A stretch of DNA of 64,000 nt from Galerina marginata (Eukaryota > Basidiomycota > Agaricomycetes > Agaricales > Galerinaceae): assembly GCA_023014335.1 (NCBI GenBank), contig JAECYW010000001.1, positions 3,472,001 to 3,536,000 on the forward strand. The letters run 5' to 3'. The position numbers were made by a program, and so were the translations under genes. Below the pieces are notes generated by a model. It was not told the origin of the DNA. It worked only from the letters and a program-made list of their open reading frames with translations, and did not search any database. Numbering within the stretch: the stretch's first letter is position 1; the number at the start of each line of letters is the position of its first letter. This document shows, piece by piece, positions 1-64,000 of this stretch.

Positions 1-36
1 GCATACCTAGACTGGCTCCCATGTTGACTTATTCAG

Positions 37-1335
37 GGCCTGCTACCGCCAAATTTGCCGGTCAGAATGTGCATAAACGCTTGATATCCGAGCAAAGCTA
101 CGCGGACAAGAACTATGAGGCTGCTCTTAAGAGGGCATTCTTGGGCACAGATGAAGACCTTTTAGCCAGTGAGTATTTGCATTGACGAATTTCATTACTT
201 TGTACTCAGTCAAATTCCACAGTTCCGGTAAATCCGAAGACTAATATAAGGGACGGTTCAGGTTGCACTGCCATCGCAGCCTTAGTCACTCCCGATAATA
301 AGATATACGTCGTACGTCTCCCATTCACCTGTACGCCACTCCGTGCTCACAACATGACAGGCGAATGCAGGTGATTCGCGATCCGTAATAGGGATTAAGG
401 GAGAGGTCAAGGACCTTAGTTTCGACCATAAGCCAACGAACTACAGTATGTCTTTCTTCTTCTACTCGCCGGTGCATTGTTGAACATGTTGCAGGTGAAA
501 GGACACGTATAAATGCGGCTGGTGGAAGGGTTCAGGGTGGCAGGGTGGATGGTCAGTAGTTCTTCTTATCGATATCTAACGTCTACTTATCTGAATTCAT
601 ATGTCAGGCAACCTTGCCCTATCACGAGCATTGGGAGATTTCGAGTACAAAAAGAACAAGTCATTGGGACCCGAGGCCCAAATGATCACAGCCAACCCTG
701 ATGTTAGAAGCCACCAGATAACAGAGGAGGATGAGTTCTTGGTCTTAGCTTGCGATGGTACGGCTCTCATTCAATCTCCGTATGAACATAAATTCAACTC
801 AATCGTGTTAGGTATTTGGGACTGTCTTACCTCACAACAGGTTATCGACTACATTCGTTACCACGTCTCAAAAGGCAAAGAGCTACCAGAAATCTGCGAA
901 ATGCTTTTTGAATACTGTCTCGCCCCGGACGTCGAAGGGAATCAGATTGGCTGTGACAATATGAGCATAATAATTGTGGCGATAACGCATGGACGCACGA
1001 AGAAGGAATGGTACAACTGGGTGACCAAACGAGTGAAGTCGGGTCATGGGTATAAAACACCCAGCAAATCTCCACAATTGTATTCCGAATCCAGATTGAG
1101 GATGTTCCGTCAGAAGAGAGAAGGGTTTGAAGCACGCGAGCGATTGCGTGCACCCAAACCGGAACCGGAGCCGCCTAAAGTTGGGGTCATAGGCGGAATG
1201 TTGACGAGCGCACGTAAAAAAATCGGCTCATGGTCAAATTCCTGGCGTACTTCGGTGGTCAGTGTCTTGTTTATTGCGCTCTTATCCTTAGCGTTCACGT
1301 TTGTCTATACCACATGGGCACGTCGTTATCTCTAG
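37..1335 (+). CDS. PP2C-type Ser/Thr phosphatase, 5' end outside window, C-terminal membrane anchor
   Basis: Metal-dependent PPM/PP2C phosphatase, removing phosphate from Ser/Thr. Exons by splice sites: 37-168, 210-311, 361-445, 495-551, 608-757, 812-1335. Joined, they give the family motifs in order: GSGCTA, ANAGDSR, SRALGDF, DGIWD and GCDNMS. The intron 758-811 falls inside DG|IWD. The N-terminal DGHGG motif is missing because the gene starts before the window. After the catalytic domain come about 100 residues of basic tail, then a hydrophobic stretch (VVSVLFIALLSLAFTFVY) and a short charged end, which suggests a tail anchor. Fungal Ptc2/Ptc3 enzymes normally end in an acidic soluble tail, so the membrane end is notable. 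Identity is certain at family level; the exact orthologue is not. Confidence 0.9.
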
Positions 1336-1824
1336 GTACCGTATATAGTTAGAATAGTTAGAACGAAACAGAGACGAAGCCTTTGCTCGTTTGTGAGGAC
1401 CCCATTCAATTTTGAGTAACTGACATGGACATGCATATGGTTATTCAAGCTCAATTGGACATAAACCTACAGCACGTTGTCGATGCTTCAAGTTCTCCGG
1501 AACGGGATTGTGAGCTGAGGTTGGGTCAGTATTGTGTCCCGGGCTTCAAGTAATGCTTGGTTGAATTGAAAGCAGGGAACACGAGACAGTAGGAAAAAAT
1601 AGGAAAAAATCAAAAACAATACGCCAAAGGTAAGGTTCACCTTTGCATTGAATCCATAAGTACTCAACGGCATGGCTTCCTTCTCAGCCATGCTGGGCGA
1701 AATTACGGTGTTGTGAAGGGGAAAAAAACAGAGCATTGTAAATCAGGTATTTCCCGATTTATATACCATAAACAACAGAACACTTCAAGTTGGTAAGAGA
1801 ACGTCGATAATACCGTCATTCCCT

Positions 1825-3299
1825 TTAGCATCTCGTGTTGGCGTAGACTTGGGTCGTGAAGCACTAGAAGATTTTCAATACAAATTCTGAACAAGCATGT
1901 ATCAAGACCACTGGCTTACATTGTAGTTATCAGCGTTAATGGCCTTATTAGCATTCGAGAGCCCTTGGTCCGCAGAGCATCCGTACGTCACATCGTCAGT
2001 GCCGCCAACGGCGTGAGTAAGCTGAATATAAACAATTCTTAATGACGACCAAAGAATGGGAGAAAATATATCATATTCACCTCGTGGAGAGTCGTTCCGC
2101 CTCGTACGTTCCGTGAAGCAACGGAAGTGCCTGAGCAGAGACGGGAGGTCGCAACTTCATTGAAGAAGATGCTGCAGAAGTAGACCTAATGTAATGTGTA
2201 TCAGCTGCGATCCATAGAGTTTGATATCAGGATCAATATCCGTACGTTCGTGGTCGATGTAGCAGTGTAGGCGATAACGCCGCTGCTGCAAGCACCCAGA
2301 GAGTCGACGCAGCTCAGGCTAAGAGTCGTCTGTAAGCACGAGAAAATGGACAGCTTAGGATTTTGGAATAACCTACGTTCGTGAAGAAGAATTTTCGTTG
2401 GCAACGGCGTTCAAGATTGAAGTCACTCTGGAGGTAGCAGTGGTACCAAAATAAGCCTTGTAAAGAGCATCGCCCGATCCTCTGCTACTGATGTACGAAG
2501 AGCTGATCGAAGCCAAGCTCTTCGCTTCGGTGAAGCTATAAAAAAACTCGATATATACCAACAGAAAGATAGCTGATGACTTACCTAGCATCGATAAAAC
2601 TCTTCTTCGAAGCAGTGGTGCAAATATCCCTAGCGCGAGCATCTAGTTTCTTGAGCTCGCGTTTGTGAAGGCCGCCTTTGATTTCGACCTCAACAGAGTT
2701 GGTGGCAGCCTGGGCCTTGATAATGTTGGTTACAGTAGGAGCTCCTTCTGCTGCGTCGGCGAAGATGAAATTAGTGATAGGCTGGAATGTGTATTTTCCG
2801 ACGCCAGAAGATGCAAAATCGTATAGGGAGGCAACTAGGAGCAGCCAGTCAGTGTCTGAACGGTAAAGGCTTTCGGGGCGTGGGCCATCCTTACCTTCGT
2901 GAGAGACGGTTATGCTCTCGCCTGGAGCAATGGCGGCGAAAGCGCTTTCGTCGACCTCAGTCAAGGAAACCGAGAGCTTCAAAGTGTCAGAAACAATTTT
3001 ACGAAAGGCACAGATAAAAAGAGCACCTTTATTCCAGTGAAAGAAACGGGAGCATCATCCTTGGTGACCACAAAGGACTTGGTGGGCAGTTTCTCGTCGA
3101 GAACAGTGCCGTATTTGAGGATCTTGACGGCCTCTGCGCCTGTGTTGGTCACTGTGGCTGTAAGCTTAAGGTCGTCAAGAGAGTCGACGGAAGGTGCGGC
3201 CGCGACCAGTGAGACGACGATTCCTTCAGCCCGTTTGAGGGGCGTGGCAAATACGGAACCAAGCAGAGCAAAGAAGGCGAAGTAGGTCTTGTAGAGCAT
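1825..3299 (-). CDS. Secreted M35 metallopeptidase (deuterolysin / peptidyl-Lys endopeptidase type)
   Basis: Zinc endopeptidase of family M35 (aspzincin). Eight exons: 3299-3027, 2976-2895, 2834-2585, 2535-2377, 2318-2246, 2185-2081, 2021-1920, 1863-1825. They sum to 361 codons (360 aa), the usual length for mushroom peptidyl-Lys metallopeptidases. The chosen start gives a signal peptide (MLYKTYFAFFALLGSVFA). A pro-region with LPTKSFVV and PVSFTGIK follows. The zinc motif HE-LTH is split by the intron at 2022-2080 and is followed by GTDDVTYG, which supplies the third ligand Asp. The C-terminus is cysteine rich (SCVDSLGAC, FCSIFFNEV, YGCSAD, NCFTTQ, TRC). An upstream in-frame ATG-less extension exists, but the signal peptide fixes the start. 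The gene appears intact and encodes a secreted nutrient-type protease. Confidence 0.93.
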
Positions 3300-4680
3300 G
3301 ACTGATGGAAGTGACGAGGGGGGAAGGAACTCGGGGTTGAGCTGAAGGACGAACAGTCTCCGAAAGACTTTTAAAACCGCTGCACCAAGAAAAGAAGCGA
3401 TGAAAACATATGGCGATTTTCCAGCATTTTCCGCTATCCTCCAAAAGAAATGGAAGCCCATATCTAGAAGTCGAAAATCAGTATCGCATTAGCACATGGA
3501 GAGTATAATCTATCGGCTAGGTTTCGTCCATACGGGAAGGCTCAGTAATGCCAAGGTCAGGACTCGAGATAACTTTTAATGAACCCTAGCCATTGCCTAG
3601 CCAGTTCGAGTTGCCAACAGGTCGTCCGTTAGAGGAACTAGACGCGTTTTAACAGATTACAGGGAATGCTTCCCTAAGACAGAGAGTAACTTGCCGCACT
3701 CCATGGGTAAACCTTGAAGATAGCATTATCCGCGAACCTTTTCTTCACTCTTGGCTGCTGAGACGCGGGAAAGGGACTGACAAGGAGGTTTGGGGTCCAT
3801 ATGGGCTCAGATAGAGACTAATAAGCCTGTGTTTTGCCAGAAGGTTGTGAAGTGGAGCAGAAAACCAGTCGCCATGAGGAGGTTGTCCAGGTGCATTAAG
3901 TTCCCTTGTTTTTATTATCTTGGCAACAGATAACGCGGTCATGCCCTGATGCATAGACCAATGGAGAGTTTAGGACAGGTGTTTGTTCTTGGCGGCGTTG
4001 GGATCGTCGGGCTCGAAGTCCTTCTTCTATATGATCTTCTTAATGTAAAGGGTTGAACGTTGAACACAACAGCTCATCTGACGTAGGCCGCCATATGGAA
4101 TCGTTTATACGGTTCGAAGACGAGAATTCCAGACGTCGATGGCTAAAATAAAGCAAAAAACGAAAGAAAAAAAAAAGCAAGGAATGGCCATGACCAATTA
4201 TCCAAAAACTTCGAACGTCAATCCAAAAATTAAGCGACTCTCAGGCTGGACTGGTAAACAAACCCGGGTGCATTTTAGAACTCTTCCATTTCTGCGGCGA
4301 TGCCAGAGAAACATTCGGATGAAGCGAAGTCAAGACAAGCTAGAAGCGAAAGGCATTCGAAATTTGGAAAGAAAGACCGTCTGGCACATGTACAAGTCTA
4401 GCACTGGCAGCAGCAAAATAAAGAAGGAGTTGAAAAAGAGTCATCAGAGGCCAGTCCGTGGCCTTTTTGCCATGTGTCTTTTTATCAGATAAGATTACCC
4501 CATGAACCAAGCTTATTTCTTACCGTGGTCCTTTGAACATTCTCAACGTCTGAAATCCAACCTGGGACCAACTTGAACGCCTTCTCTACGCTACGAGGTC
4601 AATGCATACGATTCAGCGACTAGGAACCTCCGGCGAAACGAAGGCAGATTGAACAAAACGAAGGACGAAATTCGTGGACC
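3300..4680. other. Intergenic region, no supported gene
   Basis: 1.4 kb between the divergent metallopeptidase and methionine aminopeptidase genes. A Lys-rich frame at 4139-4492 has no recognisable domain and no splice support, so I do not call it. Nothing else stands out. Confidence 0.5.
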
Positions 4681-6089
4681 ATGCTTCGCCTGATCCGCCA
4701 GCCATTGGGGCTGGCATTTCGAACCGTCACAAGCAGACATCCAAGATATAGCGGTTATTCGACGAGGAAGCTCAGCACGGAGCAAGAAGAGTGCGAAGAT
4801 TTTGGCACCTACAGTGTTATTCTTCCAGAAGAGCCATTTGTCTTCGGCGTTTCGCATATTCAGCCTCGACATGTCCCAGAACACATAGTCAAGCCTTCTT
4901 ATGCTCTTAATCTTGACGGCGGTATACCGGAAGAGAAATCAGAGAGAAATTCAGGGAAGATAAAACTGGGTGGATTGGCAGAATCGAGGATACGCGAGGC
5001 TGCTGCGTTGGCCAAGGTGGTCAGGGAATTTGCTGGCTCGCAGGTCAAGGTGAGTCGTAAATACGTCGTCTTTTTATAACTGATTCTCATGCTTCGTTTT
5101 CTAGGTCGGTGTTACTACAGACGCTATAGACGCTGCCGTCCACGACTTTATTGTGTCGCACTCTGCATACCCATCGCCATTGAACTACCATGGGTTCCCT
5201 CGTTCTTGCTGCACAAGGTTGGGGTTCCATTCAAATACAAAACCTTTCCTTCGAATTTAAATAATCCTGCTATTAGCGTCAACAATGTAATTGTTCATGG
5301 CATACCAGACGAGTTTGTCCATTTTCCCAGCTTTATTTCGGTCGAGAGAAATAACTGTCTCTCTAGTCGTCCTCTGGAGAACGGAGATATTGTCAACATA
5401 GACGTCACCCTATACCTCAATGGATACCACGGAGATACATCACAGACGTTCCTCGTGGGTGAAGTCGTACGTCCCAATCTTAGTTCCTTTGCACACCGAT
5501 TGAAACCCTGGCACTGCAGGACGATCAAGGCAAGGAACTGGTAGAAGTGACAAATGCCGCTTTGGAGCGAGGTATCGCAGTCTGTGGACCAGGAAGACAT
5601 TTTAAAGGAATTGGGAGGGCGATACACGACTTCTTGTTGAACAAGAACTACTCTGTCTCTTCACAACTCACAGGGCATGGGATTGGAAAAGTGTTTCACA
5701 GCGCTCCATGGATTCTTCATCACCGTACGTCCCTCGTCCCAGGCTCTTCGTGTTTTTGGCGAGGAGAACTCATTTACCCTTTCTTAGTCAACGATGAACC
5801 AGGAGTGATGGAGCCAGGACACTGTTTCACAATTGAGGTTAGCTGCGCAATTTTTCTCCAACGTATGCTTTTGGGATTGATCGGACCACGTAGCCTCCTA
5901 TTATCCAGGGCAACAATCCACGAGGTTGGGTATTCCCAGATGGATGGACGGTATCAACGGAGGTAAGTCTACAAACCATGTCCCAAAGACCTGTGCTCAT
6001 CACTTGATCTGCAGAATTGTGCTCGCAGTGCACAGGCCGAACATATGGTGCTCATCACAGAAACCGGAGCTGAAGTCCTCACTCGGTGA
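4681..6089 (+). CDS. Methionine aminopeptidase type I, probably mitochondrial
   Basis: Removes the initiator Met from new proteins. Exons 4681-5049, 5105-5217, 5277-5312, 5367-5466, 5520-5724, 5788-5837, 5894-5962, 6015-6089 join in frame to 338 aa. The first ~50 residues are rich in Arg and Ser with no acids, fitting a mitochondrial presequence (MAP1D-type). No N-terminal zinc finger of cytosolic Map1 is present. Metal ligands are visible: Asp185 and Asp196 (NIDVTLY, HGDTSQ, 11 apart as in the family), His259 (TGHGIG), Glu291 (CFTIE) and Glu330 (LITETG). The substrate-site stretches [17 protein letters not shown] and GRHFKGIG are also present. The 36-nt exon 3 carries the VHGIP motif. It converges with the Nup192 gene, with 185 bp between stop codons. 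Confidence 0.95.
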
Positions 6090-6274
6090 TGTTGACCAGA
6101 GGAGATGAATTTCAGAGATGATGTGGATGCTATATTATACACATTTAAGATTGAAACTACTTTTTAGCGGAGGTTACAACATCTACTTCCATACGTAGGT
6201 ATCAACCGACAGAGCAAGGAAAAAAGCAAGACAGAACAGCAAGTGAAAAGAGAATGGAATGAAAGATGGGCTGG

Positions 6275-9200
6275 TCATGACGAACTACCTATACGCCCAT
6301 GAAGAAAAGTCAGAAGGATCTGAGTGATGTCTACTGAAGGTTTGCCAACAACGGTGTCACTAGCAGTGAAAATTGGCTTGGATTTCGTCAACAGAGACTG
6401 CAAATCGCCCGCCATCTCGCCCGTCATCCCCCTTCGCAAACGTTCCGCCATCGTTATCGATGTCGACCTAGTCTGTCGCCTGTCCTTCGTGTTATCAGGG
6501 CGTGACGCGTCCATGGCTTGTGGGTCGTCGGCATCCGCATCGACAGGCGCGCTATCAAAGTCTGGCTTCGAAAGCCACATGGCCAGTTGTGTGACCGAGT
6601 ACAGGAGGATCACTTCGAGATTCCGTCGTGCGATTACTACACCCTCCTTGACTCCAAGTGCTGTGGTATATGAACCTGAGAGCGCAGAGCGGTCGGTTAT
6701 TTTTTGACCTGGGGGTCGTTGGACGAGGTTGCGGAGGACGTCGAGGGTACGGTTTCCTAATTCGAGTAGCGTGCCCAGTGAAGCAGGTTCACCCAAAACG
6801 ACTTTCGAATGCTAAAGCAGTATCATAAGTGTCGGTTCCAACTGCTCATACAATTGTAAGACTTACTGGGACAATCAAAGCCTCGCTGGTAGGCCAATCT
6901 TCAACCTCACGGAAAAGCACAGATTCGGCGCGGCTGATGGTGACCAACGTCCCGACTAGGCTGGCAGATATCTGGAAGAGGCGGTGGATCAAGTGCATCA
7001 CAAACGGCCGCTTTGTCGGCTCTAGTACAGCCTGCGCCTTCTCGAACCTGACCCTCTCGTCATGTGTCACAGGTTCATACAAGCTTGCAAGGTGATTGGG
7101 GTGTGTGATGGCGTAGTTGACCTGCTGGAGGAGGTGTAAAGCACGATTGGTAAACCCGCGAAGGACCTTGTCGACAACTGGGTTGGACTTGGCTGCAGCA
7201 GGAACACTCGCTGCGATGGCATAGAAAAGATTGATGACCTGGTCGATTTCTTCGAGCAAGGGCAGCGTAATAGGATCTCCGATCGTCCACGAAAGGGCTT
7301 TTGAAATCTGATCTCCGTAGAGCTGTACTAATCCACAAGCATCAGCATCAAAGTAGTGGTTCTGTCGGCCGAGCGCAGTTATAACCATTGCGACAATCGA
7401 GATCATCGAGCAATAGGCAACATGGGCGGGACTGCGCTGACCTGGCAGCTCGGGTAGGACGACATCGATCATCCCTGAGCTGATCGCGGAGCTGATGAAG
7501 TTATTGCTGTACGCCGACAAAACGCCCTCACTTGCGAATCGTTCTGCGGCTGCTGAGTGGGTGGCTAGGGCCATGTGGAAAAGGAGGATGTGTGGAGCGT
7601 AAAGTGGTTGTTTGCGCGAAAGGAGGAGAGGAAGGTCTGATAATCCCACAAGGTCGATGTGGACATAAAGCTCAAGGCTGGCTTTGATAACGTCGGTCTC
7701 TTGACATCTTGAAAGCCAGTAAACTGATGACGCATCGATATCGGGACGAATGCACTGTTCAAACACGGCCACCAGAAGTTCCATATCTCGATCAAGGTCG
7801 ACATCTGTTCTGCTACGTGCGGACACGAAAACAACTGTGAGAGCATCAATGACAAAGGCCAGTGTAGGTTCCACTGTTAAGGCAATGTCGAGGCGCTGTT
7901 GGGCATTCAAGGTTTTCGGACGAAGTAATAAACTCCGAGCTTGTTTGCAACAGAAGAAGATAATCTGCAGGAGAACTCGGTGGAATGGAGCGGGTAAATT
8001 CGAAAGGAAAGACCTCGGTGGAGACTGTGCTTCGTTCAGAATTATGTTGCGCAGGTTCCGGACGAGCTCCATGAACGACTCGATTTCACCCTTCTTGTCC
8101 GTTGACGAGAACCACGCCACTTCCAGTAGGGCCAAAACGAGAGAAAGCCGTTGTCCATGAATCGACGCCATCATATCACCTTGCCTCTTTTCCGCAGCAA
8201 TGTCGAAAGATATCGTTGCAGCGATAGCTAATAAAGTCGGCCTAGCAGCGGCGTCGGTTCTGAGGTAGGGTATCACCTGTCTGAGCAACAGGACCCATGA
8301 ATCCAACATGGCCGATTCGGAATGTACGAGAGACAGGTTGAGGTTAATGGACAACAGTAGGTTCTCCACCTCTTCCGCAGGTTCGTCCATGCCATCGTTC
8401 GTCGGCGGGTATGGCTGAAGCCGAGCTCGGAGGAGAGACATCGAAAACGCGAAACTGTCCCCATAATCGCGCTCCGACACCGGTTCCTGCACCTCCAACT
8501 GCTGCAACGACAAGCCCTTGAAATACTGCTCAAGGAGGTCCGTCACCCTGTCGTGCATCTCAGGGGCGTAAGAGCTCGGTGCAGCCTCCGCCAGGAGGTC
8601 GGTCAACTGATCTTGGTTCTTCAGGTAAGGCTCGAGCTTGAGATAGCTCTCTGGTTTCTTGAGCGGAACCTCGGAGCCGTGCAGCTGGAGGTGCAGACCG
8701 ATATCGCGAGTGATGATGTGGATGGCATGAGACTTGACGAGGGTGCGATATGAGTGCATCTGAATTGCGTCGTGCAGATTGGACCGCCGGATGCCTTCGA
8801 CGAACACAACCTCGGACGTCTCGTACGTCGGGACTGGCCCGACCTCCTCACATGCTAAGGAAACGATCCGTTCCCAGAACTCTTTATCCTTCCGCAGAGG
8901 ATCAACCACGGCTTTGTGCTCAAGCGCATGCTGCCAGACGGTGTCCAAAAACCGGACGACGCAGGAAAGCAAAAGCGGGTTGGACTCCCAAAGCTCCTTC
9001 CACGTCACCAGGATCGCCCGGGCAGCATCGAGAGCACTAGACGGGGGTTTCGGCAGCCCATCCTCCTTCTCCTTCTCCTCCTTGTCCTTGACCTCTTTGG
9101 ATTCACCAGGTGCACGCGTCTTCCCCGTCACAAAGAGAGTGGCCAACGCAGGTTCTTTATCCACAGCCAGTGAAATGAAGTTCCAGATGGCTTTACGCAG

Positions 9201-12200
9201 GGCAAGCTCTTCATAAGGGTGTTGGATGACGTGTACCAGAGACGCAACAGTCGCCTCGGGGTTGGAAAGATGGCCGATGATGGTAGGTGGCGATGGCTGA
9301 GAGCTCGAAAGAGACGTGATAAGCGCACAGAGTACTCTTACTGCTTCTATAGGCACCAACGGACCAACATCCCTGTCCTTGATATAACTTGCCAAAACGT
9401 CGATAGGGTCACTCTTCGTATGCGTTTTATCATGCGACGGCGTTCCTCCAGCAGCTCGGGCGCACAAAGCTTGCTCCAGCAGGCACGGTCGAGATGCTAC
9501 ATTTGAGTTGATTTTGTGGGTCAAGACCAATCGACATAAACGCAGACTCGCTTGGAGAAGGAAGATGAGGCGCCTCACGTCGCCATGTCGTCTAGAATTG
9601 TACAACATGCGGAGAACCTGCCCGCCAGAGGCGATGGAAGAGACCAAGGGGTTGATAGTCGACGTTGTTGCCTTGTACAGCAGGACATCAGCAATGGTCT
9701 GGCTCAGAACCGAAAACGGCCGGTCTGCGAGCGTCGGCGGGGAATTCTCCAATACCTGTATATAGAGCGACACGACCCGATGGCCGATCTCGAATCTATC
9801 ACCCAGCTGAGCGTACTTCCAGCTCATATGTTCCACCCAGATCTCCGTATGCACAAAGCGGGCAGCGCGAAGCAGGACTTCCTCCTTCACCTGTTGCAGT
9901 TTAGCGTTCTCCGGAAGAATCGACAGTACGGCTTCTTTGAAGAGCTGTTCGACGAGGTGGAGGAGCGCCAGTGTCATCGTGTAGTGCCCTGTCGCTCTTT
10001 CCGCTGCCAATCCAACGGAAGCGAACCCGGGTGTTCGGTCAGAGCCAAAGAGGGTGGTGGTGGAACGGATGTACAACCAGACGCGAGGGGAGTAGTCGGG
10101 TATGGCGAGGAGAGCAGAAAGCACGCTCATAGCGGAGGTGATAAGTTTAGTAGGCGACGCCCCTCTCGCCCGACCATTAGACCTCGACAAGGCCTCTTCC
10201 AAAATCATAGTCGTCAACTGGACCAACCCAGGCGGCTCCGTCTCCGTCATCGTATGACAAACCACCGGATCTCCTTCATCCAACGAAAGCATGAGCAAAC
10301 CAGCCTGCGCCGGGTTGTCCTGTATAACGCTCCGCACGATATCCAGCGCATCAGTAACAGCCCCCTCGTCGCCCTCCGGGTCCAGCTCCATCCCGATATC
10401 CTCAATCCGCAACGCCTTCATCTGCGCGCCCCCACGGCGCGCGAAGGACACGTCCTGGTAATTCCCGCCTGACCCAAAGTCCATCCGGCGGCGGTTGACG
10501 TAGTCCGTCAGCACCTCCAAGAGGACCTTCCACCCCGAATGCTCGTGCTGCCAGCACACCACCACGTGCTCGCCCCCATCGCCGCTCAGCAGGCGCCCGG
10601 TCGAGCGCGCAGGGAGCAAAGAGCCGCCTGGGAGCCGGAGGGGGCGGAGGTTGACGTAGGTCAGCCCCGGGCTCGCGTTGCTCGATCCGTAGCGCTCTGT
10701 TTGGCGCTCATATAGTGCATGGGCGCCTGTGCAGGCGTTTATGGGTATGACTTGCGAGTAGGTGGATAGCTTGGACATGTAGTGGTACACGAAGCGATCG
10801 CAGAGTGCCCGGTCTCCTTGGATGGGCTCCTCCTGTGTGGCGTCTGCGGTGTATAGAGGGTCCGTGTCAAGGAACCCGGCGCCTGTCATTGCTCGTAGGA
10901 GGCGGAGGAGGGGCCGGACTTGGATGGGGAATCGCGATCTCGCGACGTCGAAGATGGCGCGGCGCGCGATGCCGTGGTTCCAGTCTGATTGCCAGAACTG
11001 GGCGCAGATGCCGGCTACGGAGAGGGTCTCGCTCCGGCCAAAGAGGGCGATCCATACTTCGACGAGGGCATCGAAATCGGGCACCAGTTCTACTGGGACG
11101 AGCTCGACGAGGGCGATGACAAGGCCTGTTGGGGAGGGTGAGGAAGACTGGACATATTATTTAAAGAGGACGATCAACCTTTGAGAACGGAACGATACGC
11201 GATTGCGTTGGGGTCTGTTATTGAGGACCCCGTTTTCCATGCTATTGCTGTCACGAACAGAGGCGAATTTGTTAGGAGGTTTTGAATGAGCGTGAACAGC
11301 CCGACTTCAGGGTCAAGACACGCCTTTGCCATCTGGACATGCGCAGGTTCTCGCTCCTTTGAATAGGACCTTCCAGCAGGTGGATTGATGTATTCCAAAA
11401 CGGCTTGGTACGACGCAGGAACATCGGCTGTGTCCGCCGCCTTTGCATGCAAGCGCGACAAAACGTACGTCCAGGCCAAATACGTACACGCGTACTGGCT
11501 GTCCGCATGCGAGCTGACGATGTCGTGCAGCCGCCTCAAACTGTCCGGAGATGAATAATACACGTCCCTGCGGGAAGGAGAATCTGAGAGCTCAATTGTG
11601 TCAGGCTCGCCAATGGTTTCAATTTCCAGCACCTCGACAGTGATCAGGATCCAAATCGCCGCGCAATCTTGCTGAAGCTGGCTGCTCTCTTCGTCAAGCA
11701 GCAGGGTGTTGTTGGCCTGCGCCGAGCCAAGATTGGTGCCGTAGACTGCTTCGAAAATAGCCACCACCAATGGCCCACTGCATGAAACATAACCCCACAT
11801 CGTCCAAAAGAGGACTTCCAGCAGAACCAGCTGTTCCCTAAGGTTCTGCTTAGCCCACGCAGTTGCTCCCTTCGGATCTTCGTTAAGTTTTTCAGGAAGC
11901 CGGGCCTTGGTTTTCGACAGGTACTCCGCTATGATCGACTGAGCGAATTTCGGACCGTCCGGGATGATCTGAGGCAGGAAATCCACTGCAACTGCATACA
12001 GTGGGTCCTCAGCATTCTCTTTCGCTCGGAAGAGGGGGATGAGGGCGCGTAATGTGTGCAGTCGTTCCGATAGGTAGAAGGGGCTGATTGCCTCTACGAG
12101 CTCAGCGGCCATGACGGATGAGGAGGCAGAGTCGGAGATCGGTGGCATGCCGGTGTTGTACAGGAATGACCGGAGCATGATGAGAGCTTGAATTTCGTCC

Positions 12201-12542
12201 ATCTGGAACTTGGAGCTGAGGGCGAAAATAAACTCTTTGTCCCCTTCATCGACCCGGAGGACGACACCATCCGGTAGCGTGACCGAACCGCTTTCAACAG
12301 CTTTCTTGGACGCGTCGGATGGCTTTCCAAACGGGCTCGTCACGTTACTGAGCACCGTCTTGCGCGCATTGAGGTATTCCTGAACGTGCTCTGGGCGTAC
12401 TCCATCCTGGAGCCCAGACAGAATGGAATGGAGTTGAACATATGTTCTGGAGCGATTGCGGTACAGTCAATACATTTTTTGAAAGAAAGGTAAAAACTCA
12501 CACATCTATAAGGTCTGAGCGCGTCGAAGAGTCGCCCGACAT
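6275..12542 (-). CDS. NUP192: Inner-ring nucleoporin Nup192/Nup205
   Basis: Large alpha-helical scaffold of the nuclear pore inner ring, partner of Nup93/Nic96, Nup53 and Nup188 in characterised systems. Four exons: 12542-12502, 12446-11179, 11125-6867, 6811-6275. They total 2,035 codons, the expected size for fungal Nup192. The N-terminal segment has the family layout: YVQLHSILSGLQ, then LSNVTSPFGKP, then FALSSKFQMDEIQALIMLRS. The following segment LKGLVIALVELVP spans the second intron. The rest is helical-repeat sequence without Trp- or FG-rich parts. The C-terminal ~60 residues are charged and weakly conserved. The first exon is only 41 nt. I rely on N-terminal similarity, length and composition. 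No frameshift is seen over 6 kb, so the gene should be active. Confidence 0.88.
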
Positions 12543-13219
12543 GATGATTCGAGACTGACCTCGTCAGTAGAGACGACGACGTTCAGGACTGTTTGCCTTG
12601 ACGGGCAGAACCAAACAATATGTACCATAAGCCGCGGCCTTGGCCGAGAACCAAATATTTTGTAAGGGGGGTTGCTGCCAAATGTTCACACGAGTATCAT
12701 TGCCCTATGAGGTAATTTTAAAAATTAGTGCACGTGGATTCGTCGTGGAATGACTTCCGGTGACAAGCACGCCGGCTTCCACTCTGGAGTCTCCAATGCT
12801 GTGCTGCAATTTCAGGCTGTGCGCGCTTGTTGATGCCAATTCCTCAGATCTCATTTTCTCTCGACAAAGAAAGCGAACTGCTGTATTATATACGATCGAT
12901 GCAGGGAGCGCCTATTAATCCATGCATACTTCATTTCCACACTGGCAGGTCGCCCTCTGTTTTACATAAAAGACTACAGCAGCTGGCCGCACAGAAGCGT
13001 CAGTGGATCACCTTCATTAGCAACCCTCTTTACACTGACATTTGTGGCAGTTATAGGTACATCTCGATGGTAGTCGGATATTATGCACCGCCCTACTTCT
13101 AGAAAATCGCTGTCGTAAAGACGCCGACGCCATAAAGCTTCAGGACAATAAAGAAAATAACAAAGGAGTCGTAAATCACCCTCCAACACACCCAGTCCTT
13201 GCCTTCTTCTTCAAACACC
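12543..13219. promoter_or_regulatory. Shared upstream region of NUP192 and the DUF4419 gene
   Basis: 677 bp between two divergently transcribed starts. It must contain both promoters. No clear ORF, repeat or distinctive regulatory motif is visible. Confidence 0.4.
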
Positions 13220-14796
13220 ATGCCTATATCCTTCCCAGTCGCAGACGTGGACCCCCGACCCGTATTCAAAGCCTCCGAACGTCTGGACACCCCAGAGGCC
13301 CTCCTGAATGCACACGTCTCGCGAATAGGCGAGGGCAAGCCCTGGGAGGACGACGCGCGCCCCAAGCCTCCTCCAGTGGCGTTAATGCAGAGCTCCTTTA
13401 TCGACGCCGAATTTTCCAAGCTGGACCTTCGGAGCGGGCGGAATGGTTTCGTCCAAGCCGTCACGCATGCGTATAACAGACATCATCACCTTGTAATTAG
13501 GTATGATTGTTTTTTATGCTGGTCGTTGTGGTTTCGAATGGAACTGACCGAGTATTTTCAGGCCAGATGATGTTTGGATCGCAATTCTGTCTCAATTGAG
13601 CATCTAGTAAGCCCTGCCACCCATCCCGACGCGTCGAATCGCTCCTGACAACCAACCCAGTGTAAATAAGCATGCCGAAAGTCTCCGTTCACAGTTCGTA
13701 GCCCACAAAGGAAAAGCAAAACTCACCGTCATCGCGTCGGGATCCCGCCACACCGTCGACTTCGGTGGCCTAGCCAAGCAAATGACCGATAAAATTGGCG
13801 AAAATGTAGGTATATCGAAGCCCACTACGCGTCTCCACGTAATTGACACGTTCTGGCGTTGTCATAGATCGTCAACCCGAGTCTTAAATCTTGGATACTT
13901 CCGGACTTCACTACGACGACGCCCAATGACACGGTCGTCTGTTCCGTAATGATGATGGCCACTATGAAGACGTTAGTTGATTTATTCCTGTGTAATGGGC
14001 GCTGACCTGATAATTATCTCTTTCCCATAGTTATTTTGACTACGAGATGACCATGTGCGGCCTCCCATCCGTCACCCTCGAAGGGGAAAAATCGGACTGG
14101 GAAAAACTTTATCAAAGAGTAGACACGCTCGAAACATTCGGCGACGAACCCAAGGCATGGGCCAGGCTCCTCCGCCCAGTGTTGCGGCGTTTCGCAGAAG
14201 CCTTCAACGGCGAGCCCGATATCGACTTCTGGAATAAAGTCAGCCATCATTATTCCCTAGGCTCAGGAACACAGTACCTCTCAGGATGGATAACCGCGTT
14301 CTGCGTTTGGGACAGCGAGGGGAAGTGGCAGGCCACTCCGCGGTCGGCTACACCCGTTATCAGCTTTGGAGAGAAGAAGTACCACCCGAAGCTTATGCTC
14401 GATAAGGTGCACTACCCTTCAATTGATAGCGCGGATGTGCCGATGGGTTTTTGTGAGGTGGACGTCAAGGTGGTCGACGACGAAGGCGTGCTGGACTGTG
14501 TCATGATTGCGGGCCACATGGCGAACCTTGTGGAAGGAAGGTACAAGGACACTTTGAGACCCATACCGTCGTGGTTTATGTACGTCAAGCCTATAACACT
14601 GGCGACGATGCCTGAAAAACCGGACGAGCCGGTATTGGTGGAAGAAGACGAAGATGATGACACGGACAGTTTAGAAGAGAAAGAGGAAGTTGGTGGAAAG
14701 GTTGCAACTGCCAAATCACCATTTTCAATTATTTTTCACCCCATTCTTTACTTTCTGGGTCTTTCCGCTAAACCACTACACCCTACATGGACGTAG
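13220..14796 (+). CDS. DUF4419 domain protein
   Basis: Exons 13220-13500, 13562-13606, 13661-13805, 13868-13971 and 14031-14796 give 447 codons (446 aa). The start is the ATG at 13220; an upstream in-frame TTG is not used. The N-terminal part has the signature seen in DUF4419 proteins: NGFVQAVTHAYNRHH, then RPDDVWIAILSQLS, then a VNKHAE-like helix. Further on come FGGLAKQM, FDYEMTMCGLPSVTLEG, DWEKLYQRVD and GTQYLSGWITAFCVW. The C-terminal ~70 residues are acidic (EEDEDDDTDS) and end in a hydrophobic stretch. The family is common and often multicopy in mushroom-forming fungi. Its biochemical role is not established and I assign none. Confidence 0.87.
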
Positions 14797-15055
14797 ACCT
14801 TCCACTCCTGCTAGATGACGGGCTTGGCTGGACGGAGCTGCGTCAATGGTAACGCAGAGTATGTTAAATAGATTTAGGCCGTATACACGAGTAGCTTTCC
14901 CAAAAAAAAGAAAAAGAAAGTAGTTTGATTGCAAAGAAAACAACGATGGCGACCAGATGTAATAAACGCACGAGTGATAAGAAATACAAGTCTCCAAGAG
15001 CCAGCAAGCATGGATCATAGGCATGCGACGCTAGCCTCCCAATCTAATATACGTA

Positions 15056-15559
15056 TTATCTCCCACCCCGAAGCGCCAGGACCAAGTGCAGGACTGCGCC
15101 TGCGTTGATGTTGAACTCCTTCGCAGTCTTATCGTCGTTCCTGATAATACCAAATACCGATCAGCGAAACGATCAAAGCCAGATCAACGAAAAGCAGCGC
15201 ACATCTGACGTCCACCGAAAATCAAACGTTGCTGAGGGGGCGGCACGCCAGACTGTTCCTCGACTTTCTCCTTTATCCTCGTGATCTTCGAAGAGGGTAT
15301 GTCAGTTCAGTCGTTGTCACAATGGGATAACAGGCAATCGGCACCTTGTCCTCAGGATCGATGTCGAGCTCGATCTAAACACAAAGACAACCCCGCAGAA
15401 ATGAGCTCCTGTTCAATGTACGGCGAAATCGCGCGCGATCTCGCGAGGTAGAATGGAAAGCACCTCTTTGCCTGTCAGTGTCTGCAAATCGAGGGTCAGT
15501 ATACCGCGACGCATACTTATTAAGAGCTTAAGCGAACACACCTTTACTTTGATCAACAT
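15056..15559 (-). CDS. RUB1: NEDD8/RUB1 ubiquitin-like modifier
   Basis: Modifier conjugated to cullins to activate SCF-type ubiquitin ligases. It is hidden in five tiny exons: 15559-15542 (18 nt), 15481-15464 (18 nt), 15374-15345 (30 nt), 15285-15203 and 15140-15056. They join to exactly 78 codons (77 aa). The product starts MLIKVKTLTGKE and has QQRLIFGG and HLVLALRGG. Residue 72 is Ala, the position that separates NEDD8 (Ala) from ubiquitin (Arg). The hydrophobic patch Ile44 is kept. A single residue, Arg77, follows the di-glycine, so a Yuh1/UCHL3-type hydrolase would be needed to expose Gly76. Lys48 of the family is Arg here. The gene converges on the DUF4419 gene. Confidence 0.93.
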
Positions 15560-17039
15560 AATAGGAGAATGTGTGAGTGGCGGGTAAGAGTAGTTTCGGG
15601 CTGCGGGAGATACGACGACAAAGACGCCTGGGCGTTGGATGGGGTGAAGGTTAGGTAAAGGTGAAAAGAGGCTTTGAAAGTTTTGTAAGACTCATTATCA
15701 GTCTTTATTAGATGCTGCGCACGTGACTCGCCAATATTGACGAACGATCAGGATGACCATTGCACTGCCTTTCGTCTCCGGTTTTCATGACTCTATCTCT
15801 TTCCAGTCAAACTCCCACTCGAAGCTGATCAAACTGTCATACTTAGTCAAGGCTATCCATTCGCCCTTCCATTGTCCTGAAGAATGCCGTTTTGATACCC
15901 GTGACTAGTTGACTAGTCTACTTGGTTTCTCAAGTCGAGGAATCCAGACACCTGGAAACCCAAAGTTACCTTGTGTCTATTTCTTAGAAGTCTGGCCAAT
16001 GTAAACGGGATAACAGCGACGGAAAGAAGGAACTTACAAATAGGCTCCTAGGTGCGCTTTGAAACTTTTACCATGTTCTCAATCCACTGACTTGCTTGTA
16101 TCGATAATTAGTGTACATAGATATAGCCCTGCAATGAATTTTGACTTGCCAGGAATTCAACTTCAGAAAGCAGCACGATTAAAGAAACAAAGAAGGTTAT
16201 TTCTACCATCACCATTTTGTTACAAAGCGCCAGAAGTATCCTGTTCGGAACTGGTTCGCTGTGTTTTGTTGAAGCTGGCACAAAATTTTATGTTCTCTTC
16301 GCATTTTCGGGAATGCAGGACAATTCCATCGATCAGGCAATCCTTCCTGACCACGCCTCTTCCCATGTTGCAATAGAACCCCACCTGAACGCTGATTCGA
16401 ATTTCGATAGTCATTCATTATGCTCCGTTTCTCATCCGAGCATCAAGACGACATCGGTCCGAAGCAGCATGGCGAGGGACGGCAATCAGCTGAAGCGGAC
16501 CTCGCAGTTTCGCATTTTCACAGAAGTCTTCAAGCTGTCTTCAAATAAAACCGACTTTCTTCCGTGGGTGTCAATTTGAAGACATTTATCCTCACGATGG
16601 ACATAAATTACAGTCTTCCACATTTTGGACAGTGGCCAGTTCCGTAATGTTATTCACAGCTAATGAATATTGCAGACTTAATTTGCCATTGCAGAACGCA
16701 GGTTTTTATAGTCTCAAGTTCCCAAGAATGGCAGGTACGTCACTTTATGTTTCCACAAACCATGTTCTCAAGTCCTTTCTTTAGTGCCCACACGAATGGG
16801 GATGGTCTCGCCCAACTTATACCCCAACGCTTACTTCAACAAGCCAAATTTCAATGCGGAAGTCAATGGCTTCTTTCTCCATAAAGTACCATCCGGTGAA
16901 TTTGTGGAGGATATGTCTCCGATCTCATTATCCCAGCCAGCTAGGCTTGTTTATTTAAAGACGAACGTCTGCCTACGTGGATAATCTGACCACCACCACC
17001 ACCCCCCTCTCCCAAAGTCTGATCTCCTCGACAGACGTG
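15560..17039. other. Intergenic region upstream of RUB1 and the sugar transporter
   Basis: About 1.5 kb between divergent starts. Several short frames at 16059-16984 have no domain, no codon pattern and no coherent splice structure. A CT/AC-rich stretch lies just before the transporter start (about 16985-17015). I see no repeat or RNA gene. Confidence 0.45.
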
Positions 17040-19293
17040 ATGGCCATTATCAACTCTGCTGAACAGGGCAAAGCAAAAGTCGCAGTGGCGCCTCCAGACC
17101 AGATCGTGACTCAACTAGCTCAGCTTGATACGACCCCATGGTACCGGAAGCCCAACCTGAGGTTGTTATACCTCATCCTATTCCCGACTTGCATCGGCGT
17201 TGAGATGACCAGCGGGTAAGGATAGTTCTCATGGTGATATTTTTTTTCTTACTGACATTATGCTACTCGATGACAGGTTCGATTCGTCTATGATGAACGG
17301 TTTACAAGCTGTTACTTCCTGGGATGCCTGTAAGTAACAAAATCTCTTATCCATCTCCTCAGTGGTCGATGACATTTTCTTCCGTAGTCTACCACTCACC
17401 CAGGTCAACCCTTCTCGGTGTTATGTCCGCAATGTACTCTGCTGGTGCAATCTGCTCTCTGCCTTTCGTCCCACTTGTATCAGATGGTCTCGGTCGCCGT
17501 TGGGCAATCGGATTAGGCAGTATGATCATGGTCGTCGGAGCTATTCTCCAGGCCGCTTCACAAGATTGTATGCTTGCATTGCTTTCACGATCTCAGCAGT
17601 GTTCATAGGCATTTTCAGTTGCGATGTTTGTCGTTGCAAGATTTGTCTTGGGATTTGGAATTCCTTTTGCGATTGTCGCAGCTTCGTCCTTGCTTGGAGG
17701 TAAGTCAAAACGTATCTGACACCAACAACATTATTAACCGGTTCCTGGTTCTCCAGAACTTGGTCATCCGAAGGAGCGTGCTATCCTCGGATCTCTGTTT
17801 AACTCTTGCTACTTCATCGGTTGGCCTAACCACATCTGTCACCGAATTTCCGCAAACTAAATCCCCTCTAGGCGCCATCGTTGCTGCTGGGGTCACGCTC
17901 GGCACCTTCCAAATGCCCACCAACTGGGGCTGGAGAATCCCCTCCCTCCTCCAAATCATACCCAGCATCCTGCAGATCACCTTCGTCGTCTTCCTCCCCG
18001 AGTCTCCGCGTTGGCTCATCTCCAAGGGCAGAGGAGACGAAGCTATGGCCATCTTGGTAAAGTACCACGCGGAAGGAGATGCCAGCTCAGAGTTCGTGAA
18101 AGCTGAGTATGTCCAAATTGAGACGACGCTGGAGCTCGAGAAGGAGAATGCGCAGGTTGGGTGGAGGGATTTGTTGAGGACTTCTGGGATGAGGAGACGG
18201 ATTTTGGTTGGCTCTTTCCTTGGGTTGGCGACACAGTGGAGCGGGAATGGTTTGACTTCGTAAGTCTAATCTTGCAGATTAATTTCGAGATTTTGTTTTG
18301 ATTCTCAAGAAAGATACTTCCTTGCTCGTATACTCGACAACGTCGGCGTCCACGACAACCGCACGAAGAATCTTATTAACCTAGCAAGCACCTGCTGGGG
18401 TTTCTTCAACGCTACCATCCTAGCCTTGACAGTTTCTCGCTTGAAACGCAGGACAATGTATCTAGTGCGTAGTCTTCTGTCTTCTCTTCTCATACATATG
18501 GGAACACTGCCTTTTAGGCTTGCACCTCCTCAATGTTGGTCGTCTTCACGGGATGGACAGTCGCAAGCGCCAGATATTCGATTGATCAGAGTCAAGGAGC
18601 ATCAAGAGCCGTCATCGCGTAGGTTTTCTGCATCTATGAAATTTCAGATTTACGCGATGACTCATGACTCATTGTTTCCTTTAGCTTCATCTTCCTCTAC
18701 AGCCCTGCTTATAACATGGCTTACAATGCCCTGACCTATAGTGAGTTTCGTCGCCTTAGATTAAGATTAACCACGAAACTGATGTAACTGGATAGCTTTC
18801 TTGGTCGAACTTTTCCCGTTCCATGTTCGCGCAAAGGGCATCGCGGTTTTCCAGTGGTTCAGCAGAATGGCGGGGTTCTTCAATCAATTCGTAAATCCCA
18901 TCGGAATTGCGAACGCTGGTGTGTTGTGCTGCACCATTTATACCGTGCCTATCTGACTCCTCCTCTTTGTGTTCTTAAAGGTTGGAAGTACTACATAAGG
19001 TCAAACGACTTACCAGTCTGACCAGCTTTAAGAAAAACTAACATGAACACTGTTTAGCTATTGCATCTTCCTTCTTTTCGAAGTTATATTCGTTTTCTTC
19101 CTCTTCCCGGAAACGTCTGGTCGTAGCTTGGAAGAGCTTGCATTCTGTATGTCTTGCCACGGTTTTCTATCTCCAAATATTGACCTCTATTGTAGTATAC
19201 GAAGGCGACGAGCTTCTGGAACAGAAGAAACGAGTGGAAACTGAAATACGCCATGAAGGCAATGACAATTACTCTACCGAGAAGAGCAAATAA
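17040..19293 (+). CDS. MFS sugar transporter (hexose/lactose-permease-like)
   Basis: Twelve-helix proton-coupled sugar transporter of the plasma membrane. Thirteen exons: 17040-17215, 17277-17329, 17388-17567, 17619-17700, 17758-17819, 17872-18259, 18314-18464, 18518-18618, 18685-18740, 18796-18918, 18981-18999, 19058-19146, 19196-19293. They sum to 526 codons (525 aa), normal for the family. Signatures in order: GFDSSMMNGLQ in helix 1, SDGLGRRWAI loop 2-3, PESPRWL before the central loop, LFPFHVRAKG, and PETSGRSLEELA after helix 12. Exon 11 is only 19 nt. Substrate cannot be read from sequence; lactose-permease or general hexose types are the nearest in layout. It converges with the amine oxidase gene, 135 bp between stops. 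Confidence 0.93.
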
Positions 19294-19428
19294 TCTTACG
19301 AGCTTGATCTGCATGTGATTGGACAGCTCTGGATGGACTGACGACTGAGGCCTTCATAGCAGGCTATTGTACGTCTATTCACAAGTTTGAACGAATAAAA
19401 TGATTACGCCCAACCACCGCAAAGTTTC

Positions 19429-22400
19429 CTATGCCGCAACTTTCACCCGCAGGTACATCTCTGCTATTCTTCTCGCATCTTCTGGGTCCATATCACCGGG
19501 ATTTCCGTCATTTCCAAACCACTGGGCTGGAGAGTACTCGAATGGAGCAGGCGCTTCAGGCAGGCAAGTGAAATCCTGCTTGACTCCATTGTCATCAAAT
19601 GCAAATGGATCTCCGACTTTCTGGGGGAAGTGGAGAAGGACGGCATTCTTCAGTTCCATCGAGACATCGTGGTCAAAGTAATTCAATGGCGTCAGCGTGA
19701 AGCTAAGGTCAGACAGGCCATCAGTCAGCATGCCGTCGCTAAAATAAAGTACCTCGCCAAGACAAATTACGCACCTGGACGTCGCGATATTGGCCTTCGT
19801 ATTTGGGGAATCTTCGGCCTGTGGCTGTCAATTTATACACGTTAGTTTGTTCTACGAATAAGCCTGCCGACAATGGGGTAAAGTAATTAACGTACCAGGT
19901 GGTGCATTCCCAAGTTGATCCAGGCGACGAGGTCCTGCTGGGTGATATTTTCCCCGTCGAAGAATTTGTGGAAGTCGACTGGTGGGGAGCCCGGAAGATT
20001 AAGGTTCCACATGGAACTGGACGACGGCTCTGTTTCTTTGCGACGAGACACCGCAAGGTTGTACCGTGCCCAGTTGGCGTTATTAAGCAGTCTTTTGGAT
20101 CCAACGACGGTCTGAAAGCCCGTTCGATCAATTCATCACAAGGCTCCGACCTGAGATGTTCGAATGCACATACATTGTGAACCGGCGATTGGCCAGGATG
20201 AATAGCGTATCCCCTTGGGTAACCCCAGGCATTTGTAACGTCCTGGTTGACGAGCGCATAACCGCCTTGGAAGTTGGGAGGGTGTTTCAGGAGTGCGTCA
20301 TTTTCGTTTGTGATGTATTCCTTGAATATTTTCTGTTGTATGACCTGCTGACCCCAGTCATCGTCCAACCAAGAGTGTGTGATCTCTTCTTGCTTGGTCG
20401 TGGTCTTCAGCAAGGAATTGGCTGTTCCGGCGATGTCGAAATCGACCCTACAACAGTATAGGAGATGAGTGTCGAGTATCGAGGAATAACTTACTTGTAG
20501 TTGATTACATGGTCGTGCAAATTACCCACTGATGGACGTCGGTCAGCTGGTATATGGAAGACAAGCGAGCAATCTGACATACTCGATGTGTCGCGTATCC
20601 TGCTTCCGTATCCATCCTGGTTTGACCTCCAGTATCCGCCTTGCATGTAGCCTGAGGCAGACAGGCGAACCTCGATGGTTCCATCCAAGAAGAACAAATA
20701 GTCGAACTGAAAATTTCACGTCAGGTCAGCATATCGGAGGTGTAAACAATTCACAAACCACTAATCAAGAAGGAAGACAGAGTTTGTAAGTATAAATTGG
20801 GGGCCACCCTCAGCAGAATGACCTACAATAATCGTAGCTTGAAGTGAAAAAATGTAAGCAGAGTGTTAAGCTCAGGAAGGCAAAGAAACACACTTTCCAA
20901 TAGTACTGATGCTGCGAACAGTAAGGACGTATGACTTCACCGCTCCGAATTCTCCTTCAACATAACCAGAATGCCTTGATAACGGTTTCCCAGTATCTTG
21001 CTCGAATATACAGATGGCTCGGTCGCGTTTAACGTTGCCATAAACCATAAAACTTGTGGCTGGGAGATAGATCGCTTCTTGCGGGCAGTCGTAATGAGGT
21101 ATCATGTCTCTAACCAGGCCACCCATTCCGAAGTAACGATCCATCCATGCAGTAGTGGCCTGCAGAGGATCGTTCCCTCCTATAAATAGCTTATCAGTAA
21201 ACGAAAATATCATCAAAAAAAAGTCTTACCGTACTGCGCAAGCGCTTCCTGAGGCGCAAGCTGGGTTGATCGATTAATTTTCATCAGCAAAAATCGAGAA
21301 AGATTCATGATACAATTACCTGATAGATGATACGTTCGCCTCGGAAGCGGATATCCCAGAAATTCAATCCCATATCGCGGTCAAAGCCCAGGTACATACC
21401 CCACCCCATCCAACTGATGTACTGCTGCTGACGATCCACGCGATATCGTAAACCAGAGAACGATACTGAACGGGGACCAGGGAGGTGGTCGAGGTCGCGC
21501 TCTGGGCCGATGCGTTTTCGTTCTGTCCATGAGAGATCGATATTAGGTTCGGCCTGTTCTGGGTGCCGGATGAGAGTCCCGTTGTTGAACGCTTCTAAGA
21601 ATGATTCGGTCGACGGGAAGACTTGGTCGTGATAGATGAGCTTTGAATTTCGTCTAAGTTGAACAGGCTTAAAGTAGGAGTCTGATGGCTTACTTTGAGA
21701 ACTTTCCACTGTGAAGAATCGCTTCCAGACACGTCAACATATTTGTAAAAATTCACTGGCAGGAGGTATGCTCCAGCCACGTTTCTGCGCCAGGACATCC
21801 ATAGTCGCCTGAAACTGCCATCAAAGCTGAATGGACCAGACATGCCACCAACCAATGTGTCATTATCTAGGCCTCTCATGGTGCCCCCAAACAATTCCTG
21901 GTAGATGTTGAGTCAATGAGTGGTCAGTTGTGGTCTGAAATCGAAATACCTCCATGGCAGGAAGAATTGGGGCAACTGCTCGTTTCAAAAAATTAGGCAT
22001 TTCCATCATCTGCGCAAGGCCTCGGGCATTGTACGGAACGTCTTCGCGATGGTAGATGTCTACTAATGGGCGCATCATCGTATGGGCGCGGATGGGTAAT
22101 GGGCCAACCAGATAGTCCTTGACCACGGGTTCCTTCCGTCCTCCATGGTGGATGGTTACTCTAGCGTATCTCTCTGGCAGGGGAGACTTCTCCGGATCCT
22201 CCAGATACGCAAGAGCATCTTCCTTCGGTGGATAGTACTTCTCAATCAAGAATATCACATTATCAGAAAGCACAGAATCCTCCACCCGTGTCAGGTTCAG
22301 ATCTCGCTCTGGTGCCTCGAGCCATGCTGCGATTTCCAAACTTTCGGGAACTGTGAGGGACGCCCACAAGTTTAGAGGGGCTGGTGGAGAGGCTTGTTGA

Positions 22401-22675
22401 TATTCCGACGAAACGCAACGTCCTGCAGAAGAGGCCTCCGACACCGGTGTAGGACCTTTGTCGAGACTGCTGTACCAGCTATCTCCAAAGAAGATCTTCT
22501 GAGAAAAGATATCCGTGAAGTTATGAGAACCTCTCAAAATGACTGCGAAAGATAAGGCATTGAATAGGAGGGAGATGCCGAGTAGCCAGTAGCGTTTTCT
22601 TGGGTATGTCCTGTGGCTGCTGTCTTCACCAGGGGGATCTGGACTGATTGGCTTGTAAGCGTGACTTGAAGCCAT
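19429..22675 (-). CDS. Copper amine oxidase with N-terminal membrane anchor
   Basis: Oxidises primary amines to aldehyde, ammonia and hydrogen peroxide using copper and topaquinone (TPQ). Exons: 22675-21950, 21897-21694, 21640-21320, 21260-21230, 21179-20894, 20837-20827, 20760-20759, 20706-20583, 20528-20495, 20447-20174, 20111-19896, 19824-19775, 19738-19429. They total 863 codons only if the 11-nt and 2-nt exons are both used. Residues ~32-52 form a membrane helix (WLLGISLLFNALSFAVIL), so it is type II anchored or secreted. Motifs: the PHYDCP segment with the catalytic base, TIGNYDY with TPQ Tyr524, NLHDH and GMHH for copper. Several N-glycosylation sites occur. Family certain; the exon structure near Tyr524 is the uncertain part. 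Confidence 0.93.
20759..20837 (-). other. Predicted 11-nt and 2-nt micro-exons of the amine oxidase TPQ site
   Basis: The exon ending at 20894 stops after the first two bases of the Asn codon in TIGN. An AG at 20838-20839 opens an 11-nt piece, CTACGATTATT (20837-20827), before a GTAGGT donor; it supplies C-Tyr-Asp-Tyr plus one base. The next clear exon starts at 20706 (FDYLFFLDG) in a frame that needs two more bases. A dinucleotide TG at 20760-20759 is flanked by TTGATTAG and GTTTGT and supplies them. The result is NYDY-L-FDY, matching the spacing of the family. The two introns would be 66 and 52 nt. Confidence 0.5.
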
Positions 22676-23071
22676 GGAATCACTGGTCAAGTCGAAACCT
22701 AATAGACTCGAAGGTGATCACCCAGATATTTCTGACTCTGAGTCACGACGAAATGGAACTGGCAGGCTTGAGAACATGATATAACGGTATCTCCACATGG
22801 TGCACTTATGATCGTCACGGCTAATCACAGCGTCGTGCGCAGTCCATGTTCCTCTAAGGCTTTTGATAGATATTTGATTTGTATTTGATGGATATATTCG
22901 AGTGTTGGACTATTCAGTTATACGTAGACGCTCTGTAAGAAAAGAAGGGAGAGGCATGCCTGAGGTGGACTCAAGAACGAGGGAGAAGAAACGAAATCTT
23001 ATTTTATCCACCGGTCAGTATGTCGCTTATGTAAGGCAGCCGTTCTTACCTCCCACCACATCGCGCCTGTC
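22676..23071. promoter_or_regulatory. Divergent promoter region, amine oxidase / SAP18
   Basis: 396 bp separates the two start codons, so both promoters lie here. No conserved element is recognisable by eye. Confidence 0.4.
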
Positions 23072-24095
23072 ATGGACCCGGACGAAAGCATGCCAACTGA
23101 GCAACCTACACCATCCAGAGAAAAGGTATAATGCTATTACATGAAGATAATATAGTGCTGACGAGTTTTTCTCTCATAGACAGCACCTTTTCTCATTCGG
23201 ACATTTGTCAAAATCGGCAGCTTTCATCGACTAACACTTTTTGAAGATGGAACGCTTCCAACGACGGATGAACAGCAGCTCTTCACTTGGTATGTACTTA
23301 CGGTTTTTATTTGGACTAAATGTTCAACCAAGATGTAGGAAAGACGCGACTCTGCGTGAAGTATTGACAATCCTCCGAAATACCGCACCACACGTAGCAG
23401 AATACCGGCATCCACTCGCCCGTTTTTCCTTCCGAACGGTGTACGCAGATCCTAGTAACAAGGGCCGATATTCGCAAAAAGACATCGGCATGGTCTACTC
23501 TCGTGATATACTTGGAGAGCCAGGAACGTTGACCAGCACAGCACCCAGATTGTTACAAGATGTTGAACCAGCCCTCCGCGACAGCGGCGGCGAGCGCGAA
23601 CGAGACGAACGTACCTTGGACGAACTTCGTTTTCTACCCGGAGATTTCCTGCTCGTCGCCGTTCTCCTTCCCAAAAACGTGACACTGCCGTCCGAAATAT
23701 CGATCAAGGGTTCTGGAGCAGTAGCAGCAACAGGAGCGGCCTCTTCTGCCCCGTCGAATGGATGGAGGACAGGTGGAGGAGCAGCTCCAGCAAAATCTGA
23801 TGGAGGTTGGGGCAGGGGTTCCGCACCAGTCCCCCGTGGCGGAGGACATTGGCGAGGCGACTCAAACGCGCCTCCTCCGGGTCCTCGTGGTCGCGGTGGT
23901 GGAGGTCGAGGAGGTGGCGATTCCGGACGGGATAGGGACACCGACAGACCCGATTCTCGTGTTCCTCCTCCCAGAAGAGCTGATTCGCCGCCACCTCGGG
24001 GTGGACGGGGCGACCGTGATCGAGGTGGCCGAGGTGGCAGGCGATCGCGCTCGCGTTCAAGGACTCCGCCCAGGAGGAGAAACCGCTATGATTGA
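23072..24095 (+). CDS. SAP18: SAP18-family protein with long RGG/RS tail
   Basis: Sin3-associated polypeptide 18, a ubiquitin-fold subunit of the Sin3 histone deacetylase complex and, in animals, of the ASAP splicing complex. Exons 23072-23125, 23180-23289 and 23339-24095 give 306 aa. The SAP18 fold covers residues ~20-180: PFLIRTFVKIGSFHRL, TLREVLTILRN, FSFRTVYADP, a conserved DELRFLPGDFLLVAVL end. It is followed by ~120 residues rich in Gly, Arg and Pro, with RGG-like repeats and a terminal RSRSRSRTPPRRR. The human protein is 153 aa without such a tail, so this one adds an RNA-binding or splicing-speckle type segment. The third exon is a single long frame, so the tail is clearly coded. Confidence 0.92.
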
Positions 24096-24437
24096 TATTT
24101 TTCTTCGCTTGAAACCTTTGCTTATGATTTTTGTCTTCTGTACAGGCGTGTAAACAGTAATTCGTTGTCAATCCACGTCATACGTCACAGAACTTTCGTG
24201 TCATCGCCTTGCCCAGGGCATAAAATCAGATGTCGATAATAAATCGTTAACTTGTTTCTCGAATAGGAAAGTTTTCCGCTCAATTTCCGGAAATGCAGTG
24301 TTCCCCGTTTAAAGGATGACTGCCTCAGCGCCTCCAGCCTATTTTGGGCACTTTCATTAGGAAAGGGTCCCATCCGACTCTCACTATTAGAGACTTTGCT
24401 GCCCAACTAATCCTTTCCCTCCATCCATGTCACCGCC

Positions 24438-27400
24438 ATGGCTATGGATATGCTTCCCAGGAATGCGTTAACCGAAGAAGACGCTGAAGGCTCTCAGTAT
24501 ACGACTACAACAGATAGCACGATCCCTGGGCCCGGCGCTTTAGGCGGCAAAGCCATCAAGGCATTGGGCAAGTTTACGATACGCGGAATCGATCGGGTCA
24601 TTATCAGCGCGCGCCTACGATCGATCACCTCTAAATTTCCGCATAGCAATGAACAAGCGCCGGGGATTAAAGGTATTCAAGAAATGTACAACGTTATTTT
24701 GGAGCTCTGCAGGTGAGGAATTCTCGTCTTTGTTTTGATTCCGGGCTTTATCTGATTGACGTATTCTTCAGGCTCGGGATGTACAACGATGAATTGAGAA
24801 ATAAAGCGCTTCAATTACTTATTGTCCAAATTAAACAAGGACAGGTCCAAGCTCTCATCACGGCCCTGTCCCGGTGGCACCTCATTGAAGTCGAACTCTT
24901 ATTACCGGAGATCGTCGACAGGATAATACCCATTCGGTTGGTCATTCATTATCATATCAAAACCATCTCCAGACGCCTGATCGGTTATTAGACGTCAACC
25001 ATGGGGCAGAGACAGGCTGCCTCGTGTCATCCAAGAACATGTTTTACCCGATCTGACTATCGTCAGTCGCGCACCGGACTCCTCAGCGCCATTGAAGAAG
25101 ACTATCCGTGAAGCAAGCGCCAAAGATAAAGCATTTTGCACTGCATACAAGCAAAGCTTTGGCCCACTCCTTTCTTTCCTTTCCTGTGTTGCTGAAATCC
25201 ACACGGGTACGTGCAAAGCGGTATTGCAGGCTGGATATTTGGACATACTCCTCGCTGCTCAGAAGAAGGTCTCAGGAATAGAGAATATTGCAGATCTCTT
25301 CAAAGTCGTCCTTTCGTAAGCAAGAGTTTGTATTTCATGATCGTAGAGAACTGATGATTTACCTCAGACAACCACGGCTGCTTACACCTATCATTCGAGA
25401 AAAGGTGCTGAACCTCATCGTCAATGAGGTCCTCCAGAACCGGATCGAGCACATCGTGGCGGCTCTCGCAAAATGGAGTGTTGACGATGTCCAGGTTTTG
25501 ATGATGGAGCTGGAAGGAAATACAACATTGTGGGTGTTTTCAAGGGTTCTCAGCATAATATCTAATCCTCGACTGCAGCAATCGGGCTCTATCGAAATAC
25601 AGTGGCACGCCGTCACCTTTTGAGCAAAATGTTACTTTTCTGTTTCGCATAGCCGAAATTGGCAAACCGTACCTGCACGCCACCCTCAATGCCGGATTTT
25701 TGAACATCCTGCAGATCGCACAAGAGCAGCAGTTTCCCTTGGAGGATAATAAATTCTTCTCGGTGGTGTTCGAGATCTTGAAGTACGGGTCTTGATTTCT
25801 GACCATTTCCAATACTAATGCGTTCCTTCCAGAGCCAACTCAGACCTGAAAACATATCGGTCAAAGGCTGTAGATCTGCTCGTTGAGAGCATCCTGCAGC
25901 ATAAAACTACACATATACTGTCGACGCTCGCCAAATGGGAAACCCAGGACTTGGAGGACATCATCGTGGCCATATTTCGACGTGCAGGTCCTGTTGGTTT
26001 CGGTGCAGAGGGTCCATTCGGGCCGAAGCGGAATGCCTTTCACAGTCGCGATGGGATATATTACTTTGACCAGGAGAAGGTTGTATCGGTCATGACCTTC
26101 GCCGGAAAAGCCGCCAGGCTGAGCGAAGAGGCGTTCCAAGCTGTTATCAGGGCTGGACTCCTCGATGCCCTTCTCGTCATCCAGTCGCATGACCTTTCGG
26201 TCCATGGCCTTGATGAGAAATTCAACGTAATCCTAGAAGTGTTACGGTATGGATCGTTGAAATTTTTGTGGCTTTGGTTAACAAGTTTTTTCTGTCAGGC
26301 CAGGGTCGTATGCGAATAAAGTCCGGAAGCAAGCTCTTGACCTCCTGGTGTTCCAAGTCTGCAGAGGAGAAGCTCGATACATGCTGAAAATTATGTCAAA
26401 GTGGAGCCTTTCTGAACTGAACCGTGTTATATGGGAGATATCTTCTCAATTTCCGCCCATGAGGTCCGTCTCAGTTTCAGTGATCGCAGTAATCGTCATG
26501 TTGAAAAATATTACAGCAACCATCGAGCTTTGGAAGACCTCTTTACGAGGCCACAAGAAACTCAAACACTGTCAACCTTGTATCTCCAACGCTTACTTGC
26601 CTTCTTGACTGGAGTTGCTCAGCTAAACGAGGCTGCGGCTCATGTGGTGTTCGAGACAGGCTTCATGGACGTACTGCTGGCTCTGCAAAAAGACCCAAGT
26701 CAAAAAATTGATATTGAAGGCATTGATGAACTCATTTTAGGGATCCTACAGTATGTTTTGACAATTCGAGCTGACGAAAAGGCTAACACGACGATTGTCT
26801 AGAAAACCGCAATCTCACGATGAGAAGACGAAAAAGAAAGCCCTTTCATACATTTCTGCGCAGACAGAAAGAGAAGAGACACGAATTTATAAAGTTATTG
26901 GAAATAGAAGTATATCTGAACTGGAGCACCTTATCTCTGGCATGCTGGAGCATTTCCATTTCGGAGGGTCAGTCATTTATTTTCTTTGTTTTTCCTCTCA
27001 ATTCGAGCGTCTTTCGGCAGACTTATCCCCGGACCAACACGACCAGGAGCATCAACCATTAAGCCAAACGACCTAGCATCGCTCGGCACCTGCGTCCTCA
27101 TTTTTTCAAAAGTTATTCTCAAGCACCGTTTCGCCTTCCAGGCCTTGATCAACGCTGGCATTTTGGACGTGTTACTAGCCATCCAAGATCGACAATACAG
27201 CATCGACAGCCTCAAAAACATATACGACATTGTTCTAACCTCGCTCTATATGGACAGCGTCAGCGACAAAGCACTCAAAATCATCTCTTACCAGATCACG
27301 CACGAGTCGTCTTGTCTTCTGCGTGCTCTACGCAAGTACAGCGAGCAGGAATTCCAGATTGTCGCTCCTGCAATATTGCAGGGACTCAGGTATGCTCTTT

Positions 27401-28481
27401 CCCGCGTCGAGTCTAATACCCTCTAACTGACCCTTATCTGGAAATAGGCGTGCTCTTTCCGTGCACGAGGGGCACACGACACCTTGTCCCGGGCCCCACA
27501 AGCCCTCATTGGTAAATGGCATCGCCTTCCTACGCAAGCTCTCATCCTCCAACCCGTCGGCATTCCAACATATCTTGGATGCTGATTTCGTCAGCATGTT
27601 CCTAGGCATCGACTACGCCGGCCTCTCGGGTGATACGTTGGTCAACCTCTACACCTTGCTTCTCGAGTACGCGAGGTACGACTGTTTCTCGATATGGTGT
27701 TGGGTCTCTCAGGCTGATCGACTTCTTCAAGGCCCAGTGCGTACCCTGTCACTGCCTGTTCTCAGGTTCTAGAGTTCTTCGCGGAAAAGATGGAGAAAGA
27801 GAGGCTGCCCCTTTTTACGAAGGCCTTGGAGAAGGTTGATAGTGTGATTCTTAAGGAGGTCATTTCGGAGTTGTTATTCCGTTCACAAGTTCTCTGGTAT
27901 GTCGATCTATTATTGAATAATGAATGCTGTTCAATGGTTGACCAGGCCCAGGTGTGAATATCCACCGTCCTCATTGAAAGGACGAAAGTTAGGAGACCGT
28001 TTGGTCGCTTTTATCCAATTAATGTCGGCCGTCTGCCGCATAAACAGCACGGCGTGTTGCGCAGTCCTCGATCGCGGTTTCTTGGATGCATTATTTTACA
28101 TATCGGAAACTGCAGCAAAGATATCCAACGCGGACAGCCATAAAAAAGCGAACATCGACAAAGCCATTATTCGTAGAGTCATTGATTCGTTCCTGCTCGA
28201 CGTGATTGCTTACCCAGAGCACCGAGATGTCGTGTTCTTGCATCGCATCTACCCCTCATTCCCGATGGCGAAGGAATCGGAACCTGGCCAGACTTATGTA
28301 GCGTTCCTTGCAGGCTGGCGCAGGCGCATCGATTTCGCTCAGTTCATTTCAGCTATTAAAACCAGCCAACAACTTCATTACCTATATTACAAGGTGTTAC
28401 CCTGCCTTGCTTTGTGCTGGTCTTTCATTTGGGTGGTTCATTTGTTCATGACAGAAGAACCGCTTGCTTTCGATAGAGTAA
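24438..28481 (+). CDS. Unrecognised protein built from about seven degenerate helical repeats
   Basis: I do not recognise the family. Exons supported by splice sites and frame: 24438-24712, 24772-24936, 24992-25315, 25368-25529, 25579-25782, 25833-26246, 26299-26463, 26517-26750, 26803-26967, 27021-27389, 27448-27675, then an uncertain junction, an exon ending 27896, and 27946 onward, finishing near 28481. Each unit of ~110-150 residues ends in a helix of the type G-(F/Y/I)-(L/M)-(D/N)-(V/I/A)-L, for example AGYLDILLAAQ, AGFLNILQIAQ, AGLLDALLVIQ, TGFMDVLLALQ, AGILDVLLAIQ, RGFLDALFYIS. A charged helix pair with KAL-LL follows. The pattern resembles ARM/HEAT solenoids. No catalytic motif, signal or membrane segment is seen. 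The region 27676-27800 cannot be joined with normal-length canonical introns, so the model may contain a frameshift there. Confidence 0.75.
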
Positions 28482-28801
28482 CTCAGAACTGATCTCGAGC
28501 ATGTAAGGTAATCCATAGTATCGTTGCAATGCTCAATTCAGGCTTATCATATTCAAATTCATTGCATTATGTCGTACAGCTACGCAACGTAAGGTGATTG
28601 CTGAAAGAGAATGGAATCAGTCACAATTCAAGACGAAGATGAATTTCAAAAGAAAGGATCAGACAAAGTATAATGATTCCGGATAGACATGATTCTTCAA
28701 GAGACAAATCCTCAGTTGAGGGAGTCTGTATTGTCATCACAAATTGCGCTTTGGGTGGGACAAGCCTTCACGCGCAGCGTCAAATAATAATAATACTCAC
28801 T

Positions 28802-29296
28802 TCAGCGGTTCTTGAAGTAGTCCAAAAGAACGTGAAGACCTTCGCTCTCAACACCGTACTCCTTCACGACGACGCAGCTGCAGCCAACAATCTTCCTGGC
28901 GTTCCCCTCACGATCGATTTTGCAGAGACCAGCCCAGGTTCCAAGGACCTTGGCGTCTCCGACCTTGATCAGATTGATTTTGTGCTCAGCGCAGAGCGCT
29001 TCGATGAGCTTGATGTATTCGGCTTCTGTGCAGGTCTCGACTAGGACGCACAAGTGGGCCTGGCGCTTGTCAAGAGCCTTGGCGCACTCTCGCAGACCAC
29101 GAGCGAGACCATCGTGAACAAGAGCATTCTTCAATACTTGCTATTGCAAAACTTGGTAAGTTTTCTCGTAGAATGAAGACAGAATATCACAAACCTGAAG
29201 CGCGTCCTCCACAGACAATTTGCCTTTGGGTGCCTCCGTGGTAACCTCGACCTCTGCGGCGACCTCGACGGGAATGTCATCTCCAGCGTCAGACAT
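28802..29296 (-). CDS. RPS12: 40S ribosomal protein eS12
   Basis: Small-subunit ribosomal protein of the L7Ae/eL30 fold. Two exons, 29296-29195 and 29140-28802, give 146 aa. The acceptor after TGCAATAG restores the family junction [14 protein letters not shown]. Conserved blocks follow: [44 protein letters not shown] and [12 protein letters not shown]. The N-terminus ([17 protein letters not shown]) is acidic, as in other eS12. The single 54-nt intron sits early in the gene, as is usual for ribosomal protein genes. Its start lies only 93 bp from the start of the Ski8-like gene on the other strand. Confidence 0.97.
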
Positions 29297-29389
29297 CCTA
29301 GCAAGAAAATAAGGTCTCCAGTAGAATACAGACGATATATCACTCACTTTTAGATTTATAAAGGCTTTTGGGGATTTACAAGGGCTTGG
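29297..29389. promoter_or_regulatory. Compact bidirectional promoter, eS12 / Ski8-like
   Basis: Only 93 bp separate the two inferred start codons, so both 5' UTRs and core promoters must overlap or the true Ski8 start lies further downstream. Confidence 0.4.
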
Positions 29390-30861
29390 ATGTCGTCGTC
29401 CGCTTTCGTTGATGTAAGGAAAAAATTAGGTTTCGGTGAGTGGGTTAATACTCAAAGGTTTAATCTCAGCTTCGGAAACTGCCGACATCCCTCTCTCAGT
29501 TAAGCTCATCGTCTGCAACGACGTCGACGCGTATAACGCGACTTTGGAACTGAAATATGGTGAATAAATCCACTTTATGTTGATATTGAACTTATTATGT
29601 GCAGAGTTTAGCCTTCTTACACGCTCATGACTGTTCAGAACGTACTATTTACCATGTTGTTCACCTCATCGACGATGGTTAGGCTTATCTGCATCTCTAG
29701 CCCATTCTGACGCGGTCTGGGGGGTCGCATGGACCGCGAATGACGCTGCTATATCTGCCTCCGCTGATGGCTCCGTGAAACAGTGGTCAGCAGCCGTTGG
29801 CCAACCGCATCCGCCGAATGCTACTTTCCCCACACCGCATACATTGGCACAAGTGTCATTGTCGGTTTCTCCGGACGGAAAGAAGGCACTTTACAACAGT
29901 ATTGAAGGCCTCACATGTCTTTGGAATTTAGAGAACGGAGACGTGACTGGGACTTTCGAAAGTTTTGTGAGAACAAATGCAGAATCCGAACCTTGTACGT
30001 AGGCGTGCCCTCGTCAAGTCAGCAGAACTAAATCGCGGTTGATCTCAAGCGTGGTCTGTCTCTCTAAATCCGAGAGGAGACACATACGCGTCCACTGGAA
30101 GTTCAGGAAACGTTTTGATCCACTCAGCTCAAGCTGACAACTTCGGTGAACGCGTCGCGACTCTGTCGTCTGGCAGAAATAAATTTGGAATGTTCTGCAC
30201 CCATGTTTGCCCATTTCTTATTACCTCTGCGTCGGAACTGCGTACTAATCTGCTTTAGAGCCCAGACGGTCGACGGGTAGCCATGTCCTCGGAAACGGGG
30301 CAAATTTATATCTTTGATGTCGAATCAAGTGCTTTGTCTTTTACGTTCACTTCACATGCCATGTCCGTGCGGTCATTGGCCTGGTCTCCTGACTCGAATG
30401 TGCGTTCTTATCTCACCCAACCATTTCCGAAAGCCGGCGCTAACAAAGACGCGATCCAGTTATTATTGAGTGCTTCAGAAGATAAACGCCTCGTGTTGCA
30501 TGACGTCCGGTCAGCTCCAGGGGGAGCAGTAGCCTCTTTCTCTGGTCACTCTTCTTGGGTACTCAGCACGGATATCTCTCCAGACGGACGTCTGGGGCTG
30601 TCGGGGTAACAATGACATCTTCACCCTATTTTCTTGTCTGATCCCCCGTTCCTCTGGTTCTCCAATAGATCTGCAGATAAAAGCATCAAAGTCTGGGACA
30701 TCGGGGCCCGTGCCGCAGTCTCTACAATTCAAGATACAGGAGAAGTATGGTCTGTGTCGTGGCGGCCGAAGCCTGCAGCTGTTGGCAGCCCAGGTGCATT
30801 CATCACCGGAGGAGAAGATGGTCTGGTGCGGTGGTGGAGAGGAGCCGGAACTGCGACTTGA
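29390..30861 (+). CDS. Ski8-like WD40 protein
   Basis: WD40 propeller similar to Ski8/WDR61, scaffold of the Ski complex that feeds mRNA to the exosome; in some species also part of Paf1C and needed in meiosis. Reliable exons: one ending at 29994, then 30050-30204, 30259-30399, 30460-30605, 30669-30861. They carry successive WD repeats: HSDAVWGVAWTANDAAISASADGS, SVSLNPRGDTYASTGSSG, VRSLAWSPDSN, LLLSASEDKRLVLHDVRS, HSSWVLSTDISPDG, SADKSIKVWD and FITGGEDGLVRWW. The intron at 30606 falls in LSG|SADKS. The N-terminus is unresolved: ETADIPLS (about 29470-29500) fits the family start, but linking it to HSDAVW with canonical sites needs an extra small exon. The ATG at 29390 is therefore provisional. 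Confidence 0.82.
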
Positions 30862-32069
30862 TAAATGGGATTGGCCAATGGCCAATTGTTTCTTATCCTC
30901 CAACGAGCGCGCCGAGCTAAAAAGATTAGACGTGCATTTGACTCCAAAGCAGGTGATAACGTTACGTATCCTGTGTGTCCAACGAATTGTATCAGTATAT
31001 GTCATAACCCAGGTTCTTTTTGTTGATCGATATTGTCATTTGACCGAAGTTGTCTCCCGAATGGTGAGATATCACCCAAGACCATGAAAATATTCTCTTC
31101 AGCGGCGAATAATGTGATTTGGGGACGCATCCGAGGCCACGGCTAACGAATCAACAGTTCATCTAGTAACAGGATAAATGATGAAAGGCACAGATCGACC
31201 ACCTCGTGTTCAGGAGCAAACCGAAATGCGAATTTCTGTGAGTACTGGCATTGAAAGCGTCAGGCTAGCGAGTGGGCCAAGACACAAACAAAGTCTCTGC
31301 CAACTCAATTAACCTCGTCGTAGGTGTGTTGTTTGGGGATTTCAACTAGGTCAGAAGATATCACCCTGGAGAGCATACGCTTTCGGGAATATTTCACACC
31401 CTCGTCTCCACCTTCTGACTCGGAAACACAAAGACAGTCCTGCCAAATGGTTAAGTAATCCAAGATACATTAATACGAACGGCTGGTGACTCGCTGCCGA
31501 GTCTACGGCTACAAAAAATATCTACGACAATAACCTGACGAGGTAAAAGGAAGTAGGGCTTCCCAAAGAATTCCTAGCACATAGAGGGACACCGAAATAA
31601 TATTTCAATCTTCTCCCGCAGCTTTTGTGGGCGTGTTTGCCGTTGTGTTGCCTAAAATTGATCTTGAGGGACCCTGCCTTGTATTGTTATTCAAAAGCTT
31701 CGTTTGCTTCCGTCGCCACTTGGGGACAATTATTCCAAGACCGCGACGATTTATATTCCAGCATGGGCGGTGTGTGCAGGGTAGAATTAAGACGCCCTTC
31801 CCGCTTTTTCGTTCAGATTTTCATGCCATCGCCTATTTGTTTTGTCTGCGCACCTGACTCTAAAAGCTGTCTGATTTGAATCTCGGACTCTCAGGTAATG
31901 CCAACGTTTTTTTCATTTCCGAAATCTATCTGCATTAATATGTTCTGCAGTGAAATGCGTGGTTCACGTGGAGCTGTAATAGGAAAATTATTTCCATCGA
32001 TAGTGCCTGTATATTCAGAAGGTGATCTGTCCCGTTAATCAAGTTGCGGGGTTTTGTCTACTGAAAACT
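30862..32069. other. Convergent intergenic region, no supported gene
   Basis: 1.2 kb between the 3' ends of the Ski8-like and WW-domain genes. Open frames near 31625-31880 lack any family resemblance. I see no repeat or structured RNA. Confidence 0.45.
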
Positions 32070-33030
32070 TCAGAAATGGGATCCGTTCATGAGAGCTTGG
32101 AGGTCCTGATCGCCGACTCGTCGACCAACGGCGTCAAGGGGCATAACCGCGCCTGCGAGCCAGGCGAGTGACGGGGTTACGTTCCTCCCCTGCGTACGTT
32201 GGGCTAGATGGCAGCGATATTAATTCTCGGTTAATTCATTCATGAAGAACATTGTACACACCTGTCAAATATTGATACCGCGCAATGATCTGGTCAATTT
32301 GCCGTTCAGAGAAGGGAAACACGGCTCCACTGGCAATGGCAAGCTTCGCTAAAGTGGGGTATCAGAATCCAGCAACGTGGTCGCATAGAAATAACTTCAC
32401 CATTATTGAGGGACTGCACAAACTCCCCCTCCGTGTTGGGCGGCAGATCTGGATGGTGCGAGGGGTATTCAGCGACGTGAGACCAAAAGTGCTCCCTCGA
32501 TTTCATGGCCAATCCTAAAATAACAAATTAGCAGCTAATCCAATCCACAAACAAGAAATTACCTCTTTCTTCCGTCCAGGTATATGCAGCACCAGCAACC
32601 CTAGAATACATTCGAATTACTGCCGCAGTGTCGCTGACATCTGAGACGACGAGCTCATAGTCTGTAGGCAACCGATGAAGATTAGGGTCCCCGGCTAGGC
32701 ATTGAAGGTGGTCCTCGCGAGCGTCTATAATGTATTCGAGAATTTCCGGATCGCGTACGTTATCCGGAGTGATTAAGCGCAGCTGGTTATTGTAAAAGTA
32801 TATGTCGCCGTTAGGATGTCGATACTGATGCCATGGATATGGCAAAGGAGCCTGGCTGTTCGACATGTCCACATCCAGTCAACGTCGATGTAAAGTTAAA
32901 TAACTGCAACACACCTTGAATTTCCAGGAAGCGACGAAGAAGAAGGTGCGTTGTACTGGGCGGTTTCGATAAAGTCCATAGTAGATTCGCGATGACCGTC
33001 TGAATCTCCTTGTTGGTCAGGGGAAGACAT
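32070..33030 (-). CDS. WW-domain protein of a mushroom-type conserved family
   Basis: Exons 33030-32915, 32855-32563, 32514-32401, 32348-32260 and 32189-32070 give 243 aa. The first exon is hydrophilic and Ser rich. A WW-like module follows: PLPYPWHQYRHPNGDIYFYNN then a PDNVRDP segment. It keeps the first Trp and the YFYN core, but the second Trp of the classical domain is not seen. Downstream blocks look strongly constrained: AMKSREHFWSHVAEYPSHH, LPPNTEGEFVQSL, FPFSERQIDQIIARYQYL and AGAVMPLDAVGRRVGD. I believe this block recurs in agaricomycete proteins usually called WW-domain proteins, but I know no function. WW modules normally bind Pro-rich ligands; whether this one still does is open. 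Confidence 0.8.
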
Positions 33031-34184
33031 CCTTTGAGCGAGCCAAAGGTATCCTTAGGTTTAGCTCTACTTTTAAGAAAGAAATAGTATGAAGAAAGAA
33101 GATGATGGAAGAATTAAGTTCCGGTTATGAAGCTGAAGGAAGACGGTTAGTCGATATCGGCATGAGAAACGAGACGAAGATAGCACTTGCTGCATTCCAG
33201 ATCTATCGAGTAGGCCAGTACAAACCAGGTAGTCATCTCTCCATGGTGAGTTAGACACTGGGTGACAGAAGTGTTCGATCTGCAGGGAACAAAGTTAGAT
33301 GAAAATTCATCATCGAGTCCCGCGAAGGTGGTGCTGGAGGATACGGAAGTTGGCGCAAACTACGGCCAAATCCGCGTACCAATTGCAAGGGCAGTACATT
33401 CTATTTCTGCTCAAGGCACGCTCGCTTGTGCCAAGGGCCCGTTAGCGGTCGTCGCAGATTTAACAACTTGACGATTGGAACTTTATCGACGACTGCATGT
33501 CACCAGTCCGTGGTTCTAAATGGTCAGATCACTCGCACGTAGTGGTCCTTTCATTTCCGTGCAAATGTCTTCTCTTATAGCCGACATTTTAAGTCAATTC
33601 GCCCGAGCCGTGTCACTTCCGGAAAAGATCAAAATTGCTGGCCAATGTTTCGTACCTCGTACTACAAAAATATTACAACCTATTTGAAGTAAGGTGACAA
33701 TCAGATATAATAATAGGAGATACAAAAAGACACGAATGTTAGAGAAAATGAGAGGTCTTAATCTGTCGGATTTCACTTTTCGGGCCGGTGACCGAATCAC
33801 AGTGTGAGGTGACAGAGACAAGGCTGCGTTGAGGTTTCCAGGCCTAGATTGTGAATGGGCTTCAGATCGGTGGGGAGGAATGTCTCGGCCGTAATCACGA
33901 TACAACCTCCAGGAGGGGTTTGATGAATGGGGAAATAGTGCTAAATGGAGGTTCAGAATGGGTGGCACGATGGGCAAAGGCTTTTCTGTGAGGATTAAAA
34001 TGAACATCGGAGTACAGAATCGTTTGCGACATTGTAACTGACCGAAAACTTGTTGCTCCTCTGAGTTGTTGCCAGACGATTCCAAGGTAGAACAAGGGCT
34101 GACCAAAAGATGAAATGGGATTTTGAAAGTCGCTCGCGGTGTAAACCTAATCGACAAAACGGTTTTGAGCATTGAATATTCAGG
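33031..34184. other. Intergenic region, no supported gene
   Basis: 1.15 kb between the WW-protein start and the 3' end of the coiled-coil/AT-hook gene. A 192-codon minus-strand frame at 33594-34172 has no domain and probably overlaps the 3' UTR of the latter gene. Confidence 0.45.
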
Positions 34185-37100
34185 TTATTTCTCAGGAGCG
34201 AATAGATTATCTACCTTACTGGGCTGATTATCGCGCTTATTCCATCCGACGAAGTGTTGCGCGTTCTCTAACATTAGAACCTGTGACGCATTTCTTTGCA
34301 AGCCACGCTTTGACTTTCGCTTGGCGGAGGCATTAACGAGGATTGAGTAAGACGTGCTGAGGGGTAGGTCTTCGAACTTCTCCGATAGGTCGCGGTCGTG
34401 GGAGAATGAAGGTCGACTAGCAAAGGGGTGAGGCGTCGATGACGAGGGTATCTGGAATGGCTCAGACTTGGAGGACCATGAGGGCAGGAAGAAGGCCGTG
34501 GGAATCTCGAGTTCGAAATGAGGATTCGCAGAGGTTACAATGTTGGCAGAAGAGTGTAGAAGATTTCGGAAAAAATGGTCGGACGACGAGGAATAGGACG
34601 GGTGTCTGGAGGCCTTCGGTGCAGATGGCTTCTCAGAAGTACTCAAGGCTCCTTTTGATGTTTGCCGGGTGGAAGAAGACATTGGACCAGAAGGGGCATC
34701 CTCATTTTCCTCAAACTCCATTTCACCCTCAGCATCTGCATCTGGGTCATGTTCGTCGTCTTCATCTGGAGGTGGTCCGTTATCGGATCCGGGCGGTGGC
34801 GGATCCGGTGGTGGCGGTGATCTTGACCGGAAGTGGTGGCTTCCAGAGACCTCAACTTCAGCGTCTTCATCTTCATCTTCCTCCTGTTCGCCCTCAGCGT
34901 CTTGGTCCTCATCGATATCTGCTTCTGCATCCGCATCTATATCTTCGTCGCCGGATGGTGATATCATCCCTATATCTGAAGGAATTAACACAGACACTTC
35001 ATCTTGAACACGACCATTGACGGTGAAAGATTTGATTTGATCCGTAGTTTTGCCTGGTATCGAGGAAAGCGGTGGTAAGAGCCTAGTTGTAGAACCAGAA
35101 GCGACTGGGGCGGGAGAAGCGGCTTCCAGGCGCTCCTCTGTTGGCATATCTTGATCAACCCCTTCGTAGTCTTCTAAGCGAGGTCGTTCGCTACCCCTCA
35201 CAGGCGACGAATCGGAATCGACGTCGAATGATTTTCTCTCTCCCCAACCGGAGACAGGTCGCAGTCCCAGCTTTGGGTTGATTTGCATTGGCCGATTGAC
35301 CACGGGGGCCTGAGGAGCATGTTCCTCACTCCGCTCTCGTTGAAGTTGCTTCCCCTTGCTCTGTACACTGGAAGACAACGCCAAAGCTTCGTCCAAGGGA
35401 GAATATCCAGGAGGAGGAGCAATAACACGAGGTCCTAGGGGAGAAACCATTTGCGACGTTCCTGCATCGCTACCTGAGCCTCCAGGCCGAGTTTTGTTGA
35501 CACTTCCTTTCGGTCGTCCTCGAGCCCTCCCTGATCCTCTTGAAGGAACCGAGGTTGAAGGTGCGCCACTGTGTTCTGAAGAATTTGCCCGCTTCCGAGA
35601 TGCTTGACGCACAGGCCTTGAAGACACAGTAACAGAAGTAGACTTGGCCTTTGTTCTTGAACTCGTCCCAATTGAACCTCTAGTCCTCGCTCGACCCCTG
35701 GACGACACGGACGTACTTTTTGGACGGACTAGACCGAATTCGTCTTGGTTGCCGTCTCCTTGATTTAGCTCATCTTCATCCACGTTGCGACGATTCTTCG
35801 GTTTCTCCTTTGCTTTCCCTTTCCCTTTAGCAGCGTTAGAGATGCCAGACTCCGAAGCCCGTTTGTCAGACTGATCCGGTTCGACAACAGCAGCAGCAGC
35901 TTGATCCGCTAGGACGTCCAAGGCACTTTTCACGCGGTTCAACGAGTTGCCCATATTTGAACCACTCGCCACTTGTTTGCCGGCAGATGATATCTTTCGT
36001 CTTTTAGGCATAGGGCTCTCGGGTTCCTCCAGTGCTCGACCTTTACCATTCGTCTTCCCTCTGGGTTTGATACCACCCCTGCCTTCATCGTCCATCATAA
36101 GTGCTGCATCCAACAACGAGGCCAATGGGGTAGGGGGATTGCTTGTGCCGGCCTTCTGACTTCCTCGCCCAGTTTCACGGTTGAGAGCTGATCTGATCTG
36201 GCCTGGGGTACCCATGACTCCACTCCCGGCCCACGGAGATCCATGTTGACTGGCTGCCGGGTTGACGTTCACGTACACCAAGGGGCTGTCCAGGTTGATG
36301 GGTATAGGATTTGTGCTGGTGCTAGGACCTGCACTCAGGTTCGAATAATGAATACCCGTCCTCTTGGGGGTCCGAGGTGCGGGCTGTCCTGATCTCGGAG
36401 CTCCTCCTCGCTGTGGGCTTGAAGTCGACCCATCGGCGGGAGTTCGATAATATGCTCCAAAAGACCCGTTAGCTACTCGCTCCTGCCTGTCTTGCTCTAA
36501 CTTGTCTTGCTCCTTCTGAATGCGGAGTTGTTCCTGCTCCTGTGCAAGGGCCGCCTTCTCGCGTTCGGCATGCTGTATAATTCCAGCCACCGTTGCTGCG
36601 CGTTTCCTACCTATCCGTTTCGCGGCTAGCAACATGTGTTCTGTATAGGCGTCGGAAGAAAGCGGGTGCATTTGTCGCTTTGATTTGGAGCCACGGTCCT
36701 TAGATCGGCGGCTCTGGTTTTGACTTGGCTGGGTTGTAGCCTTGGAAGTAGACGCTGTTGCAGGCGAGTTAGCCGTGATTTTAGGCGGGGCTTGGTAGTT
36801 GTGCGCATAGTACTGGGATTTTCCCTGACCATCCTTCGTTTCTGTTTCTTCAGGGATTTTTTCTAATTGGCTCCTAGTGTCAACTTCACGACCCTTTCCT
36901 TTGTCAGGTCGGGCGGTTGAGTACGGTTGCATGAGAAGCATGGGCTTGAGCCTCATGAGTTCTGATTCGAGGGACGATAATCTACGATGGGCGTCTTGTA
37001 ACTATGAGAAGGCGTTAATACTATAGGACTGCAGGACGAAATGTAACTTACCTTCTCCCGTAGAACTCGATTCTCTGACTCCAAAGTTGCCCGCAAACGA

Positions 37101-37723
37101 TCGGAATCCTGAGGTCCAATATTCATAAACGATGAGATATCAAAACATGGAGACATACTTCTGATTTACCCTGCCTATTTCGTTGGGATAGGAGCGCTTC
37201 CGCACTGCGTTCCCAACTTTCTCGTTCAGAACGCCACCGCGCTCGCTCCTCTTCCGCCTGGAGAGCAATAAAATCTCGCTGAGTGGTTAAATTCGCTATA
37301 GTGCCCGCCTGTCTCTCGAGCTGAGCAGGATCAACTGGCAATGCCTCGGTAAGTCGTATAACCTGAATAATGAATCAGAAACGTCCATCTAAACAATTCA
37401 AAATAATATATCACCATATCCAAGAGCTCCTTCTCCCTGGAACTGGTATTATTGTCGTTGGTAAGGTCAGCTAAGCCTTGTTCGCCGTTCCGGGGTCTGG
37501 CCACTGAGAACCCCAGTTCCTCCAATCTTTGTCGCATTGGTGTCACATCCACTGCATTATAAATTTCGGGCGATGCATCTCTCTCCAGAGGTCCGCCTCC
37601 TATAGATGCTGCTTCGGTAATATTCCCCGTTGGCCCTTGCTCTTCGAATGGCGCCGGAGACGGAGACATATGGTGCATTATGTCGGACAGGGCCAGGGAT
37701 GGTGGATTATCTGTTGAGCTCAT
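34185..37723 (-). CDS. Large nuclear-type protein with coiled coil, AT-hook and acidic tract
   Basis: Exons 37723-37415, 37362-37159, 37108-37052 and 37001-34185 give 1,128 aa. Residues ~85-215 form a coiled coil broken by introns (KELLDMVIRLTEAL, QRDFIALQAEEERARW, LRATLESENRVLREKL, RRLSSLESELMRLKP). A second charged helix (AEREKAALAQEQEQLRIQK) follows around residue 320. The long last exon is Ser/Pro/Arg rich and disordered. It holds a GRPKGS AT-hook core near residue 680, several Lys/Arg clusters fitting nuclear import, and an Asp/Glu-rich tract near residue 870-900. The coiled coil could be a divergent leucine zipper, but no clear basic region precedes it. I call it a probable chromatin or transcription protein of unknown function. 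Confidence 0.72.
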
Positions 37724-38044
37724 CGTTTTGCTCGTCGTCAAGAGCAGAGTTTCAGCAATTCCAGGACATTCAGAGGATTCTGGAGGAGATTATCGGTGAG
37801 AAACATTGAGCCCAGGATGCTCTCTAAAATCGTGTCGCTAAACCAAATACATCCAAATAATGGCCGCGCGAGATCACGTGATATTGACTTTTCCTCCTGA
37901 TCAGGATTTCGTTTTCGAATTCAGGGGAAATGAATACTAGCTGAGGACAACATTCCAGTTCAGAACTTGTATAAATTTGATGACAATAGGGTATTTAAGA
38001 TATCTAAGCGAGAGGATAGTAATAGTAACTTCACGAGCTTCACC

Positions 38045-39388
38045 TCAAAGCTTACTGCTCTGCTTTCCTTTGTGTCCTCGTTCATTCCGTTGCCGATATA
38101 TTTCTCGTTTTTCAAACGCGTCTGATATTCGTTTCGCAATCCGAAGGTCGATACCCTCTTGCTCGCATGCTTCGCTAAAAATCTTCCGATACACTAGCGC
38201 CCATGCAATTCTTTCTTCCGTTGTCGGTGCATGTGGTATGTTGACCTCAAAGTCAGGTTCGCGGGCATATCCAATGGTAGCCGTCCGGATGAGCATCGCA
38301 CTGCAAAAATAAGTTTCAAATTAAATGCTGATATCAACTGTCAGGGACATTAGAGGATTAAGACATACGCGGTCAGGCCAAAGACGGGCTTTATCCCACC
38401 AGCTTCTCGGCCTGTTAGAAATTGGTGCATTCGAAAGGCCTGGGCAGCATGTCCGCTTTTAAAATCAAAGGATTTGTGGTAAGGGACCTCGAGAGTGTCG
38501 GGTTCAGAGGGAAAAGGGGGATCGGAGCTCAAGAAAGAGGCCAAGGGATGCGAGAATAGGCTTGCAACCTCATCGCTGTTTAATATTGGCTATAGGCATT
38601 ATAATAAGCATGAGAAAAGATGTCGGAATTGGAAGGGAAAGAATGAAATACCCGCAGTGTATTGTCAAGTATCAATACGACTACTCTGTTGGTGATCGTC
38701 AGTTTCCGGATATACCATAGATATGAATGGGACTCACGGAGTGACGATAAGTTCGGCAGCCAGAAATGGTTCAAGAACACACAGCAAGGGAACTTTGTTC
38801 CTATCGCGAGGAAGACCGACCTACAAAGGAAGATAAGCCGCCTTTCCTGAAGAAAAGGTTTTGCAAAACCTCTTCAAAGGCTTCTCTTCGCTACGAACGG
38901 GTGACATTAGTTCGATCTTCAAAAAACTGACGTCTAACTCACAGCTGTGTCTTCAATAGATTTATCCTCCGCATCCACCCTTCCTCCAGGTAGCGATGTA
39001 TCCCCAGCATATGTTCTTAACGTCGAAGACCGTCTGGAAATTTTGTATTGTCAAGAACACAAACGGACTCGCCTTGAACACCCAACAACACACCTACCGA
39101 CTGAGCAGCACATAAAGATCCCCGTGTCGTCCAACAAACAGAGCAACGAGCACCGCTGCGCTTCTTGATCGAGGGTAAACCATCCTCTGCTTAGGCGCTC
39201 TATAAGCCGCCAAGTTCCTTAAGCATCTATGTCGCGTTGGAAGTTCATGGATTAGCCGGTAAAAACCAATGCAACACTGACTGTTTTGATTCCTGGCTCA
39301 ACGGCGGTATCCGTGCTTCGTTCCAGCGTATTTTCGGCCTGTGATAACGAAGCTGGTTTGTGGTTCGAGGGATTGTTTTCGAGTTCAT
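38045..39388 (-). CDS. Nudix hydrolase, coenzyme A diphosphatase type (PCD1/NUDT7-like)
   Basis: Cleaves CoA or acyl-CoA to phosphopantetheine and ADP; usually peroxisomal or mitochondrial. Eight exons: 39388-39282, 39226-39098, 39033-38943, 38890-38870, 38820-38738, 38685-38652, 38589-38369, 38300-38045, total 313 aa. The CoA-specific block upstream of the box is present (RRSSTLRTYAGDTSLPGG), then the Nudix box GGRVDAEDKSIEDTARREAFEEVGL. The catalytic core RREAFEE is a separate 21-nt exon. Downstream are VLEPFLA, VTPVVV, NSDEVASLFSHPL and FGLTAAMLIR, all typical of PCD1 enzymes. The C-terminal ~90 residues are charged and end SKL, a perfect type 1 peroxisomal targeting signal. That matches the peroxisomal role of the family. 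Confidence 0.93.
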
Positions 39389-39686
39389 GCGCCTCAGGAT
39401 AAGGTAGGGTCAAGTGGTGGTTCAGGTTTAAGGTCAATTCGGCTATCGGCTAATTCAGTTTGCGGGGTTGACCATCACTCATTCATTTAGGATCACGGAG
39501 GCTTTTCTGTCTAAGAAAAGTAAACGGAAACAGCGTCAATGCGACAGGTGCGATGTCGTTGTTCTATGTTCTATACAGCGAATTTGGCAAACAAAAACTA
39601 CTCGTAGCTACACTGAGAAAGGGATCAAAAGATAAGGAGCGCTATTGAGAAAACGAATAGCGAACAAAGGAAAAAACGAAGGTATA

Positions 39687-41176
39687 TTAGTGAACACTGA
39701 TATAGGGCTGAGGATTCGGTTGCATCGCAGCTTGTATATCTCCAGTTTCCCTCAGATCGAAGCCCGTTTCAACTAAAACGCCGACCTCCTTGTCGTTCAA
39801 ATCACTGGGGGCCAAAAGATTGGAACCATAGGTTGAGGCTTGTTGGGAAGCAATCCACTCCTTCACGATTGGGTGGTCAGCCGTTGGGGCATAATCACAA
39901 GCCTGGAATAGTTCCAAATGATTTGTGAAGTTTCGGGTGGGACTGAAGAGGGGTAATGCTTCAAAGAATTTAGTCATGATCAGGTTTGACAAAATTGATA
40001 ACATACCATCTTCGAGTACACCGAAAGCCTGCGCAGGAGACTGCTTTTCGGCTGCCATTACTACAGAGGGTCAGAATAGTCCGGTTACGAGAGAAAAAAT
40101 AGTTTACAGTAAGCTGATGCAGCCGTGCAAGCTCTAGATTCGACCAAGGAGTGGACAAGGACCACTCCGTCATCCTCTATAGCACTGTGGATATAATCCT
40201 TGATGTCAGGAAGAGCGAGCAGGAAAGCCTCAGGGGAGCGACTATCAAGATTGACGTGGTGATGTTGGGCGGCCGAGGTGGTAGAAATAGATATTTCAGA
40301 TGGAGAGATCGACAAGATATGTGTGACACCAAGTTCTAGGAGGAGAGCCTGCGCCTGTTCGGAATCTGAAGGAAAGTCGCTTATCACAGGGGGGGAGACG
40401 AAACATTAGACAGGAGATTATGACACACGGGCAAAGCCACAGGAAGACAAAGTCGACGAACCTGCTGAGCAGTAATTTATCTGGGATGACAGAAACTGTA
40501 TCCGACATGTGGTTGAGGAAATAGGTTACATCCTGCTCATGCCGTCGCTTCCAAGACCGATATAGTGGATTGCTAGCAAATGCTTCAAAATTGCACTTCT
40601 CAAAGGTGTGAAGCTGTTTGATAAAACCGTAATTGGGATGGACTTGCGGTCGTCCTAAGCACCACAGTTAGACCAGCTAATGAACGAAAGTTACAACGTA
40701 CGGCGTTTGACAAAACGAAGAGCCTCATGAACAGTCATTTTCTTTGCCTGCATTACTGGACGACTTGATCAATGATCAATGATGGGGAAATAATAACAAG
40801 ACATACAGAAAGCTGCAACGACCGTGGCGCTGCGAGAGACACCCATGACACAATGGACCAATACTCTTCCGTGTTGTTCGAGAGCATGCTGAATGAATCG
40901 ACATGCCTGTGGTAAATGAATCAATAAGTCCTCGTACTCAGAATCTTGAACCGAGATGTTCAGATGCTTAGGGCCTGTCGATGGAAAGTCCGGGCAAACG
41001 GAAACGACGTGGGTAATGGAGAGTCTCTTTCTTTGCTCAACAGAGAAAGCAGCAGAAAGGCTACACGGAGAAGACGACGGTTACAATTTGCTTGATGCAA
41101 TAGGAAAATGGACCCACTTTCCGAGATATAGCTGACCTTCCAGGATTTCAGTTACACATGGCTTAGCGTAAGTCAT
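39687..41176 (-). CDS. Tandem dual-specificity phosphatase with inactive second domain
   Basis: Exons 41176-41118, 41060-40807, 40755-40702, 40654-40462, 40379-40108, 40060-40007 and 39958-39687 give 385 aa. Domain 1 (residues ~1-165) is a standard DSP: VTEILEGQLYLG start, general acid Asp in SVQDSEYEDLL, signature HCVMGVSRSATVV, then NYGFIKQLHTFE. Domain 2 (~185-330) repeats the layout: DFPSDSEQAQALLLELGVTHILSI, VHSLVESRACTAASAYLM and PTRNFTNHLELFQACDY. Its P-loop has Ser in place of the catalytic Cys and is one residue short before Arg, so it should be catalytically dead. Both P-loops are followed by an intron at the same place, before LMQAKK and LMAAEK, which points to internal duplication. 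Substrate unknown. Confidence 0.9.
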
Positions 41177-41853
41177 GGTCCGCTATTGGGGTTGGCTGCG
41201 TGTATGGCCGGGAAAAGAAAAGGAGGTCAGGCTTGGACATAGTTATAATATAGCGAGGTGAACCAAGTCTCAAAAGTTCGGAAGTTAGTCCGTTCCCGGC
41301 CCCACAGGCTCCACCAAAGCATGGTTAAACATCATTTATTTCAGAACCCTGCTTAGAGAATTTTTGCCATAAGAAGTAAGACATAGCGTCTTTCAAATTC
41401 GTGATTCCAGTGCTATCGGTGGAAAGTCGGGATTGTAGATTCAGTTGAAGTCGCCATGATGACAATTTCCGATGTCCAGGCTTTTGAAGGAGAAGATAAG
41501 TCGGTATGTGCACCGGTGTGCAAGATTTGTGGATATGGTTACGCAGTTCTAAGCTCATGAAGGTCAGGTCCAAGAGTGGGCAGAACTGCACCATCAATGT
41601 TCGATGTCAGAGCAGGACTCGAGATAGATCGGAGTTTTAACCTGCCGCTTGCCACTGAACCACCAACTACGGACTCCAGTCTCCAGATTCCGGGACAACT
41701 CAAGAAATACCCAACGGACCTGCTTAGCAGGTCGTAACTCAACGATTAGAGGCGATCGACACTAAACTATTGTGAATAACGTCAGAAAGGCATGGTTTTC
41801 TTTGAAGAAGTGATCGTACCTCAACAGAACTTTGAAATAACAGATTTCGTACC
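41177..41853. promoter_or_regulatory. Divergent upstream region, phosphatase / F-box protein
   Basis: 677 bp between two divergent starts. No ORF with support, no repeat and no recognisable motif. Confidence 0.35.
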
Positions 41854-43422
41854 ATGACAATGGAACAACTCAGTCCGTGTCCCAGCTGCGGGAATCCATA
41901 CGGGAGGGGGGTTTTCCTCCGAAACTTAGACGATACAAGTGCGCCATTTGACCACACAGCAGCATTCTCCCACTTGCGGTCCGGTTACATCCCCACAGAC
42001 GAAGAAAAGGCCGCAATCTTATCCACCAATCGAACACAGTCAACTCAACTTGAACTTATTAATGAAGAATTGGGACGGATGAAATCACTTGTAGATCAAC
42101 TAGAAGCACGTCGCTCAGATCTGGAACTGCAAATTAGCTACCAATCTGGACTTCTAGCCCCAATTCGACAGTTACCAGACGAATTATTGGTCGAAATCAT
42201 GCTGTTTTGGTCCCGAGGGAAAGCCGACGTATGTTCCCCCAGATCAGATGTGTGGAATATTGAAAAGGTCTGTAAAAGGTGGCGTTCCATCGCGACCTCA
42301 ACGCAAGAAATTTGGTCGTCTATAGACGTTTTCTTGGGCAGCTTTACACCATACACGGATACCGGTATATCAGTGGATGTGGCGACTCATCTATTGAGCC
42401 GATGTCTCCAGCGTTCTGGCCACCGCGCCTTATCCGTCAGATTCCTAGAAATTGGGTCATCCTCCCTATTTACAAAAACTTTCAAAGTCTTGTCCGCTTT
42501 CTCTCATCGATGGGAAAGGTTATCTTTCTCGTTATCTTTGATTCAAGGGTCGCCGAATCTCGAAAACGGCCTCACCAGACTGTGCTATCTCAGTTTGTCT
42601 GGTTCGTATAAAGGGTTGGACCGCCTCCATTCATTTCAACACGCTCAGCTGCTTTCGCAGTTGAACCTCTTCTCTGTCGCCAAACCCTTTCGCAGTCTAA
42701 TACTACCCTGGTCACAGCTTACTCACTTCAAATCAGCATTCTGCGAGTTCCGTAATGGGGAATTTCTGGAGATGCTCCGGCATATGCCAAACCTGGTGGA
42801 ATTCAGTTCAAAATGGAACATGGGTTTGAACAAGACGGACGCGCATCCTGTGCAACCTATCCACTTTCGATCTCTAAGAAGCATTGAGATCGAGGCGTCA
42901 GCATCAGAACTACCCATCATCCTTCAACCGCTCACGATGCCCTCTTTATCTGATCTGTATATTCACACCGAACAGTCCACCGCAACTTCCCTGTATATCC
43001 ACCTAGCTAATTTCACTGTCGCTGCTATTCGTCGCTCCCTCTGCACTATCACTACCCTCAGTCTATTCTTTGTCAATCCCGCTTGCGTCTCCATCATCCT
43101 CGAAGCCGTGCCAACCCTAAAATTTTTATACCTAGGCTACATAAACGACGTTGAAACCATTATCCAGTCATTGTCCAGATCAGAATCTTTGGTTCCGAAC
43201 CTAGAAAGCTTCTCTTTAACATGCAAGCCAAATCAAGGAATGTTTAGCGTTGGTCCGTTGGTGGAATTGGTAAAGGTCAGGCGCCGCCTTTTCAGCGAAT
43301 GCTTCTGTAGTTTGGACCTCACACTCAAGGAAGAAAAGGGAGTTGAAGCCATCGCCAAGGTGTTAAAGCCCTTAAGTGATGACTACGGGATTGCCATCGT
43401 TATTCATGCCCTTCCGGTATGA
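41854..43422 (+). CDS. F-box protein with leucine-rich C-terminal region
   Basis: Intronless, 522 aa, start at the ATG in ACCATGA. The N-terminus has a CPSCGNPYG zinc-ribbon-like pair of cysteines. A helix follows (ELINEELGRMKSLVDQLEARRSDLE), a coiled coil that precedes the F-box in many agaricomycete F-box proteins. The F-box itself is PIRQLPDELLVEIMLFW with VCKRWRSIATSTQEIWSSI. The remaining 350 residues are Leu/Ser rich with repeat-like LTHF, LRSIEIEAS, TLKFLYLGYI blocks, fitting diverged LRRs. It probably links unknown substrates to an SCF ligase. Such genes are greatly expanded in mushroom genomes. Confidence 0.88.
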   Translation: MTMEQLSPCPSCGNPYGRGVFLRNLDDTSAPFDHTAAFSHLRSGYIPTDEEKAAILSTNRTQSTQLELINEELGRMKSLVDQLEARRSDLELQISYQSGLLAPIRQLPDELLVEIMLFWSRGKADVCSPRSDVWNIEKVCKRWRSIATSTQEIWSSIDVFLGSFTPYTDTGISVDVATHLLSRCLQRSGHRALSVRFLEIGSSSLFTKTFKVLSAFSHRWERLSFSLSLIQGSPNLENGLTRLCYLSLSGSYKGLDRLHSFQHAQLLSQLNLFSVAKPFRSLILPWSQLTHFKSAFCEFRNGEFLEMLRHMPNLVEFSSKWNMGLNKTDAHPVQPIHFRSLRSIEIEASASELPIILQPLTMPSLSDLYIHTEQSTATSLYIHLANFTVAAIRRSLCTITTLSLFFVNPACVSIILEAVPTLKFLYLGYINDVETIIQSLSRSESLVPNLESFSLTCKPNQGMFSVGPLVELVKVRRRLFSECFCSLDLTLKEEKGVEAIAKVLKPLSDDYGIAIVIHALPV

Positions 43423-43573
43423 TTTCTTTTTATTACTCCCCGTTGTTTTTTATACCCCTCGTCATTGCTTTCACATTGTCCTCTATGTAGCTCCTATAGA
43501 CTTAAAGAATGTAGATTGGATATCTGGTATATATTTATGTAACTGTAAATTGTATGTATGATTTCAATGTATC

Positions 43574-44830
43574 TTAAATTTCCAAGGTAGAGATAGCACC
43601 AAGCATTTGAAGATACGTAGCCGGCGAACTCGAAGCACCTTTCCCTTTAGCCCCAATGAACAATTGGAGCAATTCCGCCCCACCATTGCGACCAGCGACG
43701 TATTCCGTAAGATATTTTGCAGAAGTCTGCTCCTTGACACCGGTAATCCTAGAGATCTCCTTGCTAAGTGATGGTTTTAGTAAACCAGCAGCGAGGGTGG
43801 GGTACGACGAGATACACGAGTGTAGAACACCAAGGAACGTCTGCGGCCGCCCGTTTGCCACAAGCTTTTCAGGATGGATAAAAAATCGGTACCGCCTAAG
43901 CAAGAATCGAATTCGGGGATGCAATGGCAAAATTGAGGGCCCCGTCGTTCCAGGATGTGAAAGCTCCAGGCCGATCCGGGGGGAAAGATAAATGGTTGCT
44001 GGCTTCGACACAGCGGGTACAGGCTTCAGATAAAGGCAAGTCGCCGGAGAACTCGTTTCTGAAAAAAATGCAGAAGTGTTTCCACCCCATTTCGTTTCGA
44101 CGAGTTCTTTGATGTCGGACACACCGCTAGCCTCGAGGATACGGTCTACGAGGAGCGAGGGTCCTGACGTGACCTTTTGGTTGCTCACTTGACGTAGTGT
44201 ACGAATGAGGATACCTCCACGGAGGAGTCGCTCAGTGCTTTGGGCTCCTCCTGATGTCGACCCTCCTTCAGTAGGTAAACTCTTCTGAGGCGGTCCTCCA
44301 AGGGTCAGGTCCATGCCTTTGCGAGATCCGCTTCGGTATTCGGTCGAGCTCGTCAGGCTTCGATGAGAATCCTTGGAAAACTTTGGAGCGCGATGAAAAT
44401 ACCTATTAATTTCATAAATTAACTCAAAGCTTTCGAAATAATCAGACGGCGGTGAATGAATAACTTACCATCGTCCACTGATCTTTTGCTCTTCACTCCC
44501 ATGAGTGAATGGGTCCTCGTGGCAGGTGTCTACCTGAAGGTAGAACTCGGCTTCCATGATCTGGAACTCGACCTCTGGTTTATTTTCTGGTTTAACAACA
44601 AGCCTAAACTCGTGGAGGAGCATCCTTGGAATGATATCGAACCGCCTAGCGATTTCTGCCTCGTCGTTGACCAGGGAAAAATCCAGGAGTTCCTGAAACG
44701 CAGCCAAGTTCGCCTCCGCATGAAAATCCTTTGGAGCGCTCTGTGTGGACGTATCCTCTGAGCCAGGCTTGGCCTTCTTGAGAAAGAGAGGGTAGACATT
44801 CGCCTCTGCTTTTCTCTTCTTTTCTGACAT
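43574..44830 (-). CDS. Conserved protein, distantly alkyladenine-glycosylase-like layout, function uncertain
   Basis: Two exons, 44830-44469 and 44402-43574, join in frame to 396 aa. The intron falls in SGRW|YFHR. Residues ~60-180 are clearly constrained: ARRFDIIPRMLLHEF, EVEFQIMEAEFYL, CHEDPFTHGSEEQ, WYFHRAP, YRSGSRKGMDLTLGG, then RLLRGGILIRTLRQV. The order (Leu-rich helix, paired acidic residues before an aromatic, His-Asp-Pro, YFHR, a Gly-rich strand, then LIR) recalls purine DNA glycosylases of the AAG/MPG fold, but the standard AAG motifs are absent. The C-terminal half has HPRIRFLLRRYRFFIHPEKL and a helical end. The N-terminus is basic (SEKKRKAE), which could direct it to the nucleus. 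I give no firm function. Confidence 0.6.
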
Positions 44831-45030
44831 GTTCGACTGAGGAGACGTTGAGCCTGTGACAGCACTGGTCAAGTCATTTCCAGTAAATTTAGTGAGTCAA
44901 TTGACAGCCTCAGGGTTGCAATAATAGATGTTGATCAAAATTGAGCGCTGAGCAGAGTCGCGGCTCAACTTCGGACCACAGAGTGCACGGACCATCGCGA
45001 CGAAAACTACATCTTAATCTACGCGTCACC

Positions 45031-45566
45031 TTATCTTTTCTTTTTGCCTTGCTTCTGACCTCCCCATACGCCCGGATCCGTCCAAAAAAGTGCCAAACTA
45101 AACAATGTATGGCTGCAACTCGTCATCAATAGTGTGGCACTTCCAAGTCCCCATGTTTTTGGTGTAGCGCATGTACAGAAGCCCAAAATCGCCCAGGTGA
45201 GGTTCATAGCGACTAGATTTATCGCGGTCAGCATCCAACCCAATTTTTATTTCGAAAAGATATGCTTACAGACTGTTGGACGCGCAGCTGGACCTGAACG
45301 CGACGCAACGATGTGACCAACACCGACGGCAGCTACCATGCAAGCAATGGACTGATTGAAACCCGGAGCTATTGACGCATTGGAAATGTGCTGCAGACAC
45401 TGTCAACCGACAGCAATTTTAGGAGGCCGAAACCACATACCAGACCAGTCAACGAATGCATGGTCTGCGCCGCGAAAGATTCATAAATTATCGCAGGCTT
45501 CACAGCGAGAATCAGTCCGACGATAATATCTGCGATGCCTTTGTAGCGAATGAGCGCCTCTGACAT
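45031..45566 (-). CDS. Small four-helix membrane protein
   Basis: Exons 45566-45441, 45390-45270 and 45212-45031 give 142 aa. Four hydrophobic segments are visible: IADIIVGLILAVKPAIIY, SIACMVAAVGVGHIV, INLVAMNLTWAILGF-like (shortened by the splice to FAMNLTWAILGF), and CSHTLFSLALFWTD. The C-terminus is basic (GGQKQGKKKR) and probably cytosolic. The layout resembles small DUF4345-type fungal membrane proteins, but I cannot name the family with confidence. No catalytic residues are evident. Confidence 0.72.
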
Positions 45567-46881
45567 GGCTGTTTGGAACGAGCACCACAATTCCTGCAGT
45601 CGTGAGGGAACATGGACATGGACCCTTACCGTCTTAGTAATTACGCCGTTTCATCTCTCCCGATTTGGGTCAACTTTCCCCAACTGTTCACTGTCATCGC
45701 TCCCTTTCATGAAGGTCCCTTGGAGGTCATCGTCATACTCTATTTTGTCGCGATCCCTCCGTGTCCGCCATCGCTTGGGCTTTCGAAACGCCGACCCCAA
45801 AAGCCCACGACTTTATCGTATAGCTTCAACTCTCACCCAGATTGGTTTGCAGTTGTTAGCAAGCTAACTGTCGACACCCTTATTTAAATGAGTGAGTCTT
45901 CAGTCAAATCGATCCAGTATCTTACCAGTACGCCGGCACCTCCTAACCCATTCTTCTTACTTTTCGCAGTCACGGTCCACGCTCCTATCGAACATGCCCA
46001 TCGTCGCCTAATCATACCCATACCCAAGCCACAGCCGTGCCAGAGCCCGCTTTAAATGAAGCGTATCCGGCATCGTCTGATAATCACGTCGCACGTTGGT
46101 GGTTCCTTCGCTTGCAATTTCATCTAGCGACTCGGCGTTCTTCCGGATTTTCGACCCCACCTCGGTTCAGCACTAACTCTAGGCAGAAGAACGTTTAGGC
46201 AACGCTGATCGACCTCAACGTGTCCCACATACCTTCAGCCTGCACCTTTTTTCCCTCGTTAGCACCACGCTTCAACCCTCTTGTCGACCTTCGAGTTCCT
46301 TGTGGTTACCCCAACTCGAATTGATATGGATTCTAGAGGAAAGAAGGATGCTCAGCCGAGTCGTTGATTAGCTGGAGCTCAACAATGCGGTGCATACGTT
46401 CAGCCTTCCGCCTTTCGGCCAATTCACCACTCGACCGCCAGCAGTATTATGACACCAACGAGTCCGAGTCTTCCGTTAGCGCCAAAGCTAACTCGTGTCC
46501 TTGCTAACATTTCGTTCGGTCATGACTCACAAATCGTCTAGTCGTACAATTAGTGGTGAGCAAGACTCGTTGCATTACAGTATGCCTCTTGAAAGAAAAG
46601 ACGTACCAATGCAGGCCCACACATGTTCAAACTCCCAGACGGCGCACTGGAAGGTGGTGGTCAAGCCGTAAGTGGAGCGTCTGGAGCAACAAGGTCGGAA
46701 AAAAAGTCAAACGGTCGAAGAAGTGTTGGAGCCTTTCTTTCCCAGTGTCATTTTCGCGACAAGATATGGTCACGACTGCTTGCTGCATGTGATCTGTGAT
46801 TGACAGGTGCCACTTACGCCGAGGGGGCCAACAGCTCGAGCGCTCAGCGCTCAACGCTTGTTGTCTCTTGCCCTGATCAAC
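45567..46881. other. Upstream region of the NACHT-WD40 gene, no supported gene
   Basis: 1.3 kb with no ORF resembling a known protein. Several short frames, such as 46553-46792, show no domain. The start of the NACHT gene is placed at 46882 (MAEDNPQ) because the longer in-frame start at 46807 adds only a low-complexity piece. Confidence 0.4.
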
Positions 46882-49800
46882 ATGGCAGAGGATAATCCAC
46901 AGAGTTCCAAGCAGTCCAAGTCCTCCAGCAGGTTTAACATCTTTAAACGGCCCTTTTCACCGGATCCTTCAAAAAAGAGCGAAGAACATTCTTCAAGGAG
47001 CAGGAGCCTGCTGCCGAAATTATTTTCCAAATCCCCCAGTTCGACACCCACCGAATCACCATCGTCTCTCCCATTGGCCTCTTCAACAGTGAATTCTCGT
47101 AGCGAGACTGCTTTGGGTAAGCACGCTATCACATCTTCGTTCATACTTCTTCCTAAACTAAATGTAGAATCATCTATTGCGACCACTCCAAGTGGTATGG
47201 GTCGACCTATCACCTCGCAGATGGCGTACTCACCCCAATCCTAGATCATCGCATGTTAGCGGCGTTACCTGAGGCATGGACACCAGCCAGTCCTTCAATA
47301 GTTCAAGGCGATTGATTGTCTGATGTTATCTCGTTCTTCAATCTGATTGACGCCTATAGATCAGCCCAAATCTTCAGCCCAGCAAGCCACACCCACGACT
47401 ACCTCCCTCGGTCAATCTCACGGTGAGAAGTCAGTTACATATTACGTCGATCGGGTATTTATATTCCATAACCTTCCTTAAGGACTGACCAGTAACCACC
47501 CGGAGAACGGTCAGACAGCGCCGAAGACTGGTTCAAGTACAAAAGATATCCTAAAGGTAACAGGAAGGTCTATTCTGACACTCGCAAAGAGGCTGCCAGA
47601 CATCGTAGACGGAAACCCAGTCAAAATAGTTCTGGGACTTGTGAAGATGATCGTCGAGATCCAACAGGTTCGGCGTGGTTCTTCACACTGCTCACCTCCT
47701 GACTATCGTCCCAGGCTGTAGAAGACAATATGGATGCCACTAAACGAAGGCTTAATTCGACGCGAGCTCAGCTGGAGATGCTGGAGAGGGAACTGAGTGG
47801 TTGGACACCGAAGACTGCTCAAGAAGGCCAATGTATAGACTGGTTCAAATCGTAAAGTTTTTTGGCTTCCCAGTGAGATTGAATTGACAACCGTATGATA
47901 ATTTAGTACCCTTAAAGGAGAATTGGATAAATTAATCGGGTTGAGCGAAGAGTGGCTTGTCAGGAAGGTCGCCGACTACGAGCAGGAGAAAAGATGTATC
48001 GCGGAAGTTTTCGAGCGCATCAATGAGGCTAGAGTGCAGTTTGAGGTGTGTGCCGTCTCTTCCTTTTCGCATCTCTCGTCCTAAATTTCGCGCGTCTATC
48101 TACTTGAATAGCTGGCAATCAGTATCAGGGTCTTCAAGAGTGTGTATGACATAGAGAAAGGGTTCATGGTTTGTATATCGCTTTTTTCAGGCATCTCATG
48201 GCTCACCGATCGGACAGAAACTCTTGCTCAAAGATCTCACACCTTCGAGGATTGCTGACCACAAATACCATTTAGAGAGTGAAGAAGAGCGGCGCGTGCG
48301 GCGCGAGGTATGCACGCCAGGAACCCGCGTCCGCATACTGGACGATATCGTTACTTGGGCTAAGAATACCTCACCAGAAAGCCCAAATGTCTACTGGCTC
48401 TTTGGTCAGGCCGGGTCAGGAAAGAGTACGATTGCATATAGTGTTGCTCGTCGCTTCGAGTTTGCTGATGATCCTAACGACACAATTATCTTGGGAGGAA
48501 ATTTCTTCTGCTCGCGACAGTTCGAGGAGGCTCGGCTTTCTAAATGTATTGTTCGTACGGTCGTGTATCACCTTGCGCTCAAATGCAGGGCATTCGCCGA
48601 CCAGCTCAGGGATGTGGATTTTGAAACTGTTGATCAGAACATCCGTGCCCAGCTTGAGGAGCTGCTCATTGCACCCTGGCAGGCATCCAAACCTCATCCA
48701 TTGAACACACCCCCGCAGTACCTTATCGTCATTGATGCCCTGGACGAGATTAACGGGACAGGTGGTTCCGATTTTTTACGGGTTCTCCTCGAGGTTATCG
48801 ACAAAAACGAAAACCGCCTACAAGGGCTCAAGTTTTTTGTCACAAGTCGGCCAGATCCAAAGCTTGTCATGCATGTGGATTCTCTCAAGTCGAAGCATCT
48901 TTACCGCCTTGAGCAAGTGCCCCCAGCCGAAGTGCAGTATGACATCAGGACATACCTGACAGCTGAACTCCCGCATTTTGCGAAGGGTGAAGAGAATCAG
49001 AATCAGATTGAAAATCTTGTAGTGCTGACAGACGGATTATTCATCTATGCCACCACCATTGTGAAGTACCTAGCAAGACATGGACTCTCGGAGCAGAAGA
49101 GCTTCTTGACAACACTCCTTGCTTCCTCCAACCCCTCCAACACATCTAATCTGCAATCATTGTCAACTGGGATGCCTTTCACATTGCTCGACACACTGTA
49201 TTCTCAAATCCTCAATGAAGCCTTTTGTGATTTCAGCCCAAAAGAGAATGGGTGGAAAGACCGGTGCAGCATCATACACACATTCCTCTGTACCGCTGAG
49301 CGGACATCAACCTCTGTTGTTGCCAACCTTCTCTTCACTTCGGACTACACCGACGTCGCGGAGAAACTCCTGTCAGACCTTCATGCCGTGCTCTACCGTG
49401 AACATGGCCGAGTCCTGGCTTACCACAAATCCTTTTCGGACTTCATATTCGATCAGAATCGATCAGGCAACTTTTGGTGCAATCAAGCGATGCACCACCG
49501 ACTTCTTGCCGATGCCTGCTTCAGGTGCATGAAGGATGGATTGCGCTTCAACATAGCAAATATCACTTCATCATTCATGATGGATGTAGATGACCTCATG
49601 CTTGCAGACACTGTCAAAGAAAACATCCCTCCTATTTTGAGCTATTCCTCCCGGAACTGGAGTTACCACCTCTCCGCTGCTGCATCAATCATCTCGGATG
49701 GTCTGCATGTCAGCATATCAGATTTCCTGCAACTTTGTGCATTATTCTGGATTGAGGCCATGAACCTCCTGGGTTTGCGCGGTCACTGCGGCTCGATGCT

Positions 49801-50429
49801 TCGAACAGTGCATGACTGGGTTATAAGTTCCCAGGCAAGTTTCTTGTTATTTGAATATACAGTGACTGACTTACTATGTCACTTAGGGCAGCTTGTCATT
49901 AGTGGAAGCACTCACTGAGGCCCGATCTTTTGCATTATATTTCAGTGGGAGTAGTGCTTCGTCATCAACCCCGCATCTTTACATCTCTGCACTGGCAACT
50001 TGGCCACAGAACTTGAATCCTTGTCGAGGTTGGAAGTCCCACTTTCCAAGAATTCCAGATTTCATTAACCTCTTGTTGGGTGGCACACTATTAATGACTT
50101 TAAACATGAATAGTTCAGTGAGGGCAATTGCAGTTTCGCCAAATGGAAGATGGATTGCCTCCAGCTCTGACAACAAATTGGTGCAGGTCTGGGATGCATT
50201 GACTGGCAATGAGTTGAAGGGCCATACAGATTCGGTCACATCAGTTGCATTTTCACCAGATGGCAAACAGATTGTCTCTGGCTCAGATGACGATTCAGTG
50301 AGGGTCTGGGATGCATCAACAGGCAACGAGTTGAAGGTGTTGAAGGGCCATACATATTTCGTCACATCAGTTGCATTTTCGCCAGATGGCAAACAGATCT
50401 GGATTGTCTCTGGCTTGCTCCAGAATTGA
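46882..50429 (+). CDS. NACHT-WD40 receptor (NLR-like), broken off in the second complete WD repeat
   Basis: Fungal STAND NTPase, the class that includes Podospora HET-E and other non-self recognition receptors. N-terminal exons (46882-47116, 47168-47194, near 47365-47422, 47493-47667, 47715-47830 or -47851, 47907-48045, 48112-48168) encode a Ser-rich start and a helical region. The 5' joins are partly tentative. Exon 48218-49834 holds the NACHT domain: Walker A GQAGSGKST, Walker B LIVIDALDEI and the FVTSRPDP sensor. An apparent GC-AG intron (49835-49886) leads to exon 49887-50429. That exon has the family link GSLSLVEALTEARSFA, then WD repeats. The frame runs into foreign sequence after VSG and stops. 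The remainder of the gene is at 52727-53323. Confidence 0.88.
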
Positions 50430-50849
50430 TCAAACGAGAGTTTAAAGAACATCAATATAATTGAAAGGATAGCTACATAGTACCATAAACTAAGCTAACC
50501 AATCCAATCCAAGACTTCCTCTCATGTTACTCTTGACTAGAGCTCATACATCGGTGTCATACCATAGTATTTAGCAAACTAGACAGATCTTAGACCTGCG
50601 AAATACCGAGCACATCAGCAACCGGTCAATAAATATAATAACATGACTTACAGCACTCACATCAGTGACCAAGGGCTATATATCGAGGTCTGTACAATCT
50701 AGAAGAACTTACATATTTGCGGCAGAGAGTGATGTTGACACTGAACGACAAGATTCTTGAGGATATCAAAACATTCTAATAGTAACGTATGACTTACATG
50801 GCTGGCGAATAGAACTGCGAAGCACGGAGCACGATGACGCGATGAAATG

Positions 50850-51310
50850 TTACGCGAACCGCGGTACGATTGGGCTCGCAGTGTGGGTGGGAAGCGCATT
50901 CGCATTGCAAGCGTACGGCCAATGCGGATGGCTGGCTTACACAGTTGTCAGTGAGGCTTGGCGGGTGCGGGGCACGGGCTTACGGGGTCCATTCGCAGGG
51001 GGGATCGCGCCGCGGACTGGCTACATGGCACGGCTGGTATGCGCGGCATCAGTTAGGCTAGGTGGGGAGGTAGAAGGGGCTTACACGTTCGGTTCGCGGG
51101 GAATCCATATGCTGGGCAGGCGCACTACAAACACTAGTGTGTTGCGTGAAGGGTTCGCGGACATTTGCGAGGCAGGCGGTTGGGGTGCGCGGCTGGGGTG
51201 CGTGGCGTCACTTGTGCAAGGTAGGGAGGTGGTGGGGGCTTACGGAGCCTGGGCGTGCGTGCTACGTGGCATGGCTCGCGAAGAACTGAGCGCGTTAGAT
51301 ATTAGTTAAG
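50850..51310. repeat. GC-rich block of diverged tandem units
   Basis: Units of about 160 bp resemble each other: 51028-51084 aligns with 51185-51243, both running through CGGCTGG, then GGGAGGT and ending GGGCTTAC. Further GGCTTAC copies occur at about 50934 and 50977. The open plus-strand frame over this block (50842-51309) seems a by-product of composition. Confidence 0.55.
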
Positions 51311-52554
51311 AACAGCAATGAAAAACTTACCGGGCCCGTGAATGAACACCTCAACAATGTGCCCGTGTGTCAACTATGCAGACCATGTCGAGGGCCAGGG
51401 GGTGACGTGTCTTGATCAGAGACCAGAGCGATTGCGGTCGAAGGCAGAAAGGTAATAAAGACGAGGGGGCGAAGGACGAGGAGGTGGTGGAACGAGTTCA
51501 AGTTGAGTTCCATTGATTTCTCACCGTTCACGGTTCAACTACAATCAACAACGTCACGTGTGTCGGAGTTTGAACTGACTTTAACATTTCTGGCGCAAAC
51601 TCCCTCTCGTCTCTCGAGCTTGCGACTGCACTTCAAGCACTCAACTAGGTTCAGGCTGCTGCGGATCCTCTACTTTCAACACCACACACCGACCAGCGGA
51701 TGCCGCCACTCGCACCTACATGGCGCCTTCCTACCAAAACTTCGGCCATGACCCCTGCGATCTCCGTCTGCATTTCGACGACCAAGGCTTATCTGCTGCA
51801 CAGAGCGGTCGTAACGTCATGATGCCACATCCACCAGCAGATGCCGACACTCTCGCAACACTGGCACACCCCCCGCCATAGCTGCGGGGGCCATTGGTGC
51901 GTGGTCAATTAACCAATTCGACGTAGCTGATCTTTTCCAATCCCATTTTGGCAGAAACAAGGCTGGCGTCTGAGAGGACCCCTGTCGTTTACGCTTGTAT
52001 GACGGACGTCGACAGTTTTGGGGTCAGCGAGAGCAGAGGAACGCGATGAAAGACGTGAGGTACGTGAGCTATTAGTACCACACCAAGCCTGCTAACTCTT
52101 CGCTCTCGCAGAATCCACATGTCAAGACACTAGCATTGTTGACTCGATTGGAACCATCCCTTTTCCGTCGTCTCCAGCGCAGTGTTCGTTTGGCAGCACC
52201 TTTGGATGCAACGCACCGGCCGCTGCTTACCTCCTTTCCGCGACTCATCTCTTATCACGACATTTTTGACTCCGTCCTCTTTGACTGTCGTTGATGCAGC
52301 TATATTATCCGCTGTCAATGCACCTCTTCCCCTTCTGCATTGGTGACATTGATGCAAGTGGTGGCTACACGGTGCGTGTCCGACATGGTGCTACTGCCCC
52401 TGGCTCCATGTCTTCGTATTTAAGTAATTTACCTGAGGTTCCCTGTAACTTAGTAAGTAGTGAATTTGTCAATACAAAAATATGCTTATGAACATCTCCT
52501 ACGAACTGAGAATGTCAAAATAAGGACAGCCCGAAACAGTCGTCTCTAATCTAG

Positions 52555-52703
52555 GCTGATTTACGGGGGATAAGTAATAAGTAAGTGACGAGCCACTAAT
52601 TGACAACTAATCAGAAGTTTATACAAGCTGATTTGCGGAAATAAGTGGAAGTCAGCTTGCCCTCTACTTACCGACACTGATCTCAACTTATTTCTGCAGA
52701 TAA
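52555..52703. repeat. Short foldback with direct repeat at the right edge of the insert
   Basis: Arms ATTTGCGGAAATAAG (52631-52645) and CTTATTTCTGCAGAT (52687-52701) are imperfect reverse complements, 13 of 15 matching, around a 41-bp loop. A related direct copy, GCTGATTTACGGGGGATAAG, is at 52555-52574. It may be the terminal part of a small MITE-like element. Confidence 0.5.
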
Positions 52704-52726
52704 GCAAATGGGGTTTTTCCTGATGA

Positions 52727-53323
52727 GGCAATGAGTTGAAGGTGTTGAAGGGCCATACAGATTTGGTCACATCGGTTGCATTTTTGCCAGATGGCAAACA
52801 GATTGTCTCTGGCTCAGACGACAAATCAGTGAGGGTCTGGGATGCATCAACAGACAACAAGTTGAAGGTGTTGGAAGGCCATACATATTTGGTCACATCA
52901 GTTGCATTTTCGCCAGATGGCAAACAGATTGTCTCTGGCTCAAACGACAAATCAGTGAGGGTCTGGGATGCATCAACAGGCAACGAGTTGAAGGTGTTGA
53001 AGGGCCATACAGATTGGGTCACATCGGTTGCATTTTTGCCAGATGGCAAACAGATTGTCTCTGGTTCAGACAACAATTTTGTAAATGTCTGGCATTTTGC
53101 ATCTCAGTACACCCGCGAGACGATATCCGATTCCAGTCAGACTGAAAAATACACTGGGTGGCTTCTCTCCCCTGATGGCCAACACCGTCTTATGTTTGTG
53201 GCCCCCGAGTTGCTCCTTCCTGATGCTTCCAACATTCTTACTATCCCGCGCACTGCCTGTTCCTCTGTTGACTTTGCACATTCAGCCCTTGGCCCCCAAT
53301 GGAACCAGTGTTACCGTTTGTAA
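52727..53323 (+). pseudogene. 3' part of the NACHT-WD40 gene, separated from its start
   Basis: Starts within a WD repeat (NELKVLK) and holds three further 42-residue repeats, then an ordinary C-terminus: [43 protein letters not shown] and [11 protein letters not shown], followed by a stop at 53323. This tail is the usual end of agaricomycete NACHT-WD40 proteins, so it is the true 3' end of the gene at 46882. No own promoter or start is evident. The only in-frame Met candidates are internal. Unless a transcript splices out the 2.3 kb between, the receptor is disabled. Confidence 0.82.
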
Positions 53324-54580
53324 TGTCCACTTTGTTTATTATCCCCCTAACACTCTTATCATTGGAATAACAATCTGATTTGTACATTCATCATTCATCC
53401 CAAGTTCCCAACCCTTCATACTTGCTTCCTACTTTCCTCCTCTGCGCAAATCGGCCATCATGATGTTATAAATTATAATGCAGTGTAATGCACCTTACAT
53501 TTAAATTTGACTTGAATGCCCATTGCCCACTCTACATTCCGCCAAAGTCTATGCCCGTCATTTTATCTTCAAAGGAGAAAGCACTACAATGATTAACTTG
53601 AAATATGGAAACCGGGACTGTCAAGCTATCTTTAGGGCGTCAGAACCTCAGATACTCGTTGAAAGGGTAGGACACCCTAGTTCTCAGTACTGTGGGCAAC
53701 CAATATGGTACAGGACTGAGGACTCGGTAGATGGATTGTCTAGACCTTATAAAAAATGTCCCGGAATATGAATTTGAGCGATCTTACTACAGAACTCGCT
53801 CACCTGGGAAGGAAAGTCATTGACAGTGGCTTGCTATTACAACCTGACAGGGGAATTTCCAGAGTTACACACTCGAAAATTGACCTGTAGATCAGGTTAC
53901 TTCGCTGAGCGAAGTTGAGGAATATGCCCTATACGGCTTCGCGTGACGGCAAGATCGAGGAAGAGAAAATGAGAGGGCCTAGAGGCCGTACCCGTCAGTA
54001 CTGAGTACTCAGCCTTCTCGTTATTGTGTTCGAAGGGCGAGTGTCAACGAAAAGACTGTTGGTCCAGGTATTAGATGAGCAAACCAAAATTATTTGCCTT
54101 GACGTTGTGGTTGACTGCAAGGGGAATTGGGCACAACGGTGTGTTGGTTGCTATTTTTAGGCGCGTCTTACACAAGCTTCAACCTGGAATCGTCTCGACC
54201 TCTTTCCGAGTCGGGTTCTGATTCTCCGTTGTCAGATGAACACGGCGCTTGTCCTACAAGACGATTGCCCAGACCCGCCAGAGCCCCTTGGCCCGCCCAT
54301 ATTCCCCGCTTTATCAGCCGCACCCATCAACATCCAGACCAACCGAGGCCCACTTCCCTATCTTATCGTACATCTTCACGCAATAATTTCGCCGTCGAAC
54401 AACAGGTAGAATTTTCCGCCCTCTTCACTTACTGGAACTTTCGCTTATCGATACCCAAAGCCCAGCAAGATGGCGTCTTCCTCGCGGTTTAAATACGGCG
54501 CGTTGCTCAGACGTTCATGTCCAGACAATACCTGCTTTTCAAGCTAACAGCGCTTTCAACTTCAACAACTTCAACTTACA
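53324..54580. other. Intergenic region, no supported gene
   Basis: 1.26 kb with short frames only. A small perfect hairpin, CTTCGCTGAGCGAAG, lies near 53910. The last 200 bp before 54581 are AC- and CT-rich with runs of TTCAAC, typical of a fungal 5' UTR for the acetate transporter. Confidence 0.45.
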
Positions 54581-55489
54581 ATGTCGAAGTCAAAGAACCA
54601 GAAGGAGGCCCAACTCGAGTTCCACAGTCCCGCATCTTCCGAACTCCATCCCTCGACGATGCAATGGGCTCCTTCGAAGATAGCGAACCCTAATCCAGCG
54701 TAAGCATCCTCTTCTCTGCTATTTTCGTTAACACACAGCTGACTTACCTATCCCTTATGACCAGCGGAATATTCGCGTTCGCATCAACGACGTTCATCCT
54801 CTCCATGTTCAACGTCAACACGCGCGGCGTGCACACTCCCAACGTCGTCGTTGGGATGGCCATTTTCGCCGGCGGCCTCTTGCAGTTCATCGCGGGGATG
54901 TGGCAGTTCCCGAGAGGAGACGTGTTCGGCGCTACAGGTGTGTTCCTTCCGTTCCAATGGGACTTTTTGCTGACGCGGTTGCTTTTTTTTGACAGTTTTT
55001 TCATCTTATGGGACGTTCTGGATGTCGTATTCGACGATTATGATCCCAGGGACTGGAATTCTCGCATCGTATTCCGATCCACGAGAGTTCGCGAATGCGA
55101 TGGGCATTTACCTCATCACTTGGTTCGCAGTGACTGTCATGTTCATGTACGTCTATCTATTCACTAATTTACATTACCTTCCCCACTGAACGATTTTCAT
55201 AGCCTACCTACTATTCGGCGAAACCTCTCTTTCACGATTCTTCTCTCAGTCCTGTCAATCGCCTTTCTCTGCTTGGCTGTAGGAGAGTTTACTGGAAAGA
55301 CCTCGTATGCCCAGTGTCAATTTATTTATCTTCTCCTATTTCTGACGTTTTTGGTCATGCAGACTAACAAAAGGAGGAGGCGTCGCGGGAATTATCACAG
55401 CCATTATTGCATACTACGTTGCCGTCAGCGAAACCCTCGCTGCGGAAAGGAGTCCAATACTGAAATTGCCTCAAGGTGTTTGGGTTTAA
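54581..55489 (+). CDS. Acetate/succinate transporter, GPR1/FUN34/SatP (AceTr) family
   Basis: Six-helix carboxylate transporter of the plasma membrane. Exons 54581-54699, 54765-54937, 54996-55146, 55203-55304 and 55363-55489 give 223 aa, the usual size. The family motif before helix 1 is present as NPNPAGIFAFAST. Helices then follow: GVHTPNVVVGMAIFAGGLLQF with a downstream QFPRGDVFGAT, SYGTFWMSYSTIMIPG, NAMGIYLITWFAVTVMF, SFTILLSVLSIAFLCLAVG, and GGGVAGIITAIIAYYVAVSE. The end is short (LPQGVWV). In yeasts such proteins move acetate or ammonia-linked signals. The exact substrate is not readable. Confidence 0.93.
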
Positions 55490-55976
55490 TCTTGTTCCGG
55501 CCTTTTTGTTGCGATTTTTTCTTTCTTTTGGATTTTATGGGCTGTATTGGATAGATTGTGGCTACCTTGGTTCTTCAGTAGACCGTTAGAACATCCGACG
55601 ATAGTGGATATGTATATATATACTAATGGGCTCAGCATTGCTTGTTATAAATTGACTTTGCGATACACAAGATCTCATACTCTTACCCTCCAGGTGCTGT
55701 TTGACTACATACAGTCATAAGCAATAGCAACACGATTAAATTGTCAACAAGTTTTTGATCTCGGTATAAATGTTACTGAATGGTCCATCCCAAATACCCC
55801 AAATAGTCTCGTAAGAAAAGGATAGGTGGATACAGAACTTATTAACAATAGGGTATAAAGTACGACCAACGCATGTAGATGTAGAAAAGGTCTAGGTTCG
55901 ATCATAGAAAAGCAAAAGAATGTCAGGATTGTCCACTTACAGAAAAAGTCTCTAGATAAGTAAGTAAATAAGCACA

Positions 55977-57532
55977 TCAAAGCATAAGCACAGTCGTGAA
56001 TATCAAGAAAACGAATGTGAGGATCCCGAAGGACGCATGAGGGTTTGAAAGAGCGGCAGACGACGTTGTCGTCGGGGACGGCGAGGGAGGCGTCACGATG
56101 GTGGAAGTCGTCACGACGACGACGACGTTCGAGCTTGTGGGGGGGCTCGGAGGGCTTGGAGGTGCTGAAGACGGGACTAAGGAAGCAGTGGTGTCGGACT
56201 GGTAGGCGCGGATGTATCGGATTTCCCAGTAGGCGTTGGCGTAGTTGGCTCCTGACCCGATAATGTTATCGTTGACCTGCAGCAAAATATTAATTTTGTT
56301 GTTTTGTGATACCCCAAAGTGAGAATAGAATAGAATACGCACGCAGCTATTGGTAGGCGTGTGACATGTTGAGCTGTAAATACTTGGAACTCCAGCCCTA
56401 GAAGGAAAGGAGTCAGACCTACGCGAGGGTGAATCGCTGTTGAACGTACCACACGCCACAAAGGGTGGTCAGTAATACCAGGTTCTGCGGCGGGAAGAAG
56501 TGGTCGATATTGCAGCCAGCCGTTGGGTACGCAGCTGTCGGAAGCCCCCATGTGGAAATGTCCATCGCGGAACTCGACGTGGCATTCTTGAGGTTATCAG
56601 GTAATTCTGCTCTCTGAACAATAAAATTAGCTGGTTATCCAAGAACTCAGAGATGACCAAGAAGACAAACCCCGAAGAACCAGGAGTTGATCCCAGAAGA
56701 TTCTATCTGAACAGCATACACTCCTCCGCCCGCCTGGGCGAAACCGGGCCCGAAGCTGTTGGGCTTGTTCTCCGCGACGATGCAGCCTTGGTCCGTACCG
56801 CAGTCCTTTTCCAGCGTCGTGCCCGACTGCGCGGGGTTGGGAGATTGGAAGCACCCTGCTGACCGGTTGGTGTGCAGCGCGACTTGGTTGTGGTCCATGC
56901 CATTGATGGCTTCGATGATGTCGATTTCTCCAGCTCCCGGCCATTCTTCTTCGATCCCGTAAGTCCAGAAAGAAGGCCAGACCTGCGAGGGGGTTTTCAG
57001 TCACACGATAAGATTTAATTTTGGGAGAAGATAATACGCACCGAGCAGCCGTAGGGAATGTGGACTGCGTCTATGATTATCAGAGAACCGACACCGTAGC
57101 TGTCCAATGAGGTGAGGCGAATCTATTTCGAGGAGAACCATGAGGTCGAGCTACAAGAAGCCATGGTGAGAGGTCCGCGCTCACTGAATCCCTGTTCACA
57201 AGAGGTGCAGGCAGGATGGTCGTGGTGTTGTCCACCTTTATGACAGCATTCCCTGCGCCGTTGATGAACGTTAAGCCTCTCGCCGTTGCATTCTCCTTGT
57301 CCTGGAACGTCACATTTCCTAAATTCGCGATGTTGAAAAAATCAGCTAATCCGAATGATAAGCCTGATTACAGCTGGCACGCACCCCAAGTCGTGTTATC
57401 TACATTCCCGTAGTACGCCCATCTGTCGAAAAATGTCGCGCCTGCGTGCTCGCGAATGGGACTGTAGGCCGCAGAGACGTGGCCGAAGAGCCATGCGAGG
57501 CCAAAGACGATGCACCACCGGAGGTCCTGCAT
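55977..57532 (-). CDS. GPI-type GH16 glucanase/transglycosylase-like protein
   Basis: Secreted cell-wall enzyme of glycoside hydrolase family 16. Exons 57532-57385, 57318-57185, 57122-57042, 56982-56671, 56613-56450, 56397-56343 and 56276-55977 give 397 aa. A signal peptide (CIVFGLAWLFGHVSA) is followed by FFDRWAYYGNVDNTTWG. The catalytic motif is GEIDIIEAING (E-x-D-x-x-E), preceded by VWPSFWTYG and followed by MDHNQVALHTN. Eight or more Cys and several Asn-X-Ser/Thr sites fit secretion. The C-terminus is a Ser/Pro/Thr-rich linker ending in a hydrophobic segment (GILTFVFLIFTTVLML) with no charged tail, the layout of a GPI-anchor signal. It probably acts on beta-1,3/1,6-glucan; substrate is inferred. 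Confidence 0.93.
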
Positions 57533-58770
57533 TTCGTACCGGGAGACGGTGGAGGAAAGAGAACAAGACGGCAACCGATGAAAACCATGCTTCGCAGAAA
57601 GCTGTCGCGATGTTTGGGAATGAGATGGGACAACAGGGGATCAATTTTCTGCCTAAATTGAGGTTCTCCGGATTCAGCCTCCCCGCTGTCAGCGCAATCT
57701 GAGCCATTGCTTGGGACATCGGGGTCGTCCGTGGTCGAGGCGCACAAGCTGGTCGACCTTTTTTTCACTGGCAATTATCGCTTTTATTTCGTTGGGCAGC
57801 GCGTCGGGGTCAAGGCAGTTCCAAGGGATTAACTTTGCAAGTCTGAATGCAAGACTATTTTTTAATTATGGGGGGCACGGAAATGAGAGGGTTTGACCAC
57901 AAACTATGCTCTCGGTCGCCATTGGAGAATACAAACTGCTGAGCACTGGTTCCAACCGAATTTCAGAGGATTTGTCGACCCCTCCTCCTATGAATCTGCA
58001 ACCCTTCAGACGTGATTTGGTCCAGTCCGAAGCAGTGAGCAAGTGGAACAACAAGAGGTCAATTTAATTTACAATTTGGATGTGCACGTCCCGTGAGATA
58101 AAAAATTTAATGTGATCTGTTTCCGTGTAGCAGGCGAGTGTTGGGCGAGTGTGATGGGCAATGGGAAGAAAGAAAAACGGAAAGATAAATAAAATAGGTA
58201 ACCGGAGAGATGTAGTTCTGTAGAAGATGGATAGGTGGATGGAATGAAAATCTGGAGTATGTACAAGCAGGATCTGAAATAACAGGTGATGAAGTGGAGA
58301 TGGCCCGAAGATGCAAGGGAGAAAATTTAAAGGAGATGCAGTGGATAGAGAGAAGGGATGACAGATAGTACAACAAAAGAGAAAGCTAAAAACAAGTGTA
58401 CACGATGAGAGACCAAGGAACCTGGGTACAAGAAAAAAGAAAAGGTCGTGAATCTGCGTAGCGTTTAGACTGTGTAAGAGAGAGAGAAATTACAGAACCA
58501 AAAAAAAGACATGCGGACGTCTATCGAAATGTTGGATGAGCGAGTTAAAGAGGAATGTTTGACATGCAGACTGTCTGTCGATGTATAAACCTGATAGCAG
58601 ATCCCTGTGTATGACGGCGGGGCGAGATGAGTTGCCAGTTTAAATATCGAAAAATACCCTCCTTGGAAATTCTTCCGGCTAGACTTCGTGTTTCATGATT
58701 CCAACTTTGCTTTGATCTCCTGGAGGAAATGGCGATAGAACAAGGTGGATGGGCGAAATCCTCAAATACT
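57533..58770. other. Intergenic region, no supported gene
   Basis: 1.24 kb. Frames on either strand are short and lack domains. The section 58360-58520 is purine rich and AT rich, and probably belongs to the 3' UTR of the gene at 58771. Confidence 0.45.
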
Positions 58771-60863
58771 TTACCTCCACCCAAACCGACCGCCTCGCGC
58801 AGCCCTAATCGTATCACGACGAGCGGGAGCAGCATTCGCATTCGCACCGGGGCCAAGCCTAGGACTAGCCGCGTTCGACCCGCCTGCATTCGAGCCACCC
58901 GCATTCGAGTCACCCGCCATGCTCCAGCTCGAGTCACTCTCGTTGCCAAGATCGCTCTCGCTGGGTGCGTAATCGGACATGAGGTCCAGATCCGAGAGCT
59001 CGCCGTCGCTCTGGGCGGGGGCGTGTGCTCTGAGGTGGTCGCCGGCGTTGGAGCTGGTCGATGGAGTGCGGACGTACGACTGGGCGGCATAGGCGATGGG
59101 GTCGGCAAATGGGTTCAGGTTGGCAGTATATGTTGGTGGAGTCCTTGGTTCGCGGGGGGATATGGGGAAGAGCGTTAGTCCGAGGCTATCAGCCGCCTGT
59201 GCTTGGGGTTGAAAGGCAAGCAAGGATTCTTGGGTGGGCGTCTGACCTGTTGGTATGGTTCTGTCTGCCTGAGAATTATTGACGAGCAAAGAGTTAGAAA
59301 TGGATGCGAAGCTTTGGGCGGAGGAGTACAGCGGGACGGGCTGCGGGCTGACAGTGCCAAACGTGCCTTCAAGGCCACTTGCGCCGAGGTTGGCATGCTG
59401 GGCTTCGCTGGCCCTGTCACCGTCGTCAGACGAATCATCAGAAAAGGAGAGGTATGTGGTGCTCCGCGCAGAGTTGGTCGTGCTCAAAGGCTCAAGGCGA
59501 GGCGAGACAGTTTGCCCAAGAAGGCGCTGTTGAGTAACAGGAGACACGGTGTCGAAGGATTCGTTTCCGAGGCCCATTCGCAAGGGAGAAGGGGAAGACA
59601 CGGTGGAGGAGAAGTTGGACGCGGATCGGCTCATGCTGTTGACACTGCTGACACTACCAAAGGGACTCAACGTTCTCAAGCCATGGGCATTCGGAGCACC
59701 CTGATTAGGGCTCATACCAGCGATAGAGAAGGGAGAGATCGATCGAGAAGAAGGGGGCGACAGGAGTTCGAGGCCATGTTCATAGTCCAAATCCTGGGGA
59801 TAGGACTGAGAAAGGGACGGGATGGACTGGGTGTACGATTGCTGCAGAGGATGACTTAGGAGGCTGGAAGGCGAGGCTGAATCCCTCGCTGTACTAGGAA
59901 TATTGACGGTCGGTGTAGTTTCAGGGCCGCTACCGAATAGAGTCGACTGGGCTACCATCTGCTGGAGAGTCGAAGGCTGGGGAGGTGACGGATGGCTGAG
60001 CTGAGGAGAGAAGGCTGGAGACCGTGGAGATGGAGAGCTCGATTTCTGGATCTGGACATGGGAGTCTTGAGGAACAGGAGAAGATAAGGCACTGCGTCCG
60101 GCATTGATGGCTCCGGAGGTCATACTGTACGATAGAGGGTGGGGCAGGTACACGGGAGGGGACTGTGAAGGAGGAGAAGTGGGCCTGCTTCCGCTGCTGG
60201 GAGTCGAAGGCGAAGAAGGATCGAACAGAACATGGGTACGAGAAGGCGAAAGCGGAGAGTATGGTATTTCCTGGATAGACTGAATGTGAGGCTATAATCA
60301 GCCTCTAGTGAGATGAATTGAATATAGAGAGAATTACCTCGTTCATAGCATCCTCCGAAACGTTGTTCTTCCTCTGTCTTAAGACTTGACTGGAAACTTC
60401 GTTTCTCCATTCGCTGACCTCGCTTGAAACGAGGTTCTCGAGCTCGACGTCCTGTTGGTTCTGCATTTGCTGCGCATCCCGTTCTGGGCGCCAAAGCAGC
60501 AAGCCATTCCTCATAAACCTGTTATTGGATGCATTGCCTCCATTCCCATGGTCACCGAACGGCCTGTCGCCATCAGAGTCGTCTTCGTCCCTTCTGCTAG
60601 AAGGGCTCCTGTGGTCTGTCTGGGACATTAACAATTCGCTCTCGGCGCGGTGCATTGCAGCCTCCGTCCTCCTTCTCCTCGCTGCCTGGAACTCGAGTTT
60701 CCATCTACCGATAGCAGGAGCGATATGGGGTTCATAGACGAACTAATCCCGATCTGTCAGCTGAGTCCTAAGCAGGCTAGCGACGAGCACGCACCTCTTT
60801 GAATGCCAGAACAGCACCGACGGTCCCAACGACGGCAATAATATACACTGCAGGAGCAGGCAT
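58771..60863 (-). CDS. N-terminally membrane-tethered Ser/Pro-rich disordered protein
   Basis: Exons 60863-60795, 60742-60338 and 60291-58771 give 664 aa. Residues 4-22 (PAVYIIAVVGTVGAVLAF) make one membrane helix followed by KEFVYEPHIAPAIGRWKLEFQ and a basic RRRR run, so the bulk should be cytosolic. A charged helix (VELENLVSSEVSEWRNEVSSQ) comes next. From residue ~160 the chain is almost purely Ser, Pro, Gln and Thr with many SP and TP pairs, such as SPSPRSPAFSP and SPPSSRSISPF, likely phosphorylation sites. Near the end are an acidic DLDLMSDYAPSESDLG, a small GGSNA repeat, and a basic Arg-Gly tail. No catalytic domain. The stop at 58771 overlaps a possible AG|GTAAAG donor, so a further exon cannot be excluded. 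Confidence 0.75.
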
Positions 60864-63800
60864 GTTGGCAGTTCCGAAAGTTGGCTGGGTTGAGGGTACT
60901 GGAGCTGCCTTGTGTGAGCCTCACCGTTCAGGGCTAAACACCCCAATCTGTACAGAAATTGAATTATCCATCAATTTTTGCAACAAATCCATCACTCACC
61001 GGTACCTTCTCTGTGCTTAAGCTTCAAAAGACAGGAAATAGAGCCAGGAGGGAACCCAGTTACTGTTAGACACTGGCAGTTGGTGGATAATCTAATCGTT
61101 TCTCATGTTCCGCAAGGCGCATCACGAGACAGCTAATTTAAGCCGGTCCGGCAGCAAACTTTGCTGTTCCTGGTGGATTTCTACCACGGCTTTACCAAAG
61201 ACCACTACGACGAACGGAAGGTTTTCAAGACCGCACACCTCGAATCCCAAAATGTGCCCGAGTTCTCAAGCTGTCTCTGATTCTATTGCTTGATCAAAGT
61301 TTTTATCGGCTCTCCGCAGTCAATGCCAGCTATTCCATGTACTATGATGGTGTCAGTCACAACGTACCATCATATCACCGGCAATGTAAGTGGTCTCTTT
61401 GGTAGGATTTTAACGCCAGAGGGCAATGTGATGTACATTTTTAGCGCAGCATTTTCTCAATATCGTGGCCTATCCATTAAGTACAATCTGGAAATTACAC
61501 ATGTCTGAGAAGCTTCACCATGCAATTCAGATTCAATGCTGGGGTAAGTCGTTATCTACTTGTTATTAGGCTGTACGATTTCCTACAAAAAATTGCTTAC
61601 AATCGATTCATTTTATCTTCTTGCGTAGGGAAAAGGAACTTTCTCGTCGATGCTGTTACCCCTCATTGACAGCCGGTAGAAGGTCGTTAACTTACTGTCC
61701 GGCGCACTTGAAAACCTGGCTACTGCCACATCTACCGCGTCACAGGAGTAATTCACTCTTCTTTATGCGAACGGCTCACCTGCGTCCCATTGCACCTAAA
61801 CTGAATTGCCAGTCTCAATTAAAAACCAAATTGCCACTCCAAATGCCCTAACTCGCCGCCGGTGCGGCACTCCTACTTGACCAACTCGCTGGGGCATCGA
61901 TCATGATCACCAAATGCTCCTAGCTTCGCGAAGCCTACCTCATCGGATTTGATGTCCAAAGTATATTCGTCAAAATAGCAGTAAGCTCGATAACTCGCCA
62001 GGATTTTCTGTAAATAAGAGAAGAGCACTTTCAGAAGAGTACCTTTATTGTGGCGGATCGCTGGGATCTCATTAAAGCTGTAAAGCATGTATGTATGTGC
62101 GTCATCTAATACTTGTGTCTTGTCTGCCGGGATGAAATTGTCGGCTGCTCAGCGCAGGTATCTTGAACGCCATTATGGCTTAACACGCGGCGGACAGTGG
62201 CCACCTCTGATACGCCATTCTCTATCCCTTTCACGGCGAATCAATAGCTAGTCGCGAACGGCTCCGCGCCTACGGCAGGAGGTACTGTCAAATTCCTGTC
62301 TAGTGTCTATCCTCGAAGGCTACATCACGTACACGGGCTACATGACTGACCTATAGCTGTCACTTCACTGACAAAAAGGAAGACCTCGATGCCTCGTGCC
62401 TGCTCGCAACTCGGGATCGCCTTGCCTGCTGGCGGTAAGCTTCCCCCTCTTCCCCCCTGGAGGCTGGAGCGGCGCATCGTCGTAGAGTGCCTCTTGGCTG
62501 AACCTCTGCGATATGAACTTTTTGGATCACCTGAACTAAGTCGTCGCTGATCATCGTCAGATGAGACCGTAAATTTTGGACAACGCTCGCTTTCATTGAC
62601 GTACAGGCGTCATCTTGGTGTCGCCTTTCATTTCGTGCTCTGCTCTGCTTTACGGGATGCCAATATGTCGGCGAAGTCGGTTTCTGCTGGTATTTCTGTA
62701 ACCAGTATTGGAGTTTACGGCTGTACTTGGACTACTGCAGCTTTTCGGATTGATTTTCTCGTGTTTCTGGGTCGGTTGTCAATTGTCACCTGCCGTTCAC
62801 GGTGCCGGGATTCCTCCTCTATGGTGGGCATTTAACGTTTAACCGCAATCTTACGCCTTGTAATTGAGTCGAGCACCGCTATCACCATAAATGGGCTGGG
62901 CCTGCCTCGCCTTTATAACCTTCGTGAAGTGACGAACGCACGAATTATCTCATCGAGAACCTTTCATTTCAGATGATGGATGCTTCACTGTCATGTCGTG
63001 GTGGGCTAAATTGTGAGCCTTGTCGAAATTGTCGTTGTGTGGGTTATCCATTCCTCAATATCTATCTGCAGTGAATACGCCGCTTGATGCCAATCGACAT
63101 TCGAATTTGATAGGCTTAGATTAGATGGTCGCCGCATCGGTATCTTATCAGCAATTGCATCAGTGCCATAACTCTTCGAATTTCTGCGATGTTGAAGCTC
63201 GACCGCCCACTAAGCGACTTCGAGGGCTACTCATCGTACTCCGCACCGGACGGAACGTCGGTCATATCAATATAGCAAGGTCTAGAGTAACGCAAGAGTG
63301 CGACCGCAACGCAAGTTACTCGATGAGTACTAGCGTCGGCCAGTGGCCTGACATGGCATGAACTAAAATATTGTCCATGAAATACCTGCCCCTTGGACGT
63401 CGGAGGGTAGGATGGAGTTCGTGGTGCCCGGTGAGAACATTGAAAATGCTGATTCGATTTTTAAATCGTCAATTAACGGGATATCAATCTACCTTGCGCT
63501 AGCACTAGGGTAATGGAATGTAGATCGGGGAAGCGGTTCGGTCATTTGATCAGGGAATAAAATAAATACGTGGTCTGAATGTAGATAAGGAATTTCGGTT
63601 TTATGGAATTTCAATGATTAATTTCAAACAACATCACTGAGCGGTATGCACTGATCCATCGAGCTCTCAAGGTGGAGTTAACCTCCATGGTTATCGTTCT
63701 CCTTTTAGTTTCGACCAAACACTTATGCTCCTGAGAAATGTCTCCTTAGGTACAAGGGATACAGAAGGTAGGTTCTTGAAAAGCCCCTGTCTGGTGCGCT

Positions 63801-64000
63801 AGAGCATACCAATTATTAATTCAAACTATAGGGTTGGAGTGACTGCCTATGGGATCTAAAGCTTAAGCTTACTTTGCCGTGACAGGCAAGATGCGCGATC
63901 TCCCAGGGATCTTGTGGCGCAAGGAAGAATGCTCAAGCAAAACATGAAAAGGCGCGTGTGTGTGGCGCGAGGCGCACTGTTATTTGACAAGAAACCGTCA
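60864..64000. other. Gene-poor 3.1-kb segment
   Basis: No frame of more than about 80 codons, no consistent splice structure, no recognised domain, no transposase or reverse transcriptase fragment and no tRNA. It could hold UTRs, a regulatory region, decayed repeats or a gene with very short exons that I did not detect. Confidence 0.4.

Follow-up and report, generated by a model that had tools for sequence, protein, structure and literature searches.

Two micro-exons, one of them of two nucleotides, would assemble the TPQ motif of a predicted copper amine oxidase gene in Galerina marginata

The question raised by this locus is how the cofactor-forming motif NYDY of an amine oxidase is read from the genome, and whether an exon of only two nucleotides takes part in that reading. 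The gene lies on the reverse strand at 19429..22675 of the window, that is, the whole stretch of 64,000 nucleotides analysed here (contig JAECYW010000001.1, from an assembly of 69.3 Mb in 43 contigs), to which all coordinates refer; the features of the gene are all on that strand. The spliced model, together with the domain match and the relatives, gives a copper amine oxidase gene of 13 coding exons, which encode 850 aa plus a stop, with no internal stops; the first-pass annotation had the number of exons right, but its total of 863 whole codons has to be replaced by 851, stop included. A first model of 12 exons and 868 aa was dropped, as the comparison with P0001, the best-matching G. marginata protein among the relatives listed (801 of 868 residues identical, gaps accounting for 42 of the 67 differences), revealed one further intron of 54 nt (20529..20582, GTATGT...CATCAG) inside the open frame 20491-20715. 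P0001 does not have these 18 residues, and the intron is easily missed, being free of in-frame stops and a multiple of three in length.

The earlier 868-aa version matches PF01179 at residues 367-792 (E 1.7e-109, 366.9 bits, cut-off 27), which places the protein in the family of this catalytic domain. In alignments judged by eye, the motifs HDH (within GNLHDHV, encoded by exon 9 of 34 nt, 20495..20528) and MHHLP, and the Asp before FGMG, align with 3pgb, 1rky and 1n9e; we take the HxH and a third His to be copper ligands, and the Asp to be the catalytic base. From its sequence, the product is a fungal copper/TPQ amine oxidase by predicted activity. The N-terminus (approximately 22675-22520 of the window) consists of a short polar stretch and one hydrophobic segment (YWLLGISLLFNALSFAVIL), which suggests a membrane-anchored oxidase. 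P0001 is also without 21 residues of exon 1 (approximately 22456-22394) around a Cys, probably through an annotation error of its own, that Cys being aligned with 3pgb and 1rky. An open frame at 23235-24095 of the forward strand (286 aa, with an Arg/Gly-rich tail) adjoins the oxidase gene.

The NY[DE]Y motif with its precursor tyrosine is present only if an 11-nt exon is included. Exon 5 (286 nt, 20894..21179) ends in ...STIG plus AA, in phase 2, and is followed by an intron of 56 nt, p2 (20838..20893, GTGTGT...CAAG), seen in the sequence and in fragments from relatives, which splits the Asn codon of NYDY. The 11-nt exon CTACGATTATT (20827..20837), supported by the splice paths and decoded in relatives, supplies the final base of the Asn codon, the codons of the precursor Tyr of TPQ, of Asp and of a second Tyr, and one base of the next codon. 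The intron p1 (66 nt, 20761..20826, GTAGGT...GATTAG), drawn from the splice paths and with a donor position common to relatives, interrupts that next codon in phase 1; the candidate 2-nt exon TG (20759..20760) completes it, T + TG giving TTG, Leu, across the junction. The intron p0 (52 nt, 20707..20758, GTTTGT...TTCAG), read from the sequence, lies in phase 0 before FDY; by eye, CTGAC occurs in it twice, 23 and 18 nt short of its end. Finally, exon 8 (124 nt, 20583..20706), found in the spliced model and in relatives, begins FDYLFFLDGTIEVRL... All three introns are GT-AG, and the positions first proposed for the 11-nt exon and for the TG, with TAG as its acceptor and GTTTGT as its donor, are confirmed. 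A second amine oxidase gene of the same genome (G000:C12:655000-659000; L009, about 1800-1900) has its motif intron, by eye, within the acidic codon after the tyrosine (NY-G/53 nt/AA-Y-I-W; here and below slashes mark splice junctions), a position that differs from those of p2, p1 and p0.

The arithmetic of the frame bears out the proposal that exactly two bases are wanted before FDY: exon 8 opens in phase 0 and the shortfall is two bases modulo three, and if the 2-nt exon is left out the frame breaks, with a stop at residue 570. Splice paths that contain no stop and keep the frame were enumerated; donors could be GT or GC, acceptors AG, no intron was shorter than 40 nt, and at most three internal exons, each of 60 nt or less, were allowed. 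Of the 51 paths obtained, only one gives NYDYxF. It uses both micro-exons, in agreement with the earlier reading that NYDY needs the 11-nt exon and the family-like NYDY-L-FDY needs the TG as well. A second path that keeps NYDY contains four extra residues and a GC donor, and it also uses the 2-nt exon. Thus, the exon TAG/TG/GTTTGT has standard sites and is needed for the frame, uniquely so under the limits of the enumeration.

One of the 51 paths, the only one with no internal exons, joins a donor just after 20890 to 20706 and yields STIGKC-FDY; if the micro-exons were skipped in this way, a protein without the TPQ tyrosine would be the normal product or an inactive isoform. The same junction is found in P0001 (STVGKC-FDY), whose predictor, given this coincidence, very probably took the default path. 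Skipping would, however, leave an enzyme domain that is intact but for the lost cofactor tyrosine, and although NYDY is absent in 51 of the 120 listed relatives, some of them shortened over a wider stretch, NYDYL is kept in all five entries that we take as cDNA, so that the relatives without NYDY point to annotation error. We therefore consider it very improbable that skipping explains the locus, an in-frame skipped form being conceivable in theory only. The five entries (P0014, P0020, P0041, P0051 and P0071) have lgn, which presumably denotes Logan read-archive assemblies, as sole source label; their frames are uninterrupted over 818-846 aa and the longest contigs measure 2,964-4,580 nt. The residue x after NYDY, which is the visible result in such entries, is Leu in all five.

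Spacing in the family also favors the assembly with both micro-exons. When the best 120 of 506 relatives were aligned, NYDYxF[DE]Y was found in 47, NYDY with other spacing or flank in 22 and no NYDY in the 51 already mentioned, so that the motif with normal spacing is missing in 73 of the 120. Among the 47, x is L in 32, I in six, M and Q in two each, and R, C, E, G and S in one each; the seven non-hydrophobic residues all correspond to one base plus GT or AG, as if a predictor had borrowed two letters of a splice site. One residue after NYDY is likewise kept in five alignments with solved structures (the five listed of 41 matches); 3pgb and the lysyl oxidases 1n9e and 1rky, related in sequence and compared as proteins only, share NYDY and the one-residue spacing. 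A non-canonical alternative, with a 10-nt exon ending at a TG donor (TAT/TGTAGG) and no 2-nt exon, keeps the frame with one exon fewer, but its product would be NYDY followed directly by FDY, which occurs in none of the 120 listed relatives (P0120 has NYDYDY), and it ignores the GT one base downstream, at a position common to the relatives. This alternative, which had been offered beside the micro-exons, is barely conceivable.

The intron text of the relatives was read from further searches, with a 168-aa piece (37 matches) and with an exon-5 profile of 16 sequences (best 120 of 145), which added 133 distinct fragments to the first 120 relatives. Many of these fragments are unspliced frames that enter introns, and thus their residues constrain the DNA, although what they offer is back-translated, degenerate protein text. 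In 68 of the 133, the fragment ends right after ...GK, as AA/GT and then a stop would give at p2. The pattern AG/YTAYGAYTAYN/GTRNGT, that is, the 11-nt exon with both splice sites, matches 12 of the 133 (P0125, P0146, P0150, P0186, P0192, P0194, P0204, P0212, P0217, P0222, P0235 and P0239), and P0193 and P0238 match it up to GT plus a stop; the looser 12-nt AG/YTAYGAYTAY was left uncounted, as it has chance matches in coding text of P0178, P0180 and P0250. The comparison with related mushrooms that had been called for, made on proteins and back-translated fragments, therefore agrees with both the one-residue spacing and the 11-nt exon.

A donor of consensus type that splits the x codon after its first base, the p1 position, fits eight of the 157 proteins compared: the annotated P0006, P0025, P0033, P0046, P0076 and P0117, and the fragments P0121 and P0150. 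In the first five, the text continues to FDY in whole codons, and a splice from the p1 donor to FDY would consequently leave them two bases short. P0117 (Athelia) was set aside despite its match, its motif being NYEF and its intron probably at another position, and was kept only among the five tails used below. A donor placed behind the whole x codon, the p0 position, fits P0007, P0028 and P0068 and, by eye, P0224 and P0229. These donors also bear on a further alternative, an error of sequencing or assembly in which bases were lost and an intact longer exon is hidden. The stretch was matched once in its own assembly, as such an error would allow; nevertheless, the same defect is seen in the independent G. 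marginata protein and relatives have a phase-1 donor at the same place, for which reasons this explanation, also raised at first, is extremely improbable.

Past the p1 acceptor, the decoded text of some relatives is compatible with the arrangement proposed for the 2-nt exon. Cyclocybe aegerita P0006 fits CAG/(TT or CT)/GTAYGT at a p1 length of 59, and C. chaxingu P0007, which covers those 18 nt in the next frame, is consistent with it, an agreement reached by 160 of 200,000 random pairs; this agreement leaves TT, in CAG/TT/GTACGT, and, with the Leu of P0007, the codon CTT. P0217 fits AG/(TG or CG)/GTRNG at a p1 length of 59, and P0125 admits two placements, AG/(TG or CG)/GTRNG at 68 and AG/(TA or CA)/GTRNG at 65; the nearest named proteins among those listed for these two are from Gautieria (P0053) and Panus (P0061). 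Text resembling the 2-nt exon (AG/TN/GT at a suitable distance) is thus found, as back-translated protein text only, in three lineages: Cyclocybe, P0125 and P0217. P0121 fits a contiguous AG/TN TTY GAY at a p1 length of 57, with p1 alone and the two bases attached to FDY.

Several controls apply to these decodings. With AG-to-GTRNG spacings of 0-12 and p1 lengths of 45-75 in the tails of P0006, P0033, P0117, P0125 and P0217, spacing 2 matches three of the five tails, spacings 0 and 12 two each, spacings 5, 8 and 10 one each, and the rest none. AG/TN/GTRNGT is matched by 364 of 20,000 residue-shuffled P0006 tails, and only this stricter form was counted because the looser AG/TN/GT matches coding text by chance in nine of 12 proteins. 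P0033 has no match in its 62-nt tail, nor has P0117 any, and P0085 (Serpula) gave no simple decoding. A search for the DNA of the relatives in viral_contigs and genome_contigs returned 24 and 28 pattern-matching stretches, respectively, none of which encodes a relative.

In the Galerina gene itself, the interval of 120 nt between the 11-nt exon and exon 8 contains AG/NN/GT exactly once, and its AG acceptors at a workable distance are two, 20760 and 20706. When the interior of the interval was shuffled 20,000 times with dinucleotides preserved, AG/NN/GT with both introns of at least 45 nt arose in 3.1%, a 2-nt exon giving Leu in 0.44%, and Leu plus G at donor +5 in 0.075%. Unsupervised splice-site models were also trained on 264 and 268 kb of the same genome; one drifted (501 noisy candidates) and the others were small (36 and 29). 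GTTTGT is the donor in two of the 36 candidates of that small set, and in the noisy set the p1 acceptor falls at the 49th percentile, the p0 acceptor at the 26th and the p0 donor at the 90th, scores that carry little weight because the training sets are noisy or small. In summary, the enumeration, the family's spacing of one residue and the intron text decoded in relatives agree in making both micro-exons the best reading, as first proposed.

Exons of this kind are already known, given the 1-nt exons of plants and Fusarium. The closest comparison is with the Fusarium CYP621A genes, in which a 1-nt exon was reported in 2026 (PMC12940212), a source that also cites exons of 2-5 bp in Arabidopsis, Drosophila and human. 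There, as here, a fungal enzyme gene has an ultra-short exon in a conserved motif, the database models of orthologs are wrong, and an over-long apparent intron betrays the exon (139 nt in CYP621A, 120 nt here); in contrast, the CYP621A exon is of 1 nt, belongs to an ascomycete P450 and is confirmed by RNA reads, whereas that of the amine oxidase is of 2 nt, is predicted from the genome, adjoins both an 11-nt exon and the catalytic residue, and would have originated from two adjacent introns. The conserved 1-nt microexons of plant APC11 and VPS55, confirmed by RNA-seq and RT-PCR, are likewise missing from annotations and some relatives are without the flanking introns, although they are plant exons of 1 nt, and the term "2-nt" has no match in the main text of that report (PMC8831610). 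Among basidiomycetes, the P450 genes of Phanerochaete chrysosporium share short introns and microexons, the shortest exon given there being of 6 bp (PMC1184071), and a Trichoderma microexon is presented by its authors as the first functional microexon reported from filamentous fungi (PMC11121469). None of the open-access literature matches listed, taken by title and start of abstract, concerns a 2-nt exon in a fungus.

With high confidence, then, we infer that the TPQ motif is built from four exons, that is, exon 5 (TIG + AA), C TAC GAT TAT T, TG, and exon 8 (TTC GAC TAT...), once three ordinary short GT-AG introns have been removed, and that the small exon arose from adjacent introns. Each intron would probably be recognized as a unit (intron definition), in which case the size of an exon matters little and a 2-nt exon would need no special machinery. 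The 11-nt exon would be an old one, shared widely among Agaricomycetes. The 2-nt exon was probably born when a second intron, the phase-0 p0, landed exactly 2 nt downstream of the older phase-1 p1: in their decoded protein text relatives show p1 alone, p0 alone or both, and such an origin is suggested by AG/TN/GT in three lineages together with TN joined to FDY in one. It is a more tentative idea, to which we incline slightly less than to its opposite, that the 2-nt exon is itself old and common to several mushroom lineages, and that the splicing efficiency of the two tiny exons could set the amount of active enzyme, as a single alternative donor leads to an in-frame protein without the tyrosine; the control of activity through micro-exon splicing is speculation.

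If true, the 2-nt exon would rank among the smallest of fungal exons, and relatives in which p1, p0 or both are present would allow a direct test of how intron gain gives birth to a minimal exon. The micro-exons would also explain the missing or distorted database motif in those 73 of the 120 listed relatives, and thus the database records of many mushroom amine oxidases may be mistaken in showing no TPQ tyrosine.
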